Shown in pieces: positions 1 to 64,000 of a stretch of DNA of 64,000 bases. Each line of letters begins with the position of its first letter. Position 1 is the stretch's first letter. The stretch covers positions 434,001-498,000 of the forward strand of contig NZ_JAINDF010000003.1 in assembly GCF_023006325.1 (NCBI RefSeq). Reading direction: 5' to 3'. The notes under the pieces were generated by a model. It was not told where the DNA came from. It saw nothing but the letters and a program-made list of their open reading frames with translations, and made no database searches. The stretch is from Kordiimonas marina (GTDB lineage: Bacteria; Pseudomonadota; Alphaproteobacteria; Sphingomonadales; Kordiimonadaceae). The position numbers and the translations under genes are program-made.

Positions 1-1032
1 GTCCGGATGGTGGATGATGGTCACGGCCTCGCGGCTTTTACCGCCGATGTCGGCCGATTGCACCCGGTCCCGCGCATAAGAAACCGCCTGCTGATAGGCG
101 CGTTCAGCCACCGCGACACCCTGAAGCCCGACACCGATCCGGGCATGGTTCATCATGGTGAACATGTTGCGCATGCCCTGGTTTTCTTCACCGACGATAT
201 AGCCGACGCATTTGCCTTCGTCGCCGAAGCTCATCACACAGGTGGGACTGGCGTGGATGCCGAGCTTGTGCTCCAGGCTGACGACACGCACATCGTTGCG
301 GTCCCCAAGGGAGCCGCCTTCATTCACATGATATTTGGGGACGAGGAACATGCTGATGCCCTTGGTGCCCGTGGGCGCACCGGGCAGGCGCGCAAGCACG
401 AGGTGGATCACGTTCTCACACAGGTCATGATCCCCCCAAGTGATGAAAATCTTTTGCCCTGTAACAAGATAGCTGCCATCGGCCTGCTTCTCGGCCTTGG
501 CGCGCAGCGCCCCGACATCCGAGCCCGCCGACGGTTCGGTCAGGTTCATCGCACCCGACCAGGTACCGTCGATCATCTTGGGCAGATACATCTCACGCTG
601 GGCATCGGTGCCGTGGGCACGGATCGCCTCAATCGCCCCACTGGTCAGGAGCGGCATCAGGCTATAGGCCATGTTAGCCGAGGTGATCATTTCGGTGACG
701 GCAATCGACAGCGTGGCCGGAAGCCCCTGCCCGCCAAGGTCCGGGGCCGCCGACAGGGTCGGCCAACCGCCTTCGACATAGGCCTGGTGCATGGGCTTGA
801 ATTCGTCAGGCGTGACGACGCCTGCGTCCGTCAGGACTGCGCCTTTCTCATCCCCGATCTTGTTGGTGGGGGCGATCACGTCGCCCGCAAGTTTGCCCGC
901 TTCCTCAAGCACCGCATAGGCCAAGTCCTCACTGGCTTCTTCAAAGCCCGGACACGCGGTCCAGTCCTTCAAGCCCCCGACCGTTTCCAGTTGAAAGCGG
1001 ATGTCTTCCAGAGGTGCGCGATACTCACTCAT
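1..1032 (-). CDS. Acyl-CoA dehydrogenase, DmdC/FadE type (3' part outside window)
   Basis: The first 344 residues of an FAD-dependent acyl-CoA dehydrogenase are visible, reading leftward off the window. Such enzymes introduce the alpha-beta double bond into acyl-CoA thioesters. The N-terminus MSEYRAPLEDIRF is typical of the roughly 590-residue class that includes methylmercaptopropionyl-CoA dehydrogenase DmdC, and the family signature TEPSAGSDVGALR lies mid-protein, followed by the KGISMFLVPK strand and the NHARIGVGLQG helix. The frame stays open to base 1, so the last ~250 residues are missing. It is transcribed divergently from the sua5 gene. Substrate chain length cannot be read from the sequence; a general long/medium-chain FadE is equally possible. 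Confidence 0.9.
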   Translation of the reverse strand, partial: MSEYRAPLEDIRFQLETVGGLKDWTACPGFEEASEDLAYAVLEEAGKLAGDVIAPTNKIGDEKGAVLTDAGVVTPDEFKPMHQAYVEGGWPTLSAAPDLGGQGLPATLSIAVTEMITSANMAYSLMPLLTSGAIEAIRAHGTDAQREMYLPKMIDGTWSGAMNLTEPSAGSDVGALRAKAEKQADGSYLVTGQKIFITWGDHDLCENVIHLVLARLPGAPTGTKGISMFLVPKYHVNEGGSLGDRNDVRVVSLEHKLGIHASPTCVMSFGDEGKCVGYIVGEENQGMRNMFTMMNHARIGVGLQGVAVAERAYQQAVSYARDRVQSADIGGKSREAVTIIHHPD

Positions 1033-1119
1033 GTCCCAAAATCCCGAATATTCGTTAAAACCTACGCTTGATCCACCAGCAAAACCATTGCGTCCGGTCC
1101 GCCGCTGGCCTATCAGCTA

Positions 1120-1149
1120 ATGACGTTGCAACCTTATGTTCGTTATAAT
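1120..1149 (+). promoter_or_regulatory. Putative sigma-70 promoter of sua5
   Basis: A perfect TATAAT lies at 1144-1149. A weak -35 (ATGACG at 1120-1125) sits 18 bp upstream. The predicted start near 1156 leaves a short leader before the ATG at 1178. Confidence 0.45.
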
Positions 1150-1177
1150 GCCTTTGTCCCTCGAGGGAATTTTGTGC

Positions 1178-2137
1178 ATGGCAGCATTTAAAACACAAGT
1201 CGTTTCTGCCCATGAAGATGGCGCTATTTCCGCCGCTGTCCAGCAGTTGGATGCCGGAAATTTGGTCGCCGTGCCCACCGAAACGGTCTATGGGCTGGCC
1301 GCGGATGCCTGCACCGATGCTGCAGTGCAAAAGATTTATCAGGCCAAGGGACGGCCGTCCTACAACCCGCTGATCTGCCATGTGGCGGATGCGGCCATGG
1401 CGGAACGCTATGTCGCCGTAACGGCAGGAGCGAAACAGTTGATGGAGGCTTTCTGGCCCGGGCCGCTCACGCTGGTGCTGGACCGCCTGCCCGGAAGCGG
1501 CATTGCTGCCTCCGTCACAGCCGGGCTCGACACGCTCGCCGTGCGCGCGCCGAAGCATCCCACCACCCATAAAATTATCGAAACTTTAGGCCGCCCGGTT
1601 GCTGCCCCGAGCGCAAATCCGTCCGGTAAATTGTCCCCCACCAGTGCCGAAGACGTGCTTGAAGGGCTCGCAGGCAAGCTGCCACTGATTCTCGATGGCG
1701 GCCGGTCCGATGTCGGGATTGAATCGACCATTGTCGGCGTGAAGGGGGATAAATACTATCTGCTTCGCCCCGGCAGCATCACCCCGGACGATATCACCGA
1801 AGCGACCGGCGCCCCGGTTTATGACCGGGACGACACCAAGATCACCGCGCCCGGCCAGCTCCTGAGCCACTATGCCCCGAACGCGCCTGTGCGGCTGAAT
1901 GCCACCGAGAAACAGGCAGGCGAAATCCTCATCGGCTTCGGGGATATTGCTGGTGACATCAGCCTCAGCACTTCTGGCGATACCTTAGAAGCTGCCCACA
2001 ACCTATTTGAAATATTGAGAAAAGCCGATACCATGGGCGCGGGCACTATTGCCGTCGCCCCCATCCCGGATGCCGGCGTCGGCATCGCGCTCAATGACCG
2101 GCTGCGCCGCGCCGCCGCCCCGAGGGAAGCCGCATGA
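1178..2137 (+). CDS. L-threonylcarbamoyladenylate synthase, Sua5 type
   Basis: Makes threonylcarbamoyl-AMP from threonine, bicarbonate and ATP, the first step of t6A formation at tRNA position 37. The YrdC domain fills residues 1-200 with PTETVYGLAADA at 33-44 and KGRPSYNPL at 57-65. A C-terminal Sua5 domain follows from about 210 and begins after the linker containing LLSHYAPNAPV, so this is the long Sua5 form (319 aa), not short TsaC. I chose the ATG at 1178 because the protein then starts directly at the domain; an upstream in-frame ATG at 1136 overlaps the promoter. The stop overlaps the next start in ATGA, so the two genes are probably translationally coupled. Confidence 0.93.
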   Translation: MAAFKTQVVSAHEDGAISAAVQQLDAGNLVAVPTETVYGLAADACTDAAVQKIYQAKGRPSYNPLICHVADAAMAERYVAVTAGAKQLMEAFWPGPLTLVLDRLPGSGIAASVTAGLDTLAVRAPKHPTTHKIIETLGRPVAAPSANPSGKLSPTSAEDVLEGLAGKLPLILDGGRSDVGIESTIVGVKGDKYYLLRPGSITPDDITEATGAPVYDRDDTKITAPGQLLSHYAPNAPVRLNATEKQAGEILIGFGDIAGDISLSTSGDTLEAAHNLFEILRKADTMGAGTIAVAPIPDAGVGIALNDRLRRAAAPREAA

Positions 2138-3552
2138 TAGACCGCGCGCATATCGATGTTCTCATTGAGCTGGCGGGGGCTGGCGGCTCCACCACCGACC
2201 CGGCGGAGATCGCGCCGCACCTGCATGAATGGCGCGATAAATTCAACGGCAGGACGCCGCTGATGCTGATGCCCTCGGACACCGAAACGCTATCCCGCCT
2301 CGTCAGCTATTGCCACAAACACCGGATCGCCATCGTGCCCCAGGGCGGCAATACCGGGCTGGTTGGCGGCGGCATCCCCGGCCTTGAAGGCCGTGATGAG
2401 GTGCTTGTCAGCCTCAAGCGCATGACCCGCATCCTCGATGTCGACGCACAGGATTTCTCCATCACCGCCGAAGCAGGCGCCCCGGTCGCCACGCTGCAGG
2501 CCGCCGCCGCGGACGCCGACCGGCTGTTTCCGCTCTCTCTCGCGTCCGAAGGCAGCTGCACCGTGGGCGGCGTGATCTCCACCAACGCAGGCGGCGTGCA
2601 TGTGCTGCGCTACGGCACCACCCGCGCGCTCCTGATGGGGCTTGAGGCCGTCCTGCCCACAGGTGCTGTGGTAAACAGCCTGTCGTCGCTCAGGAAAGAC
2701 AATACGGGCTATAACCTCGCCCAATTGCTGGCCGGGGCCGAAGGCACGCTCGGCATCGTCACCAAGGCGACCTTCAGGCTCTATCCGCCGGAAAGACAGA
2801 AACACACCTGCTGGCTGGCGGTTGAAAGCCCAGCCGCCGCGCTCAGCCTCCTCGCCTCGCTCCGCGAAGCCACGGGGGACCGGGTCTCGGCCTTTGAGCT
2901 GATGCCCAGGGTCGGGCTTGAGATGGTGTTCCGCCATATCCCGAACACGCGCGACCCGCTTACCGCCCCCTACCCCTGGTATGTGCTGACCGATGTGGCG
3001 ACCAGCCGCGAGGACCCGGGCCTCGCCGCCGCGCTCGACGCCTGGCTCGAAGCCCGGCTCGAGGACGGCGCGATCCTCGACGGCGCCATCGCTGGCACGG
3101 TCGCGCAAGCGCAGGATTTCTGGCGGGTGCGCGAAAGCATGTCGGAAGCCCAGAAGCATGAAGGCGGCAGCATCAAGCATGATGTCTCCGTCCCTGTCTC
3201 CCGGGTGCCTGCATTCCTCACCCGCGCCACCGAAGCGATTGAGCAGACCTACCCTGGCGCCCGCGTTACCCCGTTCGGGCACCTGGGCGACGGCAATATC
3301 CATTTCAACGTCATGCAGCCGAAAGACGGCGACAAGCAGGCCTTTCTGAATGAATGGGAGGGCATGAACCGCCTGGTGCATGACATCGTCACCGATATGA
3401 AAGGCTCCATTTCAGCCGAACATGGCATCGGCACCTTGAAGCGCGGGGAGCTCGCCCGCCTCAAGGGCCAGCATGACCTTGACGCCATGCGTGCGATCAA
3501 GGCCGCCCTGGACCCGCATAATATCATGAACCCCGGCGCCCTGTTTGGCTGA
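2134..3552 (+). CDS. FAD-binding oxidoreductase, D-2-hydroxyacid dehydrogenase type (GlcD/D2HGDH-like)
   Basis: A 472-residue flavoprotein with a FAD_binding_4 domain (PP-loop PQGGNTGLVGG at 69-79; GGVISTNAGG further on) and an FAD-oxidase C-terminal domain ending in the SAEHGIGTLKRGEL motif around 427-440, which carries a metal/flavin-site His. Family members oxidise D-lactate, D-2-hydroxyglutarate or glycolate and pass electrons to a quinone, ETF or cytochrome. There is no signal peptide, so it is cytoplasmic. It overlaps sua5 by 4 bp, a pairing also seen in other alphaproteobacteria as far as I recall. The exact substrate is not determinable; D-2-hydroxyglutarate is my best guess. Confidence 0.88.
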   Translation: MIDRAHIDVLIELAGAGGSTTDPAEIAPHLHEWRDKFNGRTPLMLMPSDTETLSRLVSYCHKHRIAIVPQGGNTGLVGGGIPGLEGRDEVLVSLKRMTRILDVDAQDFSITAEAGAPVATLQAAAADADRLFPLSLASEGSCTVGGVISTNAGGVHVLRYGTTRALLMGLEAVLPTGAVVNSLSSLRKDNTGYNLAQLLAGAEGTLGIVTKATFRLYPPERQKHTCWLAVESPAAALSLLASLREATGDRVSAFELMPRVGLEMVFRHIPNTRDPLTAPYPWYVLTDVATSREDPGLAAALDAWLEARLEDGAILDGAIAGTVAQAQDFWRVRESMSEAQKHEGGSIKHDVSVPVSRVPAFLTRATEAIEQTYPGARVTPFGHLGDGNIHFNVMQPKDGDKQAFLNEWEGMNRLVHDIVTDMKGSISAEHGIGTLKRGELARLKGQHDLDAMRAIKAALDPHNIMNPGALFG

Positions 3553-3656
3553 GGCAAACGCTTGCTGCCCTCCGCCCACAATTCGGGCGTGACAGAACCG
3601 CCTTCATGCCTATAGTGGTCGCCAACGAGAGATCTGACCCTCAAGGACCTAATCCC

Positions 3657-5231
3657 ATGAAAAAACTGACCCTTATCGGCGGCGCCCTGGCGATTGTCGC
3701 CGGTGTCCAGATTGTTGGCGCCAAGATAATCGGCAACAGCATGGAAACCCAAGCCCGGACGATTGCCGGCGCCTACAGTGATGTCATGGGGTATCCCTTC
3801 GAGATCAAGAATTTCACCTCCGGCTGGTTCAGCTCGGACATGACAGTCAGCGTACCGATCAACAAGGCTGTTCTGCCGGGGCTCGCAAACATCGGCATCA
3901 CACCGGAAGCCAAAGACGGCAAAGCCCCCACCATCGACTTCGATATCCACCTGACACACGGCCCCATCATCTTGAACAATGGGCTACATTTCAGCCTGGC
4001 TTACGCCGCGATGGAAACGGGACGCCACGCCTCGAAAAAAGCCGAGCTTGTGGTCCATGAACAGGACCCGGACAAGCACGAAACCCTGATCCTGTTCGTC
4101 GCAGACCTTATCCGCGCCATCGGCCCGGACCTGATGATGAATGTCCATTATGACCGCTCCGTCGATATGTCAGCCTACTTCCATGGCGGCAAGGTGGCCC
4201 TCAGGCAACAGGCGGAGGGCGGTAAAAGCGCCACCAGCCTGCTCCTCAAACTGCGGCCGGTAAAAAGCACATTCCACCTGGACAGCACCGCCAAGCACCT
4301 GACCGGTGACACTGAGTTCGGCGGCATGACGCTCGACCTGTCATCCCCTGCCCTGACGACCTATATCCAGACCGGGTCGGCCTCCCTCAAGGGAGAATAC
4401 CAGCCCCTGGCCCAAGGCTACTGGGCAGGCAAAGCCAATTTCGAAATGGAGCCCATGCGCCTGACGGTGCATGAGGGCGGCAAGCCGGTGCTGATCAAGC
4501 TTGCAGGCCTCAAAAGCGAGTCTGAAACCAGCACCAGCCACGCGGGCAAGGAAGCCGTTCTCGCCACCAAAGCCACGGTTAGCTCCCCGGGGCTCAGCGT
4601 CATGGTTGACGACAACAAGCTGAAGCTCGGCCATATCGAAGCGGACGTGCGGTTGAAGAACCTGCTTCTTGACCTTGTCGCCCGCGAAATGCAGATGCGT
4701 AAAAAGCTGGCGCCTGAAGGCCTTAGCGTTCCCTTTGCCGTGGTCGGCGCTAAGGACTTCGCGTCGCTGGCCGAACGGCAGGTTGAAGCCCGCCCCGAAC
4801 TGACGCTCGATCATTACACCATCGCCAACGCTGATGGCGAAAGCAGCCTTACGGGCACGCTTCGCCTCCGGGAAGACGCGCATGCCAACATCCTGGAAAA
4901 TCCGGAAGCCCTTGCCGGGGCGCTCCAGGGTAAGTTCACGGTCAAGATCGACACGGCCATGCTGAAAACGCTGATCTATGAGGGCAGCAGCCTTGGCCCG
5001 AAAAAGCCGACCCGTGCCCAGACCGACCAGACAGCCGATGCGATGCTGGCGCAATATAGCCAAGCGGGCCTTATCAAGGCCGAAGGTGACAGCTATGTCA
5101 GCACCATCCAGCTGGAAGACAACAAGCTCATCGTCAACGGCAAGCCGATCCGGCCGCTTTATGCCCCGCATCAGGTGACCAAAGCCGTGCCGGCCGCCAC
5201 ACCCGGCACGGACGCACAGCAGCCTCAATAA
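3657..5231 (+). CDS. DUF945 (YdgA-like) family protein
   Basis: A 524-residue protein with an N-terminal hydrophobic segment (residues 2-20, MKKLTLIGGALAIVAG) that should act as an uncleaved anchor or signal peptide. After it come the repeated beta-rich regions of the DUF945/YdgA family, including FEIKNFTSGWFSSDMTVSV near 40-60, the typical 'gwFsS.a.l.v' strand. Family members are envelope proteins of unknown biochemical role. I chose the ATG at 3657 because AAGGACC lies just upstream and the signal segment then starts the protein; an earlier ATG at 3606 would bury it. The C-terminus is proline/glutamine-rich. It lies 104 bp after the FAD oxidoreductase. Confidence 0.75.
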   Translation: MKKLTLIGGALAIVAGVQIVGAKIIGNSMETQARTIAGAYSDVMGYPFEIKNFTSGWFSSDMTVSVPINKAVLPGLANIGITPEAKDGKAPTIDFDIHLTHGPIILNNGLHFSLAYAAMETGRHASKKAELVVHEQDPDKHETLILFVADLIRAIGPDLMMNVHYDRSVDMSAYFHGGKVALRQQAEGGKSATSLLLKLRPVKSTFHLDSTAKHLTGDTEFGGMTLDLSSPALTTYIQTGSASLKGEYQPLAQGYWAGKANFEMEPMRLTVHEGGKPVLIKLAGLKSESETSTSHAGKEAVLATKATVSSPGLSVMVDDNKLKLGHIEADVRLKNLLLDLVAREMQMRKKLAPEGLSVPFAVVGAKDFASLAERQVEARPELTLDHYTIANADGESSLTGTLRLREDAHANILENPEALAGALQGKFTVKIDTAMLKTLIYEGSSLGPKKPTRAQTDQTADAMLAQYSQAGLIKAEGDSYVSTIQLEDNKLIVNGKPIRPLYAPHQVTKAVPAATPGTDAQQPQ

Positions 5232-5262
5232 AGCTATCGGCGGGCTGATTGGCGGGCGGGTA

Positions 5263-5847
5263 TCAGCCTTTCGCCCGCACGCCTATCTTGTCAGCATAAA
5301 AAGCCTGGATGGCGGCCAGGTCCGCGTCCTTGTCCCCAGTCGGGATGAATTGCGGGCCGATGCCGATTTCCCGCGTCCGGCTATCGAGATAGGCGAACTG
5401 GATCGGGACACCTGCTTCCACCGCAATGCGGTAAAAGCCGGTTTTCCATTTCTCCACCTTCGACCGCGTTCCTTCCGGGGCAAGCCCGAGGATAAGGGAA
5501 TCCCGCGTCCTGAAGGCTTCAACGGCCTCATTCACCAGGTCCGCGGCGTTTTTGGTTTCGCGTTCGACCGGGATGCCGCCAAGCCAATAGAACAGCTTCC
5601 CGAACGGGCCCTCGAACAAGGTATGTTTGCCAAAGAACCGTACCCTCAGCCGCAAAACGCCGACCACCGACATGAAAAGCGGGAAATCCCAGTTGCTGGT
5701 GTGGGGGGCTGCGATGGCAACGAGCTTGGCATCCGCAGGCACGGAGCCAACCAGCTTCCAGCGCCCACATGCAAGAATGACGCGGCCCAGCCAATAAAGC
5801 AGGCCGCTGAAAAAACGGCTGTCGTATATAAGGCGTTCTTCCGCCAC
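5263..5847 (-). CDS. Lysophospholipid acyltransferase family protein (PlsC-like)
   Basis: A 194-residue PlsC-domain acyltransferase. The catalytic H-x4-D motif is visible as HTSNWDF, and the acyl-acceptor binding motif as APEGTRS. Enzymes of this family transfer acyl groups to lysophosphatidic acid or related lipids at the cytoplasmic membrane. The protein is short for PlsC (usually ~240 aa) and lacks a clear N-terminal membrane helix beyond FFSGLLYWLGRVILACG. I prefer a GTG start at 5847 because AAGGGAAG lies just ahead of it; an ATG at 5949 would run through the intrinsic terminator at 5950-5984 and add low-complexity residues. It may instead be a broader-specificity acyltransferase. Confidence 0.8.
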   Translation of the reverse strand: MAEERLIYDSRFFSGLLYWLGRVILACGRWKLVGSVPADAKLVAIAAPHTSNWDFPLFMSVVGVLRLRVRFFGKHTLFEGPFGKLFYWLGGIPVERETKNAADLVNEAVEAFRTRDSLILGLAPEGTRSKVEKWKTGFYRIAVEAGVPIQFAYLDSRTREIGIGPQFIPTGDKDADLAAIQAFYADKIGVRAKG

Positions 5848-5949
5848 TGCGCTTCCCTTCCCCTGCCCGGTTGCTTCGGTGAAACCACACCGGACCGGCG
5901 GCGCACGGTAGCCGATCGCCCTATTTTCGCCAAGCCATAAACGAAGCAC

Positions 5950-5984
5950 AAAAAAACAGGCGGACAGGGTGTCCCCTGTCCGCC
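5950..5984 (-). terminator. Intrinsic terminator (minus strand)
   Basis: Eleven-bp stem GGCGGACAGGG / CCCTGTCCGCC (5959-5969 and 5974-5984) with a four-base loop. On the minus strand it is followed at once by a run of seven T. It ends transcripts coming from the right, about 100 bp before plsC begins. Confidence 0.9.
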
Positions 5985-6075
5985 GTGTAAGTCCCGTGCC
6001 GACCGCTCAGGCAAACGGCCAACACCTAACTCGTATCGAGTACCTTCCAGATCTCAGGCAAAATCCTAAAGGCAC
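5950..6075 (-). ncRNA. Candidate sigma-54-dependent small RNA, about 125 nt
   Basis: Nothing in this interval looks coding: there is no ATG with a ribosome binding site on the minus strand. It is delimited by a sigma-54 promoter (6085-6100, predicted start near 6075) and the strong intrinsic terminator at 5950-5984. Inside, the 10-mer TTTGCCTGAG occurs twice (complement of 6006-6015 and 6053-6062), and a small hairpin ACTCG-ATA-CGAGT lies between the copies. This layout fits a trans-acting small RNA with duplicated seed sequences. The alternative is a regulated, attenuated 5' leader of plsC. I cannot match it to a known RNA family. Confidence 0.6.
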
Positions 6076-6084
6076 CCTACTATC

Positions 6085-6100
6085 AGCAAGGGGTGTGCCA
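6085..6100 (-). promoter_or_regulatory. Sigma-54 (RpoN) promoter, -24/-12
   Basis: The minus strand reads TGGCACACCCCTTGCT, an exact match to the RpoN consensus TGGCAC-N5-TTGCW, with GG and GC elements in the required spacing. Transcription should start near 6075 and run leftward. No coding sequence overlaps it. Confidence 0.85.
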
Positions 6101-6140
6101 GAAATAAATGACCTAATATTTCAATGGCTTAGAAATATGT

Positions 6141-6208
6141 GTTCCAAAATGGCACAGACTCGCCGCGCTATAATGTGTTTCATTTTGGTACGCGTCCCAT
6201 TTTGGGAC
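6141..6208. promoter_or_regulatory. Three copies of a 15-bp near-palindrome, likely enhancer-binding-protein sites
   Basis: Sites at 6141-6155, 6177-6191 and 6194-6208 fit GTNCCAAAATGRNAC in one orientation or the other; the third, GTCCCATTTTGGGAC, is symmetric apart from its central bases. Their centres lie about 73, 109 and 126 bp upstream of the predicted start, the normal range for upstream activator sites of a sigma-54 activator. No activator gene is in the window. Confidence 0.7.
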
Positions 6209-6222
6209 AGTTGACCGAAACC

Positions 6223-7179
6223 TTAGCCGACCAGCAGGCGCTCGTACGCAATCAGCAGCACGCCGATCACCGACTTGGAGAAGCCCGCGCTTTCAAGAAG
6301 CCGGGCAACGAGCTTCTTGTCCCCCTTGTCGAGCACCATTTCCATGACGTCATAGGGCCGGCCAAGCAGCACTGTCAGCGCCATGGTGAAAAGCCGGACA
6401 TTGTTGTTCTGGAGATAGTTGAGAAGCACGTCGGAGGTAAGCCCCTGCATCGCGTGCAGCTGGGTCAGATAATTTTCAATCTCGCTTAAGGGCGCCATTT
6501 CAAGCGTGCGCGAGAAAACCTGGCGGTTGGCCATCGATACCAGATAGGAAGCATAATCCGTCGCAAGACCGAATTTCTCGCTCAGATACTCGCCATACCG
6601 CTTGGAAACCTTGAAGATGATGCGTTCGACCACCGCCGCCGGCAGGTCGGCGCGGGCAGCCAGCATTTCCATCAGGCTGCGCTCTTCCGGGAACCGGTCG
6701 ACAACGCGGTTACAGCTCCGCTCAGACAGGGTCACCGTATCGTTGCCGACAAGGGCGGTGACCGCTTCCTGGCTGCCGATATCGCTGATCGCATAGCTGA
6801 CGGCTTCGGAAAGCCCGCGGCGCTGCGCAATTGCTTCCTGGGCGCCGCCGCTGCAATCCCGCACGATTTCTTCGAGGAAGGCATCATCGACAGCTTCGGA
6901 CGCCACAAGGAACGGCATGGAAATCTGGTCGATATCCTTGGCGAGATGAACAACGATATCCTTGGGCAGGAAGCTGCAGCTTTTCAGCTCACGTGACAGG
7001 GCTTCGCGCACGGACACGGAAACGTCCTCCACCAAAAGGCGGGCCAGGTCAACAGCATCCTTGCTGTCCCCCTCACCAGGTGAGCGCGCAAGAATACGGC
7101 CGACCTTCCGCGCGATTTCTACACGCGCCGCAAGATCGATATTGCGCAACTCTTCAGCGTCGTTCAGTTCAATGCTCAT
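6223..7179 (-). CDS. DUF2336 domain-containing protein
   Basis: A 318-residue soluble, all-helical protein that I assign to DUF2336, an alphaproteobacterial family with HEAT-like repeats and no established activity. Recognisable stretches are VSVREALSRELKSC and LPKDIVVHLAKDI near the N-terminus and helical repeats such as DLPAAVVERIIFKVSKRYGE in the middle. There is no signal peptide or membrane segment. Its stop codon is only 15 bp from the nearest of the three enhancer-like sites. It has no terminator of its own before the one at 5950-5984, so read-through could also extend through the small RNA locus. Confidence 0.8.
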   Translation of the reverse strand: MSIELNDAEELRNIDLAARVEIARKVGRILARSPGEGDSKDAVDLARLLVEDVSVSVREALSRELKSCSFLPKDIVVHLAKDIDQISMPFLVASEAVDDAFLEEIVRDCSGGAQEAIAQRRGLSEAVSYAISDIGSQEAVTALVGNDTVTLSERSCNRVVDRFPEERSLMEMLAARADLPAAVVERIIFKVSKRYGEYLSEKFGLATDYASYLVSMANRQVFSRTLEMAPLSEIENYLTQLHAMQGLTSDVLLNYLQNNNVRLFTMALTVLLGRPYDVMEMVLDKGDKKLVARLLESAGFSKSVIGVLLIAYERLLVG

Positions 7180-7247
7180 TCACGCACCTGATGTAACGAT
7201 ACCCCCTATCGTGTGGCCGTGCTCATACCCTGAAATGATCACTTTTC

Positions 7248-7778
7248 CTATTCTAAAATGACTTTCTTCAAACCTCGCGCAAAACGTGCGGAATTATCTA
7301 CATATACCTGCGCGGACGCTTTGATCATTTCTTTTTCTTCGGGTTTCAGCTCACGGACCACCCGGGCCGGGGCGCCGACGATCAGCACCCCTTCAGGGAA
7401 GCTTTTGCCTTCTGTCACCAGGCTGCCGGCCCCGACGATAGAGCCCGCGCCGATGGTGGCATGGTTCAGGATCGTGCTGCCCATGCCGATAAGCGCATAA
7501 TCCCCGATGGTGCAGCCATGCAGCATGACCTTATGGCCCACCGTCACGCCCTTGCCGATCTTGAGCGGTGCGCCAATGTCGGTATGCAGCACCGAGCCGT
7601 CCTGGATGTTGCTGTCCTCGCCGATGGTGACCGGGTCGTTATCGCCCCGGATCGTCACACCGAACCACACGCTGGAGCGCGGGGCCATGTTCACCCGGCC
7701 GATCACGGCCGCATTCGGCGCAACCCAGGCACTATCGTCTTCGAGATTGGGGCGAACACCATCAAGCTCATAAAGCAT
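7248..7778 (-). CDS. Gamma-carbonic anhydrase family protein (left-handed beta-helix)
   Basis: A 176-residue hexapeptide-repeat protein of the YrdA/PaaY/gamma-carbonic anhydrase family. The three zinc ligands are in place: His65 in GSVLHTD and His82 and His87 in VGHKVMLHGC. Repeats such as IGDYALIGMGSTILNHATIGAGSIVGAG build the beta-helix, followed by the C-terminal helix. Trimers of this family hydrate CO2 or act as thioesterases (PaaY); the sequence does not decide which. Its upstream neighbour mnmC is divergent, with a 114-bp shared promoter region. Confidence 0.9.
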   Translation of the reverse strand: MLYELDGVRPNLEDDSAWVAPNAAVIGRVNMAPRSSVWFGVTIRGDNDPVTIGEDSNIQDGSVLHTDIGAPLKIGKGVTVGHKVMLHGCTIGDYALIGMGSTILNHATIGAGSIVGAGSLVTEGKSFPEGVLIVGAPARVVRELKPEEKEMIKASAQVYVDNSARFARGLKKVILE

Positions 7779-7892
7779 AAATATTTCTTTCGATCTGCTG
7801 CTCGTTCATTTTCATAGGATAATTGAAAGCAGACAAAAGCCAAGTAATGGTTTAGAAGAGCGCCCGCAACGCCAACAACTCCCACGGGTCCC

Positions 7893-9791
7893 ATGGTAGA
7901 CGAAATCGGCAAAGAAGCCCTGGAATGGCGCGGCAATGCCCCTGTGGCGCCGCGCTTCGGCGATGTCTATTATTCTGCCGAGAACGGGCTTGAGGAAACA
8001 GGCTTCGTCTTCCTCCAGGGCACCGGCGCCCCGGCCGTGTGGCAGGACCGGGACCATTATGTCATTGCAGAAACCGGGTTCGGGACCGGGCTCAATTTCC
8101 TCGCCACATGGAAGGCCTGGAAAGAAAGCGGCACCCCAGGCCGGCTGACGTTCATCTCGGTTGAAGGCTACCCCTTGAGCCGGGAGGCCCTGAAGGCCGC
8201 GCATGAAAGCTTCCCGGATATAGCCGCCTACGCCCGCAAGCTTTATGACGCCTGGCCGCCGCCCGCCCCCGGCTTTCACCCACGCACGTTCGAGGACGGC
8301 AAGATCACGCTGATCCTGCTGTTCGGGGACGCAGAACACGCATTCAAACGGCTATCCGCCACGGTCGACGCCTGGTATCTGGACGGCTTCGCACCCGCCA
8401 AGAACCCGGACATGTGGTCGGACGCCGTGCTCGATGAAATCGCCCGGCTGTCACGCCCCGGCACCCGCTTCGCCACCTTCACCGCTGCGGGTTTCGTCCG
8501 CCGCGGGCTTCAGGCGCGGGGCTTCCGGGTCGAAAAAGTGCCCGGTTACGGCCGCAAGCGCGAACGCCTGGTGGGCGAGATGGAAACACCGCCCGCCTAT
8601 ACGGCCCCCCGCCCCTACCCGGACTGGGCAACCCCGCCGAGCACGGCTGCAGACGGCCCCATCGCCGTTGTCGGTGCCGGGATTGCCGGGCTCAGCATCG
8701 CGGACGCGCTCCGCCGCCGGGGCCGCGATGTCACGGTGATCAGCGGTTCCCTGCCGTCCGCGAGCCGCGTGCCCGCCGCGATCCTGTCACCGCGTTTCAG
8801 CCTGGATGACCAGCCGCAGGCGCAGTTTTTCAGTTCTGCCTTCGCCTACAGCGGCTGCTTCGCTCCCTTCCGGGATGCCTGGGCGCAAGAGCGCGGCATT
8901 GAAGTCCGCGCCAAACCGGGGGCCGACACCGATTGGGCCACACGTATCGCCGCGCACCTGAAATGGGGGCAGGACTGGCTCCAACCGCTCGAGGGCGGCT
9001 TCATGTTGCCCATGGGCGGCAGCCTCGATACGGAAAAAGCGCTCGCGGCGCTTGGACACGGCCTCCCGCATATGGAAGCCGATATCACAGCTCTTGAACG
9101 CGACGGCGACGGCTGGCGGCTTCTGGGGCCGGACGGCGACACCGTGCTGAACGCAGCCTCGGTGGTTATTGCCACCGGTATGACGAGCGCGGACCTTTCA
9201 GGCGCCGGGGACCGGATCGAGCTTCGCCCCAACGGCGGCCAGATCGAGCGCCTGCCCACCTCGGCCGCGCCCGAGCTGGCGCCCCACAGCTTTGCCTTCG
9301 GCGGTTATGTGACTGCTGCGGTCGGCGGTGAACGCACGCTCGGCTCAACCTTCGACCGGCTCACCACGGGCACGGCTTATCCGCCGAGCGAGGACGCTAG
9401 GGCCCGGATACTGGCGGCCCTTGAGGCCTCAACCGGCGTGACGATAGACCCGGCCAGCCTTACGGGGTCCTGGACAGGCATCCGGGCGACGACGGCGGAC
9501 CACCTGCCGTTCGTGGGCCAAATGCCGGATTGGGACGCGGCCGCCGAACAATATGCCCCGCTTGCCAAGGATGCACGCACCCGAAACCTTGGCGCGCCAA
9601 GCTACAGGGGCGGCCTCTATATCCTGACGGGGCTCGGCTCCAAGGGCTTCCAGTATGGCCCTTTGGCCGCCGAATATCTCGCGGCCCAGATGACCGGCGA
9701 GCCTTTGCCGCTGCCCACGGACCTCGCCCCGACGATCAGCCCCTTGAAGGGCTTCATCCGGGGTCTGATCCGCGGCACCGTTCAGCCTTAA
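7893..9791 (+). CDS. mnmC: Bifunctional tRNA mnm5s2U34 biosynthesis protein MnmC
   Basis: Catalyses the last two steps of 5-methylaminomethyl-2-thiouridine synthesis at the tRNA wobble position: FAD-dependent removal of carboxymethyl from cmnm5U, then SAM-dependent methylation. The N-terminal MnmD methyltransferase has the SAM motif ETGFGTGLNF (60-69) and the signature WYLDGFAPAKNPDMW (161-175). The C-terminal DAO-type oxidase begins with the dinucleotide motif VVGAGIAGLS at 259-268. At 632 residues it is the usual length for the fused enzyme, so both activities should be intact. Its last 4 bp overlap the stop of the convergent EF-G paralogue. Confidence 0.95.
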   Translation: MVDEIGKEALEWRGNAPVAPRFGDVYYSAENGLEETGFVFLQGTGAPAVWQDRDHYVIAETGFGTGLNFLATWKAWKESGTPGRLTFISVEGYPLSREALKAAHESFPDIAAYARKLYDAWPPPAPGFHPRTFEDGKITLILLFGDAEHAFKRLSATVDAWYLDGFAPAKNPDMWSDAVLDEIARLSRPGTRFATFTAAGFVRRGLQARGFRVEKVPGYGRKRERLVGEMETPPAYTAPRPYPDWATPPSTAADGPIAVVGAGIAGLSIADALRRRGRDVTVISGSLPSASRVPAAILSPRFSLDDQPQAQFFSSAFAYSGCFAPFRDAWAQERGIEVRAKPGADTDWATRIAAHLKWGQDWLQPLEGGFMLPMGGSLDTEKALAALGHGLPHMEADITALERDGDGWRLLGPDGDTVLNAASVVIATGMTSADLSGAGDRIELRPNGGQIERLPTSAAPELAPHSFAFGGYVTAAVGGERTLGSTFDRLTTGTAYPPSEDARARILAALEASTGVTIDPASLTGSWTGIRATTADHLPFVGQMPDWDAAAEQYAPLAKDARTRNLGAPSYRGGLYILTGLGSKGFQYGPLAAEYLAAQMTGEPLPLPTDLAPTISPLKGFIRGLIRGTVQP

Positions 9792-11797
9792 GTGCTTGCG
9801 GCTCCTGCCGTGCCCAACACCTTGTCCTTCAGCCGTCCACCGATTTCGGTCAGATGATCGAACTCATGCTGGAACGTGCCTGTTCCTTGGGTCAGCGAGC
9901 GGAGCTCGATGATCATATCCTGGATTTCGGCGGTGGGGATTTCGGCGTCGATCTGCTCCCAACCGGGCCAGCCCTGTCGGTTGTTGAAGCCGAGAATCTG
10001 GCCGCGTCGGCTGGCCACCAGGCTGTTGATCTTGGCCATATGGGCCGTGGGCGCCATCACCTGCACCCGCTCGACCGGCTCCAGAAGCACGGGGTCGCAT
10101 TCCGGCATGGCCTCCGCCATCGCCATACGGCCCGCCATCTTGAAGGCCATGTCGCTGCTGTCGACCGAATGGGTCTGCCCGTCCTTCAGCTCAACTTCGA
10201 CATCGACCACCGGAAAACCGAGCGGCCCATGCAGGAGATATTCCTTCACGCCAGCTTCAACGCTGGGAATATATTGCTTGGGGATCGCGCCACCTGTGAT
10301 GTGTTCGGAGAAGCGGAAGCCTGTCCCCGGCGCCTGCGGGCGGATCTCCACCGTGACATCGCCGAACTGGCCGTGACCGCCGGACTGCTTCTTGTAGCGC
10401 GAATGCTGGGTCCGGGCCCGGCGGATGGTTTCCTTATAGGGCACCCGCGGCATCCCGAACCGGACGTTAACGCCATACTTGTCCTTCAAGCGGGCGAGGG
10501 CCGCCCGCATATGGATTTCGCCCTGCCCCCACAGGATCAGTTGCCCGGTATCCTCCCGGTGTTCGATCGCATAGGAGGTATCCTCGTCCAACAGTTTGGT
10601 CAGCGCTTCCGAAAGCCGGACTTCGTCCTTGCGGTCCTCGACAATCACGGCGACCGAATAGACCGGCTGCAAGGCCTGGGGCTTTGGCGCATCGGTGCCG
10701 CCGAGTGTCTCCCCGGTTGCGACGCCTTCGAGCCGCGGGATCAGCACCACGTCGCCCGCGTCGGCGATCGTGGTTTTCTTGAGCTCGGTCCCGTGCAGGC
10801 GGTAAAGGCCGGAGATTTTATTGTCCCCCAGGTGCAGGCCGTCGCTGATGGTGCCCTTGATCACGCGCCCGCAGGACATTTTGCCCATATGCGGCAAATG
10901 GCGGGTCTTGAAGATATAGGCGCAGCTTTCGCGGCTTTTCTTCGGCATCATGCGCGTGCTCGCCAGCTCAAACCCCGGCATTTCGTGGCGCAGCGCCTTC
11001 ATCAGACGCCTGAGGCCATAGCCCTCATGGGCACAGCCCATCAGCACAGGCATGATCCGGCCCGAGGCCATATCGTCCGCCAGGTCCTTGAATACTTCAT
11101 CCGATGGCGGGTCGATATCCTCCAGAAGTTCCTCCATCAGCTCGTCATGGAAGTCGGCGATGGTCTCCAGCATATGGAAGCGTTCGTCCTTGACCTGCTC
11201 GGCCAGGGTGGCGGGCATATCGATCAACTCGCTCTGACCGTCGCGCCCGTAGCTGTAGGCCCGCTTGTGGGCAAGGTCGATATAGCCCGTGATCTCCTCC
11301 CCTTCGCGGATCGGAATATGCCTGAGCACCGTCGGCCGCGCGCTGACCTCATCGAGCGCCGCCGCCAAGTCCCGGATATGGACGTTGCTATGGTCGATCT
11401 TGTTGATGAACAGAAGGTGCGGAATGCCGTCATTCTCCAGGTCCCGGAGGAGCGGGCTAAGCGCCTGTAGCTTTTCAGGCTCCGGCTCCGCCACGACGAC
11501 GGCGATATCGGCCGCATGGACCGCATTCCGCATTTCCTGTGAAAATTCCACCGAGCCTGGACAATCGAAAAATATATATTGGTCACCGAGATAATGGACC
11601 GAGGCGAGATTGATATCGACGCCCATGGAAAGGGCCTTGGCTTCGACACTATCGTCACCAAAAACCCGCTCGCCATTGGCACGGCGGCGGGTGGTCTCGG
11701 TCATAAAGAGAATATTTTCAAGAAGCGTGGTTTTACCGCTTGCATAGGGGCCCACGAGCGCGACTACCCGCGGGCCGGTCTGGATGCCTTGGGTCAT
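9788..11797 (-). CDS. EF-G-like GTPase (FusA paralogue) with altered catalytic residues
   Basis: A 669-residue protein with the full EF-G domain layout: G domain, domain II, and domains III-V with the conserved domain IV/V stretch GGAIPKQYIPSVEAG. The P-loop reads GPYASGKT (16-23) instead of GHIDAGKT, the G3 motif reads DCPGS (78-82) instead of DTPGH so the catalytic His is Ser82, and switch I has Asp61 where EF-G has the Mg-binding Thr of RGIT. NKID at 132-135 is normal. It is therefore not canonical fusA but an EF-G2-like paralogue, perhaps with slow or no GTP hydrolysis. GGAGG precedes the ATG. No str operon genes are nearby. Confidence 0.85.
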   Translation of the reverse strand: MTQGIQTGPRVVALVGPYASGKTTLLENILFMTETTRRRANGERVFGDDSVEAKALSMGVDINLASVHYLGDQYIFFDCPGSVEFSQEMRNAVHAADIAVVVAEPEPEKLQALSPLLRDLENDGIPHLLFINKIDHSNVHIRDLAAALDEVSARPTVLRHIPIREGEEITGYIDLAHKRAYSYGRDGQSELIDMPATLAEQVKDERFHMLETIADFHDELMEELLEDIDPPSDEVFKDLADDMASGRIMPVLMGCAHEGYGLRRLMKALRHEMPGFELASTRMMPKKSRESCAYIFKTRHLPHMGKMSCGRVIKGTISDGLHLGDNKISGLYRLHGTELKKTTIADAGDVVLIPRLEGVATGETLGGTDAPKPQALQPVYSVAVIVEDRKDEVRLSEALTKLLDEDTSYAIEHREDTGQLILWGQGEIHMRAALARLKDKYGVNVRFGMPRVPYKETIRRARTQHSRYKKQSGGHGQFGDVTVEIRPQAPGTGFRFSEHITGGAIPKQYIPSVEAGVKEYLLHGPLGFPVVDVEVELKDGQTHSVDSSDMAFKMAGRMAMAEAMPECDPVLLEPVERVQVMAPTAHMAKINSLVASRRGQILGFNNRQGWPGWEQIDAEIPTAEIQDMIIELRSLTQGTGTFQHEFDHLTEIGGRLKDKVLGTAGAAST

Positions 11798-12141
11798 GTG
11801 ATCCTCCGTCCCAGGTTGATCAAACCGCCAGGCGAAACCTTATGTTTCGTCAGCGACCGGGCATAGGCATCATTCTTCTTATTCTTGGCAGTTGAGCGGA
11901 TGACCAGAATAACAGACTGCAGCGTGCGGGCCAAACTTCACGCCCGTATCAGCCCCCTGCCCCGGCAAGCCCTTGATTTTCATAAAAATGGCTCCGAGGT
12001 ATAAATGACGGTCCTTGGCAGGCCTGTCGCTAAATGACGGATGAAGTGAGTCGCAACCGCCTATTCCGCCCCTGTACGGGAGGCACGCAATCGCCTATAA
12101 GGCGCCGGAGAGTATCGCGGAGACAGACGAGGAGTATCATC
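11798..12141. other. Divergent intergenic region between EF-G paralogue and HMG-CoA lyase
   Basis: 344 bp without a gene I can support. It holds an inverted repeat CGAAAC-cttat-GTTTCG at 11833-11849, about 35 bp upstream of the EF-G paralogue start, and a direct 10-bp repeat TAAATGACGG at 12002-12011 and 12031-12040 on the side of the lyase. Both could be regulator sites, but I recognise neither. No clear promoter hexamers were found. Confidence 0.4.
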
Positions 12142-13062
12142 ATGGCAGAGGTTGAAATTGTCGAAGTCGGTGCACGCGACGGGCTTCAGAATGAGAAGAC
12201 CCTGTTCACCACGGCCGACAAGGTCAAGCTGATCACCGACGCCATGGCCGCAGGGCTGAAACGCCTTGAAGTGGCAAGCTTCGTCCACCCGAAACTGGTC
12301 CCGCAGATGGCGGACGCCGAAGCCGTGGTCGCTGAGCTGCCGGACCTCAAGGACGTCACCTATATCGGCCTTGTCCTCAACAAGCGCGGCTATATGCGGG
12401 CGCTTGCCACCAAGGACGGCAACAAGCGCGGCGTCGACGAAGTCGGCTGTGTCGCCACTGCCTCCAACACGTTCGGGGAAAAGAACCAGGGTCAGACCCG
12501 TGCGGAATCTGTCCAGGTTTCCAAGGAAATTATCGAACTCGCGCGCCGGGACGGGCTTTCGGCGCAGGTGACCATCTCCACCGCCTTCGGCTGCCCGTTC
12601 GAGGGTGAAGTCGACCCGGAAGTGGTCGTCGACATGGCGAAGGAACTGGCCGAAGCTTCCCCCCGCGAAATCGCCATCGCCGACACCATCGGCGTCGCCG
12701 CCCCCATCCGGGTGCGCCAGCTTGTGGAACGGCTGAAGGAAGAACTGCCGGGCGTGACCTTACGGGCCCATTTCCATAACACCCGCAACACCGGCATCGC
12801 CAACGCCTGGGCGGCGTATGAAGCCGGTGTGCCTGTGCTGGATAGTTCGGTCGCAGGCCTTGGCGGCTGCCCGTTCGCCCCGCGCGCCACCGGCAATATC
12901 GGCACCGAGGACCTTCTGTATATGCTGGACCGTTCCGGCGTGGATACCGGCGTCACCCTCGACCGCATGATCGAGCTCGCCCACTGGATTGAAACGGTGC
13001 TAGGCCGGCCCGCGCCCTCAATGGTCTCGCAGGCCGGCGGTTTCCCGAAGGGCGTGGTCTGA
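12142..13062 (+). CDS. Hydroxymethylglutaryl-CoA lyase
   Basis: Cleaves 3-hydroxy-3-methylglutaryl-CoA to acetyl-CoA and acetoacetate, the last step of leucine degradation. The 306-residue TIM-barrel protein has the DRE-TIM signature ARDGLQNEK (11-19), the metal-binding HFHNT (210-214), and the catalytic Cys243 in LGGCPFAPRATGN. I chose the ATG at 12142, which follows GAGGAG closely; an upstream in-frame ATG at 12034 would add a basic tail with no homology. The other leucine-pathway genes (isovaleryl-CoA dehydrogenase, methylcrotonyl-CoA carboxylase) are not in this window, so it stands alone here. Confidence 0.95.
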   Translation: MAEVEIVEVGARDGLQNEKTLFTTADKVKLITDAMAAGLKRLEVASFVHPKLVPQMADAEAVVAELPDLKDVTYIGLVLNKRGYMRALATKDGNKRGVDEVGCVATASNTFGEKNQGQTRAESVQVSKEIIELARRDGLSAQVTISTAFGCPFEGEVDPEVVVDMAKELAEASPREIAIADTIGVAAPIRVRQLVERLKEELPGVTLRAHFHNTRNTGIANAWAAYEAGVPVLDSSVAGLGGCPFAPRATGNIGTEDLLYMLDRSGVDTGVTLDRMIELAHWIETVLGRPAPSMVSQAGGFPKGVV

Positions 13063-13076
13063 AATTTGGGGCCTGA

Positions 13077-13484
13077 TCAGGCCACCACATTCACCCACAG
13101 AACGATGAGCGGCACGAAACTGAGGAAAAACAGGTTCGCGCGCCACGGCACCTTGTTGACGGTAATATGCACGATGGTGTGCAGAAGCCGGATGGCGACA
13201 TAAGCCCAGGCCGAGGCCACGCTGACGGTATCAGCCGCGCCGAACACGGCAGCCGCCAGACAGCCGACATAAAACAGGATCGGCGTTTCAAACAGGTTGA
13301 TCATGTTGCGCTGGGCGACGCGGACATATTCCGGCTCACCCTCGCCCTGGAAGGTCTTGAAATATTTAAGGTTGGTGGTCTCGCCCGCCTTCACCGCCGC
13401 GAACCGGCGCTTGACGAGGACCAAGGCGACGCCGAACGTCAGCGCCGCCAAAGCCGCCATTGGGTAGAGAATTGCTTTATCCAT
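13077..13484 (-). CDS. MAPEG family membrane protein
   Basis: A 135-residue integral membrane protein with four predicted helices, placed near residues 5-24, 66-86, 88-108 and 116-134. The segment NMINLFETPILFYVGCL and the later RLLHTIVHITVNKVPWR match the MAPEG family (membrane-associated proteins in eicosanoid and glutathione metabolism). Bacterial members often have glutathione transferase or peroxidase activity, but no substrate is known here. The start follows the TPR gene stop by 2 bp, so both belong to one operon read leftward. Confidence 0.85.
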   Translation of the reverse strand: MDKAILYPMAALAALTFGVALVLVKRRFAAVKAGETTNLKYFKTFQGEGEPEYVRVAQRNMINLFETPILFYVGCLAAAVFGAADTVSVASAWAYVAIRLLHTIVHITVNKVPWRANLFFLSFVPLIVLWVNVVA

Positions 13485-13486
13485 GT

Positions 13487-13981
13487 CTAATGAGCCCCTG
13501 CCAGTAATTGTTCCCGGTGATTATCTAAGCGTGCAAGTGCCTGTCTTGGCAAGTCCGCTTTGGGCGCGAGCCGCACGGCGTAGCGATAATCCGCCCGCGC
13601 GGCTTTCAGGTCACCCTCAGCCTTGAACACATTGCCGCGGTTCACATAGGCCCGCCAATAATGCCGGTCCTCCCGGATCGCGCGGTCGCACGCTTCCTTG
13701 GCTTTATCGAGATGGCCAAGCACATAATTAACCGCACACAGGTTGTTGAGCATGGGCAGAAGCCGCGCGCTGCCGATATCGAAGCTGACCGCGCGTTCGA
13801 ACCGGTCGGCGGCGGTTTCCAGGTCTCCGGCTTTCATGGCCTGCATGGCCACTTCATAGTTGCGGTCCTTGGTGAGATACAAAACCTGGGCTTCCGCCCC
13901 TTGCGCCGACACGCCAACAAGGCCTGCGCCCATAAGGATCGCCATCAGTTGCGGCATCCGTTTCTTCGCTGTCCCGAACAT
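13487..13981 (-). CDS. Exported TPR-repeat protein
   Basis: A 164-residue protein with a Sec signal peptide (positively charged start, hydrophobic core LMAILMGAGLVGVSA, likely cleavage after AQGAEA near residue 31). Three tetratricopeptide units follow: YEVAMQAMKAGDLETAADRF, a degenerate middle unit, and AYVNRGNVFKAEGDLKAARADY. It is probably a periplasmic scaffold. It is first in a two-gene transcript with the MAPEG gene and diverges from the LysR regulator. A catalytic function is not expected. Confidence 0.75.
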   Translation of the reverse strand: MFGTAKKRMPQLMAILMGAGLVGVSAQGAEAQVLYLTKDRNYEVAMQAMKAGDLETAADRFERAVSFDIGSARLLPMLNNLCAVNYVLGHLDKAKEACDRAIREDRHYWRAYVNRGNVFKAEGDLKAARADYRYAVRLAPKADLPRQALARLDNHREQLLAGAH

Positions 13982-14097
13982 TGTCTGTCTCCTCGCTTTG
14001 GGTCGCTGTCGTGACCCGGTTTCGGCATTTCGCCTGCTGAGACGTGATATGGTGGATACGAATACGGATGGAAATTGCGGAATAATGCATGTAACCT

Positions 14098-14111
14098 ATT
14101 CAAAATTGAAT
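14098..14111. promoter_or_regulatory. Inverted repeat in LysR/TPR divergent promoter region
   Basis: ATTCAA-AA-TTGAAT lies 43 bp upstream of the LysR start and 117 bp from the divergent TPR gene. AT-rich dyads with this geometry are common LysR-type autoregulatory sites, so this is a candidate operator for the adjacent regulator. Confidence 0.4.
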
Positions 14112-14153
14112 TGGCCAAAATAAAAAGACGGCCAAGATATTGCGAGGGACACA

Positions 14154-15050
14154 ATGATAGCCTGGGATGACCTGAAATATTTTCTGGCAATGGCCGAACA
14201 CGGCAGCCTGTCGGCGGCCGCACGCAAACTGAATGTCAGCCAACCTACGCTGAGCCGCCGCCTGACCGCGCTTGAGGAAGACGTCGGCGCTGAGCTTTTC
14301 TCCCGCACCCGCACGGGGCTGGAGATGACCACGCTCGGCGAACAGCTTCTCCACCATGCCCGGCATATGCAGGATGACGTCCTCGCCATCGAACGGCTGG
14401 TAACAGGTCAGGACACCAACCTGACCGGCAGCGTGATGATTTCCTGTATCGAGGCCATCGGCGGGCGCTGGCTGGTCGGGCAATTGAAGCCGTTTCGGGC
14501 ACGCTATCCCGGCATCACGGTCGATATCAAGGTCGACAATGCCGCATCGGACCTATTGAGACGCGAAGCCGATATCGCGCTCCGCATGTTTCGGCCGGTG
14601 CAGAATGACCTTGTCGCCAAACGCACGGTTTCCATGGTCTACGGCTATTATGCCACCCGCGGCTACCTGGAAAAACACGGGATGCCCGAACACACGCGTG
14701 ACCTCAAAAATCACTGTTTCATCCTGCCGCACGATGAAATCCTTGCCCATACCAAGACCGACCCGCGCAAGGTCTATGCCCTCTCAGAAGCGGCGGCGTT
14801 CCGCTCCAACAACATGACGGCGCTGGCGACCGCGGTGGAGGAAGGCATGGGGATCGGCGCCTATCCGTGCCTGATGGCGGCCGAGAATGATGACCTGGTG
14901 CGCCTGTTCGACGACCATACCGTCTTCAGCTCGGACATCTGGCTGGTGGCACACGCCGAATTGAAGCGGAACGCCCGCATCCGCGCCATGTATGACTATC
15001 TGGGCGACATGCTGCATGACAATGCCGCCGCCTTTTCAGGGGAAGGCTGA
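14154..15050 (+). CDS. LysR-family transcriptional regulator
   Basis: A 298-residue regulator with the LysR winged helix-turn-helix at residues 5-62: the recognition region SLSAAARKLNVSQPTLSRRL is well conserved. A periplasmic-binding-fold effector domain starts at about 90. It belongs to the subgroup in which the effector domain opens with 'GSVMISCIEAIGGRWL', often seen in regulators of oxidoreductase or membrane-protein genes. The divergent TPR-MAPEG operon is the obvious candidate target, with a dyad between them. The gene ends 15 bp from the convergent kinase gene. No ligand can be inferred. Confidence 0.9.
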   Translation: MIAWDDLKYFLAMAEHGSLSAAARKLNVSQPTLSRRLTALEEDVGAELFSRTRTGLEMTTLGEQLLHHARHMQDDVLAIERLVTGQDTNLTGSVMISCIEAIGGRWLVGQLKPFRARYPGITVDIKVDNAASDLLRREADIALRMFRPVQNDLVAKRTVSMVYGYYATRGYLEKHGMPEHTRDLKNHCFILPHDEILAHTKTDPRKVYALSEAAAFRSNNMTALATAVEEGMGIGAYPCLMAAENDDLVRLFDDHTVFSSDIWLVAHAELKRNARIRAMYDYLGDMLHDNAAAFSGEG

Positions 15051-15065
15051 GCCGGGAACCGGGCG

Positions 15066-15977
15066 TCAGTCTTTCTTTTTGCGATAATGGACGGCGCGGA
15101 CGATATTGCCGCGCCCTTCATATTCCAGTTCATCGAAACAGTTGCGGGCCATCAGGATGCCGCGGCCATGTTTCTTGAGGTCTCCAGGCGCTTCCGCCGT
15201 CACGCCATTATAGTCGAAGCCCTCGCCCGGGTCGGTGATCACGAACTCCAGCCGGTCAGCGGTGCGGCGGAACTCAACCATTACAGTGCGCCCGGCATAA
15301 TCCGTTTGCGCGCGGCGGTGATGGATCTCCTCGGTCAGGGCTCCGCTTTCGATCAGCCGTCCCTTTTCATCGTGCCCGATACCCAGGCATCCGTGTTCGA
15401 TCCCGTTGATGATCAATTCCGACAGGCCGACCGCGACGGTCCGCGGCTCTGACGCCGACAGGGACAGCATGGTCGCCAGGTTTTGCGCTTCACGGCGGGT
15501 ATGGAGCCGGAACGTACCCTGCATGACCTCCCCGATCGCGGAGGCCCGGCGTTCGATATCCTTTCTGAGCCGTTTGATCCGGTCATATTCCGTTGAATCG
15601 ACCGCAATCATGCGCCTGAGCTGGGCCGCGCTGATGGAGCCGTCCACCACCTTCGACGCCCCCATCATCAGGAGCGTATCCTCCTGCGCGGCTGCATCCT
15701 TTTCCAGGATCGCGATCACAGGCCCCCCAGCCTGCAGGAAGCCCGCATCGATGCAGGTCAAGGCTTCGCGGAAGAAATCCAGGTCGTCCCCGGTTTCAAT
15801 GATGATAAGCCGTAACGCCGCGGAGGCTGAACCGCACTGGCCGTTATGGAAATCGGCTGCCGTTACAATACGCCGCTTCAGCGGCAAATCGGCCAGGCAT
15901 TTCTCCATCCGCTTGGCCCAGGACGCGGACTTGACGATGGCGACGACTTCCGGGTTTTCGGCTTTCATGTCCGTCAT
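15066..15977 (-). CDS. ATP-binding serine kinase/anti-sigma-type protein with pseudo-receiver domain
   Basis: A 303-residue protein of two parts. Residues ~10-125 look like a response-regulator receiver fold, but the strand that should carry the phospho-acceptor Asp reads LIIIETGDD, with Glu in its place, so it is a pseudo-receiver. Residues ~150-300 are a GHKL ATPase of the RsbW type with N-box ELIINGIEHG, G1 box DPGEGFD and G2 box GRGILMAR. RsbW-type kinases phosphorylate STAS antagonists and bind sigma factors. The gene overlaps the SpoIIE-type phosphatase gene by 4 bp and lies downstream of a STAS gene, so it should be the kinase of this partner-switching module. Confidence 0.82.
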   Translation of the reverse strand: MTDMKAENPEVVAIVKSASWAKRMEKCLADLPLKRRIVTAADFHNGQCGSASAALRLIIIETGDDLDFFREALTCIDAGFLQAGGPVIAILEKDAAAQEDTLLMMGASKVVDGSISAAQLRRMIAVDSTEYDRIKRLRKDIERRASAIGEVMQGTFRLHTRREAQNLATMLSLSASEPRTVAVGLSELIINGIEHGCLGIGHDEKGRLIESGALTEEIHHRRAQTDYAGRTVMVEFRRTADRLEFVITDPGEGFDYNGVTAEAPGDLKKHGRGILMARNCFDELEYEGRGNIVRAVHYRKKKD

Positions 15978-17200
15978 GCGCCTGCCCCTTCCGCGTTGCA
16001 GTGGATGGCAACCGCGGTCATATCGTCCGGAAGTTCCCGGCTTCTGGTTTCATAGAAACGGTCCAAGAGGCGTTTGACCATCGTCGCGCGCGGGCCCTCG
16101 CCCGCCACGGCTGTCAGAAGCTCGGCTAACCCGGCCTCGCCCAGGAAACTGCCATCCGGTGCCGGCGCTTCGGTCAGCGCATCGGAATAACAGAACAGGC
16201 TTTCGCCTGTCGCCAGCCGTTCCTGCCGGTTTTCGTAATCGGGATTGGAGAGAATGCCAACCGGGATGCCGGTGGTATCGAGATAGCGGACACCGCCCTC
16301 ACCCACCACCATCGGCCGGGGCGCACCGGCGCCGGCATAGGTAAGCTCGCCACTGTCCCGGTCAAGCACGCCGTAGAACATGGTGCCGAACTGGCCGATA
16401 GGGAAATGCGGCTGCAAGGCTTCATTCAGCGCGGTCAGGAAAGCCGCAGGGTCACTCCGGCGCGGGCCAAGGCGGGTCATGGTGGCGTGAACCCGGAAGG
16501 TATTGAGCGCGGCGCCCACACCGTGCCCGGAAATATCGAGAATGAACAGCCCCAGCTTATTCTCCGGCAACAGCCAGCAGCCCCATAGATCGCCGCCCAG
16601 CTCGAAGGAGGCCTGGTAGAAAGCTTCGATGGTGCAATCGCAAGCCGCTTCGATCGCCTTGAGGACCGAGGCCTCCGGCAGCAGCGAATGCTGCATCTCC
16701 CGCGCTAGCGTAAGCTCCGCAGACATCCTTTCACGGAAAGATGACAAGCGGTTGATCAGAAAGCGATTTTCAAGATGCATCCGCACCCGGGCGAGCAGCT
16801 CCGGCTGGTTGATCGGTTTGGAGACAAAGTCGGTGGCACCGACCGCAAACACCTCCACCCGTTCCTGCGCTGTCTCGGATGCGGACTGAACCAGGATCGG
16901 CAAATGCGCGGTTTTCTTGTCCGCCCGCAATTTGCGGCAGACGTCATAGCCGGACAGCTTGGGCATTTTAAGGTCGAGGATCAGGATATCGGGTGGGTCT
17001 GCGGCAATGATTTCAAGCGCCTGCTCGCCATCTTCGGCGTAGGCGAGATTGGTAAAGCCGCCCTTGGTCAGGCAGGCGCCGATCATCTGCCGCATCAGCA
17101 TCATGTCGTCGACGATCAGGATACGGGCGACCTCGATCCCTGCCCTCATGGCACTGGTGCCATCCAGCTTTTGCTCGCCCCCGTTACCTGAAACACTCAT
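15974..17200 (-). CDS. Response regulator with SpoIIE/PP2C serine phosphatase output
   Basis: A 408-residue two-domain protein. The N-terminal receiver has all active residues: Asp31-Asp32, phospho-acceptor Asp76 in LILDLKMP, and Lys128 in FVSKPI. A coiled linker (LAREMQHSLLPEA, 165-177) leads to a PPM/SpoIIE phosphatase domain with metal-binding Asp204 (ELGGDLW), Asp222 (LDISGHGVGAA) and DDMTAV near the C-terminus. Phosphorylation by an unknown histidine kinase should switch the phosphatase, which then dephosphorylates a STAS protein. It starts 18 bp after the STAS stop and overlaps the kinase gene by 4 bp. No histidine kinase gene is adjacent. Confidence 0.93.
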   Translation of the reverse strand: MSVSGNGGEQKLDGTSAMRAGIEVARILIVDDMMLMRQMIGACLTKGGFTNLAYAEDGEQALEIIAADPPDILILDLKMPKLSGYDVCRKLRADKKTAHLPILVQSASETAQERVEVFAVGATDFVSKPINQPELLARVRMHLENRFLINRLSSFRERMSAELTLAREMQHSLLPEASVLKAIEAACDCTIEAFYQASFELGGDLWGCWLLPENKLGLFILDISGHGVGAALNTFRVHATMTRLGPRRSDPAAFLTALNEALQPHFPIGQFGTMFYGVLDRDSGELTYAGAGAPRPMVVGEGGVRYLDTTGIPVGILSNPDYENRQERLATGESLFCYSDALTEAPAPDGSFLGEAGLAELLTAVAGEGPRATMVKRLLDRFYETRSRELPDDMTAVAIHCNAEGAGA

Positions 17201-17218
17201 CGACTGGTCTGTCGCGGG

Positions 17219-17518
17219 CTAGGCTTGGAGAAGGTCGGAAAGTTTTGTCAGCTTCAGCATACTGGCGACATGACCATGCGCGCCGGTGACGCTCAGTTTC
17301 CAGTTGCCGGTATCGGCCTGTTCCTTGGCGATCAGGAACATGCCAAGCCCCGCGGAATCGATCATGCCGACATCGCTCAGGTCGAAGACACAATTGGTAA
17401 TGTGTTTCTCTGACAAATCTTTCAAAAGCTGACGGAAGCTCACATTCTCGGAAAAGGTGATATCGCCCGTAAAGACAACCCGGGCATCCGCGTCATTCGT
17501 CTCGATCTTATATTCCAT
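17219..17518 (-). CDS. STAS-domain anti-sigma factor antagonist
   Basis: A 99-residue stand-alone STAS domain of the SpoIIAA/RsbV type. The phosphorylation loop reads MIDSAGLGMF, with the Ser that RsbW-like kinases modify. I chose the ATG at 17518 because GGAGGGG sits 9 bp upstream; earlier in-frame starts lack a binding site and add non-domain residues. It is the first gene of a three-gene operon with the receiver-phosphatase and the GHKL kinase, which gives the complete set of antagonist, phosphatase and kinase. The output (sigma factor or other partner) is not encoded nearby. Confidence 0.9.
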   Translation of the reverse strand: MEYKIETNDADARVVFTGDITFSENVSFRQLLKDLSEKHITNCVFDLSDVGMIDSAGLGMFLIAKEQADTGNWKLSVTGAHGHVASMLKLTKLSDLLQA

Positions 17519-17614
17519 ATCGTCATTCCCCTCCGGCATGAAATTCAAGACTATCTTCCCCCATCCAAAGGGACTTGTCACCTATCTTTCAACGATATAG
17601 CCGCAAATTCTCAA

Positions 17615-17645
17615 CCACCGCCGGAGATAAAGCTCTCCGGCGTGG
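17615..17645 (-). terminator. Strong hairpin after the CrtI-like gene, possible terminator
   Basis: The core is CGCCGGAGA / TCTCCGGCG (17619-17642), lengthened by flanking pairs around a one-base bulge. It lies between the CrtI-like stop and the STAS gene. The following T-tract on the minus strand is weak (TTGAGAATTTG), so termination may be partial. Confidence 0.45.
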
Positions 17646-17681
17646 CGAGAAGTTGCCCCGATATCCTGAGGATACGACAGC

Positions 17682-19271
17682 CTAGAACTTGTGCTTCAGG
17701 TCTCGCACAATGGTTGCAGCCGCGTTATGGCCGGGAACACCGGTCACGCCGCCCCCCGGATGCGCGCCTGAACCACACAGATACAGCCCCTTCACCGGCA
17801 TCCTGTGGTCGGCATGGCCGAGTACAGGACGGGCGCTGAAAAGCTGGTTCGGTGTCAGCTGACCGTGGAAGATGTCCCCGTCCGACAGGCCGAACTTGCG
17901 TTCGAGGTCCAGCGGCGAATGGATCTGCCGCGCGATGACGCTCGCTTTGAAGTTCGGCGCATAGCGGTTGACCGTATCAATGATCAGGTCCGCCACCTCA
18001 TCCCGGCAGTCGTCCCAGCTTTTGCCGTCCGGCAGGTGCGGCGCAAACTGCTGGCAGAACAGGCTCATCACATGGCAGCCTTCGGGCGCCAGTGTGTCAT
18101 CATAGGTGCTGGGAATCAGCGCTTCGATGATCGGCTCCTTCGACCAGCCATTCTGTTTCGCGTCGGTATAGGCCCGGTCGAGATAGTCCATCGACGGGCC
18201 AATGACGATGCCCGAGCTATTCGGCAGGCCATAGTCGTCCGACTTCCAGCAACTGAATTTCGGCAGTTCAGAAATCGCCACGTTCATACGGAAGGTGCCC
18301 GACCCGCTTTTGAGGTTGGTGATCCGGGTATGGAAATCACTCGGCACTACGCCGGGGTCGACCATCTTGCCGAACAAAAGCTTGGGCGTGACATTGGCGG
18401 CGACGGCCTTGGCGTCAATGCGCGTGCCGTCTTCCAGCGCCACACCGACCGCCCGGCCCTTTTCCGTGATGACCTCGGCGACCGGGCTTGAGGTCCTGAT
18501 CTCGGCGCCTGCGGCCTCGGCCGCCTTGCGCATGGCCTGCGTGATCGCGCCCATACCGCCGATCGCATGGCCCCACGCGCCTTTCTTGCCGTTCACTTCG
18601 CCAAACGCATGGTGGAGAAGCACATAGGCGGTCCCCAGCGCATAGGGGCTGGTATAGGCGCCCACGATGCCGTCGAACGCAAAGGCGGCCTTGATGGCAT
18701 CGCTTTCGAAATATCGGTCCAGCACGTCGGCGCAGCTGTCGGTCGCCATATCGAGAAGCAGGCGCTGCATTTCGATCGGCTGCTTGATGGTCTGGAGGCC
18801 GAGCATCCCGGCCTGGATGAGGTCCCGAAGCCCCCCGCCCGCGTTCGGCGGCGACTTGAGGAGCAGCGCGCGCAGCTGGTCCGCTACCGCTTCGATGTCT
18901 TCCTCATAGCGCTCCAGCGCGTCGGCATCCTTCTGCGAGAAGCGGGCGAATTCGCGCTTCTTGTTCTCCGCCCCCATGGGGAAGCTCAGGTAATTATCCT
19001 CATCGAGCGGGAAGAAGTTGGCCATGCCGCGTTCCACCACCTTCAGGCCATGACCATAAAGGTTCAGGTCGCTGATGACCTTCGGGTTCAGAAGGCTGAC
19101 GGTATAGGAGGCTGCCGAGTTGCGGAACCCCGGGTGAAATTCTTCGGTGACGGCGGCGCCGCCCACCACGTCGCGGCGTTCAAGCACAACAACCTTGAGC
19201 CCGGCCTTGGCGAGATAGGCTGCGCAGGTCAGGCCGTTGTGGCCCCCGCCGATAATCGCTACATCATACAT
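17682..19271 (-). CDS. Phytoene-desaturase-like FAD/NAD(P) oxidoreductase (PYROXD2/CrtI family)
   Basis: A 529-residue flavoprotein. The N-terminal dinucleotide-binding motif is VAIIGGGHNGLTCAAYLAK, followed by VLERRDVVGG for the FAD ribose, and near the C-terminus GLYLCGSGAHPGGGVTG closes the FAD site. This matches the PYROXD2-like branch of the CrtI superfamily, common in bacteria without carotenoid genes; its substrate is unknown. I chose the ATG at 19271 because GGAGGGA lies 10 bp upstream, while the ATG at 19289 contains part of that site. There are no other carotenoid genes in the window, so a role in carotenoid synthesis is unlikely. Confidence 0.85.
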   Translation of the reverse strand: MYDVAIIGGGHNGLTCAAYLAKAGLKVVVLERRDVVGGAAVTEEFHPGFRNSAASYTVSLLNPKVISDLNLYGHGLKVVERGMANFFPLDEDNYLSFPMGAENKKREFARFSQKDADALERYEEDIEAVADQLRALLLKSPPNAGGGLRDLIQAGMLGLQTIKQPIEMQRLLLDMATDSCADVLDRYFESDAIKAAFAFDGIVGAYTSPYALGTAYVLLHHAFGEVNGKKGAWGHAIGGMGAITQAMRKAAEAAGAEIRTSSPVAEVITEKGRAVGVALEDGTRIDAKAVAANVTPKLLFGKMVDPGVVPSDFHTRITNLKSGSGTFRMNVAISELPKFSCWKSDDYGLPNSSGIVIGPSMDYLDRAYTDAKQNGWSKEPIIEALIPSTYDDTLAPEGCHVMSLFCQQFAPHLPDGKSWDDCRDEVADLIIDTVNRYAPNFKASVIARQIHSPLDLERKFGLSDGDIFHGQLTPNQLFSARPVLGHADHRMPVKGLYLCGSGAHPGGGVTGVPGHNAAATIVRDLKHKF

Positions 19272-19413
19272 AAGAACAAGTCCCTCCATTCCCCATGTGT
19301 TTCGTGCCTACTATGTTTAGGCCTTCAGGACAATATGCCCTTTCACGGCTTCACAAGTGCGCACCTTTTGGCTACAAGCAGGTAAGTTTTCCAATCATGT
19401 GAGGCCCCGCCCG

Positions 19414-19689
19414 ATGAAAACCGTTTTTGTCATGATCAAGTGTGAGCTTGGCCGTACTTACGATGTCGCTGCCTATCTCGCTGACGAGGTGCCTGAGCTG
19501 AGGAGCTGCTATTCCACCTCCGGCCAGTATGACCTTCTGGCCCAGTTCCAGCTCGGCACCGAGCAGGAAATCGGCCGGTTCATCACAAAAACGGTCCAGA
19601 CCGCGCCGGGCGTGAAGGACACCTACACCATCATCGGCCTCAATGCCTTCACCGAAGACGGCGTGACCGGCGGGCCTGACGATATCTAA
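19414..19689 (+). CDS. Stand-alone Lrp/AsnC ligand-binding (RAM) domain protein
   Basis: A 91-residue protein made only of the alpha-beta RAM domain that Lrp/AsnC regulators use to bind amino acids and oligomerise; the helix-turn-helix half is absent. Characteristic stretches are LRSCYSTSGQYDLLAQF and VQTAPGVKDTYTIIGLN. Such single-domain proteins exist widely and may act as effectors or partners of full-length regulators. I chose the ATG at 19414; an earlier in-frame ATG at 19357 adds unrelated sequence. It is divergent from the CrtI-like oxidoreductase, with about 140 bp between the two starts, and convergent with the amidohydrolase. Confidence 0.85.
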   Translation: MKTVFVMIKCELGRTYDVAAYLADEVPELRSCYSTSGQYDLLAQFQLGTEQEIGRFITKTVQTAPGVKDTYTIIGLNAFTEDGVTGGPDDI

Positions 19690-19730
19690 GTCCGGCGGTA
19701 TCTGAGCCTTCAGAACAGTCTCACCTTTAG

Positions 19731-19760
19731 AAAAAGGGCGCCCCATAAGGCGCCCTTTTC
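19731..19760. terminator. Bidirectional intrinsic terminator
   Basis: Stem AAAAGGGCGCC / GGCGCCCTTTT (19732-19742 and 19749-19759) with loop CCATAA. It serves the convergent RAM-domain and amidohydrolase genes. Confidence 0.9.
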
Positions 19761-19779
19761 GCATTTCCTGGCGTCAGGC

Positions 19780-21546
19780 TCAGCTGTCGGCCGCCTTACG
19801 CTTGAACACCGTTTTGCCGTCGATGAAGGTTTCCAGCACCTTGATGCTGCCGATATCCACCGGCTTCACCTTGTAGGGGTCATGGTCGACGATGATCATG
19901 TCCCCGCGCTTACCGACCTCAAGCGAGCCGCGGATGTTTTCCTGGTTCATCAGGTACGCCCCGCCGCGGGTGAGCGCCTGGATCATGTCATCCACCGTCA
20001 GGGCTTCTTCCGGCACCAGGGGCGGTTCCGACTTGGCCGGGTCGGCGTTCGGGTCCTGCCTGGTGACCGCCACTTCCATCGACTGGAACGGATCACTGGT
20101 GGAAACCGGCCAGTCACTGCCCCAGACGATGCGGGCGCCCGCGTCCTTGAAGCTCTTGGCCGGGTAAATCCAGCGCTGGAGGTCCTTCTGCAGGAACGGC
20201 ACCGTCAGGTCGGTGATATATTCGTCAGCGAAGTGCCACAGCGTCTGCAGATCAGCCGTGACATTCAGCGGCTTGAAGTGCTTGATATCCTCCGGCCGGA
20301 CGATCTCAAGGTGCGCGATCTGGTGGCGGCGGTCCTTCGGGCCGTTGGCTTTTTCAGCCGCCTCAACCGCGTCAAGCGCCATACGGACAGCCCGGTCCCC
20401 GATTGCGTGCATATGCACCTGGAAGCCATCGGCATCCAGATCGGTCACATAAGCGTCCAGCGCTTCCGGTGACAGGTTGGGCCTGCCGCGATACTCAGGC
20501 CCTTCGGCCGCGTTCACATAGGGGTCGATCATCGCCGCCGTGTGGTTTTCATAAACGCCATCGACGAAGATTTTGACACATTCGGCATTGAGCCGGTCCT
20601 TGGCGTGCTTGCGGTACTGGGCCCGCCGCGCGTCCAGCTCTTTCACTGTCTCAGCGGCGTTTTCAGGCGTGACAACCGAAGTCACCATCGCTTTGGCGGC
20701 CAAGAGACACACACGCATCCGCTGCGGCAGGTCCGGGTTTTCGGACAGCTTCAGGTAGGCCGCTTCATTCTGGTCGGCCATGATGGCGGCGTCGATCGAC
20801 GAGGTAATGCCGTTCGAAAGCTGGAAGTGCATCCCGGCTTCGATGTTTTTCTCGGCGTCCTCCTCCGTCGGCTGCGGCACGATGCTCATCACCAGCGCCT
20901 GCGCCGCTTCGCGGAGCGTACCGGACGGGTTGCCGTCGGCATCATGTTCGATATGGCCGTTGATCGGGTCCTTGGTGTCCTTGGTGATACCGGCAAGTTC
21001 CAGCGCCTTGGTATTGACCCAGCTGTTGTGGCCGTCAGCGGCGCCGAGCACGACCGGGCGGTCCGGCACGATTGCATCCAGAAGCGCTTTGCTGGGGTTG
21101 GCGTCGGGGAACAGGCTCAGCTCCCACCCTGCCCCGAAGATTACCGGCAGGTCGGGGTTGGCGTCGGCATAGGCTTTGACGTCGGCGAGCACCGTTTTCA
21201 CGTCCATGATGCTGCCAAGCGCCAGGCCGCGAATGCCCGCGCCGCCATCCGGCAGGTGGACATGGCTATCGGTAAAGCCCGGGAAAACCGCCTTTCCGCC
21301 CAGATCTTCGACCTTGGTTTTCGGCCCGATAAAGGCTTTGGCGCCCGCGTCGGTGCCGACGAAGACGATAGCACCGTTCCGGACGGCGACCGCCTGCACA
21401 ACCGCATTCTGGTCGTTGACCGTATAAACGGTGCCGTGCGTCAGTACGAGATCGGCCGGCGCTTCGGCCTTTTTGCCGTTACAGCCCGCAAGGCCGAGCG
21501 ACGCGGCGACAAGACCCGCTACAGCCCATGATGATGATTTAAACAT
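19780..21546 (-). CDS. Amidohydrolase family 3 lipoprotein (YtcJ-like)
   Basis: A 588-residue metal-dependent hydrolase with a lipoprotein signal peptide: the lipobox LAGC puts the lipidated Cys at residue 22, so it should be anchored in the periplasm. The metal-binding HxH is in GFTDSHVHLPDG (91-101). Later motifs include VHMHAIGDRAVRMAL and RIVWGSDWPVS, both typical of the YtcJ/amidohydrolase_3 group, which hydrolyses amide or imide bonds of mostly unknown substrates. GGAGGGG precedes the ATG, and an 18-bp perfect palindrome lies just upstream of that. A dipeptide epimerase and MFS transporter follow upstream in the same orientation, hinting at peptide or amino-acid-derivative use. Confidence 0.88.
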   Translation of the reverse strand: MFKSSSWAVAGLVAASLGLAGCNGKKAEAPADLVLTHGTVYTVNDQNAVVQAVAVRNGAIVFVGTDAGAKAFIGPKTKVEDLGGKAVFPGFTDSHVHLPDGGAGIRGLALGSIMDVKTVLADVKAYADANPDLPVIFGAGWELSLFPDANPSKALLDAIVPDRPVVLGAADGHNSWVNTKALELAGITKDTKDPINGHIEHDADGNPSGTLREAAQALVMSIVPQPTEEDAEKNIEAGMHFQLSNGITSSIDAAIMADQNEAAYLKLSENPDLPQRMRVCLLAAKAMVTSVVTPENAAETVKELDARRAQYRKHAKDRLNAECVKIFVDGVYENHTAAMIDPYVNAAEGPEYRGRPNLSPEALDAYVTDLDADGFQVHMHAIGDRAVRMALDAVEAAEKANGPKDRRHQIAHLEIVRPEDIKHFKPLNVTADLQTLWHFADEYITDLTVPFLQKDLQRWIYPAKSFKDAGARIVWGSDWPVSTSDPFQSMEVAVTRQDPNADPAKSEPPLVPEEALTVDDMIQALTRGGAYLMNQENIRGSLEVGKRGDMIIVDHDPYKVKPVDIGSIKVLETFIDGKTVFKRKAADS

Positions 21547-21558
21547 GCTCCCCTCCAG

Positions 21559-21604
21559 TAAATGTGATCACATTTAAGGCCATGATTTCAGATAAATGTG
21601 ATTA
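21559..21604. promoter_or_regulatory. 18-bp palindrome plus repeated half site upstream of the amidohydrolase
   Basis: TAAATGTGATCACATTTA (21559-21576) is a perfect palindrome. Its left half TAAATGTGAT recurs at 21593-21602. It lies 13 bp ahead of the amidohydrolase start, a position where a bound repressor would block transcription. The half-sites abut without the 6-bp spacer of CRP or the 4-bp spacer of FNR sites, so I do not assign it to either. Confidence 0.65.
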
Positions 21605-21638
21605 ATGCAAGCCATCAAACGACGGAAATTCGCGGGAA

Positions 21639-22631
21639 TCATCCCCACAATTGCGGGGCCGGGGCGGCGATATGATAGCCAGCATCGACCGCCAATTTGT
21701 GATCACGGTCGCGGGATAGCAACAGTACGCCATCAAGATCGACCCAGCGCGCAGTGGCGGCGACGATCAGCGCAGGCGCCATGGCCAGCGAGGTGCCGAG
21801 CATACAGCCGACGAATATCCCCATGTCCGCGTCCTGAGCCGCTGTCTCCAACCGCAAGGCTTCCGTCAGCCCGCCGCATTTATCGAGCTTGATATTGACC
21901 ATATCATACTTGGCGGCGAGGCGCGGTACGTCATCGGCCGTGTGGCAGCTTTCATCGGCGCAAAGGGGAATGGGCCGGTTGAGGCCCGCAAGCGCATCAT
22001 CCTGCCCCGCGGGGAGCGGTTGCTCCAAAAGCTCGATGCCAGCCTCTGCCATGGCGCGCAGGTAAGGCACCAGCATATCAGGCGTCCAGGCCTCGTTGGC
22101 GTCAGCGACCAGACGCGCGTCCGGTACCGCGGCGCGCACCGCAGCGACACGGGCATCGTCCCCCTCCCCGCCCAGCTTCAGCTTCAGCCGGGTCTTGCCG
22201 TCCGCAACAGCCCGCTGGGCGGCGTCGGCCATGGCTTCGGGGGTGCCGAGCGACAGGGTAAAGACGGTGGCGGTAGGCTTGGGGGCCGCGCGGCCCAGAA
22301 GGTCCCAGACGCGGACACCCGCCCGCTTGGCCCGAAGGTCCCACAGCGCGCAATCGAGGCCGTTCTTCGCCGCCGGGCTCAGCGGCAACGCCTGCACGTC
22401 AGTCTCGAGCGTCACACCCGCCTCAAAGCAGGCGGTGAGCTGGGCAACTGCCTGTGCCGGGGTATCGTCATAGCGGGTGTTCGGCTGGCATTCGCCGCGC
22501 CCGACATGAATGCCGTCCGTGACTTCGACATAAACGACATCCACATGGGTGCGGCTTGAGCGCGAAATAACGAAGGCTTCCCGAAGCGGCCAGGCTTCGG
22601 CGCGGGCAAAGCCCTGCAGCACAGCCGTCAA
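21639..22631 (-). CDS. Dipeptide epimerase (L-Ala-D/L-Glu epimerase-like, enolase superfamily)
   Basis: A 330-residue enolase-superfamily enzyme. Acid-base lysines are in LKLKLGG (150, 152) and NIKLDK (248); metal ligands are Asp177 (ADANEAW), Glu203 (LLEQPL) and Asp226 (ADESCH). The C-terminal DLD at 298-300 and GCMLGTSLAMAPA are hallmarks of L-Ala-D/L-Glu epimerases that recycle murein peptides. No ATG fits well; a TTG at 22631 overlaps the stop of the upstream MFS gene and has GGAGG 7 bp ahead. A GTG at 22622 is the alternative. The overlap with the transporter gene suggests coupled uptake and epimerisation of dipeptides. Confidence 0.85.
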   Translation of the reverse strand: MTAVLQGFARAEAWPLREAFVISRSSRTHVDVVYVEVTDGIHVGRGECQPNTRYDDTPAQAVAQLTACFEAGVTLETDVQALPLSPAAKNGLDCALWDLRAKRAGVRVWDLLGRAAPKPTATVFTLSLGTPEAMADAAQRAVADGKTRLKLKLGGEGDDARVAAVRAAVPDARLVADANEAWTPDMLVPYLRAMAEAGIELLEQPLPAGQDDALAGLNRPIPLCADESCHTADDVPRLAAKYDMVNIKLDKCGGLTEALRLETAAQDADMGIFVGCMLGTSLAMAPALIVAATARWVDLDGVLLLSRDRDHKLAVDAGYHIAAPAPQLWG

Positions 22632-23842
22632 GCAGCCGCCTCCGCTTCCTTGGCGTCTTGGGCTTCCTGCTCCATCCGGCGCTTGAGCGTCGCGAACCAC
22701 AGGAAGGCCATCGCCATATAGACGCAGCCGACGATCAAGGGCACGGTGTGACCGGCCTGGTAGAAGGTCCCGGCGACCAGCGGACCGACCGAACGGCCGA
22801 GCGGCTGCATCGACTGGAACACGCCCATCACCAGGCCGCGCTCATGCGCTTCCGCCCGGTGGGACGCCAGCGCCAGCATCGCGGTATTGAACAGCGCACT
22901 GCCGACCGCAGCCCCGGTCAGGCCGACGAAAATCGCCCATTCCGCCGGGACGAAGGCCAGAAGGCCAAGCCCGATCGCCATCGAGAGAAGGCCTGCGCGC
23001 ACCATCGGCCGTTCGCCGTAGCGCTGCGCCAGACGGCCGACAAGGCCGCCCTGTACGAAGATGAGCACAAGGCCGATATAGGCGAAGACGATGCCCATAT
23101 CGCGCGGCCCCCAGCCGTGGCGCACGTTGGCGAGCAGCGGCAGGGTCGATTCCATCATGGTCATCGCCATGGTGAAAGCCATCAGCATGATCGCCATCTG
23201 GAACGCAATCGGGTGACGCGCCACGCGCTTCATGGCGGCGAGCCGGCCGACCTGCGGCGTGGCAGGCGCCGGTGCGGCTTCGCCCTCCCGGTGGGATGCG
23301 GTTTCCTTGAGCATGAACAGGACGACCATCAGCCCCACAAGGCAGATGATGGCAGAAGCCGTGGCAGGCATCTCGATCCCGGCCGACGCCGCGCTCTTAC
23401 CGCCCAAGTGGGCACCGAGCGCCGGGCCAAGCGTGAAGGCGAGGCCGATCCCGGCACCGATGATCCCCATGCCCTTGGCTCGTTTCTCAGGACCGGTGAT
23501 GTCGGTGACCGAGGCGTAGATCACCGCACTGGCGCCGGCGAAGGTGCCTGCGAGCGCATACCCGATGAAGATACCGGCGACGCTGTCCCCGAAGAAAGCG
23601 ACCGACACATAACTGAGGCAGGCGCCGGTGATGGTCATCGCCAACACGGGCTTCCGGCCCCACTTATCTGAAAGCCGCCCCCACGCGGGACCTGCCAGGA
23701 ACTGGGCGAAACTGTAGCTCGCCAAAACCGGTGTCGCCAGCGACGGGCTGACACCGAGGTTCGTGAGCACATACATGACGGACGGCAGAAGCGTGGCAAA
23801 TGCCGCCATCTGAAGGAAGATCAGGAAAAATAACGCAAGCAT
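22628..23842 (-). CDS. MFS transporter
   Basis: A 404-residue major facilitator with about twelve membrane helices. Motif A, GRLSDKWGRKPV, sits between helices 2 and 3 (residues ~56-67), and the central loop near 190-210 is basic. It resembles the TCR/Tet-type drug:H+ antiporter branch, but that assignment does not fix the substrate. Its stop overlaps the TTG start of the dipeptide epimerase, so transport of a dipeptide or its product is an attractive alternative. The protein begins directly at helix 1 (MLALFFLIFL), as short MFS proteins often do. Confidence 0.88.
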   Translation of the reverse strand: MLALFFLIFLQMAAFATLLPSVMYVLTNLGVSPSLATPVLASYSFAQFLAGPAWGRLSDKWGRKPVLAMTITGACLSYVSVAFFGDSVAGIFIGYALAGTFAGASAVIYASVTDITGPEKRAKGMGIIGAGIGLAFTLGPALGAHLGGKSAASAGIEMPATASAIICLVGLMVVLFMLKETASHREGEAAPAPATPQVGRLAAMKRVARHPIAFQMAIMLMAFTMAMTMMESTLPLLANVRHGWGPRDMGIVFAYIGLVLIFVQGGLVGRLAQRYGERPMVRAGLLSMAIGLGLLAFVPAEWAIFVGLTGAAVGSALFNTAMLALASHRAEAHERGLVMGVFQSMQPLGRSVGPLVAGTFYQAGHTVPLIVGCVYMAMAFLWFATLKRRMEQEAQDAKEAEAAA

Positions 23843-23903
23843 AGCTGGACAACCGGATGGTTATGGGAAAGAGGGATTAATAGGGAGCACGCTCAATAGC
23901 CGA

Positions 23904-23937
23904 CCTCAAGGACTTTTTTGTCACGTCCCCCTTGAGG
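23904..23937. repeat. Inverted repeat upstream of the MFS gene
   Basis: Perfect 8-bp arms CCTCAAGG (23904-23911) and CCTTGAGG (23930-23937), with an 18-base loop, about 60 bp upstream of the MFS start. It may be an operator or leader hairpin. The rest of 23843-24048 shows nothing else I can name. Confidence 0.4.
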
Positions 23938-24047
23938 GACCGGCCAAGCGCCCTTCTCCATGCCGTTTCCCAAGCCATGCCGCCCGTGCGGGCTTTCGGC
24001 ACCGACTCGTTTATATCAGGCGCCTTGTGACACCCTGCCCGAATGAG

Positions 24048-24074
24048 AAAACGGGGCCCTTGCGGACCCCGTTT
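24048..24074 (-). terminator. Intrinsic terminator of the zeta-subunit gene
   Basis: Stem AAACGGGG / CCCCGTTT at 24049-24056 and 24067-24074. On the minus strand it is followed by TTCTC, and it lies 31 bp after the stop of the DUF1476 gene. Confidence 0.75.
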
Positions 24075-24104
24075 CCAGTAAACTCAATTGATGCGTCCTG
24101 AAGA

Positions 24105-24428
24105 TCAAACTTCGGACATCACCTGCCTCTTGGCCTCGTCCGTAAACGAAAGCAGGTGCTTTTCGAGTCGGTGCAGCGACATGTCGTAGCTGCGGGCCTC
24201 GCAGTCAGCAGCCACCTTGCGAAGGACGTCGTCATCGCCGTCTTCCTCAAGGTCGGATTGCACCACATCAGCGGCATAGGCTTTCAGCTCATCGCCCGAA
24301 AGACCGAATTCGGTACCAAGCCATTCCCCAAAAAGACGGTTGCGGCGGGCCCGCACCTTGAACATCAGTTCGTCGTCGTGGGCGTACTTGTCCTCGTAGC
24401 CTTTTTCGCGGTTATTAAATGTCGTCAT
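24105..24428 (-). CDS. F1-ATPase inhibitor zeta subunit (DUF1476)
   Basis: A 107-residue acidic helical protein with the N-terminus MTTFNNREKGYEDKYAHDDE. Established work on Paracoccus identified this DUF1476 family as the zeta subunit, which inserts its N-terminal segment into the F1 catalytic interface and inhibits ATP hydrolysis. The inhibitory N-terminal region, the basic RARRNRLFGEWL helix and the C-terminal bundle are all present. The family is essentially restricted to Alphaproteobacteria. The gene is divergent from purC, an arrangement I recall as frequent in the class. Confidence 0.92.
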   Translation of the reverse strand: MTTFNNREKGYEDKYAHDDELMFKVRARRNRLFGEWLGTEFGLSGDELKAYAADVVQSDLEEDGDDDVLRKVAADCEARSYDMSLHRLEKHLLSFTDEAKRQVMSEV

Positions 24429-24636
24429 GGAATTACATCCTCCTGTCCGAGTCTATGGTTGGACATAACTAAAATATCATAGCCAAAATGGCCGCGCTGG
24501 CAATTTCTATGCGGTTTTTACGAACATTTCCAAATCTTATTGCGAAATGTGACAGAAAGATTGTGGCTGACCCCATTTTCCCCTATGTTCGCGCCCGCGC
24601 AACCACTACCCTCCAACCCACGAGGAGCAGGCATTA

Positions 24637-25404
24637 ATGTCCCGCCGCAACAAGATTTACGAAGGCAAGGCCAAAGTTCTTTTCGAAGGCCCTGAGCCCG
24701 GAACCATCATCCAGTATTTCAAAGACGATGCAACTGCCTTCAACGCCCAGAAAAAAGGCACGCTCGCCGGTAAAGGCGTCGTCAACAACCACATCTCCGA
24801 ATATATCTTCAAGTCGCTCGCCGACATCGGCATCCCGACCCACTTTATCGAGCGCACCTCCATGCGGGAACAGCTCGTCAAAGCGGTGGAGATCATTCCG
24901 GTTGAAGTGATCGTCCGCAACATCGCGGCTGGCAGCCTTTCCTCCCGCCTCGGCATCGAAGAAGGCACGCTGCTGCCGAACCCGCTGATTGAATTCTGCT
25001 TCAAGTCGGATGAGTTGGGCGACCCGCTGATCGCTGAAGAACATATCCTGACCTTCGGCTGGGCCACCCCGGAAGAACTTGAGGACATCACCCACTATGC
25101 GCTCAGGGTGAACGACTTCATGTCCGGCCTGTTCGCAGGGATCGGCATCAAGCTCGTCGACTTCAAGCTTGAGTTCGGCCGCCTCTATGAAGGCGAAGAC
25201 GAAATGACCGTCCTCGCCGACGAGATCAGCCCGGACGGCTGCCGCCTGTGGGACATGAAGACCGGCGAGAAGCTCGACAAGGACCGTTTCCGCCGTGACC
25301 TCGGCGGTGAGATGGAGGCCTACAAGGAAGTGGCCCGCCGTCTCGGTATCCTGCCGAACGCCGACATCACCGAATTCGCCGACCACCAGAACAAAGGGAA
25401 GTAA
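24637..25404 (+). CDS. purC: Phosphoribosylaminoimidazole-succinocarboxamide synthase (PurC)
   Basis: Condenses CAIR with aspartate using ATP to give SAICAR in purine synthesis. The 255-residue protein carries [10 protein letters not shown] at the N-terminus, [18 protein letters not shown] in the middle and [10 protein letters not shown] (ATP/Mg site) at about 169-178, all typical of bacterial PurC. GAGGAG lies ahead of the ATG. It leads a tight cluster purC-purS-purQ-purL with gaps of 5-11 bp, so all four are probably one transcript. No PurR box or purine riboswitch was noticed upstream. Confidence 0.97.
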
Positions 25405-25409
25405 GCCCG

Positions 25410-25649
25410 ATGAAAGCCCGCATCCACATCACCCTGAAGAACGGCGTCCTGGACCCGCAAGGCAAGGCGATCGAACATGCGCTTGGCAACATGGGGTTCA
25501 CCGGCGTCGACGCCGCCCGCCAAGGCAAATATATCGAGCTGGACCTCAGCCACACCGACCGCGCGAAAGCCGAGGCCGAAGTGGACGAGATGTGCAAGAA
25601 GCTCCTCGCCAACACGGTGATTGAAAACTACAGCATCGAGCTGGAGTGA
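25410..25649 (+). CDS. purS: Phosphoribosylformylglycinamidine synthase subunit PurS
   Basis: The 79-residue small subunit of the three-part FGAM synthase. It bridges the glutaminase PurQ and the synthetase PurL. The start [25 protein letters not shown] and the end of the protein ([18 protein letters not shown]) are typical. It lies 5 bp after purC and 5 bp before purQ. Its presence shows that this organism uses the split PurSQL system, consistent with the short 731-residue PurL downstream. Confidence 0.96.
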
Positions 25650-25654
25650 GGACC

Positions 25655-26317
<663 letters not shown>

Positions 26318-26328
26318 GGGGAAGCATT

Positions 26329-28524
26329 ATGACCGACGTTAAAATCACCCCTGAGCTCGTCAAGGAACACGGCCTGACCGCTGAGGAATATGACCGTATC
26401 CTCGCAGCCCTCGGCCGCGAACCCTCGATCACCGAGCTGGGCATCTATAGCGTGATGTGGTCCGAGCATTGCTCGTACAAATCTTCGCGCATCCACCTGA
26501 AGAAACTGCCGACCAAGGCCGACTGGGTCATCCAGGGCCCGGGCGAGAACGCCGGTGTTATCGACATTGGGGACGGCCAGGCCGCCATCTTCAAGATGGA
26601 GAGCCACAACCACCCGTCCTATATCGAACCCTACCAGGGCGCGGCCACGGGCGTGGGCGGCATTTTGCGGGACGTCTTCACCATGGGCGCGCGCCCGGTC
26701 GCCAACATGAACGCGCTCCGCTTCGGTGAGCCCGACCATCCCAAAACCCGCCACCTTGTGGCTGGCGTGGTCGAAGGCATCGGCGGCTACGGCAACTGCG
26801 TGGGCGTGCCAACCGTGGGTGGCGAAACCAACTTCGACCCGTCCTACAACGGCAACATCCTCGTAAACGCCATGACCGTGGGCCTCGCGGACACCGACAA
26901 GATCTTCTATTCCGCGGCGGCCGGTGTCGGCAACCCGGTGGTCTATGTCGGCTCCAAAACGGGGCGTGACGGTATCCATGGCGCCACCATGGCCTCGGCC
27001 GAATTCACCGAGGACAGCGAGGAAAAGCGCCCAACCGTTCAGGTGGGGGACCCCTTCACCGAAAAGCTGCTCATCGAAGCCTGCCTGGAGCTGATGGCGA
27101 CCGACGCCATCGTCGCCATTCAGGACATGGGCGCGGCTGGCCTCACCAGCTCGTCGGTTGAAATGGCGTCCAAGGGCGGTGTCGGCTTCGAGCTGATCCT
27201 CGATAACGTGCCGCAGCGCGAAGAAAATATGACCCCCTACGAAATGTGCCTGTCGGAAAGCCAGGAGCGGATGCTCATGGTCCTGAAGCCGGGCCGTGAG
27301 GACATGGCCAAGGCCATCTTCGAGAAGTGGGAGCTGGACTTCGCCGTCATCGGCACCATCACCACCACCGGCAAGCTGACGCTGAAGTTCAAGGGGGAGA
27401 CCGTGGGTGACATGCCGATCGACAGTCTCGTTGACGATGCGCCGATGTATGACCGCCCGTGGGTGCCGACGCCCAAGCGCAAGGCCGTAACCGTCCCAGC
27501 GCCTGCTGACCTCGGTAAAGCCGTGATGGACATGATCGGCGGCCCGCACCTCAGCTCGCGCCGCTGGATCTGGGAACAGTATGACCATATGGTCATGGGC
27601 GACACCATCCAGCGCCCGGGTGGTGACGCCGCGGTCGTCCGCGTGCACGGCACCATGAAGGGCCTCGCCATCTCAACCGACGTCAGCCCGCGCTACTGCT
27701 ACGCCGACCCGGTCGAAGGCGGCAAGCAGGCTGTGGCCGAAACCTGGCGGAACATCACCGCCGTCGGTGCCAAGCCGCTCGCCATCACCAACTGCCTGAA
27801 CTTCGGCAACCCTGAACGGCCCGAGATCATGGGCCAGTTCGTCGGCTGCCTGGACGGCATGGGCGAAGCCTGCCGCGCGCTCGATTACCCGATCGTGTCC
27901 GGCAACGTCAGCCTTTATAACGAGACCAACGGCACCGGCATCCTGCCCACGCCCGCCATCGGCGGCGTCGGCGTGATGGCGGACATCGACTGCATGGCCA
28001 CGGTGGCGTTCGAAAAAGCGGGGGAAACCATCCTCTTGATCGGCGAAACCAGGGACGAGCTGGGCGCCAGCCTCTACCAGAAGCAAATTCTGGGTGAGGA
28101 TGATGGCCTGCCGCCGCTGGTGGACTTGGGCGTAGAGCGCCGCAACGGTGATTTCGTCCGTGCGATGATCGAGAACGGCCAGGTCACCACCTGCCATGAC
28201 CTTTCGGACGGCGGCCTGATCGCCGCCCTCGCCGACATGGCGATCGGCGGTAACATGGGCGCCGAGATCACGCTCGGCGAAACCCTGCCGCTGCACGTGC
28301 AGCTGTTCAGCGAGACCCAGGCCCGCTATCTGGTCGCAGCTGAGGCAGATGTGGCTGAAACCATCCGTCAGGAGGCCAAAGACGCCGGTATCCCGGTCAC
28401 GGTCCTCGGCAAGACCGGCGGTGACCGCCTGAGCGTGAACGGCGACGCCCTCAGCCTCGCCCTCGCGGACGTGCGTGCCGCGCACGAAGGCTGGCTGCCA
28501 AACTATATGGCCGCCGCTGAATAA
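26329..28524 (+). CDS. purL: Phosphoribosylformylglycinamidine synthase subunit PurL
   Basis: The 731-residue synthetase subunit that converts FGAR, ATP and ammonia to [23 protein letters not shown] near residues 36-54 contains the conserved His/Ser active-site stretch, [20 protein letters not shown] the Mg-binding region, and [16 protein letters not shown] the central repeat. Its length is that of the small PurL that needs PurS and PurQ. It ends the operon, with a strong intrinsic terminator 27 bp downstream. Confidence 0.97.
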
Positions 28525-28550
28525 GCGGATACGTCAGAGCTAAAAGACAC

Positions 28551-28580
28551 AAAAAAGGCGCCTGAGAGGGCGCCTTTTTT
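28551..28580 (+). terminator. Intrinsic terminator of the pur operon
   Basis: Perfect stem AAAAAAGGCGCC / GGCGCCTTTTTT with loop TGAGAG. It ends in six T and follows the purL stop. Confidence 0.95.
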
Positions 28581-28603
28581 ATATCCACTTCTCCCGTGAC
28601 GAA

Positions 28604-28731
28604 CACCGTATGGATAGCGGGATCAAGTCCCGCTATGACAAGTGGGAGGTAGAAATGCCTATATAAAACCATTGTCATTCCGGGTTAGCGAAGCTGGCGC
28701 TTGCGCCACCTGATCCCGGAATCCATAACCC
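28604..28731. repeat. Composite palindromic repeat, copy 1
   Basis: Two palindromes in tandem. The first, at 28608-28639, has arms ATAGCGGGA / TCCCGCTAT. The second, 28671-28731, has arms ATTCCGGG / CCCGGAAT with a longer inner hairpin GGCGCTTGCGCC. One reading frame translates as VIAGLDPAIH, the familiar alphaproteobacterial repeat signature. A matching composite lies at 29047-29151, on the far side of the GIY-YIG gene. Confidence 0.85.
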
Positions 28732-28745
28732 AACTGGCCGCACAC

Positions 28746-29033
28746 TCAGACGTTCAACCGATCAAACAGGTCATCCCAGTCCGGGTTACCCCGCTCAATC
28801 AGGTCGATCTTCCACTGCCGGTTCCAGTCTTTCAGCGTCTTCTCGCGCTGAAGCGCAATCCTCACATCCTCATGAGCTTCCAGATACACAAGCCGCGTGA
28901 CGCCATATTGCTTCACGAAAGCGGAGCCCTGCCCGGTCCTGTGCTCTTCCATCCGGCGCGCGATATCATTCGTCACGCCGATGTAAAGCGTCCCGCCCGG
29001 TTTACTCGCCAGCATATAGACATGATAGGTCAT
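28746..29033 (-). CDS. GIY-YIG nuclease family protein (URI type)
   Basis: A 95-residue single-domain protein of the UvrC-intron-type GIY-YIG family. The first motif reads YHVYMLAS, the second LYIGVTNDIARRMEEH with the catalytic Tyr and Arg, and the metal-binding Glu is in LVYLEAHED. Family members cleave DNA, but the physiological role of these small ones is unknown. I chose the ATG at 29033, where the domain begins; a longer start would run into the flanking repeat. The gene fills almost exactly the space between two composite repeats in direct orientation, which suggests it may travel with them. Confidence 0.88.
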   Translation of the reverse strand: MTYHVYMLASKPGGTLYIGVTNDIARRMEEHRTGQGSAFVKQYGVTRLVYLEAHEDVRIALQREKTLKDWNRQWKIDLIERGNPDWDDLFDRLNV

Positions 29034-29046
29034 GGCGCTACGGTGA

Positions 29047-29151
29047 CACCGTATGGATAGCGGGATCAAGTCCCGCTATGACATCGGAGGGGGGCAGTCG
29101 CAATATCACACTCATTGTCATTCCGGGACTTGATCCCGGAATCCATAACCC
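29047..29151. repeat. Composite palindromic repeat, copy 2
   Basis: The same order as copy 1: GTATGGATAGCGGGATCAAG... at 29051-29082, then a 31-base linker, then ATTGTCATTCCGGGACTTGA... at 29114-29151. The first palindrome is identical in both copies. The linker differs, and the second palindrome here has the short loop. Confidence 0.85.
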
Positions 29152-29276
29152 TGCCAGCCATAAACGACGTCCTTAAACAGCCCCCATCTTCCCCTCTCCT
29201 CTCCCTGCCATAATTATGCTACAACCATGGTGTAGTAAGGCGTACATGGCATACAGCCATCAAGGGAGATACAATC

Positions 29277-29726
29277 ATGAAAAAACTGATAGTCCTCACC
29301 GCCTCGGTCAGCCTGCTTGCGCTCGCCGCCTGCGGCGACAAAGCCGAGAAGAAGCAAGCCCCCGCGCAGCCGCCGGCAACCTCGGAAGCCCCGGCGACAT
29401 CCAGCGCGATGGATACCGCCAAGGATATGGCCACCAAGGCCGTCGAAGCCCTGAAGCTGGACACCAGCTCGCTCGACGCTTTCAAGGCCAGCCTCGCCAA
29501 AATGCAGGCGAGCCTCAGCCCGGATGACCAGTCCAAGCTGACGGCCGCGCTCGGCAAGCTGGCGTCCTCCGCCACCAGCAGCAGCGGCGGCGGCGACACC
29601 AGCAGCATGATGGACGCCGCCAAGGGCATGATGTCCGGCGGGGACGTGACCAGCACGCTCTATGAAAAGATGGGCGCCAAGCTGAACGGCCTCACGTTCA
29701 ATGACATCCTCAAGATGGCCGGCTGA
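29277..29726 (+). CDS. Small putative lipoprotein
   Basis: A 149-residue protein with a lipoprotein signal: basic MKK, hydrophobic core, and lipobox LAAC, giving a lipidated Cys at residue 19. The linker after it is rich in Pro, Ala and Ser, then come helical stretches (DTAKDMATKAVEALKLD; FKASLAKMQASLSPDDQ) and a Ser/Gly-rich patch SSSGGGDTSS. The C-terminus LNGLTFNDILKMAG recalls small lipoproteins of unknown function. AAGGGAG precedes the ATG. No function can be assigned. It has its own terminator and stands alone. Confidence 0.75.
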   Translation: MKKLIVLTASVSLLALAACGDKAEKKQAPAQPPATSEAPATSSAMDTAKDMATKAVEALKLDTSSLDAFKASLAKMQASLSPDDQSKLTAALGKLASSATSSSGGGDTSSMMDAAKGMMSGGDVTSTLYEKMGAKLNGLTFNDILKMAG

Positions 29727-29750
29727 TAAGCCCCCTATCCGAACAAGAAG

Positions 29751-29779
29751 AAAGGCGCCCCGAATGAGGCGCCTTTTTT
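29751..29779 (+). terminator. Intrinsic terminator after the small lipoprotein gene
   Basis: Stem AAAGGCGCC / GGCGCCTTT followed by TTTTTT in total, 24 bp after the stop. Confidence 0.92.
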
Positions 29780-29807
29780 AATTGTGTCCAGTCGTGACGG
29801 ATTGGGG

Positions 29808-30266
29808 TCAGCCCTCGCGCGCAGCCTTGAAGGTCATGACACCGCCGACGATCAACAGGATCATGCCGATCAGGAACACATACCCGCCGAGCTCCAGGTC
29901 GAAGACATTGTTGAACAGCTTGCCGGCCACTTTCTGGAGCGGGTCGGACGCGGCATTCGTTACCTTGCTCATCAGGCCGCCATCATCGCCGCCGCCGCCC
30001 GAGCCGATGTTCTTGAGAACCGGCCACAGCAGCACGATCCAGGCGCCAACCGCGGCATAAAGCGCGAACGCCCGCTTGCCGAGGAAGATGACCACAGACG
30101 CCAGCACGGCGAACGCCACCAGGAAGTAAACCTGCGGGTCCGCGGCCTTGGCGTAGCTAATGGTGCCGAGATGCGCGATATTCAGCATCGGCATGAAAGC
30201 GCCAGCCGCCGCCAGCACCGTGCCCGCGATGGTGATATAGTCGTTCTTGTTCAGTGAAACCGACAT
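29808..30266 (-). CDS. Hypothetical four-helix membrane protein
   Basis: A 152-residue membrane protein with hydrophobic segments near residues 10-30, 46-62, 66-86 and 128-147. A Gly/Asp-rich loop GSGGGGDDGGLMSK separates the third and fourth helices. I do not recognise the family. AGGGGGAC lies just upstream of the ATG. The flanking genes give no functional hint: it is convergent with the lipoprotein gene and follows another small membrane protein in the same orientation. Confidence 0.65.
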   Translation of the reverse strand: MSVSLNKNDYITIAGTVLAAAGAFMPMLNIAHLGTISYAKAADPQVYFLVAFAVLASVVIFLGKRAFALYAAVGAWIVLLWPVLKNIGSGGGGDDGGLMSKVTNAASDPLQKVAGKLFNNVFDLELGGYVFLIGMILLIVGGVMTFKAAREG

Positions 30267-30368
30267 GAGATGTCCCCCTTATGATGTATAGCCCCTGCGC
30301 GGCGCCCTTCCCGGAAACCGCCCAGAAAGTTTATGCCTGATAGACTTCTGGCGCAAGCACGCCCTACC

Positions 30369-30794
30369 TCAGCGTTCTCCCGGCCGCTGGTCAAACGCTG
30401 TCGCAAGTCCACAAACAAGGACTACAGCCCCAACCGCGCCCCAGTGCCATAGCGGCCCGAAGATATAGTTGAGCGCGCCGTTAGGGTCCTGGGCGACAGG
30501 CCCATACAAATACAGAAGAATTCCGGCTTCTACACACAGGAGACCAAGTGCGCCCCAACGTGCTGCTCCCCGCCGCACCATCAAAGCTAGGGCGATGAAA
30601 CAAATCGCAATGTGCGGTGCCATAACCCATAGAAGCCACAAGAAGCCTTCCAGATCATCAGGCATCATCGCGAAAAGCAGCCCCGCCGTCGGGACCAGCA
30701 ACAAAAGATTGAACAGCAACCAGAGAAAGCCGGAGCCGCTATATTGCGCCAGCATTATTTCGCCTGGGTCATACCTCTGCTCATCCTGTGTCAT
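30369..30794 (-). CDS. Hypothetical four-helix membrane protein
   Basis: A 141-residue membrane protein with hydrophobic segments at about 22-42, 50-72, 80-97 and 112-130. The N-terminal stretch MTQDEQRYDPGEI and C-terminal DQRPGER are polar. I recognise no family. It starts 9 bp after the stop of the DUF1330 gene, so the two are probably cotranscribed leftward. Confidence 0.6.
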   Translation of the reverse strand: MTQDEQRYDPGEIMLAQYSGSGFLWLLFNLLLLVPTAGLLFAMMPDDLEGFLWLLWVMAPHIAICFIALALMVRRGAARWGALGLLCVEAGILLYLYGPVAQDPNGALNYIFGPLWHWGAVGAVVLVCGLATAFDQRPGER

Positions 30795-30803
30795 ACACCC
30801 TCT

Positions 30804-31220
30804 TTAGCTGAACAGGCCGTCACTTGTCTGCTCGGCGCAGCGGATCAGGCGGCTGTCGGCCACGGCGGCCTGGCGGTGGATGACCGCTTTTTTATAGTCG
30901 GGGTCCGAAACCATCTCGAGGAAGGCGTGGGCCGTGGGGTAGCGCGCGACGAAGGCGAGGTCCCACTGTTCGGCTTCCGGGCCGATGACCAGTGTTTCCG
31001 GCCGCCCGCGCCAGACGATACTGCCGCCCACACGGGTGAAGATCGGCCCGCTTTCGCGGCTGTAGGCCTTGTAAGCCTCAAACCCGCTGACGTCCCGCCC
31101 GTGAGCGTAGGACGCGCGTTCCTTCAGCCGGATCAGGTTGATCATCTGGATCGGCTTGTCACGGTCAAGCGCCTTGAAGGCGGTGAACAATTCTGCGCTG
31201 GGGTCGATATAGACATTCAT
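30804..31220 (-). CDS. DUF1330 domain-containing protein
   Basis: A 138-residue cytoplasmic protein with a dimeric alpha-beta-barrel (ferredoxin-like) fold of the DUF1330 type. Typical stretches are PIQMINLIRLKERA and SGPIFTRVGGSIVWRG, then WDLAFVARYPTAHAFLEMVSDPDY. Members are small stand-alone proteins without proven activity. I chose the ATG at 31220 because AAGGGAG lies just ahead of it; the longer form adds a basic tail. It appears to head a short transcript with the membrane protein gene downstream. Confidence 0.82.
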   Translation of the reverse strand: MNVYIDPSAELFTAFKALDRDKPIQMINLIRLKERASYAHGRDVSGFEAYKAYSRESGPIFTRVGGSIVWRGRPETLVIGPEAEQWDLAFVARYPTAHAFLEMVSDPDYKKAVIHRQAAVADSRLIRCAEQTSDGLFS

Positions 31221-31307
31221 GGACAGGCTCCCTTCCTTGTCACGTCCTGCCCTGTTAACTGGGGCGGCACGCACGTAAGGCAATAAAAAGGCAAGGCTGT
31301 CAGCGGT

Positions 31308-32159
31308 TTAGGCCGGAGTCACGTGCGTGTCGAGCCAAGCGCCGATTTCCGCGGCGACACCGTGCGGGGCGCGGGCCCAGTCAAAATGCCCGAGATGCTC
31401 ACCCTGCTCCTTGGCGCCCAGTTTCTTGTGGCTGACCACCGCGGGATCAAACCGGGTATAGGCATATTCCACCGCCTGGTCGGACGCCAGCGCATCCGCT
31501 TCGAAGCTGAGCGACAGCACCGGCCCCTTGAAGGCGCTGATGTCAGCCTCGACATCCTGCGCGTCGCCATAGTCATAGCTGCCGTGGGCGGCCCAATCGC
31601 GCCAGTCCATCATCAGGCGGCTGAATTCACGTCCGCCGAAGCCGAAGCGCTTGCCCGGGAAATGCCCGAACAGCAGCGTCACGACGGGGAGGAGGTTGCA
31701 CAAGGCCCGGATGCGTTTGGAATCCGGCGCGGTATAAAGCCTATGGTAGGGAAAGCCACACGCCAGATGGATGACACCGTCGACGTCACCGGCGTGGCGC
31801 CCGGCAGTGATGGAGCTTAAATGCCCGCCGAGGCTATGCCCTCCCACAAGGAACGGCACGTCCGGCACGCGGGCGCGGGCCCAGCGCATCGCGGCGGGGA
31901 TATCGACCTTCAGGAAATCATCGAAGCCGAAGCTGCGCCCGCGGCGGGCCCTGTAGGGGCTGGCGCCGTGGCCGCGCTGTTCCATCAGCACGGTGGCGAT
32001 GCCGTCTTCGGCGAGCTGCGCCGCGAGTTTTGCGTAAAATTTGGCCTGCACGCCAAGCGCGGGCAGCAGCAGAAGCAGCGCTTTCGCTCCCTCCGGCGCC
32101 CCGAAAAGCTTCACCGGCACCTGAATGCCGCCGTCAGCCTCGACCATTTGCCAGTCCAT
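31308..32159 (-). CDS. Alpha/beta-fold hydrolase
   Basis: A 283-residue serine hydrolase. The nucleophile elbow is GGHSLGGH (G-H-S-L-G), preceded by the oxyanion region LLLLPALGVQAKFY and MEQRGHGAS, and the catalytic His is probably in GEHLGHFDWAR near the C-terminus. This class resembles the 'predicted alpha/beta hydrolase' group with esterase or lipase members. I chose the ATG at 32159 with GGGGGTCGG ahead; a longer start would overlap the glycosyltransferase gene and add a basic N-terminus. There is no signal peptide, so it is cytoplasmic. Substrate unknown. Confidence 0.82.
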   Translation of the reverse strand: MDWQMVEADGGIQVPVKLFGAPEGAKALLLLLPALGVQAKFYAKLAAQLAEDGIATVLMEQRGHGASPYRARRGRSFGFDDFLKVDIPAAMRWARARVPDVPFLVGGHSLGGHLSSITAGRHAGDVDGVIHLACGFPYHRLYTAPDSKRIRALCNLLPVVTLLFGHFPGKRFGFGGREFSRLMMDWRDWAAHGSYDYGDAQDVEADISAFKGPVLSLSFEADALASDQAVEYAYTRFDPAVVSHKKLGAKEQGEHLGHFDWARAPHGVAAEIGAWLDTHVTPA

Positions 32160-32262
32160 ACCGACCCCCGTGTCAGAGCCCATCCCCGGCCTTATGGCAG
32201 CACACCAAAAGGCCATCCCCGGTCCCAAGCCGGGCCGGAGAGAGTAGCAAGACACGGGCTTT

Positions 32263-33486
32263 TTAGCAATCTTGCGGCGGGTGGGGCAGTTTTTCACAAA
32301 GGGATAGAAAGGCTTGCGCCTTCTGGGGCCAGTCCTCCTCCGCGGCATGGGCCTGCGCTTTTGCCGCCAAGTCGGCCCTGAAGGAATCGTCGGTCAGAAG
32401 CCGGATGATGGCGCGCGCGACGTCACCCACATCATTCCCGTCCACCAATAGCCCGGTTTCCCCATCCGTCACTGCGTCCGGCGCGCCGCCCGCATTCCCG
32501 GCGACCGACGGTGTGCCCGCCGCTGCGGCCTCAAGGAAGACGAGCCCGAAACCTTCGGTGTCGCCGTCCGGCATCGTGCGGTTGGGCATGGCGAACACAT
32601 CCGCCGCCTGCATGAGCGCGGGGAGATTGTCATCCTCGACCCGGCCTAAAAGCTGGACATGCCCGAGCGCCTCGGCTTTTTCCTCAAGCTCTGCCCTCAG
32701 GGGACCGTCGCCCGCGATGGCGAGCTGCGCCTCCGGCACCGCCTTCAACACCTGCGGCCAGGCGGCCAGAAGCGTGTCGAAGCCCTTGCGCCGCACCAGC
32801 CGCCCGAGCGACAGAACGAGGGGGTCGTCTCCGAGCCCGAACTCTGCCCGCGCATTGCCGTCCGTCTTCGTGCTGAAACGGGCGTAATCCACGCCGTTGG
32901 TCAGCAGGTGGATGCGGCCCTCCGGCACGCCATATTTCTCATGGATCAGCCGGGCGGTGAAGCGGCTGACGGCGATCACGGCATCAGCGCTATTGAGCGC
33001 ATCGCGGCGGCGGTCCTCCGCCCTCGGCGAATAGGCACCCTGGGAGATTTCCTCGCCATGCGTGAACAGGATCACCGGCAGGCCGAGCTTTTCATGCACC
33101 GGGTCCACCAGCCATCCGAGACTGTCGAGCGCGCCGATACAGACACAAGAAGCGCCGGACGCCGCCACCGCCTGCATGAGCGCCATCTGCACCTCACCGC
33201 GGAGGCTCCAGTCCAGCAGATGCGCGTGCAGCCGCGTGAGAAGCGAGGGGCGCGCAGGCAACAGCGGCACCCGCAGCATCGGGATACGGCTGATCGGGTA
33301 TGGCGCCGCGGCATCAAAGGCCGCAGCGCCCTGAACGGTCGTCCCGTCCGCGGGGTTGGAGGACGCGGTCAGCACCGAAATCGCCCCGCCGCTTTCCCGC
33401 GCGAGCGCGTCATACACCGCCTGCGCGCCGCCCACCAGCGGGCGGTAATGGGTGGTCACCAACAGGCATTTCGCCGCGTCCGTCAT
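32263..33486 (-). CDS. Glycosyltransferase family 4 protein
   Basis: A 407-residue GT-B glycosyltransferase. The N-terminal domain starts with the acceptor loop PLVGGAQAVYDAL, and the C-terminal domain carries LGRLVRRKGFDTLL and the nucleotide-sugar E-x7-E motif in TEGFGLVFLEAAAAG. GT4 enzymes transfer sugars to lipid-linked or polysaccharide acceptors in the cytoplasm. It overlaps the upstream flippase gene by 4 bp, so the pair probably builds and exports a surface glycan. The sugar specificity is not readable. Confidence 0.92.
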   Translation of the reverse strand: MTDAAKCLLVTTHYRPLVGGAQAVYDALARESGGAISVLTASSNPADGTTVQGAAAFDAAAPYPISRIPMLRVPLLPARPSLLTRLHAHLLDWSLRGEVQMALMQAVAASGASCVCIGALDSLGWLVDPVHEKLGLPVILFTHGEEISQGAYSPRAEDRRRDALNSADAVIAVSRFTARLIHEKYGVPEGRIHLLTNGVDYARFSTKTDGNARAEFGLGDDPLVLSLGRLVRRKGFDTLLAAWPQVLKAVPEAQLAIAGDGPLRAELEEKAEALGHVQLLGRVEDDNLPALMQAADVFAMPNRTMPDGDTEGFGLVFLEAAAAGTPSVAGNAGGAPDAVTDGETGLLVDGNDVGDVARAIIRLLTDDSFRADLAAKAQAHAAEEDWPQKAQAFLSLCEKLPHPPQDC

Positions 33487-35000
33487 GCCGCCCTCTTGCG
33501 CGTGACAAGCCCGACGATACGGCTTTCAAGCCCGTCCGGCCGCCCGGCCAGCGCCCACAGGGCCAGAAGGACAGCGCCAAAAACGGCAGCCCCGAAAGCC
33601 GCGATAATAATAAGCTGCGCCCAGCTTTCCGGCAGCCACAGCTTCAGGCTCGGCATGAGGGCGACAATAGCGGCCGCCATCCCGATCGTCGCAAGGGTCG
33701 AACGCAGCACCTGGCTTGCGATCCAGCCCCAATCCAGCCGCACCGTGCGGGCCAGATGCCACAGCACGGGGATGAGCGCCAGAAGCGCCACCAGCGATTT
33801 CGCCAGCACCGCACCTTCGAGCCCCATCAGGTAAAAGCCGCCGATCATCGCCGGCACATAGACGAAGGCCCGGATCCACTGGAATGCCGTCAACGCCCGC
33901 AAGCGCCCTTCGGCGAGCAGAAGCTGCCGCGCCGCCCCCAGGACACCGTCCGCAAGCGCGAAGCCCGCGGCCAGCTGCAACAGGGTGATGGCGTCGGCCC
34001 AGCGGTCCCCGAACACGGTGCGGATCAGCGGGTCGGCCACCAGCGCAAGCCCCGCCGCAACGGGAATGCAGCAGGCGATCATACCGCCAAGCGACAGGCT
34101 GTAGGCGGCTTTCATCTTCTCCGCCCCCGCCTGCCTAACATGCTGAAGCCCCGGCAAAATCGCACGGCCGATCGGCAGCACCAGGTTGCCCACCGGCAGC
34201 GCCGCCAGGTCCAGAACCGCGGAGAAAACCCCGAGCTGTCCCGCCGTTCCGACCCGGCCCAGGAGCAGCCGGTCGATCCGTTCCTCGGAAAAGGACGCGC
34301 CGGTTTCCACAAGCGCCCATTTGACCACATACCAGAGGTCCCGGACGGCCGAAGCGTCGGTTTTCAGGCTCCTGAACGGGCAGATGCTGTAACTGAGGAC
34401 GATGCGCGCAAGGCTGCCGGCGTAAAGGCCGAGCGGCACGGCCCAGAAGTCCTTGAGCCACAGGGCAAAGCCGATGGTGGCGACAACGCGCATCACGCTC
34501 GGCACCACTTCATAGGCGAAGTCTTTATGGAATTCGAGATTGCGCTGGAAGGCGATCGGCCATGGGCTGACCAGCCCTTCGACAAACACGATGCCGCCGA
34601 AGGCAATGAGCGCCATCATCAACCGCGGCTGGCCATAAAAATCAGCCAGCGGCCCTGATGCCGCCGCCAGGATCAGCCACACGATAAGCCCGCCTGCCGC
34701 GCGCAGGAAGAAGGCCGCGCCATAATGTTCGTCCCGGACCGTCTGCAGCCGCACCAGCGCCACGCGCATCAGCGTGTCCAGAACCAGCGTCAGCACCGCC
34801 GCGGTGGAGATCATGAGCGCGATCAGGCCGAAATCCGCCTTGGTGAGAACGCGGGCGAGCACAGCCACGTTGGCAAGGCCAAACAGCCTCATGCTCAGCC
34901 GCATCGCCGTCGTCCAGACCACACCGCGCGCCACGCGCTGGCCGATATTGTCGAGACGGGCCCCGCCGGTGCCGGTCGCTGAGCTCTTGTCACTGGTCAT
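33483..35000 (-). CDS. Oligosaccharide flippase family protein (Wzx/MOP superfamily)
   Basis: A 505-residue protein with about twelve to fourteen membrane helices and the layout of polysaccharide-biosynthesis flippases (Wzx/RfbX-like). The N-terminal region LARVLTKADFGLIALM is characteristic of these MOP-superfamily exporters, and the last helices precede a basic tail VTRKRAA. It would move a lipid-linked glycan across the cytoplasmic membrane. It is first in a two-gene transcript with the GT4 gene. No polymerase or further glycan genes are present, so this is a minimal or partial locus. Confidence 0.9.
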   Translation of the reverse strand: MTSDKSSATGTGGARLDNIGQRVARGVVWTTAMRLSMRLFGLANVAVLARVLTKADFGLIALMISTAAVLTLVLDTLMRVALVRLQTVRDEHYGAAFFLRAAGGLIVWLILAAASGPLADFYGQPRLMMALIAFGGIVFVEGLVSPWPIAFQRNLEFHKDFAYEVVPSVMRVVATIGFALWLKDFWAVPLGLYAGSLARIVLSYSICPFRSLKTDASAVRDLWYVVKWALVETGASFSEERIDRLLLGRVGTAGQLGVFSAVLDLAALPVGNLVLPIGRAILPGLQHVRQAGAEKMKAAYSLSLGGMIACCIPVAAGLALVADPLIRTVFGDRWADAITLLQLAAGFALADGVLGAARQLLLAEGRLRALTAFQWIRAFVYVPAMIGGFYLMGLEGAVLAKSLVALLALIPVLWHLARTVRLDWGWIASQVLRSTLATIGMAAAIVALMPSLKLWLPESWAQLIIIAAFGAAVFGAVLLALWALAGRPDGLESRIVGLVTRKRAA

Positions 35001-35469
35001 AATGCGCCGCTTTTGAATATGCCCCTTTTCGTAGGGGCAGAGTGGCGTAAAGCGCCGGTTTAATCAATCTTTCTCGGAAGATAGCGGGCATCTGCCATCG
35101 CGGACGGAGCTTGAATGGAATTGGGCCGGCGCCCCGAAGGCAACCGGCCCAGACCGTTGTAGAAGCGCGTATGGGCTGGAATTTATTCAACCCCGCTTGA
35201 AACGCGGTGCCACCGACCGACGAATATAGGCCGATCACCCCCGGTAACACCGTGCCGACCCAAAGGCCGGTAAAACTTATAAATCCCCTACGCACAATAG
35301 CGTAAGGGCCGTATGTGTAAGGTATCCGCTCCACCGTCTTTTGGACACCTATAAAATATTTAGGTGTCTTTCAGAAATAACCCGCTCAAGGTTGGTGACG
35401 GCAGAAAAAAAGACCTGCTATACTGGGGCATCAATTTACAGACATGTACGTTTTCAGGGGACAGATACC
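35001..35469. other. Intergenic region before bolA, with structured segment
   Basis: 469 bp without a convincing gene. A nested hairpin GGGCCGG / CCGGCCC lies at 35123-35150 with an inner GCC/GGC stem, so a structured RNA is possible, but I match no known family. A short frame on the minus strand (34990-35334) lacks a binding site and family resemblance and overlaps the flippase start, so I do not call it. The last 130 bp hold the bolA promoter elements described separately. Confidence 0.4.
35344..35424 (+). promoter_or_regulatory. bolA promoter region with upstream inverted repeat
   Basis: GTGACG (35395-35400) and TATACT (35419-35424), spaced 18 bp, make a plausible sigma-70 promoter 46 bp before the bolA ATG. 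Upstream, GACACCTA / TAGGTGTC (35344-35351 and 35361-35368) is a perfect inverted repeat with an AT-rich loop, possibly a regulator site. Confidence 0.45.
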
Positions 35470-35703
35470 ATGGCCATGGTGGCAGAAGACATTGTGAAAC
35501 TGATCAAGGAGGCCCTGCCCGGCGCCGAGGTCCGGATTGAGGACCTGCGCGGCGATGGCGACCATTATGCCGCCCACGTGGTGTATGAAGGCTTCAAGGG
35601 CATGAGCCGCGTGCAGCAGCACCAGCTGGTCTATAAAAGCCTCAAAGGCCGCATGGGCGGTGAGCTTCACGCCCTCGCCTTGCAGACCAGCATCCCGGAA
35701 TAA
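35470..35703 (+). CDS. BolA family protein
   Basis: A 77-residue BolA-like protein, with the class fold stretch DHYAAHVVYEGFKGMSRVQQHQLVYKSL; the His residues that help hold a shared [2Fe-2S] cluster with a monothiol glutaredoxin are visible. I chose the ATG at 35470, after CAGGGGAC. It sits 87 bp before the CGFS glutaredoxin gene, the usual pairing, and together they act in iron-sulfur cluster trafficking or iron sensing. The length fits the short BolA (IbaG/BolA2-like) class rather than the ~105-residue stress-morphogene BolA. Confidence 0.93.
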   Translation: MAMVAEDIVKLIKEALPGAEVRIEDLRGDGDHYAAHVVYEGFKGMSRVQQHQLVYKSLKGRMGGELHALALQTSIPE

Positions 35704-35790
35704 GCTGTTTCTCTGTTAATTCAGGGCTTGGAATGCGCCTTATGAAGGCTTATCTCTAGGCCCAGCAAAACAAAGCAAAGGATTTGAGTG

Positions 35791-36123
35791 ATGAGTGACA
35801 ACCCGGTGTTCGACCGCATCCAGGGCTATGTAGATGAAAATGACGTCGTGCTGTTCATGAAAGGCACGCCCATCTTCCCGCAGTGCGGTTTCTCGAGCGT
35901 GGTGTCGCAGGTCCTGAACCATATGCGCGTGCCCTACCAGCATTATAACGTGCTGGAAGACATGGACCTGCGCGAAGGCATCAAAGCCTTCTCCGACTGG
36001 CCGACCATCCCGCAGCTTTATGTGAAGGGTGAGTTCGTTGGCGGCTGCGATATCGTCCGCGAAATGTTCGAAAGCGGCGAACTGCAGCAACTGTTCGACG
36101 ACAAGGGCGTTAAAGCCGCCTGA
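35791..36123 (+). CDS. grxD: Monothiol glutaredoxin, Grx4 family
   Basis: A 110-residue CGFS-type glutaredoxin; the active site Cys32 is in FPQCGFSS, followed by the glutathione-binding [19 protein letters not shown]. Such proteins bind a bridging [2Fe-2S] cluster as homodimers or with BolA, and deliver clusters to apoproteins. I prefer the ATG at 35791; a GTG just before it is in frame and gives one extra residue. Its place after bolA supports the joint function. Confidence 0.95.
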
Positions 36124-36158
36124 GCCTTTCGGCTTCCCCCTTCAAGAAGGCTGCTTTC

Positions 36159-36662
36159 ATGCCCGCAAGCCCCACTTGGCGTCCGATGACGGCAGACGAT
36201 GTCGAGGCGGTTATCCGCCTCGCCGCCGCCATTCATCAGGACCATCCCGAAGATGATGCCGTGCTGACGGAGCGTTTCGCGCTGATGCCGGAGGCGTGCC
36301 TCATCCTTGAGGGCTCTGATGGCCCGATCGGTTATGTGCTGGCGCACCCGTGTCTTTTTGAAAAGCCGCCAGCGCTTAATGCGCTGATGGGTACGGTGCC
36401 TGAGGGATCAGACTGCCTGCACCTGCATGACATCGCCCTCCTGCCCGCCGCGCGCGGCACGGGGGCCGCCGGCAAGGCGGTCGAGCATGTCGCCAAGGTC
36501 GGCAAGGCGCACGGCCTCGCTCACGTCAGCATTGTCTCGGTCAATGGCACCGAGCCCTTCTGGGAAAAGCAGGGCTTCCGCCTGCACACCAGCCCCGCGC
36601 TCGAACAAAAGCTCGCCTCCTACGAAGGCTCGTCCAGCTATATGCTCAGAGACCTCCGCTGA
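36159..36662 (+). CDS. GNAT family N-acetyltransferase
   Basis: A 167-residue GNAT-fold acetyltransferase. The start WRPMTADDVEAVIRLAAAI is a typical first strand-helix, and the acetyl-CoA pyrophosphate loop is LPAARGTGAAGKAVEHV (R-G-x-G-A-A/G). The later VNGTEPFWEKQGFRL is the conserved beta6/7 region. It starts 35 bp after the glutaredoxin stop and may be cotranscribed. Acceptor substrate unknown. Confidence 0.9.
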   Translation: MPASPTWRPMTADDVEAVIRLAAAIHQDHPEDDAVLTERFALMPEACLILEGSDGPIGYVLAHPCLFEKPPALNALMGTVPEGSDCLHLHDIALLPAARGTGAAGKAVEHVAKVGKAHGLAHVSIVSVNGTEPFWEKQGFRLHTSPALEQKLASYEGSSSYMLRDLR

Positions 36663-36784
36663 TCCTGAATAAGGCACCCAATCGGGACGACTTTTTCTTG
36701 CCTTCAAGGCCCTGAATAAACTTCCCTCTGGAAAGATTGCAGAGCTCCCGCCATAGTAGACCTCTTTGGACTAGGGGGATATTT

Positions 36785-37894
36785 ATGACGACCTATTTTT
36801 CGATGCGTCCGCTCATTGCAGCGGCGTTTGTCTCTATTGTTGCCTTCAGCCTGCCCAGCCATGCTGGCGACACACCACCACCGCCGCGCGTACCAACCGG
36901 CCAGGACATTACAGCAGACGCGCAGACAGACGATGGCCTCGGCCCGATCCCGGATGACCCGGAACAGGCGCGCGCCTGGGCCCAGAAATTCCTGGCGTCG
37001 CTGACCGAGCGCACCGGCACCATCGACCTCGGCGATAATCTGGCCTCCATCAAGACCGGCAAAAAATATTATTATCTGGCACCATCCGACGCCCGGAAGG
37101 TGCTGGTAAACGCCTGGGGCAACCCGCCGCAAAGCGGTGGCCTCGGCATGTTGTTCCCGGCCAGCAAAACCCCGCTTTCAAGCGACACCTGGGGCGTTGA
37201 GATCTCCTATGAGGAGATGGGCCACGTCAAGGACGATGACGCCGGCAAGATCGACTATGACGACCTGCTGTCCGAGATGAAGAAGGACACCGAGGAAGAA
37301 AGCAAGGCCCGCGTCAAGGCGGGCTATCAGCCGCTCACCCTGATCGGTTGGGCCGAGAAACCCTACTATGACGCCAAGGCCAAAAAGCTCTACTGGGCCA
37401 AGGAGTATCAGATCGGCAACGATGCGCACCATACGCTCAACTATAATGTCCGCATTCTGGGCCGCAAAGGCGTGCTGGTGATGAATTTCATCGCCGGGAT
37501 GGAGCAACTGCCCGAAATCCGTAACCAGATCAACGGCGTGCTCGAAACCACAGACTTCGAACCGGGCAACCTGTTTTCCGACTTCGACCCGTCGGTCGAC
37601 AAGGTCGCCGCGGTCGGTATCGGTGGCCTGATCGCCGGTAAAATCCTGGCCAAGGCCGGCCTGTTCGGGCTGATCCTGCTTGGCCTCAAGAAGATCGGGC
37701 TGGTCCTGCTCGCGCTCAAGAAAGTCGTTATCGTCGCGGTTGTCGCCGTCATCGGCTTCTTCAAGAAGATGTTCGGCAAAGGCAAGGCCGACGAAGATGT
37801 GGGTACGGATGAGACCCTGGCGCTGGAGACGGCCGGTGAAGCCGGAAAGGAGGCCGCCTCTGCCGAGCCCCGTGAAGGCGGCGAACGCGCCTGA
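36785..37894 (+). CDS. DUF2167 domain-containing membrane protein
   Basis: A 369-residue protein with a signal peptide (cleavage likely after SHA near residue 27). It is assigned to DUF2167 by the stretch KKYYYLAPSDARKVLVNAWGN and by YEEMGHVKDDDAGKIDYDDLL, both family hallmarks. Near the C-terminus, hydrophobic helices (GIGGLIAGKILAKAGLFGLI and VVIVAVVAVIGFFKKMFG) anchor it, and the tail is acidic. Family members are envelope proteins of unknown activity. I chose the ATG at 36785, which follows GGGGGA; an earlier one at 36737 lies in the leader. Confidence 0.88.
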   Translation: MTTYFSMRPLIAAAFVSIVAFSLPSHAGDTPPPPRVPTGQDITADAQTDDGLGPIPDDPEQARAWAQKFLASLTERTGTIDLGDNLASIKTGKKYYYLAPSDARKVLVNAWGNPPQSGGLGMLFPASKTPLSSDTWGVEISYEEMGHVKDDDAGKIDYDDLLSEMKKDTEEESKARVKAGYQPLTLIGWAEKPYYDAKAKKLYWAKEYQIGNDAHHTLNYNVRILGRKGVLVMNFIAGMEQLPEIRNQINGVLETTDFEPGNLFSDFDPSVDKVAAVGIGGLIAGKILAKAGLFGLILLGLKKIGLVLLALKKVVIVAVVAVIGFFKKMFGKGKADEDVGTDETLALETAGEAGKEAASAEPREGGERA

Positions 37895-37920
37895 ACTGGC
37901 CGTCACCCTGAAGCATAGAA

Positions 37921-37952
37921 AAAGGGGCGCCCTCACGGGAAGGCGCCCCTTT
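37921..37952. terminator. Bidirectional intrinsic terminator
   Basis: Stem AAAGGGGCGCC / GGCGCCCCTTT between the convergent DUF2167 and methyltransferase genes. The T-tracts on both strands are short. Confidence 0.85.
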
Positions 37953-37973
37953 CCCTTTCAGGGCTGTGTGCCT

Positions 37974-38753
37974 TTATTTCACGAACTTATAGACGAAACG
38001 GTCGGTATGGCCGCGGATCGCCTTGGCCCACGGCTTGGACATATGATCGTCGTCCGGGTTCCGGAGCACGTCGCTTTCGCCCGCGAACTTGAAGCCCGCG
38101 GCTTCCATCTGCTTTTTCACGAGCGCTGGGTCGATCCGGTGATATTCATCCCCCGCATGTTCACCGCTGCCCGCTTTTGCGACATGGTCAACGATCACCA
38201 CAGCGCCGCCCGGCTTCATGACTTTGTGGAGCGAGGCCAGAATGGGGGCGATCGGCCCATGGGCCCCGGCGAAATAGTCATGATAGACCAGCGTCATCAT
38301 CGCGACATCGACGGTGTCTTCCGGCAGGTCGAAATTCTCCGAACTGGTGGAACGCAGCTGGATCACGTTCGGCAGGCGGCCATCGTCATAGCGCGGGCCG
38401 ACATTGCCCTTCATGAAACCCAGATACGCCGGGCCATTGTGGGCATAGACCGTGCCGTCCGGCCCGACCACGCGGGAAAACAGCTCGGTATACCAGCCGG
38501 TCGCGGAATTGACATCGAGCACGGTCATCCCCGGCTTGATGCCCGCGAACTTGATGATCGCCGCCGGTTTGCGCGCGGCATCCCGCTGTTTGTCGATCGC
38601 CGGGCGGTCAGGGCTGTCGATCGCGGCCTGGACCGGGTCGGTGACCTCATCGGCCTGTACCTGGCCCGCGAGTGCGAGTGACAGGGCAAGTGTGACCCCG
38701 GCTGCAACCCCAGCGCTGAGGCGGGTGAATTTACGAATAGGTGCCTGAAACAT
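37974..38753 (-). CDS. Exported class I SAM-dependent methyltransferase-like protein
   Basis: A 259-residue Rossmann methyltransferase-like protein with an apparent Sec signal peptide (hydrophobic AAGVTLALSLALAGQ, cleavage after VQA near residue 34). SAM motif I is degenerate: VLDVNSATGWYTELFS instead of the usual D-x-G-x-G-x-G. The later DVAMMTLVYHDYF and MKPGGAVVIVDH are the normal post-motifs. Proteins of this type with a signal peptide form a known group of predicted methyltransferases (COG4798-like), whose activity in a compartment without SAM is unexplained. It is convergent with the DUF2167 gene. Function unassigned. Confidence 0.8.
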   Translation of the reverse strand: MFQAPIRKFTRLSAGVAAGVTLALSLALAGQVQADEVTDPVQAAIDSPDRPAIDKQRDAARKPAAIIKFAGIKPGMTVLDVNSATGWYTELFSRVVGPDGTVYAHNGPAYLGFMKGNVGPRYDDGRLPNVIQLRSTSSENFDLPEDTVDVAMMTLVYHDYFAGAHGPIAPILASLHKVMKPGGAVVIVDHVAKAGSGEHAGDEYHRIDPALVKKQMEAAGFKFAGESDVLRNPDDDHMSKPWAKAIRGHTDRFVYKFVK

Positions 38754-38896
38754 CGTTATCTCCCCACTGTATGCCCCTTCCCGGGGCTGAATGATGGCAA
38801 AAGCCTACCTGAGCAGGCCGGAACAGCAAGTCATTTCGCTGTGAACAAACTTTAGGTGAAAGCCCATATTTCCCCTTGCCAAAGCCGGAGCGCTCT

Positions 38897-38928
38897 ACTA
38901 TTTAAATTAAAGTAGTTTAATTAAACTA
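38897..38928. promoter_or_regulatory. Tandem AT-rich palindromes upstream of padR, likely operator
   Basis: TAGTTTAATTAAACTA at 38913-38928 is a perfect 16-bp palindrome. An imperfect dyad ACTATTTAAATTAAAGTAGT at 38897-38916 overlaps its left side. They lie about 110 bp before the PadR gene and are probably its autoregulatory sites. Confidence 0.6.
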
Positions 38929-39036
38929 TCAGTGCGAAACCGGATCAACCGGCCCTAGTCACGACAGCAAGGGTGTCCGGGCGCTTCTTTCCAGGGAAAG
39001 CCCGGCACCCGTTACACAGGTAAGAAGGCCAGACGA

Positions 39037-39648
39037 ATGAAAGCCGAAATCCTTATCCTCGGCGTCCTGCACCGGGGCGACATGCACCCCTACGAGATCA
39101 AGCGTCGGCTGAAGCTCGCGCAAGTGGAAAACTATCTCGATGTCGATATCGGCACGCTTTACTATGCGGTGAAGCAGCTGGCGAAGGACGGCCTGATCGA
39201 GGAACGCGGGCAGGAAAAGTCCGGCCGTCAGGTGCGCACCATCTATGGCGTGACGGATGCGGGCCGCGCACGGCTGCAAACGCTGATCATGGAAGCATTC
39301 GCGAGCGACAAGCCGCCGATGCATCCGCTTTATCCCTCGCTGCTGTTCCTCGACCTCGCGGACCGGGACAATCTGCTGGCGTTCGCGCGGGAACGGCTCG
39401 CGGCGGTCGAGACCGGCCTCATGGCCACCGAAGCCATCTATAATATCCTCCGCACCGTCATGGCGGCGGGCGGGCGGCTGTTGATGGAAAACGCCATCGC
39501 GCACCAGCGCACGGAGATCGACTGGACCCGCACGCTGATCACCGAAATCGAGGCCGGCCCGCTGTTCCCGGGGGACCCCGCGGCGTTCGAGCGCGAAAAG
39601 ATCGGTGAGAAACTCGCTACTCTCTCAAAAGAATGGACTAAGAAATGA
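39037..39648 (+). CDS. PadR family transcriptional regulator
   Basis: A 203-residue regulator with the PadR winged helix at residues 1-85: ILILGVLHRGDMHPYEIKRR, then DIGTLYYAVKQLAKDGLIEE (wing). The C-terminal part (about 100-200) is a helical Vir-like dimerisation region. It overlaps the MFS gene by 4 bp, so the usual scheme is likely: it represses its own operon until a compound the pump exports or a related aromatic is present. Two palindromes lie upstream. Long C-terminal domain fits PadR subfamily 1. Confidence 0.92.
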   Translation: MKAEILILGVLHRGDMHPYEIKRRLKLAQVENYLDVDIGTLYYAVKQLAKDGLIEERGQEKSGRQVRTIYGVTDAGRARLQTLIMEAFASDKPPMHPLYPSLLFLDLADRDNLLAFARERLAAVETGLMATEAIYNILRTVMAAGGRLLMENAIAHQRTEIDWTRTLITEIEAGPLFPGDPAAFEREKIGEKLATLSKEWTKK

Positions 39649-41030
39649 CCGAGGACACGACAGCGAAAACAGCGGCGCCCACAGAGGCGCCCCAAGACGC
39701 ACCAGAAGGCGCGGCGCAGGAAGCCACAGCGGAGAACGGCGCGAGCAAGATGCGCCCGCCCCCCAGTTTCGCCTGGCTATTGGGCGGCGGCTTCATCTCC
39801 ATGCTCGGGGACCAGTTCACCATCATCGGCCTGCCGTGGCTGACCCTGAAGCTGACGGGCGACCCGCTCGCGCTCGGCTTCGTGCTGGCGCTCATCGGCA
39901 TCCCGCGCGCGATCTTCATCCTGCTGGGCGGCGCGATCGTCGATAAATACGCGCCCAAAAGCGTGTTGTTGATCTCCAAATATATCAACAGCGGGCTTCT
40001 GGGGCTGTTGGCCGCGCTGGTCTACACCGGCGGGATCACCATGCCGATCCTCTATGGCCTCTCGGTGGCGATCGGGCTTTCGAGCGCGTTCGCGATCCCC
40101 GCGGGCACGTCGATCCTGCCGTTCGTGGTGCCGAAGGCCGCGCTTCACAAGGCCAACGGCCTCCTGATGGGCATGCGCCAGATCACCATGTTCCTCGGCC
40201 CCGTGATCGCCGGGCTGGTGATCGCCGGTTTCGGCAGCCACAAGGTCGGCGCGCACGTGACGGTGGAGGACACCGCAGGGCTGGCGCTTGTGTTCGCGCT
40301 TGACGGCCTCAGCTTCCTCCTGTCCGCCTTCACGCTATATAAGGTGCATCTGCACGCGGACGCACCGGTGCCCGAAAAAGGCGGCGACAGCGTGATGAAA
40401 CTGCTGATAAGCGGCCTCACCCGCGCCTTCAAGGACACGGAACTCCGCGCCATGATGCTCTATATGGGCCTGATCCAGCTGTTCATCGGCGGGCCGATCC
40501 AGGTCGGCTTGCCCGTGTTCGCCGAAACCCAACTGGGCGGCGGCGCGGCCTCCTTCGGCACGCTGATGGGCGCGAACGGCATCGGCATGCTGATCGGTGT
40601 GATCCTGGCGGGCACCGGCAAAACCCCGCGCTGGCCCTCGGTCGGCTGGATGTTCCTGAGCGTCGATTTCACCCTTGGCCTCCTCCTTACCACCTTCGGT
40701 CATATCGACAGCACGCTGGTGGGCGCGGCCTTCATGGCCGGGGTCGGCCTGTTCGGCGGCATGGTGCAGGTGAAAAGCTTCGCCTGGCTCCAGGGCCGCA
40801 CCAACCCCGCCGAGATGGGCCGGGTGATGAGCCTGTTCATGTTCATCGTCCTCGGTGTCGCGCCCCTGTCGGCGTCGGCGGGCGGCTGGCTCCTGAGCCA
40901 CACCACCATCGTTCACTTCTTCACAGTCTGCGGACTGGCCCTGAGCACGGTGGCAGGGTTGTCTATGCTGGTTCCGGCAATACGCCGCATCGGGCAAGCG
41001 GAAACGCAAACCCAACAGCCGGCGGCATAG
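39645..41030 (+). CDS. MFS exporter (EntS-like subgroup)
   Basis: A 461-residue major facilitator with twelve predicted helices, resembling the MFS_3/EntS branch that exports drugs or siderophores. An unusual ~40-residue N-terminal region rich in Ala, Glu and Pro precedes helix 1, which begins at FAWLLGGGFISMLGDQFTII. The 4-bp overlap with PadR suggests coupled expression and that PadR controls this pump. Substrate unknown. An intrinsic terminator lies 23 bp after the stop. Confidence 0.9.
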   Translation: MTEDTTAKTAAPTEAPQDAPEGAAQEATAENGASKMRPPPSFAWLLGGGFISMLGDQFTIIGLPWLTLKLTGDPLALGFVLALIGIPRAIFILLGGAIVDKYAPKSVLLISKYINSGLLGLLAALVYTGGITMPILYGLSVAIGLSSAFAIPAGTSILPFVVPKAALHKANGLLMGMRQITMFLGPVIAGLVIAGFGSHKVGAHVTVEDTAGLALVFALDGLSFLLSAFTLYKVHLHADAPVPEKGGDSVMKLLISGLTRAFKDTELRAMMLYMGLIQLFIGGPIQVGLPVFAETQLGGGAASFGTLMGANGIGMLIGVILAGTGKTPRWPSVGWMFLSVDFTLGLLLTTFGHIDSTLVGAAFMAGVGLFGGMVQVKSFAWLQGRTNPAEMGRVMSLFMFIVLGVAPLSASAGGWLLSHTTIVHFFTVCGLALSTVAGLSMLVPAIRRIGQAETQTQQPAA

Positions 41031-41052
41031 ACACCCTACCACCAACCGCGGG

Positions 41053-41088
41053 AAGGCCCCTGCCCCGGCATTCGGGCGGGGGCCTTTT
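41053..41088 (+). terminator. Intrinsic terminator after padR-MFS
   Basis: Stem AAGGCCCCTGCCC with GGGCGGGGGCCTT (one mismatch), ending in TTTT. Confidence 0.82.
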
Positions 41089-41223
41089 CCGCGCCCATAC
41101 ACCATTTGCAAGAATGCCTGCAACCGAAAGCCGCACAGCGATTCCGGAGCAAAGAAGTCTCGATTTCTTAAAGACTTAGGCCTATGCTGGACGGAAGCCA
41201 ACACCTACCATCCGGAGCCCGAT

Positions 41224-41997
41224 GTGCCGCACCACACCGCTTTCCGCCTGACCGCCGCCGCCCTCCTCGCCGGGCTGACGGCCCTTTTGCCCTCCGCCGC
41301 GCGCGCAGGGGATACGCTGAAGGTCGGCATCACCTCCGGCTCCCCGCCTTATGTGTTCAGTGTCGAACGCGGCGACGGGCTCGACCTTGAAATCCTCCAC
41401 GCCATCATCGAGCGCATGGGCGACACGCCGGACTTTGTCTATGTCCCCTTCGCCCGCCGCTCGCTGATCCTGACCTCCCACAAGGTTGACGCCGTCACCT
41501 TCTGGAGCCTGCCGAAGGGCGTGACCTGCCACCCCGCCAAGCCGTACCGCTTTTGGCGCAACGCGCTCTTTACCGCGCACAAGAAAGGCGTGCCCGGCAC
41601 GGGCGGCGACATGCGGCGCACCGGCATTTTCATGGGCTCCGAGCACCTGAAGCCCGCGCTGGCGAAAATCGGCATCGACTATGACAGCCTTCAGCGCATC
41701 TATACGGTCAATGCCGGGGTGCGCATGATGCTTTATGGCCGGCTGGACAGCTATATCGGCGACTATCCGACCGTCATCTATAATTTCCACAAGGAAGACC
41801 CGACCGGCGAGTATGAGGCCAAAATCCTGCATTTCTTCCCGCCGACGCCGCAGCAGCTGTGCTTCACCGACGCCGCCAAGGCCGACGCCTTCAACGCCGC
41901 CCTGGACGCGCTTCTGAAGGAAAACCCCGAGGTGCTGAACACCATCACCCGCAACCACGGCCTCAAGGAACGCATCACCCCGCCGCTCAGTGAATAA
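41224..41997 (+). CDS. Periplasmic substrate-binding protein (SBP_bac_3-like)
   Basis: A 257-residue protein with a signal peptide (hydrophobic TAAALLAGLTALLPSAARA, cleavage near residue 28) and a type 2 periplasmic-binding fold: DTLKVGITSGSPPYVF at the mature N-terminus. Such proteins bind amino acids or small polar solutes. It starts with GTG at 41224. No ABC permease or ATPase gene is adjacent, so it may act as an orphan receptor or with a distant transporter. Single-gene members of this kind also occur near sensor proteins, but none is here. Confidence 0.82.
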   Translation: MPHHTAFRLTAAALLAGLTALLPSAARAGDTLKVGITSGSPPYVFSVERGDGLDLEILHAIIERMGDTPDFVYVPFARRSLILTSHKVDAVTFWSLPKGVTCHPAKPYRFWRNALFTAHKKGVPGTGGDMRRTGIFMGSEHLKPALAKIGIDYDSLQRIYTVNAGVRMMLYGRLDSYIGDYPTVIYNFHKEDPTGEYEAKILHFFPPTPQQLCFTDAAKADAFNAALDALLKENPEVLNTITRNHGLKERITPPLSE

Positions 41998-42012
41998 GGG
42001 CGGCCTTCATCC

Positions 42013-42654
42013 TCAAACCTCGGCGAAACATTTGAATTTCGCCTCATCCTTCACCGAGACACGACCCGCACCGGTATCGATGGCAATGTTGCCGCAACGA
42101 CAGCGCAGATCACCTTCGGGCTTGCTGGGCAGCACATCGCCACAGGCCGCGCATTCATAGAAGAAATGCGCCGCTGCCGGATAGCCGAGCGCGGGGTCAA
42201 AGCGCTGGTAACGCCTTTTGGGATCATGGTTTTCACCCCCGTCTTCCTTCACCCGCGTCAGCGATAGCCAGATCGGCGATTTCTGCACCGCCTGCCGGGC
42301 CCGTACATGTTTCGCGATCACCGCCTCCTGCGCGGCTTCGTCCAGCGCGCCAAACTCAGCCATGGATATCCCTGCCCGCCTGCACGCTTTCGCAAGCCCG
42401 CGCCAGTCATCGATCACGATGGCCAGGGCCACCAGGAACAGCAGTATACCCACAGGGATGAGCGCGACATAGGCGCGCCCCTGGCTCATGACATCAAAGA
42501 AGGTGGCTAGCCGTGCCCCGAAGGGCACGCCGTTAGGGCCGAACAGGACCAGGTCTATGAAGGCGCTGACCGGAAACAAGACCAGCATCGCTCCGCCCAG
42601 ATAGCCGTAGATGAAGGCAACAATGCGCCAACTGCGTTTCGCCAAGGTTTTCAT
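42013..42654 (-). CDS. Hypothetical membrane protein with C-terminal zinc ribbon
   Basis: A 213-residue protein with two membrane helices at about 12-35 and 62-84, then a soluble region. Near the C-terminus, two CxxC-type knuckles (YECAACGD and LRCRCGN) suggest a zinc ribbon. I do not recognise a family. It starts 15 bp after the stop of the gene upstream (42670-43032), so the two belong to one transcript with the first copy of the repeated promoter module. Function unknown. Confidence 0.65.
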   Translation of the reverse strand: MKTLAKRSWRIVAFIYGYLGGAMLVLFPVSAFIDLVLFGPNGVPFGARLATFFDVMSQGRAYVALIPVGILLFLVALAIVIDDWRGLAKACRRAGISMAEFGALDEAAQEAVIAKHVRARQAVQKSPIWLSLTRVKEDGGENHDPKRRYQRFDPALGYPAAAHFFYECAACGDVLPSKPEGDLRCRCGNIAIDTGAGRVSVKDEAKFKCFAEV

Positions 42655-42669
42655 GCTTCCAGAAAGACC

Positions 42670-43032
42670 TCAGGCGCCGCCTGCGTCATTCTCCGCCGCA
42701 TCCGTCACTGGTTCAGTCACCGGCACGAGATAGTAAAGCTCGCCGAAGCCGAAGCGGCGCGCGGCCCAGGTGGCCAGCAGGCCGCCGACCATCAACAGCA
42801 CCGCGCCGAGGAAGGCGAAGACGACGCAGATGCCGACGCCGAACAGCAGGCCGGCAAGCCCGTACACATGCTGGTGGTTCCAACTGACGGTGTTATAGCC
42901 CAGCATGGCCAGCCCGCCGAAGATCAAGCCGAGCACGCCCCAGATGAAGATGTTGCAGAAAAAGCCGATCTTGAACATGGACCCGGACGGAATGTTACCG
43001 AACCGGATCGCCCCCAATTTATAGTCAGTCAT
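42670..43032 (-). CDS. Hypothetical two-helix membrane protein
   Basis: A 120-residue protein with predicted membrane helices at about residues 20-45 and 58-88, separated by a short loop, and a polar acidic tail. The first residues MTDYKLGAI match those of the GNAT gene next upstream (MTDDTLGAV), although the rest is unrelated. It is preceded by copy 1 of a promoter module repeated three times here. Its close downstream partner is the zinc-ribbon protein. I recognise no family. Confidence 0.65.
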   Translation of the reverse strand: MTDYKLGAIRFGNIPSGSMFKIGFFCNIFIWGVLGLIFGGLAMLGYNTVSWNHQHVYGLAGLLFGVGICVVFAFLGAVLLMVGGLLATWAARRFGFGELYYLVPVTEPVTDAAENDAGGA

Positions 43033-43110
43033 AAAAGTCCCCCATCAATAACACGCAGGACGCGAAAGCCTGCTCGTTCCTATCTGCCGGGTTTTGAGGA
43101 TGGATGCAAG
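43033..43110 (-). promoter_or_regulatory. Repeated promoter/leader module, copy 1
   Basis: 78 bp ending at the ATG of the membrane-protein gene. It reads TTGCAT-N17-CAGATA, a sigma-70-like spacing, with CAAAACCCGG inside the spacer, then a conserved leader GCAGGCTTTC and GGGGGA binding site. Copies 2 and 3 are at 43851-43929 and 44531-44607. Confidence 0.75.
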
Positions 43111-43172
43111 GGCCGCCGCCCCAGCAGCCCCGTCCGCGATCGGACTGCGATCAAGCCACGATCAGGCCCCGA

Positions 43173-43850
43173 TCAAACCGCAGGCACGGGTGGTGGAATT
43201 TCGGCGGTGCAGAACAGCGTGTGCAGCGACCAGCCCACGGTTTCATAAAGCGCCCGGCCGTCGTCGGTCGCGACCAAAAGCCCCCGGGTCGCCCCGGCCT
43301 CTCGGGCCAGACCCTCCAGCGCCTTCATCACCGCGCGGCCGAGCCCCCGCCGCCGGTGCGCCGGGTCGGTTTCGATCCGGTCATAGATGGCGAACTCGTC
43401 CACCGGCACCACCCAGCCGCTCGCCGCCAGGCTGCCATCCTCGGCGACCACGCGCACGGACGACGCCTTGGCGCCCGTGTTGACCTCCAGCCGGTAGCCC
43501 GCAGGCAGGCCGCCGACCTCCGCCATCACCCCCGTCATCGGGCCATCGCAGGTCATCAGGTAGCCGGGCGGCTGGACCGACCAGGGCGGCGGCAGGATGG
43601 CGCGCATCGCCTCCGGGCTCGCGCAGGCCTTCAGGAACATATAGGGCTCATGGATCGTCGCGGCCAACGCCGGTATCGCCGGGCCAAGCTCGGTAAACAC
43701 ATAGCGGACCCGCTGCTCGGGCAAGCCGACATCGACCCGCAGCCCGCCATGGTCGGCGACCGGCGGCGGCGTCTCGCGGGAGCGGGTCCAGCCCTCCAGC
43801 CAGCGTGCGACCAGAACGGGGTCAACCGCCCCCAATGTATCGTCTGTCAT
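43173..43850 (-). CDS. GNAT family N-acetyltransferase
   Basis: A 225-residue protein whose C-terminal half is a GNAT domain: the acetyl-CoA loop is RRRGLGRAVMKAL, and the following REAGATRGLLVATDDGRALYETVGW is the beta5/6 region. The N-terminal half has no domain I recognise but is common in GNAT relatives with an added module. I chose the ATG at 43850, preceded by GGGGGA. Its first nine codons resemble those of the unrelated neighbour 42670-43032, and both follow a copy of the same promoter module, which hints that a 5' region was copied. Acceptor unknown. Confidence 0.86.
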   Translation of the reverse strand: MTDDTLGAVDPVLVARWLEGWTRSRETPPPVADHGGLRVDVGLPEQRVRYVFTELGPAIPALAATIHEPYMFLKACASPEAMRAILPPPWSVQPPGYLMTCDGPMTGVMAEVGGLPAGYRLEVNTGAKASSVRVVAEDGSLAASGWVVPVDEFAIYDRIETDPAHRRRGLGRAVMKALEGLAREAGATRGLLVATDDGRALYETVGWSLHTLFCTAEIPPPVPAV

Positions 43851-43929
43851 GAAAATCCCCCACCATGTGACACGCAAAACGAGAAAGCCTGCTCGCCCCT
43901 ATGTGCCGGGTTTTGCGGGGGGATGCAAG
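43851..43929 (-). promoter_or_regulatory. Repeated promoter/leader module, copy 2
   Basis: 79 bp ending at the GNAT start: TTGCAT-N17-CACATA with CAAAACCCGG in the spacer, then GCAGGCTTTC, TGCGTGT and GGGGGA. It is closest to copy 1, and the similarity extends into the first codons. Confidence 0.75.
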
Positions 43930-43946
43930 GGGCAGTCATTTCCTTT

Positions 43947-44067
43947 GTCATAGCGGGACCTGATCCCGCTATCCATAACCCTGCGGGTAAAGGGAACGCT
44001 ATTTCAGGCACCGTATGGACCCCGGGATCGAGTGGCGCAAGCGTCCGCTTCGCGACCCTGGGGTGAC
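43947..44067. repeat. Composite palindromic repeat, copy 3
   Basis: First palindrome GTCATAGCGGGACC... at 43947, then a 33-base linker, then CCGTATGGACCCCGGGATCG... with a long inner hairpin (GGCGCAAGCG) ending in GGGGTGAC. The linker CCTGCGGGTAAAGGGAACGC is shared with copy 4. One reading frame gives VIAGPDPAIH. Confidence 0.85.
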
Positions 44068-44077
44068 AGCTGAAAGG

Positions 44078-44530
44078 CTATTCCGCCTTAGCGCCGCCAT
44101 CCGCGCCGATAAAGGCGACGCAGGTGGGGGCGTCGGCGCGCAGCACGGCCTGCTGGTGGAAGCGCACGGCATAGGCCCGTGCCACCGCACTCACGCGCTT
44201 CGAGGCCGCCGCGTCCGGCGCATGGAGGAAGATGGCGACCTTGCTGCGCTCACAGCCGCCAGTGGCATCGGGGGCGGTGCAGCCCTTCCAATAGCCGATG
44301 CCGTCCATGACCGTGAAGCCGTCCGGGAAGCGCGGCACCACCTCGGCCTTCAGGAAGGCGGCGAACTGGGCGTCCGTCACCGCCCCGCCGCCCGAAATGC
44401 TGCGCCCGAAAAACAACCGGCTTTCCTGCATGGGTTGCTGGTCTGCGGGGCAGGTCTGAGCTGCGTAGGCCGCCGGGGTGGCGAAGGCCAGCGCCAAGCC
44501 TAGTCCGAAAGCTTTTCTCATTGCTGTCAT
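44078..44530 (-). CDS. DUF3574 domain-containing exported protein
   Basis: A 150-residue secreted protein with a signal peptide (hydrophobic AFGLGLALAFATPAAYA, cleavage after AYA near residue 21). The mature part carries the DUF3574 pattern SRLFFGRSISGGGAVTDAQF and RFPDGFTVMDGIGYW, with two Cys residues probably forming a disulfide. Family members are small, often periplasmic and functionally unassigned. I chose the ATG at 44530; an ATG three codons later is an equally good signal-peptide start. It follows copy 3 of the promoter module. Confidence 0.84.
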   Translation of the reverse strand: MTAMRKAFGLGLALAFATPAAYAAQTCPADQQPMQESRLFFGRSISGGGAVTDAQFAAFLKAEVVPRFPDGFTVMDGIGYWKGCTAPDATGGCERSKVAIFLHAPDAAASKRVSAVARAYAVRFHQQAVLRADAPTCVAFIGADGGAKAE

Positions 44531-44607
44531 GACATTCCACCTTATGACACCTAGGCCGCAAAGACCTGCATGTCGCAAAGGTGCCGGGTTTTGAGACAGG
44601 ATGCAAG
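44531..44607 (-). promoter_or_regulatory. Repeated promoter/leader module, copy 3
   Basis: 77 bp ending at the DUF3574 start: TTGCAT-N17-CACCTT with CAAAACCCGG in the spacer. The leader is more diverged than in copies 1 and 2 (GCAGGTCTTT; GGTGGA). Confidence 0.7.
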
Positions 44608-44733
44608 AATGAGGCTACCTCACACCTCAGACCACCATTCATGGTTGTGAATATACAAAAACTGGCTAACATAAGCTTAGTTAGTTAGGCGTATTTGTCA
44701 TTTTCCAAATAACTTCACTGGAAGGTTATAGAA

Positions 44734-45285
44734 ATGCGAATAGTCATTATTGCCTTGATTTCTCTTCTTACATTACCTGTACACGCTGATGAAATTAAGA
44801 AGGGCCCAACCACGAAGTTTGAACAAGTTCTGTTACAAAGGGGCACTTTGACGCTTAAAGAGTTTTTCAAATTCGGAAAATTCAACCGCGTTAATGGTGA
44901 AATAGCCGTTCTCACTGACATCAATACTGGCAAAAAAGTGTATGCCCTTAGGGTCAGTTCCTCATACTACAACTCCGACTATGACAATGGCGAAGCAAGT
45001 GGAGTTTTCGATGCAAAGGAAGTGTCCAGCGCCATTAGTTCACTTGAATTTATGAATAAAAAACTGGCGAGCTTGGCGGACAATGCTCCCTATACCGAAG
45101 TGGTATATCAGGGCCATGGGGACCCCCAGTTTGGCTTTTATGTAAATGGTAAAGACCGCAAAGGTTTCTTCAAAGTCAACTATAAGGCCTCTATCTTTTT
45201 CGATGCGAATGACCTCAGCGCCCTTGAGTATTTTTTCCAACAGGCGAAACAGAAAATCATCTCTCTTGGGGGAACGCTCGACTAA
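44734..45285 (+). CDS. Secreted protein of unknown function in AT-rich segment
   Basis: A 183-residue protein with a signal peptide (MRIVIIALISLLTLPVHA, cleavage after residue 18). The mature protein is hydrophilic with a beta-rich look: stretches such as RVNGEIAVLTDINTGKKVY and YNSDYDNGEASGVFDAKEV. I recognise no family and no catalytic motif. GGAAGG precedes the ATG. The codons are clearly richer in A and T than those of neighbouring genes, so it was probably acquired. It lies between composite repeats 3 and 4, beyond the DUF3574 gene. Confidence 0.7.
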   Translation: MRIVIIALISLLTLPVHADEIKKGPTTKFEQVLLQRGTLTLKEFFKFGKFNRVNGEIAVLTDINTGKKVYALRVSSSYYNSDYDNGEASGVFDAKEVSSAISSLEFMNKKLASLADNAPYTEVVYQGHGDPQFGFYVNGKDRKGFFKVNYKASIFFDANDLSALEYFFQQAKQKIISLGGTLD

Positions 45286-45296
45286 TTATCCCAAAT

Positions 45297-45394
45297 GTCA
45301 TAGCGGGACTTGATCCCGCTATCCATAACCCTGCGGGTAAAGGGAACGCTATTTCAGGCACCGTATGGACCCCGGGATCGAGTCCCGGGGTGAC
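45297..45394. repeat. Composite palindromic repeat, copy 4
   Basis: GTCATAGCGGGACTTGATCC... then the linker CCTGCGGGTAAAGGGAACGC, then CCGTATGGACCCCGGG... ending GGGGTGAC. About 85 bp are nearly identical to copy 3, 1.35 kb away and in the same orientation. Confidence 0.88.
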
Positions 45395-45405
45395 AAAAAT
45401 TAGAT

Positions 45406-46638
45406 CTAATGTTTTGGCAAATCAGAATCTGAAACTCTGAAAAATGGTGTCTGATCAAGCAGCCAGTTTACTAAACACCTAACAACAACAAGTCGCAAAT
45501 GAAGCGCTTTGGACGAAGCTTCCAAATGTGATGAAATAAACGAATCGAATTCCGTATCCTGCGGCATAAGCCTACTACCGTGAGTAAGCTTAGACCTCAT
45601 GTCATAAAATTGGCTGATTATATTTGAGGGAGTGCCCCGAGCATATTTTTCCAAGAATTGCCGGAAGAGCTTTGTTGGCCCCACATCCTGACAAATTTTA
45701 AATGAGCAGTCGTCCCGAGGGCATTCTTGAATTTCCTCTTTCTCTCTCCCAGAAAGCGCTTCAATCGCCTGCACCAAACATTGATATGAGAGAGAGGACG
45801 AATGCTTGGCTACAACATGTGAAGTATTTAGCCAGTATGCCGCTCTCAGAAATTTTTGCCTCTTTGCCGCCTCCAGAGCAAAATAAGACGTCAGAAAATC
45901 CCGAAAGTTTCGAGGCAGCATGAGGTGCCGGCTAATATCAATACCTTGCTGCGTATAATATTTTTGAGGGTCCATTTCTGCAATGGGCTTGAAACTAGCC
46001 GGGTCCTCAAAGGAACTTGTGTTATCCAAATTAATGCTATCCCTGAGGGAATAACCTAAGCTGAAACTAACATTGCAAAGTGACGAATTGGCCTCATCCA
46101 GTTGTATTCCCCACGCTCTATTTGGCTCTTGTTTATAAAAACCATGCTCAATTAAAGCACTCAACAAATAAAAAACTTCATGAAAAGCCTCATTCCTTCT
46201 CCAGAAATCAACACCATGATTGGGGCTTTTTCTATACCCATATTGCAGAACAACTGGGAATGGTCTTTGCGTGAGATCATTGGCTTCAAAAGGATCGGGA
46301 AAAGAGCGGTCGGGCATAATTTGCAGAACATCTGAATAACGAAAAAAGCCCTTTATAGGCATTTGCGCAAATATTGCCTCTGTCTGGACTGCCAAGCCAT
46401 GGTCGCCAAATACATGTGGAAATTCGGTCAGCTTTTTCTGGACAATCGGATCATTCCTATCTCCAACGATCTTGGCGATGCCTCCTTTGTTGGTGTAGGC
46501 CACTTCAATACAACCCAGATATTGGAACCTGCGGCCTGTTATCGCATGGGAAGTACCGCCTTCGGACAAAAAGGCCGCGAGTTCACCCGGCTGAACATTG
46601 TTCAATCGAAACTGGTTCGTCAGATCGCTCTGAGCCAT
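45406..46638 (-). CDS. HEPN-domain protein (ApeA-like), possibly acquired
   Basis: A 410-residue protein in AT-rich sequence. The C-terminal part (about 250-400) resembles ApeA-type HEPN domains: LSYQCLVQAIEALSGREKEE, a Cys-containing stretch ECPRDDCSFKICQ, and the HEPN signature R-x4-H in RSKLTHG at 348-353. HEPN domains with this motif are often metal-free RNases in defence or toxin systems, but ApeA-like stand-alone proteins are not proven ones. The N-terminal 240 residues match no domain I know. No antitoxin or partner gene is next to it. Confidence 0.6.
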   Translation of the reverse strand: MAQSDLTNQFRLNNVQPGELAAFLSEGGTSHAITGRRFQYLGCIEVAYTNKGGIAKIVGDRNDPIVQKKLTEFPHVFGDHGLAVQTEAIFAQMPIKGFFRYSDVLQIMPDRSFPDPFEANDLTQRPFPVVLQYGYRKSPNHGVDFWRRNEAFHEVFYLLSALIEHGFYKQEPNRAWGIQLDEANSSLCNVSFSLGYSLRDSINLDNTSSFEDPASFKPIAEMDPQKYYTQQGIDISRHLMLPRNFRDFLTSYFALEAAKRQKFLRAAYWLNTSHVVAKHSSSLSYQCLVQAIEALSGREKEEIQECPRDDCSFKICQDVGPTKLFRQFLEKYARGTPSNIISQFYDMRSKLTHGSRLMPQDTEFDSFISSHLEASSKALHLRLVVVRCLVNWLLDQTPFFRVSDSDLPKH

Positions 46639-46704
46639 TCACCTCTCCTCGAATGTTTGATGTGCGGCCTACGGTTGTTTAGGTAATTGCCTCCCCCAAG
46701 AGAA

Positions 46705-46731
46705 AAGGCCGAAGCATGGTGCCCCGGCCTT
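46705..46731 (-). terminator. Intrinsic terminator of thiC
   Basis: Minus-strand stem AAGGCCG / CGGCCTT with a 13-base loop, followed by TTCTCTT, 32 bp beyond the thiC stop. Confidence 0.75.
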
Positions 46732-46762
46732 CTTACTATCGTCAAGGTTGCTGATGTAAACC

Positions 46763-48713
<1,951 letters not shown>

Positions 48714-48928
48714 CATTGGTTTAAGGGTTCCGGTTCTACGCTTATGCGGGGGCCTGATCAAGCGGTTTCGGGGGTGGGTCGCGTGGTTGGGACGGCGTGA
48801 AAAGGTGTGCCGCGCGACTAAAGCGCCGCGAAACCGGCCAACTGTTGCGCCTGCAACAGCGTGGGAGACGCAACTGTTGCAAAGTTGGGCCTGAAGTGTT
48901 GCAGGCCGGAGGCGGTTTTGCGTCCCGC
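48714..48928. other. Intergenic region upstream of thiC with clustered GTTGC/GCAAC sites
   Basis: 215 bp between the GNAT stop and the riboswitch. GTTGC or its complement occurs five times (48844, 48853, 48870, 48876, 48898), making the dyads GTTGCGCCTGCAAC and GCAACTGTTGC. These may be hairpins ending the GNAT transcript or binding sites. No promoter with good hexamers was found, although thiC transcription must start here. Confidence 0.4.
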
Positions 48929-49423
48929 TCAGAGCTGTTTGATGAAGTGAAATTCTGTGGTGTTGGAGCTATCGTGCAGGTCCCGCGTTTCCGCCTGTTT
49001 CACGTAGCCTTCGCGGGTATAAAACGCATGAGCGCGGGCGAAGCGGCTGTCCGACCAGAGCTCGATCGATTTCGCGCCGCGCGCGCGGGCGCGGTCCTCG
49101 ATCAGGCGGGCGAGTTTGGGGCCGAGGCCGGTGCCGCGAAGGGATGCGCTCAAATAGATGCGCTTGAGCTGGAAATCCGCGGCCTCCCCCGGCGCGCAGG
49201 ATACGACGGCGACGATTTCACCATCTTTCTCAAGCACATAACCTTCGCCATCGATGCTTTTGAGGTAGGTTGCGTAGGCCTTGAGGTCGGCATCCAGGCC
49301 GTCCGGCTCCAGGTAGACACCGTCATATTCGGCGAAGCAGCCGCCGATCAGCCGCATAAGGCCTTCAGCGTCGGTATCCGCCACGTGCCGGAGCGTGAAC
49401 CCGGTCGGCAACTCTTCGATCAT
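48929..49423 (-). CDS. GNAT family N-acetyltransferase
   Basis: A 164-residue GNAT acetyltransferase. The acetyl-CoA loop is LRGTGLGPKLARL (R-G-x-G-L-G), and SDSRFARAHAFYTREGYV is the conserved C-terminal beta-alpha region with the acid-base Tyr. I chose the ATG at 49423 because GAGGGAG lies 8 bp upstream; the longer form starting at 49444 uses that site as coding sequence. It is downstream of the rpsD terminator and probably has its own promoter. Acceptor unknown. Confidence 0.9.
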   Translation of the reverse strand: MIEELPTGFTLRHVADTDAEGLMRLIGGCFAEYDGVYLEPDGLDADLKAYATYLKSIDGEGYVLEKDGEIVAVVSCAPGEAADFQLKRIYLSASLRGTGLGPKLARLIEDRARARGAKSIELWSDSRFARAHAFYTREGYVKQAETRDLHDSSNTTEFHFIKQL

Positions 49424-49499
49424 GGTGCGTGTCTCCCTCGTCATGGCCCTGTTTTACAGGCTGGGGCGACGCGCGCCAAGCCCTTATGCGCACAAAAGA

Positions 49500-49529
49500 A
49501 AAGGCCACCCGCCTGAGCGGATGGCCTTT
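49500..49529 (-). terminator. Intrinsic terminator of rpsD
   Basis: Stem AAAGGCCATCCGC with GCGGGTGGCCTTT (one G-U type mismatch), followed by TCTTTT on the minus strand, 24 bp after the rpsD stop. Confidence 0.88.
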
Positions 49530-49552
49530 CGGAAACTTTATGAGCCGGAGCC

Positions 49553-50164
49553 TTAGCGGGAATAGAATTCCACCACCAGGTTCGGTTCCATGATGACCGG
49601 GTACGGTACATCGTCGAGCGCCGGAACGCGGACGTAGGTGGCTTTGAAGCCGTCGACCGACAGATATTCCGGGATTTCACGCTCGGGGCTCTGGCCAGCG
49701 TCGATAACCATCGGGATCTGGCGAGCTTTTTCGCGAACTTCGACAACGTCACCCGGGCGCAGGAGGCGCGACGGGATGTTACAACGCTGGCCGTTCACCA
49801 GAACGTGGCCGTGGTTGACGAACTGACGGGCAGCGAAGACGGTCGGTACGAACTTGGCGCGGTACACAAGCGCATCGAGACGGCACTCCAGGATACCGAT
49901 CAGGTTCTCACCGGTATCACCCTTGCGGCGGTCAGCTTCGTCATAGTAGCGGCGGAACTGCTTCTCGCTGATGCTGCCATAGTAGCCCTTGAGCTTCTGC
50001 TTGGCGCGCAGCTGGATGCCGTAGTCCGACAGTTTGCCTTTGCGGCGCTGACCGTGCTGGCCGGGGCCATATTCACGGCTGTTCACCGGGGACTTAGCAC
50101 GGCCCCAGATGTTTTCGCCCATACGGCGATCAATTTTATATTTGGCTTGGATACGCTTTGACAT
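49553..50164 (-). CDS. rpsD: 30S ribosomal protein S4
   Basis: A 203-residue primary 16S-rRNA-binding protein that nucleates assembly of the small-subunit body. The N-terminus [21 protein letters not shown] lacks the zinc-knuckle cysteines (C- form). The S4 RNA-binding domain follows at [23 protein letters not shown] (about 107-130). It is transcribed alone here, as in many alphaproteobacteria, not in the alpha operon with rpoA. Confidence 0.98.
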
Positions 50165-50204
50165 GCGAATCGCTCCTTCTTTTCAAGCGCCACGAGCGGT
50201 GTAT

Positions 50205-50249
50205 GTGTCCGAAAACATTATACAAATTTGCTCGCGCGGCTGCGGACAC
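50205..50249 (-). promoter_or_regulatory. rpsD promoter with flanking inverted repeat
   Basis: A perfect TATAAT -10 lies on the minus strand at 50217-50222. A weak -35 would sit 17 bp upstream. The arms GTGTCCG (50205-50211) and CGGACAC (50243-50249) flank the core, so a bound dimer or an RNA/DNA structure could affect it. Confidence 0.5.
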
Positions 50250-50359
50250 CATTGCCACAGCCATTCGTTAATGGGCGGGAGATACTGGGTTCCCGGCCCG
50301 GAGTCAACGGAAATCATGCAAAAAGCGCCTGATTTCCGTATGGTTTCAGTGCCCCGGCC

Positions 50360-51244
50360 TTACCCGCGGAAGCGGCGGATCAGGCTGGAGGTGTCATTCC
50401 GGTTGCCGCCCATTTTCTGGACGTCGCAATAGAACTGATCGACCAGCGCCGTCACCGGCAGCGACACGCCCATGGCATTCGCTTCGGTGAGCACGATACC
50501 AAGGTCCTTGCGCATCCAGTCGACCGCGAAACCGAAATCGAACTTGCCGTCGATCATGGTTTCGGCCCGGTTGTCCATCTGCCAGCTTTGCGCCGCGCCC
50601 TTGGAGATGACATCCACAACCGCCTTGGCATCGAGCCCGGCTTCCATGGCGAAATTCAGCGCCTCAGCAAGGCCCTGCACGGCACCGGCGATACAGATCT
50701 GGTTAACCATTTTCGTAAGCTGGCCGGCGCCCACACCGCCCAGCAGCTTCACCGACTTGGCATAAGCCTGGATGACCGGCTCGGCTTTCGCAAACGCGTC
50801 CGCGTCGCCGCCGCACATGACGGTCAGGGCACCATTCACGGCCCCGGCTTCCCCGCCGGAGATCGGTGCATCGATGAAGCTGAGCCCTTTTTCAGCCGCC
50901 GCCGCCCCCATCGCCCGCGCGCAGTTGGCTGACGCAGTGGTATGGTCGACAAAGATCGCACCTTCTTTCATGGCGTCGAACGCCCCGAACTCACCAATGC
51001 AGACCTCGGCCACATCCTTGTCCGCGCCGACGCAGGCGAACACAATGTCGGCATCTGCGGCGGCACCAGCCGGGGTCGGGGCCATGTAAAGCTCGCCATC
51101 GGCCTTGTCGGCGTAAGCCTCAAGCCAACTTTCTGCTTTGTCCGCAGTCCGATTATAGACGGTCACGTCATGCCCGGCTACTGCCAGGTGCCCCGCCATC
51201 GGGTAGCCCATCACGCCCAATCCAATAAATGCTACTTTTACCAT
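50360..51244 (-). CDS. Beta-hydroxyacid dehydrogenase, NAD(P)-dependent (3-hydroxyisobutyrate dehydrogenase-like)
   Basis: A 294-residue enzyme. The Rossmann motif is VAFIGLGVMGYPMAGHL at 3-19, and the substrate-binding signature is FIDAPISGGEAGAVNGALTV. The catalytic Lys is in GAGQLTKMVNQ (about 171-181). Family members oxidise 3-hydroxyisobutyrate, tartronate semialdehyde or 2-(hydroxymethyl)glutarate; valine degradation is plausible beside the leucine-pathway lyase elsewhere in the window. No pathway genes are adjacent, so the substrate is open. Confidence 0.9.
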   Translation of the reverse strand: MVKVAFIGLGVMGYPMAGHLAVAGHDVTVYNRTADKAESWLEAYADKADGELYMAPTPAGAAADADIVFACVGADKDVAEVCIGEFGAFDAMKEGAIFVDHTTASANCARAMGAAAAEKGLSFIDAPISGGEAGAVNGALTVMCGGDADAFAKAEPVIQAYAKSVKLLGGVGAGQLTKMVNQICIAGAVQGLAEALNFAMEAGLDAKAVVDVISKGAAQSWQMDNRAETMIDGKFDFGFAVDWMRKDLGIVLTEANAMGVSLPVTALVDQFYCDVQKMGGNRNDTSSLIRRFRG

Positions 51245-51286
51245 AAATACCTCCCAAGCTGGACTAACCGGTCTACTTTAGGCTAG

Positions 51287-51316
51287 TTGACAGAAAACAT
51301 TGCCTGCTGACATAGG
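51287..51316 (+). promoter_or_regulatory. Putative promoter of the penicillin acylase gene
   Basis: TTGACA at 51287-51292 and CATAGG at 51311-51316, spaced 18 bp. The predicted start lies about 50 bp before the ATG. Confidence 0.5.
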
Positions 51317-51368
51317 CTTAATTAGCCATTCTGTCCAGCGTGGGGCGTAGGTGCCTGGGAGGAATAAT

Positions 51369-53828
51369 ATGCGCAAACTGAAGCTTTGGGCTGCCATCAT
51401 CGGCGGCCTTGTTCTTATGATTGCCCTGATCGGCACCGCCTGGGTCAGGAGCAGCCTGCCCAAGCTTGACGGCACCATCACAGTCAAAGGCCCAACGGCT
51501 GATATCACCATCGCCCGCGACAGCCACGACGTCCCCCACATCGATGCCGCCACAGATAATGACCTATATTTTGCAATGGGTTACGTCCATGCGCAGGACC
51601 GCCTGTGGCAAATGGAGATTAACCGACGCATCGGCCATGGCCGGCTGGCAGAAGTGGTCGGCAAGCCTGGGCTGGGGATCGACCGCTACATGCGTACCCT
51701 CGGCTTCAGCCGCAAAGCGGAAGCCGCGCTCAAGCAGATGCCTGCCGATGTGGTTGCCAGCCTCCAGGCCTATGCCGACGGCGTTAACGCCTACATCAAG
51801 GGCCATAAAGGTGCCCTGCCGCCGGAGTTTCTGCTCACCGGCGATAAACCCGAGCCCTGGAAGCCCGTCGACACCATCGTGTGGCAGAAGCTGATGTGGC
51901 TGGACCTTTCGGGCAACATGCGCCGGGAGATCGCCCGCGCCCGCCTGCTGACCAAGCTGACGCCCACACAGGTTCAGAGCATTTACCCGGCGTACCCGGG
52001 CGACAAGGCCTCGGCACTTCCGGACCTTGCCAGCATTTACGCCAAAACACCCCTGAAGGAAGTTGCAAGCATCGTCGGGCCTGAAATGCCGCCGGGCTAC
52101 GGCTCCAACAACTGGGTGATTTCCGGCGATCATACGAAAAGCGGTAAGCCGCTTCTTGCCAATGACCCGCACCTGACGCTGACGACGCCGTCGATCTGGT
52201 ATCTCGTACGGCTGCATAACCGCACGACGGGCGCCAATCTTGTCGGCGTTTCCTTCCCCGGCACGCCGTCTGTCGTTCTCGGCCACAATGACCATATCGC
52301 TTGGGGCTTCACCAATACCGAGCCTGACTGCCAGGACCTGTTTATCGAAAAGCTGGTTGATGGCGGCAAGCGCTACCTGACCCCGCACGGCCCGGCCGAT
52401 TTTATCACCCACAAGGAAGTCATCCACGTTAAGGGCGAGAAAGATGTCACCCTGACGGTGCGCGAAACCCGCCATGGCCCTGTGCTGTCCGATGCCCTGT
52501 CGGACGGCAAGGAATTCCTGAAGGACGGCTATGTCCTTTCGCTGCAATGGACAGCCCTGATGGACCGCGAGACCGCTGTCGCAGGCCTGTTCGGCATTGC
52601 AAAGGCCCGTACGTTCCAGGACTTCAAAACCGCCGGGCTCTATTATATGGGGCCTGAGCAGAACATGATTTACGCCGATACCAAGGGCAACATTGGCTAT
52701 TATGCCCCTGCCCTTGTCCCGGTCCGCAAGCCGGGGAACGATATCGGCGGTCGCCTGCCCTCGCCCGGTTGGCTGGCGCAATATGATTGGCAGGGCTTCA
52801 TTCCCTATAATCAGCTGCCGACATACTACAACCCCAAGGGCGGCATCATCGCCACGGCGAACAATAAGATCATCGATGACAATTACCCGCACTTCATTAC
52901 CGGTGATTGGACGCTGCCCTACCGCGCCAACCGCATCAAGCATCTGTTGGCAGCCCATGACGGCCATGACCTCGCAAGCTTCAAGACGATCCAGCAGGAC
53001 ACCGTATCAGACATGATCCGCGACCTGTTGCCATCCTTCCTTGCCGCGGCCAATCCTTCCAATCCCATCGTTCAGGACCTGGCGAAATGGAATGGCGACA
53101 CAGCCGCTGACAGGCCAGAGCCCCTGATCTTCCATGAATGGATCAGGAAGTATCAAAAGGCACTGATGGCTGATGAATTGGGCGACATGTACAAAAGCTT
53201 CCGCCGTATCGAGCCGAGGCTTCTGAAAAGCAGCCTCTATTGGGAAGCCAAGGCCCACGGGAATGCCCCGGCTGACACCGCCTACTACAATCTTCCGCCC
53301 ATCGACCAGAAAGCCGCCCTCGCCTGGTGCGACAATGTCCAGACCCCCGATGTCCAGGAAAGTTGCACGGACCTGGCACGGACCGCCCTTGAGGAAACGA
53401 TCAAAGACCTCTCCGCAAGGCACGGGAAAGATTGGAAAAAATGGACCTGGGAATCAGAACATATTCTGCACCAGGCACACCGCCCGTTCAGCAATGTGCC
53501 GTCACTGCGGCCATGGTTTGAGCTTAGCGCCCCGGTCTCCGGTGACGTCTACACCATCAACGTGGCTGGTGTGAGCGAGACCCCGGCTACGCTGAACCAA
53601 AGCACGTTCGGTCCCAGTTACCGGGGTTTGTTCGACCTAAGCGATTTGGACAAATCCCTGTTCGTGCAACCGACCGGCCAGTCAGGCAACCCGCTTTCGA
53701 GCCACTATGATGACTTGTTCCCCTACTGGCGGACAGGCCGTTATTTCACGATCCCGACGGACAAACCGGTCCCGGCCGACGCCAAACATATTCTGACGCT
53801 GCATCCCGCAGCGCCAGAAAAGCCTTGA
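51369..53828 (+). CDS. Penicillin acylase family protein (Ntn hydrolase)
   Basis: An 819-residue Ntn-hydrolase precursor with an N-terminal hydrophobic signal/anchor (residues 5-25). The autocatalytic cleavage site is in GYGSNNWV; Ser246 would become the N-terminal nucleophile of the beta chain, and the alpha chain lies before it. Such enzymes cleave amide bonds of penicillins, N-acyl-homoserine lactones or other N-acyl amides in the periplasm. In proteobacteria, quorum-quenching acylase activity is common among homologues. I chose the ATG at 51369, just after GGGAGGA. It has its own upstream promoter and is divergent from the dehydrogenase. Confidence 0.92.
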   Translation: MRKLKLWAAIIGGLVLMIALIGTAWVRSSLPKLDGTITVKGPTADITIARDSHDVPHIDAATDNDLYFAMGYVHAQDRLWQMEINRRIGHGRLAEVVGKPGLGIDRYMRTLGFSRKAEAALKQMPADVVASLQAYADGVNAYIKGHKGALPPEFLLTGDKPEPWKPVDTIVWQKLMWLDLSGNMRREIARARLLTKLTPTQVQSIYPAYPGDKASALPDLASIYAKTPLKEVASIVGPEMPPGYGSNNWVISGDHTKSGKPLLANDPHLTLTTPSIWYLVRLHNRTTGANLVGVSFPGTPSVVLGHNDHIAWGFTNTEPDCQDLFIEKLVDGGKRYLTPHGPADFITHKEVIHVKGEKDVTLTVRETRHGPVLSDALSDGKEFLKDGYVLSLQWTALMDRETAVAGLFGIAKARTFQDFKTAGLYYMGPEQNMIYADTKGNIGYYAPALVPVRKPGNDIGGRLPSPGWLAQYDWQGFIPYNQLPTYYNPKGGIIATANNKIIDDNYPHFITGDWTLPYRANRIKHLLAAHDGHDLASFKTIQQDTVSDMIRDLLPSFLAAANPSNPIVQDLAKWNGDTAADRPEPLIFHEWIRKYQKALMADELGDMYKSFRRIEPRLLKSSLYWEAKAHGNAPADTAYYNLPPIDQKAALAWCDNVQTPDVQESCTDLARTALEETIKDLSARHGKDWKKWTWESEHILHQAHRPFSNVPSLRPWFELSAPVSGDVYTINVAGVSETPATLNQSTFGPSYRGLFDLSDLDKSLFVQPTGQSGNPLSSHYDDLFPYWRTGRYFTIPTDKPVPADAKHILTLHPAAPEKP

Positions 53829-53900
53829 AAGCGCGCGCAACCAAATATTAACGTTGCCTACGCCATAATACCGGCTTGGCCGAGAGATTAGGAGCATTGG

Positions 53901-54824
53901 GTGGCACCGAAAAAAGACGAAGAAGCAGTCAGGCCTATCATCAAGAAGGTGCGGAAGGTCCAAGGTGGCGCCCATCATGGCGGCGCCTGGAAGGTGGCTT
54001 ATGCCGACTTCACCACAGCGATGATGGCTTTTTTCATGCTGCTGTGGCTTCTCAATGTCGCACCGCCGGAAACCCTGGCGGGTCTCGCCGATTATTTCGC
54101 TCCGACCACGGCTGCCGTGATGGGGCACTCAGGCCAGGATGCCATTAACCCGCCCTCCAGCGCCGCCACTGGGGCAAACCCTTCTCCTGTTGTTGCCATC
54201 ACCGTACCGGGCCCGCCGCAAGCTGGCTCGCAAGATGGCACCAAAAGTGGGTCCGTGGGCGAAGGCGGCGGAGATCCTAACTTCCCGAATGACCGGCAAG
54301 CCGCCAATATGACGGAACGTGAAGACATGGCTTTCAAGGCGGCTGAGGCAAAGCTCAAGCTGGCGATCCAGCAATCGCCTACCCTGTCCGATATGTCCGA
54401 CCAGTTGATCATGGAAGTCACCGAAGACGGCATGAAGATTCAATTGATCGATAAAGACAGGCGCGCCATGTTCAAAAGCGGGACGTCCCAGCTTTACGGT
54501 TATGCCCGCGCGATGATCAAAGAGATCGGCAAATCCGTGAAAAGCCTCCCCAACAGGATCACTATTCTTGGCCACACGGATGGCGGGCCTTTTGTCGGCG
54601 ACGGTGGCATCACCAACTGGGAACTCAGCGCGAACCGGGCCAATGCGGCACGCAGTGTGATTGAGGATTCAGGTGTCACCAATGACCGTATTGCCGAAGT
54701 TGTCGGCAAGGCCGGCACTGACCCGCTCTACCCGGATCAACCGAACCGAACTGAAAACCGGCGCATCACGATCCTGCTTCTGCGGGAAGCTCCCGTCGTC
54801 CCGCCAAACCTAACTAAACACTAG
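53901..54824 (+). CDS. motB: Flagellar motor protein MotB
   Basis: A 307-residue stator subunit. The single membrane helix (about 33-52) carries the proton-binding Asp36 in the conserved KVAYADFTTAMMAFFMLLWL, after the basic N-terminus. A long Pro/Gly/Ser-rich linker leads to an OmpA-like peptidoglycan-binding domain with ILGHTDGG and NWELSANRANAARSVIE. It anchors the MotA channel to the wall. The start is GTG at 53901. No motA or other flagellar gene is in this window. Confidence 0.94.
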   Translation: MAPKKDEEAVRPIIKKVRKVQGGAHHGGAWKVAYADFTTAMMAFFMLLWLLNVAPPETLAGLADYFAPTTAAVMGHSGQDAINPPSSAATGANPSPVVAITVPGPPQAGSQDGTKSGSVGEGGGDPNFPNDRQAANMTEREDMAFKAAEAKLKLAIQQSPTLSDMSDQLIMEVTEDGMKIQLIDKDRRAMFKSGTSQLYGYARAMIKEIGKSVKSLPNRITILGHTDGGPFVGDGGITNWELSANRANAARSVIEDSGVTNDRIAEVVGKAGTDPLYPDQPNRTENRRITILLLREAPVVPPNLTKH

Positions 54825-54886
54825 GTTTTTCAAAAGCATACAGCTCACTCAACACTGTTCCTCCTGGGTAAGGAGGGACAGTGACA

Positions 54887-54925
54887 ATGCGTTTTCTGCT
54901 TGTCGGCCCAAAGTGTGGTCTGTAA
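54887..54925 (+). CDS. Possible 12-residue leader peptide upstream of the SLC13 permease
   Basis: ATG at 54887 is preceded by AAGGAGGG, a near-perfect ribosome binding site ten bases away. It opens a short frame (MRFLLVGPKCGL) ending at TAA, 55 bp before the permease start. The site sits in the right arm of a hairpin (TTCCTCC / GGAGGGA), so its access could be regulated. There is no proof of translation; it may also be the remnant of a longer upstream start. Confidence 0.35.
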   Translation: MRFLLVGPKCGL

Positions 54926-54980
54926 CACTGGCAGCAGATTATTTTATTTTTCAATTTTTCCGGGGTTATTGCGTGTGTCT

Positions 54981-56813
54981 ATGGCAATCGTAGAACCAAC
55001 AATACAGATGTGGCTGACGTTCGCGATCGTTATCGGCGCGATCATCGCCTATTCCTACGACCGCATCCCGCTGGAAATTTCCTCGATCACCACGGTTGCC
55101 CTGCTCCTGACGGTCTTCAACCTCTTGCCGCTTTATGATCAAGCCGGTCAAGAAGTCGTCAGTATGCGCAGTCTGTTAAAAGGCTTCTCTGACCCCGCCC
55201 TTATCACCATCATGGCCCTATTGGTCGTCGGCCAAGGATTGGTGCAAACAGGGGCTCTAAACGGACCTGCCCGTATGCTCGTTGGGGCTGGAAAGCGGTA
55301 TCCCATCACCATCGTTCTGCTTTGCTTCATCATTGTGATGGTGATTTCCGCCGTTCTCAATAACACCCCGGTTGTCGTGATCTTCATTCCGATATTATCC
55401 GCTTTGGCTGAACGGTTGGGGCGAAGAACCGCCATGGTCATGATGCCGCTCAGCTTCGTCGCCATCCTCGGCGGCAACATCACCAAAATCGGCTCCAGCA
55501 CCAACCTGCTCGCGATCGGCGCCTACGAACAGATGGGCGGCCACGCCATCGGTTTCTTCGACTTCTCAGTCGCAGGCAGTGTAATCGCCATCGTCGGCTT
55601 CCTGTATGTGGTTCTCATCGCCCCCAAACTCCTCGTTGACCGGGAAAGCATCGCCAACCGGCTGGCTGGCAGCGGCGGCAAACAGTTCCTGTTCCAGATA
55701 GAGCTGGCATCCGATAACGGCATGGTCGGCCAGCGCGCGATTGCCGGCATGTTCCCGGGCCTCAAGGACCTGACGATCCGTATGATCGAGCGCGGGCATG
55801 ACAAGCTTCTGCCGCCATATGACGATATCACCCTGCAGGCAGGCGACATTGTGCTGGTTGCCGCCACGCGTAGCGTCATGACCGACCTTCTCAACGCGTC
55901 GCCCGACCTCGTTTCCGCCGCTGAAGGCGATGATGTGGATGACAAAGCCGGGGAACGCCGGGTGATTGCCGAGGCTGTCATCGCGCCGGCTTCCCGTATG
56001 GACGGTCGTACCCTGCCCCAAACCGGTTTCCGGGCAGAAACAGGCTGTTCCGTGCTCGGCGTCCAAAGACGCAGCCGGATGATCCGCGCCGCCCTGTCTC
56101 AGCTTCGCCTGGAAGCTGGTGATGTGCTTCTGATCATGGGCAGCCGCAACAATGTGCTGGCGCTTCGGGATAACCGGGACGTGCTTCTGATGGAATCGTC
56201 AGCCACCGACGTGCCAATGCGCGAATATGCCTGGCGGGCCCTTGCCATCTTTGCCGGCGTCGTAACCGTTTCAGCCCTTGAAATCATGCCGATTGTGATT
56301 GCATCCCTGCTGGGTGCGACCCTGATGATGATCAGCCGGTGCCTGAACATCCGGCAGGCAAGCCGTGCCATCGACCGGCGTGTCTTCACCATCGTTGGCG
56401 CCGCCCTCGCCCTTGGCACGGCTCTTCAGGGTACCGGTGGTGCCACTTGGCTTGCCCACACCCTGATCCAGACACTAGCCGGTGCACCCGTATGGATTAT
56501 CCTGTCAGGCTTCTTCCTGCTGGTCGCGCTTTTGACCAACGTCCTGTCGAACAATGCAACGGCTGTGCTGTTTACACCGATTGCCGTTTCGATTGCCGCC
56601 GAGCTTCATGTGGACGCCATGCCTTTCCTGCTTGCGGTCATCTTCGGCGCCAACTGCAGCTTCGCTACTCCGATGAGCTATCAGACCAACCTTCTCGTCA
56701 TGGCGCCAGGCCATTACCGGTTTGTCGACTTCGTCCGCGTGGGTACGCCGCTCATAATTGTCATATGGATGGCTTTCACTCTGTTCGTACCATGGTATTA
56801 TGGCCTCTTCTAA
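54981..56813 (+). CDS. SLC13/DASS-type permease with two TrkA-C domains
   Basis: A 610-residue membrane protein of the SLC13/CitT superfamily. The two transport halves carry the characteristic patterns NNTPVVVIFIPI with GSSTNLLAIG, and LSNNATAVLFTPI with SFATPMSYQTNLLVMAPGHY near the C-terminus. Between them lie two TrkA-C (RCK-C) domains, about residues 220-410, which probably sense a cytoplasmic ligand. Substrates of this branch include sulfate and dicarboxylates. I chose the ATG at 54981; the long leader upstream holds a short frame. It may be cotranscribed with bpt, which starts 17 bp later. Confidence 0.9.
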   Translation: MAIVEPTIQMWLTFAIVIGAIIAYSYDRIPLEISSITTVALLLTVFNLLPLYDQAGQEVVSMRSLLKGFSDPALITIMALLVVGQGLVQTGALNGPARMLVGAGKRYPITIVLLCFIIVMVISAVLNNTPVVVIFIPILSALAERLGRRTAMVMMPLSFVAILGGNITKIGSSTNLLAIGAYEQMGGHAIGFFDFSVAGSVIAIVGFLYVVLIAPKLLVDRESIANRLAGSGGKQFLFQIELASDNGMVGQRAIAGMFPGLKDLTIRMIERGHDKLLPPYDDITLQAGDIVLVAATRSVMTDLLNASPDLVSAAEGDDVDDKAGERRVIAEAVIAPASRMDGRTLPQTGFRAETGCSVLGVQRRSRMIRAALSQLRLEAGDVLLIMGSRNNVLALRDNRDVLLMESSATDVPMREYAWRALAIFAGVVTVSALEIMPIVIASLLGATLMMISRCLNIRQASRAIDRRVFTIVGAALALGTALQGTGGATWLAHTLIQTLAGAPVWIILSGFFLLVALLTNVLSNNATAVLFTPIAVSIAAELHVDAMPFLLAVIFGANCSFATPMSYQTNLLVMAPGHYRFVDFVRVGTPLIIVIWMAFTLFVPWYYGLF

Positions 56814-56830
56814 GGAGATGAAGGACGCCC

Positions 56831-57568
56831 ATGACCGACCAGGGCTTACAATTTCCGAAATTCTACGTCACGGCCCCGTCGCCGTGCCCGTATCTTGACG
56901 GCAAGATCGAACGCAAAGTCTTCACGGAATTGCGTGGCCCTGATGCCGCGGCCCTGAATGAAGCGCTGGGTCGGGTTGGATTTCGGCGTAGCCAGTCGGT
57001 TGTCTACCGCCCGGCGTGCGAAGGTTGCTCGGAATGTGTTTCCGTCCGCGTCCGCGCGCGGGATTTCCGCCTCGGACGTTCCTTGCGCCGGGTTGTCCGC
57101 AGCAACCACGATCTCAAGTCGGAAGTCCGCCCCCCGATTGTAACCGACGAACAATATGAGTTGTTGCAAGCCTACCTGGGTACCCGTCATGCCGATGGCT
57201 CGATGGCGGACATGACCGCCGATGAATATCGCGACATGGTGGAGACAAGCCCTGTCCCCACTGTGCTGATCGAATACCGCCGCGCCATCGATGGCCGCCT
57301 GATGGCGGTTGCCCTCACCGATGAACTCAGCGACGGGCTTTCCATGATCTACAGCTTCTTCGACACCGAAGAAAAGAGCCGCAGCCTCGGCACCTATATC
57401 ATCCTCGACCATATCGACCGGGCGCAACGGGCGAATCAGCCGTATGTCTATCTAGGCTACTGGGTAAAAGGCAGCCCCAAAATGCAATATAAGGGACGGT
57501 TTCAACCCCTTGAACGGCTTGGCCAAAACGGCTGGTATGAGGTTGAGGCACAAGACAACGCGAAATAA
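56831..57568 (+). CDS. bpt: Aspartate/glutamate leucyltransferase (Bpt)
   Basis: A 245-residue bacterial protein-transferase of the Ate1/Bpt superfamily, which adds leucine to N-terminal Asp or Glu residues so ClpS can mark the protein for degradation. The N-terminal Cys-rich part (SPCPYLDGKIERKVF; YRPACEGCSECVSVRV) and the C-terminal GNAT-like part with YWVKGSPKMQYKGRFQPLE are typical. It lies 17 bp after the SLC13 gene; no clpS or clpA is in the window. Confidence 0.95.
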   Translation: MTDQGLQFPKFYVTAPSPCPYLDGKIERKVFTELRGPDAAALNEALGRVGFRRSQSVVYRPACEGCSECVSVRVRARDFRLGRSLRRVVRSNHDLKSEVRPPIVTDEQYELLQAYLGTRHADGSMADMTADEYRDMVETSPVPTVLIEYRRAIDGRLMAVALTDELSDGLSMIYSFFDTEEKSRSLGTYIILDHIDRAQRANQPYVYLGYWVKGSPKMQYKGRFQPLERLGQNGWYEVEAQDNAK

Positions 57569-57666
57569 GCTGTACAGGCTTGCTCCGCCTGAACCGCGCT
57601 CTATACTGTCGCCCGGCGACTCGCATCGTGCGTAGGCGCCCTGCACGCGTACAGGGGGAGTAGACG

Positions 57667-58851
57667 GTGACGAAAAAAACGATCCACAACACCACCAATT
57701 CGACCACATCGGCAGACGTACCTGCCAAGATGTTAAACCGCCGGAACCTTCTGCGTGGTGCCACGCTCGTCGGGGCAGCGGCCCTCACCGCCGCGTGTGA
57801 TGGTGGCAAGGACAAGGTCGGCGGCAAAGGCGCGCCCGGCATCGTGTCCAAACAGCGCAAACTGAAGATGGTGACAGCTTGGCCGAAAAACTTCCCCGGC
57901 CTCGGCACCGGCGTCGAGCGCCTTGCCAAACGGATCGAAACGCTTTCTGACGGCGATATCCAGGTTAAGGTCTATGCCGCCGGTGAACTGGTGGGCGCCC
58001 TGGACGGCTTCGATGCCGTAAGCCAGGGCAAGGCCGACATGTATCATGCCGCCGAATATTACTGGCAAGGCAAGTCCCCCGCTTTCAACTTTTTCGCCGC
58101 CGTCCCCATGGGGATGCTGGCAAGCGAAATCACCGCTTGGGTCCGCTTCGGCGGTGGCCAGGAGCTGTGGGATGAGCTGAGCGGCCGCTTCAATGTCAAA
58201 GCTTTCCTGGCTGGGAACACCGGCACGCAAATGGGCGGCTGGTACAAGAAGGACATCAACAGCATTGCCGACTTCCAGGGCCTGCGCATCCGGATGCCCG
58301 GCCTCGGCGGCGAAGTCCTCAAGCGCCTGGGTGCCACACCGGTAACCAAACAGGGCGGTGAAATCTTCCAGGCCCTCAGCCAGGGCAATATCGACGCGAC
58401 CGAATGGATCGGCCCCTGGAACGACCTGGCCTTCGGCTTCCACACCATCGTGAAGAATTACTATTATCCTGGCTTCCATGAGCCCGGCTCAGCCCTCTCC
58501 CTCGGCCTCAACAAGGATCTGTGGGAAGACATGAGCCCGAAGGAAAAGGCTATCATCGAAGCCGCTTCCGCCGCTGAGAATGACATCATGTATGCTGAGT
58601 TCAACGCCAACAACGGCCGCGCGCTCGACACGCTTGTGAACGAGCATGGCGTGAAACTGAAGCGTTTCAGCGATGAAATCCTCGCCAAACTTGCCGAGGT
58701 TTCAGATCAGGTTCTGAGGGATACCGCGAGCAATGATGAGCTGAGCAAGCGCGTCTACGATAGCTATAAAACATCCCGCGCCTACAGTATGCGCTGGGGG
58801 GCCATTTCCGAGCAGGCCTTCGCCCATGCCCGCAGCCTGTACGAGAAGTAA
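57667..58851 (+). CDS. TRAP transporter substrate-binding lipoprotein (DctP family)
   Basis: A 394-residue periplasmic receptor. It has a Tat-like RR motif (NRRNLLRGA at 24-32) with a lipobox LTAAC, placing a lipidated Cys at 44. The mature part has the TRAP pattern KMVTAWPKNFPGLGTGVERLAKRI and later AGNTGTQMGGWYKKDI, RIRMPGLGGEVLKRLGATPV. This subgroup (TakP-like) often binds 2-oxo acids as dimers. It starts with GTG at 57667 and leads the operon with the small and large permease subunits. Confidence 0.93.
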   Translation: MTKKTIHNTTNSTTSADVPAKMLNRRNLLRGATLVGAAALTAACDGGKDKVGGKGAPGIVSKQRKLKMVTAWPKNFPGLGTGVERLAKRIETLSDGDIQVKVYAAGELVGALDGFDAVSQGKADMYHAAEYYWQGKSPAFNFFAAVPMGMLASEITAWVRFGGGQELWDELSGRFNVKAFLAGNTGTQMGGWYKKDINSIADFQGLRIRMPGLGGEVLKRLGATPVTKQGGEIFQALSQGNIDATEWIGPWNDLAFGFHTIVKNYYYPGFHEPGSALSLGLNKDLWEDMSPKEKAIIEAASAAENDIMYAEFNANNGRALDTLVNEHGVKLKRFSDEILAKLAEVSDQVLRDTASNDELSKRVYDSYKTSRAYSMRWGAISEQAFAHARSLYEK

Positions 58852-58860
58852 CGCCTTATC

Positions 58861-59361
58861 ATGCTTGACCATCTCGCTGACAGACTGGAAACCATTCTGG
58901 AGAAAAGCGGCCGCATCCTTTCGGTGCTGCCGCTCATTCTTGTCCTCGTCCAGTTCGCCATCGTTTTGATGGTCTATGTGTTTGCCACAGGCAGCATCAA
59001 GCTTCAGGAAAGCCTGCAATATATCAACGCACTGATGTTTCTGGGGGCTGCTGGCTACACGGCCATTCATGATGGCCATGTGCGCGTTGACGTCTTCTAC
59101 AGCAAATTTAACCGCCGCCGGCGCGCACAGGTCAATTTCTGGGGCACGCTGCTTTTGCTTGTCCCCTTCCTTATCCTGATGTGGGTGTCGGCGGTGCCTT
59201 ATGTGCTCGATAGCTGGTCGATCCTGGAAGAAAGCGTAGAATCCAGCGGCCTGCCATTTGTCTATATTCTGAAGTCGACATTGCTGCTGTTCACGTTCAC
59301 GCTCAGCCTTCATGCCATTATCAGCCTCATACGAAACCGCCACGCGCTGAAGAGGATGTAA
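58861..59361 (+). CDS. TRAP transporter small permease (DctQ family)
   Basis: A 166-residue four-helix membrane protein, the small integral subunit of a TRAP transporter. The segments LPLILVLVQFAIVLMVYVF and FWGTLLLLVPFLILMWVSA are two of the helices, and the loop HDGHVRVDVFYSKFNRRRRA with conserved basic and acidic residues is typical of DctQ. It is 9 bp downstream of the receptor and 4 bp before the large permease gene, so translation is coupled. Confidence 0.93.
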   Translation: MLDHLADRLETILEKSGRILSVLPLILVLVQFAIVLMVYVFATGSIKLQESLQYINALMFLGAAGYTAIHDGHVRVDVFYSKFNRRRRAQVNFWGTLLLLVPFLILMWVSAVPYVLDSWSILEESVESSGLPFVYILKSTLLLFTFTLSLHAIISLIRNRHALKRM

Positions 59362-59365
59362 CCCT

Positions 59366-60952
59366 GTGGATCCAGCCCTTCTCCTTACCGCTGGCATGTT
59401 CGCCACGCTCGTCGTTCTACTGCTGACGGGTTTCCCTGTTGCCTTCACCCTTGGCGGAACCGGGCTTCTGTTCGGCCTGTTGGGCATGGCGACCGGCACC
59501 CTGGACGCAAGCTTCCTCGAGATCCTGCCAAACAGGATTTACAGCAATACCATCAGGAACGAGCTTCTGTTCGCCGTGCCCCTGTTTGTCTCCATGGGAG
59601 TGATGCTGGAGAAATCCAACGTCGCCGAAGACCTGTTGGAGAGCATGGGCAAGCTGTTTGGCTCCTTACGGGGTGGCCTTGGCATATCCGTGACCATCGT
59701 TGGTGCCCTCCTTGCGGCTTCAACCGGCATTGTCGGCGCCACCGTGGTGACCATGGGGCTCCTGTCACTGCCGACCATGCTGAAGCGCGGCTATGACCCT
59801 GCGCTCGCGACCGGCGCCATCGCCGCCGCGGGAACGCTCGGTCAGATCATTCCGCCCTCGATCGTGCTGATCCTGCTGTCCGACGTTATTTCCTCAGCCT
59901 GGCAACAGGCCCAGCTGAAAAACCATATCTTTTCTCCGACCCCCGTAAGCGCGGGGGAGATGTTCGCGGGCGCCCTGATCCCGGGCCTTGCCCTTGTCGG
60001 GCTTTATATCCTGTATCAGGCAGCAACGGCCCTCTTCCGCCCCAAGACAAGCCCCGCCATCCCCCGCGAAAAAGGCGAAAAGCTTGATGGCGCTTTTTAC
60101 CGCTCGCTGCTGACAGCCCTGTTGCCGCCGCTTCTGCTCATCATCGCCGTTTTGGGGTCTATCCTCACCGGCATCGCCACACCAACCGAAGCGGCCGCCG
60201 TCGGTGCCATTGGCGCCATTCTGCTCGGAGCTGCCCGTGCCGATAAAAAAGCGCGCCTTATTGTCATGGTGACCTTGCTTTCGCTTTTGTTGATCTTGGG
60301 GATTGCCGCGACATCCGACCTTCGACTGGGGCGCGAGGCCATGCCGTTCATGGACCAGCTTGCCTTCATTGCCGCGGTCATCCTGTGCGTCATCTTTACC
60401 GCCGGACTAGCCTATGCCCTGGTCCGTACATACAAAAGCGGTGTCCTGAGCGATGTCATGCAGGCCACCACCCGCATCTCGACCATGATCTACACCATCC
60501 TGCTCGGCGCAGCCTTGTTCTCACTGGTATTTCGGGGGCTGGGCGGCGATACAGCGATTGAGGACATGCTCCACAGCCTGCCCGGCGGGCATACAGGTGC
60601 GTTGATCACCGTGATGCTGATCATGTTCGTGCTCGGCTTCTTCCTGGACTTTATCGAGATCACCTTCGTGGTCGTCCCCGTTGTCGCTCCGGCGCTTCTC
60701 GCCATGCCAGGGTCCCAAGGCCCGATCTGGCTTGGTATCCTGATGGCGATGAACCTGCAGACGAGCTTCCTCACCCCGCCCTTTGGCTTTGCGCTGTTCT
60801 ACCTGCGCGGGGTAGCCCCTGAAAGCGTGCCCACAACCGCCATTTACCGCGGTGTCATTCCGTTCGTCATCATCCAGGTCATTGCCCTTCTGATCATTGC
60901 CCTGTTCCCGCACATGGTGACCTGGCTGCCCGCCCAGCTTTTCCATGGCTAA
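59366..60952 (+). CDS. TRAP transporter large permease (DctM family)
   Basis: A 528-residue transport subunit with about twelve to fourteen helices. The DctM-family patterns are PLFVSMGVMLEKSNVAEDLL, MLKRGYDPALATGAIAAAGTLGQIIPPS and, further on, TPTEAAAVGAIGA. It is longer than the ~430-residue norm and has extra helices in the middle (residues 290-350), a variant seen in the TakM-type subgroup. It starts with GTG at 59366. With the receptor and small subunit it forms a complete sodium-driven TRAP system for an organic acid. Confidence 0.93.
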   Translation: MDPALLLTAGMFATLVVLLLTGFPVAFTLGGTGLLFGLLGMATGTLDASFLEILPNRIYSNTIRNELLFAVPLFVSMGVMLEKSNVAEDLLESMGKLFGSLRGGLGISVTIVGALLAASTGIVGATVVTMGLLSLPTMLKRGYDPALATGAIAAAGTLGQIIPPSIVLILLSDVISSAWQQAQLKNHIFSPTPVSAGEMFAGALIPGLALVGLYILYQAATALFRPKTSPAIPREKGEKLDGAFYRSLLTALLPPLLLIIAVLGSILTGIATPTEAAAVGAIGAILLGAARADKKARLIVMVTLLSLLLILGIAATSDLRLGREAMPFMDQLAFIAAVILCVIFTAGLAYALVRTYKSGVLSDVMQATTRISTMIYTILLGAALFSLVFRGLGGDTAIEDMLHSLPGGHTGALITVMLIMFVLGFFLDFIEITFVVVPVVAPALLAMPGSQGPIWLGILMAMNLQTSFLTPPFGFALFYLRGVAPESVPTTAIYRGVIPFVIIQVIALLIIALFPHMVTWLPAQLFHG

Positions 60953-61013
60953 TCACACACCTGTCACGAGAGCTTCATTTGGGCATGGCCGAGCAGGCTG
61001 ATAGGCTGCTTTT

Positions 61014-61442
61014 ATGACGATGAAAAAGCTATCAGCACGAATATTTGTCGGCCTCCTACTGATTGTAGGCAGCGGACTTCTCTATATGAATGTCCGCGCC
61101 ATTGATCCCATTCAGCCGGGCTGGCAGACTTATGACAAGGCCACGTTCGATACGCTGATGGCTGCGGACAAACCCGTCCTCGTCGAAATCTATGCGTCCT
61201 GGTGCCCCACATGTGTGCGGCAACAGATGGCGTTCAAGTCGCTTGCCGAAAGTGGCAAGGCGCCCACCCTTCCGGCGGTCCGCGTCGACTTTGACCACGA
61301 TAAGGACTTCGGGCGTCACTATGGTTTCGAAGGAACCGGGATTCTGGCCATTTTCCGGGGCGGCCACGAAGTTGCCCGGGCCGGTGGGCTGGTCACGCCT
61401 GATGCCATCCTTGCTTTCCTGAAAGACAATGGAGTCTCCTGA
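61014..61442 (+). CDS. Membrane-anchored thioredoxin-like protein
   Basis: A 142-residue protein with one N-terminal membrane helix (residues 9-25) and a thioredoxin fold facing the periplasm. The redox pair is CPTC (Cys64, Cys67) after ASW, a good active site. However, the cis-Pro loop, usually 'G-x-P-T', reads EGTGILAIF, so the conserved Pro is Gly here. Its role is probably disulfide exchange, but the loss may change substrate release. It lies 61 bp after the TRAP operon. Alternative start at 61020. Confidence 0.85.
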   Translation: MTMKKLSARIFVGLLLIVGSGLLYMNVRAIDPIQPGWQTYDKATFDTLMAADKPVLVEIYASWCPTCVRQQMAFKSLAESGKAPTLPAVRVDFDHDKDFGRHYGFEGTGILAIFRGGHEVARAGGLVTPDAILAFLKDNGVS

Positions 61443-61565
61443 GGGCCAGTTCCCTCATCGCCCCCCCCAAAGCCACATGGGCGCTATGCAGAAGTGGCAC
61501 ATTGATGCCTCTTCACAGCTGGCTATACTGGGCTCACCACGTGGGATAGAAAAGGACACCCAAGT

Positions 61566-61949
61566 ATGATCGGCTACACTACTGTCGGCACAAACGACAT
61601 CGAAAAAGCAGCAGCCTTCTATGACGAACTTCTCGCTCTTCTGGGCGCGAAGCGCAGCTGGGACATGGAACGTTTCAAACTGTGGGGAACCGCCCCGGAC
61701 AAGCCGTCTTTCAGCATTGCCCTGCCTTATGACGGCAATGATGCCTCCGTGGGAAACGGCGTCATGATCGCCCTTGTCGCTCCGGACCGTGAAACGGTGG
61801 ATGCTATCTATGCCAAGGCAATTGAGCTGGGCGCCACATGCGAGGGCGAACCCGGACCGCGCGGCGGAGAGGACAGCCCCTTCTATGCCGGTTACTTCCG
61901 GGACCTGGACGGCAACAAACTGAACGCTTTCCACATGCAGGCAAGCTAA
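61566..61949 (+). CDS. VOC family protein (glyoxalase/bleomycin-resistance fold)
   Basis: A 127-residue single VOC-domain protein. The first strand GYTTVGTNDIEKAAAFYDEL and last YAGYFRDLDGNKLNAFH are standard for the family, and likely metal ligands are a residue near the first strand and the Asp/Asn pair at the end. Members include glyoxalases, dioxygenases and resistance proteins. Short stand-alone ones like this are usually uncharacterised. It stands alone and is convergent with the SnoaL-like gene, with an intrinsic terminator between. Confidence 0.88.
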   Translation: MIGYTTVGTNDIEKAAAFYDELLALLGAKRSWDMERFKLWGTAPDKPSFSIALPYDGNDASVGNGVMIALVAPDRETVDAIYAKAIELGATCEGEPGPRGGEDSPFYAGYFRDLDGNKLNAFHMQAS

Positions 61950-61974
61950 GGCCCAAGAAGCCTTTTAAAACCGG

Positions 61975-62005
61975 AACGGGCGTCCCCTTGCTTAGGGCGC
62001 CCGTT
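61975..62005. terminator. Terminator between convergent VOC and SnoaL-like genes
   Basis: Stem AACGGGCG(T)CCC / GGG(C)GCCCGTT with a 7-base loop. It lies after the VOC gene, and its right arm touches the SnoaL-like stop at 62005-62007. Confidence 0.7.
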
Positions 62006-62403
62006 TACCTTTTCTGAAACTGCGCCAGCATTGCCGCCATCATTTCATGGAGCTTATTGACCGCCTTCAGGGGCCGCACCATGACCTTGAAATCGGTAAT
62101 CTTTCCGTCCGTATTCCAGGTGATCATGTCAATGCCGTCAATCTCGATACCGTCGATGACAGTGTTGAATTCAATCACGGCGCCATCGCCGGACAGATAT
62201 TCCCCAACATAGCGGAAATTGTCCCCGCCCAGCACATTCGCAGCCGCGCCCAGATACAGGCTGGTGATCATCTTGCCGCGCTGGGGCGTATGCACCACGG
62301 GCGAATAGAAGGTCACATCGTCAGCCAGAAGGGCGTCCAAGGCGCTTGGGTCTTTGGCTTTTACGAAGTCATACCAGCGCTCGAGGTTGGCTTTGCTTGT
62401 CAT
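62005..62403 (-). CDS. Nuclear transport factor 2/SnoaL-like protein
   Basis: A 132-residue NTF2-fold protein. The helix NLERWYDFVKAKDPSALDALLADDVTFYSP at the start and the strands FNTVIDGIEIDGIDMITWNT in the middle match the SnoaL-like/limonene-epoxide-hydrolase group. These cone-shaped proteins bind small hydrophobic ligands or catalyse aldol, hydrolase or isomerase reactions. No catalytic residues can be assigned with confidence. It follows parC on the minus strand, beyond a terminator. Confidence 0.85.
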   Translation of the reverse strand: MTSKANLERWYDFVKAKDPSALDALLADDVTFYSPVVHTPQRGKMITSLYLGAAANVLGGDNFRYVGEYLSGDGAVIEFNTVIDGIEIDGIDMITWNTDGKITDFKVMVRPLKAVNKLHEMMAAMLAQFQKR

Positions 62404-62420
62404 GCTTTATCCCCCACAGA

Positions 62421-62446
62421 AAAAGGCGCCCAAAGTGGCGCCTTTT
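62421..62446 (-). terminator. Intrinsic terminator of parC
   Basis: Perfect stem AAAAGGCGCC / GGCGCCTTTT with loop CAAAGT, 34 bp after the parC stop on the minus strand. Confidence 0.9.
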
Positions 62447-62480
62447 GTCATCTATGCCGTGCGGCATCAGATTCAATATT

Positions 62481-64000
62481 TTAGCGGAACTTATTATTCC
62501 GCGGGAAGCCCATCGGCGGCAGACGGCCTGCATTGCCGCGCTTGCCGGTCCAGGGGGCAAGCTCGGTCTCTGTCCGCCAGCGGTCGCTGTTGCCGCCCAT
62601 CGGCCAGGTCAGGCCTTCTTCCTTGTGGAAGATCATGACATCCGACATGCCGCCATCCTTATAGCGCTGGAGGGTAACCCCCTGCCCGCGCGTCATAGTC
62701 GGCAACTCATCCAGGCCGAAGACCAGCATTTTCCGGTTATCACCGATCACGGCAACGCTATCGCCGTCCACTGTCATACAGTGGGTTGCCACAGCGTCAT
62801 TCGGCAGGTTCAGAAGCTGCTTGCCGGACTTGGTCATGGCGACAGCATTGTCGGCGTCCACCAGGAAGCCCTTGCCGATGCTGGAAGCCACAAACAGCTT
62901 ACCGCCCGGCATATAGGTCATGAGCGCGACAACTTCGTCATTGGCGTCCATATCGACCATCAGGCGGATCGGCTCCCCCATTCCACGGCCGCCCGGCAGC
63001 TTGTCGCCGCCAACGGTATAGATCTTGCCGCTGGTTGCGAACAGGAAGATCTTGTCGGTCGTGTAGGCAGGGAAACGGAACCGTTCCTCGTCGCCTTCCT
63101 TGTACTTGAGCGTCTCTTCCGGCTTGATGTGGCCTTTCATCGCCCGGACCCAGCCACGCTTCGAGCAGACCACCGTGATCGGCTCCTTCTCGATCATGGC
63201 TTCAAGCGGCACGATTTCCGCCGTCGGCGCATCGCCAAAACGGGTGCGGCGTTTACCAAGCTCAGTTTCCTGGCCAAACTTTTCCTTGATGCCGGATAGC
63301 CTGTCGCCAACGGCGATCCACTGCTTGGCTTCGGACCCCAGAAGCGCCAGCAGGTCAGCCTTTTCAGCTTCCAGCTTGGCGTGCTCGGTCCGGATTTCCA
63401 TTTCCTCAAGCTTCCTGAGGGCGCGCAGGCGCATATTCAGGATCGCTTCAGCCTGGTTGTCCGTCAGCTTGAAGGTTTCCATCAGGCTGGCTTTGGCATC
63501 ATCCTCTTCCCGGATGATACGGATCACCTCATCGAGGTTGAGATAAGCGATCAGGTAGCCGGACAGGATTTCCAAACGCCGCTCGATCTTTTCAAGCCTG
63601 TGACGGCTGCGGCGCTGGAGAACCTCGATCTGGTGATCAAGGAACTCATCCAGGATTTCCTTGAGCGACAGCACCTTAGGCTTGCCATCGAGCGCGATGA
63701 CATTCACGTTGAGCGAAAAGCGGGTTTCAAGCTCCGTCAGCCTGAACAGACTTTCCATCAGTACCTTCTCATCGACGGAGCGGTTCTTCGGCTCAAGCAC
63801 GATGCGAATGTCTTCGGTCGACTCATCCCGGACATCGGTCAGGATCGGGATTTTCTTGTCGTTGATCAGCTCAGCGATCTTTTCGATGAGCTTAGATTTC
63901 TGCACCTGGTACGGAATTTCCGTCACCACGATCTGATACATGCCGTGGCTCAGGTCTTCCCGCTCCCAACGGGCACGCACCCGCAAGCCACCACGACCGG
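62481..64000 (-). CDS. parC: DNA topoisomerase IV subunit A (5' part outside window)
   Basis: The C-terminal 505 residues of a type IIA topoisomerase A subunit run in from the right edge; the N-terminal tower with the active-site Tyr is outside. IVVTEIPYQVQKSKLIEKIA near the cut begins the coiled region. The later blades (KGWVRAMKGH-like SKRGWVRAMKGHIKPEE, ASSIGKGFLVDADNAVAM) form a short C-terminal domain without the full GyrA box, which marks ParC rather than GyrA. The frame is open to the window edge; the internal GTG at 63986 is not a start. Confidence 0.93.
   Translation of the reverse strand, partial: GRGGLRVRARWEREDLSHGMYQIVVTEIPYQVQKSKLIEKIAELINDKKIPILTDVRDESTEDIRIVLEPKNRSVDEKVLMESLFRLTELETRFSLNVNVIALDGKPKVLSLKEILDEFLDHQIEVLQRRSRHRLEKIERRLEILSGYLIAYLNLDEVIRIIREEDDAKASLMETFKLTDNQAEAILNMRLRALRKLEEMEIRTEHAKLEAEKADLLALLGSEAKQWIAVGDRLSGIKEKFGQETELGKRRTRFGDAPTAEIVPLEAMIEKEPITVVCSKRGWVRAMKGHIKPEETLKYKEGDEERFRFPAYTTDKIFLFATSGKIYTVGGDKLPGGRGMGEPIRLMVDMDANDEVVALMTYMPGGKLFVASSIGKGFLVDADNAVAMTKSGKQLLNLPNDAVATHCMTVDGDSVAVIGDNRKMLVFGLDELPTMTRGQGVTLQRYKDGGMSDVMIFHKEEGLTWPMGGNSDRWRTETELAPWTGKRGNAGRLPPMGFPRNNKFR

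Follow-up and report, generated by a model that had tools for sequence, protein, structure and literature searches.

The window, i.e., the whole stretch of 64,000 nucleotides from Kordiimonas marina that was analysed, carries on its minus strand a compact unit between genes for a PlsC-like acyltransferase and a DUF2336 protein. The minus strand of 5950-6100 is very probably a small RNA (sRNA) gene. The features of the locus are as follows.

5266..5847, minus strand: downstream neighbour, PlsC-like acyltransferase (PF01553), outside the sRNA unit
5950..6074, minus strand: putative sRNA of approx. 125 nt, start placed from the promoter
5950..5984, minus strand: intrinsic terminator, 11-pair stem (5984-5959) and seven T (5956-5950)
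5996..6025, minus strand: hairpin 2
6006..6015, minus strand: loop 2, UUUGCCUGAG, identical to loop 1; complements the same gcvT aptamer over 10 nt
6030..6040, minus strand: small linker hairpin, CUCG-AUA-CGAG
6041..6074, minus strand: hairpin 1
6053..6062, minus strand: loop 1, UUUGCCUGAG; with its flanks, UUUUGCCUGAGA, it complements the gcvT glycine aptamer over 12 nt
6086..6100, minus strand: sigma-54 promoter TGGCAC-N5-TTGC (-24/-12), TGGCACACCCCTTGC; TGGnA-N7-TGC is invariant in 25 aligned copies
6140..6156: activator dyad 3, TGTGCCATTTTGGAACA
6176..6192: activator dyad 2, CGTACCAAAATGAAACA, adjoining dyad 1
6193..6209: activator dyad 1, TGTCCCAAAATGGGACG (read on the minus strand)
6223..7179, minus strand: upstream neighbour, DUF2336 protein, outside the sRNA unit

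An earlier note on this DNA had claimed an exact RpoN promoter, a strong terminator with seven T, approx. 125 nt without a plausible open frame and activator-type sites upstream, and all four are borne out. The promoter (TGGCACACCCCTTGCT, minus strand, 6085-6100) is the sole TGGCAC-N5-TTGCW in 64 kb; by chance, this pattern occurs on average 0.08 times per shuffle and was present in 8 of 100 shuffles. Transcription is predicted to start at approx. 6074, the best position as judged from the promoter. The terminator stem contains nine G-C pairs out of 11 and a loop of 4 nt, followed by seven T. Terminator-like sites as such are not in excess between 4000 and 8000 (5 versus 4.8 by chance); the other four have stems of 5-6 pairs, and one of them is part of the sRNA terminator stem. 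The RNA 5951-6073 (minus strand) folds at -62 kcal/mol (z = -6.2), a value equalled in none of 200 shuffles, and the window's copy offers no plausible open reading frame, the longest start-to-stop frame being 11 codons from a TTG. For plsC, a GTG start at 5847 is likelier than the mechanically assigned 5949, judging from the N-terminus of a homologue (L002). Elsewhere in the window, a TPP riboswitch that exceeds the Rfam gathering score is located at 48597-48716 (minus strand).

The earlier note had let its proposal depend on conservation in close relatives, and the covariance search of relatives found promoter, structure, loops and terminator kept, with covariation, and activator sites at like distances. 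Using blastn, four clear copies were found in the same genus, each with the promoter, two UUU(U)GCCUGAG hairpins and the terminator. A covariance model of the RNA alone, built from five sequences (R1), detected the sRNA in 17 of 19 genus genomes at E 2.8e-5 or better (five of these had built R1) and matched 34 of 196 order genomes at E 0.1 or better. After the matches had been read, 25 copies remained, all but one of them from the family; the exception comes from another family. Although R1 excluded the promoter, TGGnA-N7-TGC lies 26-30 nt before the first R1 position in all 25. Weak R1 matches without loops or promoter (L066-L069, L071) were dropped, and four weaker ones without loci were left out of the copy set. 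A diverged copy, L070, in which promoter and dyads are present and loop 1 is altered, was kept out of the alignment described below.

A second model that combines the promoter with both hairpins (R2) matched 26 of 29 family genomes at E 1.2e-9 or better, including 19/19 of the genus and two family genomes that R1 had missed; 24 of the 26 helped to build R2, G009 and G017 being the two that did not. The remaining three family genomes (G022, G024, G025) gave only weak R2 matches (best E 0.007-0.022), which were read as chance. Among 396 order genomes, R2 also found copies in three other families, namely in G034 and G040 (f7), G042 (f2) and G061 (f6), of which the training set held G034 only. Weaker, uncertain R2 matches with one GCCUGA loop each occur in G056 and G036 (f2). 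These two loci (L240 and L241, respectively) are possible diverged copies, with a TGGCA-N6-TTGC promoter and that single loop. In G039 (f6), the promoter is accompanied by two dyads and a single UUGCCUGAG loop. Among order matches at E 3.8e-4 or worse, the one read for copies (L242) was a chance match. In a scan of the class, 18 of 385 genomes matched R2 at E 0.01 or better, all except the K. marina genome itself at 6.1e-5 or worse, and none of the nine matches read out of 19 from other genomes had the promoter and two loops. The genus includes Kordiimonas laminariae, which carries a copy. A pattern scan of named genomes returned mostly repeats, with at least five real copies: K. laminariae, two uncultured Kordiimonas and two alphaproteobacterial MAGs. 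No report of the window's sRNA was found in a search of open papers.

Both hairpins of the sRNA display the loop UUU(U)GCCUGAG. In the MAFFT alignment A4 (25 copies, 24 of them distinct), the two-helix structure pairs 74% of cells versus 56.5% in shuffled alignments, double-change cells number 96 versus 39, and the covariation score is 0.58 versus 0.30, falling to 0.29 or less when partners are slid by one column. This last comparison is biased towards the unslid structure, which was drawn up manually from single folds because RNAalifold had performed poorly on five misaligned sequences. The fold z-score ranges from -3.1 to -9.5 in 25/25 copies, and the predicted folds leave GCCU free of pairing in 49 of 50 loops. 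Many copies outside the K. marina subgroup carry GAGUA between the hairpins, with three such motifs in L052.

The region upstream of the promoter is similarly constrained. A dyad was defined as TGTnnCAnnnTGnnACA, 17 bp, with at most two mismatches in ten fixed positions. By this definition, 30 homologous upstream regions hold 74 dyads, versus 2.5 in shuffles (sd 1.5, maximum 5, 50 shuffles); at least one is present in every region and two or more in 28 of them. They lie mostly at -107 to -123, -89 to -103 and -54 to -79 from the -24 box. The strict form, TGTNYCAWWWTGRNACA, was found at seven places in four genomes: five at the sRNA promoter, one at the promoter of a sister sRNA (see below) and one without a promoter. 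The third strict dyad of the K. marina genome has no sigma-54 promoter. Weaker operators may exist elsewhere, since the dyads at the sister promoters of G001 and G005 are imperfect and escape the strict form. The involvement of sigma-54 itself we infer from seven activators. Strong sigma-54 promoters worded TGGCACACCCCTTGC or close to it were also noticed at L005 near 1510 (G011:C4:328171) and at L006 and L007 near 1501; upstream of the L005 promoter there are, by eye, different dyads, TGTTCGGAAATGAACA.

Ten genomes encode 72 sigma-54 activators, of which 66 entered a tree; the other six, with open frames of 219-378 aa, were left out. One clade of receiver-AAA-Fis proteins (479-539 aa) is represented in each of the seven of these ten genomes that bear the sRNA and in none of the sRNA-free ones (G022, G024, G025). 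The K. marina member, an orphan NtrC-type response regulator encoded at G000:C11:562948-564384, is the candidate regulator. In a scan of the order, it was found in 25 of 26 sRNA-bearing family genomes at E 7.9e-184 or better, the one miss being a genome that is 76% complete (G002), and it was absent at 1e-105 from the three sRNA-free family genomes. Outside the family, the regulator is present in G034, G036, G039, G040, G042 and G061; it was not found in G056, which is 78% complete. Its recognition helix is nearly constant, and its scores lie below the NCBI cut-offs for NtrC, LuxO, GlrR and the PEP-CTERM regulator. Inspection by eye places it beside a pntA-like gene in 4/4 family loci read; three of the four loci, and that of G042, have a murI-like gene next to it, and the short flanks read showed no adjacent kinase gene. 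The range of the regulator exceeds that of the RNA, with 207 of 396 order genomes matching at E 1e-105 or better (some perhaps paralogues). In many of these, including members of f4, f8 and f5, R2 found no convincing RNA, and either the RNA has diverged there or the regulator has other targets. A search for feedback of the sRNA on the regulator mRNA gave nothing consistent. The co-occurrence with the RNA in the family makes the orphan regulator the likely activator of the sRNA, and it would act by binding the dyads. The strict operators ascribed to it are nearly confined to sRNA genes, one or two in each genome.

The second of these genes lies outside the window in the K. marina genome (C20, near 170367), where a second dyad-sigma-54 promoter precedes another structured RNA (G000:C20, approx. 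170367-170640; loci L294 and L297). This sister RNA shares operators with the window's sRNA. Its hairpins bear the loops CUCCGGCUGCCACC and GCUGCCAC, and a further, long hairpin bears UUGCCCCACCUCAAUYCG. An exact search for this last loop found it in seven of 396 order genomes, all in this genus (7/19). In G008 and G009, the second loop of the sister RNA is UUUGCCUGA, the same as in the window's sRNA, and from their sequences the two RNAs appear to exchange loop cassettes. By eye, the sister RNA adjoins a modA-like gene on its upstream side. It has no match in Rfam above chance.

The invariance of the loops directs attention to their complement, CTCAGGCAAA, which occurs at 119 places in six genomes, 11 in the sRNA itself and 108 elsewhere. 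When all 108 were scanned for the riboswitch signature AAACTCTCAGGCAAAAGGAC, exactly one place per genome carried it, in 6/6 genomes. At this place, Rfam RF00504 identifies a glycine aptamer with 65-73 bits (cut-off 32) in the six genomes, and in G000 and G011 a second aptamer also exceeds the cut-off. The gene behind the aptamer is gcvT in G000, G001 and G011, the three genomes in which the leader was read through by eye. The sRNA loops exactly complement the aptamer site over 10-13 nt in 12 of 12 loops from the six genomes; in K. marina, loop 1 does so over 12 nt and loop 2 over 10 nt. The second aptamer offers CTCAGG only. By our reading of the Rfam consensus structure, CUCAGGC is the 3' strand of P3, and AAAAGGA is the joining stretch. 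The complementary site sits in a helix that would have to open, which weighs against the pairing. The glycine pocket lies in P3a (PMC13104608). With the site in the P3 stem and the pocket in P3a, pairing of the sRNA would compete with glycine binding.

How much weight this match can bear depends on what is expected of the aptamer in any case. The aptamer core is conserved in glycine riboswitches generally, so its presence in six genomes is expected and uninformative alone; what is new is that an invariant sRNA loop is the exact complement of that conserved core. The riboswitch is the sole leader match in all six genomes. In coding sequence, CTCAGGCAAA recurs in a MutS-like gene (three genomes) and in a helicase-like gene (four genomes). 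Start-proximal sites are not enriched: 6 of 69 lie in sense near SD-preceded starts versus 3 of 69 in the control orientation, a test that covers 69 places, the last 39 of the 108 having been scanned for the riboswitch only. Dinucleotide shuffling of the loops gave binding to the leader as strong as that of the real loop in 0 to 44 of 300 trials, depending on the loop. In G000 (L407) and G001 (L274), CTCAGGCAAA lies 82-89 nt before an orthologous lipoprotein-like gene, whose leader is a possible second target in these two genomes. Sites 27 nt before the start of a gene that is TadG-like by eye (L260, G011) and 13 nt before that of one that is TadD-like by eye (L283, G013) are perhaps due to chance. 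On balance, the probability that the glycine riboswitch is a real target of the sRNA comes near to an even chance and falls slightly short of it.

The same sRNA, under the same switch, might instead pair with other mRNAs, the riboswitch match being a coincidence. Such a coincidence is conceivable because the aptamer core is conserved anyway, and other sites recur as well, e.g., the one before the lipoprotein-like gene. However, the riboswitch alone among leaders is matched in six genomes, and a 10-nt match is expected by chance about once in ten thousand, a rough, after-the-fact figure that sets approx. one hundred invariant leader 10-mers against a million possible 10-mers. We regard the coincidence as unlikely, though it is the strongest of the competing explanations. 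It is a good deal less probable that the twin loops act as a sponge that titrates an RNA-binding protein instead of pairing. Identical loops on stems of varying sequence, the general lack of enrichment of complementary sites near starts, and sister RNA loops that are related, and identical in two genomes, would all suit a protein ligand; however, an invariant RNA element contains the loop's exact complement, and each RNA provides only two sites. Moreover, we know of no protein that recognizes a UUU(U)GCCUGAG motif, which counts against a sponge.

The remaining alternatives place the function of the element in cis. The plsC gene lies on the same strand, approx. 100 nt past the terminator in the window, and is found 3' of the RNA in 17 of 22 other family loci tested, a set that leaves out the K. 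marina locus (which has plsC), G016, G027 and G028; the RNA might accordingly be read as a leader or attenuator of plsC. However, in the other five (G003, G006, G013, G019, G020), no plsC was found beside the RNA at tblastn E 1e-6 and a convergent gene comes next, and neither plsC nor DUF2336 was found at 4/4 loci outside the family. The association with plsC is thus not constant, and synteny led to rejection of this reading as highly improbable. Since the RNA is kept without plsC, and outside the family without either neighbour, the sRNA unit is independent of its neighbours. The earlier note had suggested that the RNA could link an RpoN signal to plsC, DUF2336 or distant targets; synteny speaks against the first two, and the distant targets have gained a lead in the gcvT glycine riboswitch. 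Least credible of all is that the conserved element is a mere promoter for downstream genes with incidental hairpins, since the rigidity of promoter and dyads, which such a reading would explain, is accompanied by covariation, a low fold z-score in 25/25 copies, a terminator within approx. 125 nt and the lack of any fixed downstream gene.

The preferred explanation is that the window encodes a trans-acting sRNA under a dedicated sigma-54 switch that pairs with the gcvT glycine riboswitch; taken as a whole, we give it an even chance. It builds on conservation, structure, invariant loops, promoter, dyads, co-occurrence of the regulator, independence from plsC and exact complementarity to the aptamer in 6/6 genomes, all read from sequence. 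In the proposed mechanism, the orphan NtrC-type regulator would be phosphorylated by a kinase, bind the three dyads, which lie 40-110 bp ahead of the -24 box, and open RNA polymerase-sigma-54 at TGGCAC-N5-TTGC. An RNA of approx. 125 nt would then be made, ending at the intrinsic terminator. Both of its hairpins would present UUU(U)GCCUGAG for pairing with CUCAGGCAAA, which belongs to aptamer 1 of the gcvT glycine riboswitch, and this pairing would remove one strand of the glycine-pocket helix. As a consequence, the leader would behave as if glycine-free, whatever the glycine level. An invariant target would also explain why the loop stays invariant while its surroundings drift. In its most specific form, the proposal describes a family of sigma-54 sRNAs that act in trans: their two invariant loops would invade the riboswitch helix that binds glycine and thereby give an orphan NtrC-type regulator the means to override glycine sensing at gcvT. 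This version we put forward tentatively, as the less probable side of the question.

The well-studied sigma-54 sRNA switches known to us are gammaproteobacterial, and they are hubs that govern carbon use, quorum sensing and the envelope. The earlier note could match the RNA to none of Qrr, GlmY and CrcZ, and Rfam agrees, also for GlmZ: the window's sRNA has no match at gathering and none beyond chance up to E = 5, the best being Pseudomon-1/ErsA (17.8 bits, E 0.33, cut-off 50). GlrR sites read TGTC-N10-GACA, close to the dyad of the window's sRNA. The system of GlmY and QseF/GlrR in Enterobacteriaceae resembles the present one in its sigma-54 sRNA promoter, a response regulator bound upstream and a second sRNA in the circuit (PMC6075780). 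In contrast to GlmY/GlmZ, the window's sRNA has another fold and other loops, and the candidate regulator reaches 345 bits versus the GlrR/QseF cut-off of 763. Similarly, Qrr and LuxO of Vibrionaceae provide an sRNA activated by sigma-54 and an NtrC homologue; here the candidate regulator scores 390 bits versus the LuxO cut-off of 800, there is no match to Qrr in Rfam, and, to our knowledge, twin identical loops are not a Qrr feature. CrcZ/CrcY of Pseudomonas and Azotobacter are likewise sRNAs under CbrB and RpoN; CrcZ has no Rfam match to the window's sRNA either, and it has an A-rich motif, from which the loops of the window's sRNA differ. The window's sRNA appears to work like GlmY/QseF, Qrr/LuxO and CrcZ/CbrB, yet by Rfam it is a member of none of them.

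On the side of the target, two systems are instructive. In Neisseria gonorrhoeae, the sibling sRNAs NgncR_162/163 act in trans on a gcvT leader with a tandem glycine riboswitch and repress gcvT at the ribosome-binding site of this leader (PMC13104608). The window's sRNA, in contrast, complements the core of aptamer 1. In Escherichia coli, OmrA and a riboswitch meet on one mRNA, btuB, and OmrA pairs in the coding region rather than the aptamer (PMC11162775). In the literature searched, sRNAs on riboswitch mRNAs act elsewhere than at the aptamer core. We know of no sRNA that targets an aptamer core.

The window's sRNA matches none of the well-studied sigma-54 sRNA switches, and it is accompanied by a candidate regulator and a sister RNA; its invariant loop is complementary to a riboswitch core that is itself invariant. 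Should the pairing prove real, it would mean that an RNA acting in trans can shut off a metabolite sensor, namely by occupying the helix that binds the metabolite. Moreover, the sRNA offers a lead to the function of an unnamed regulator that is widespread in the order.
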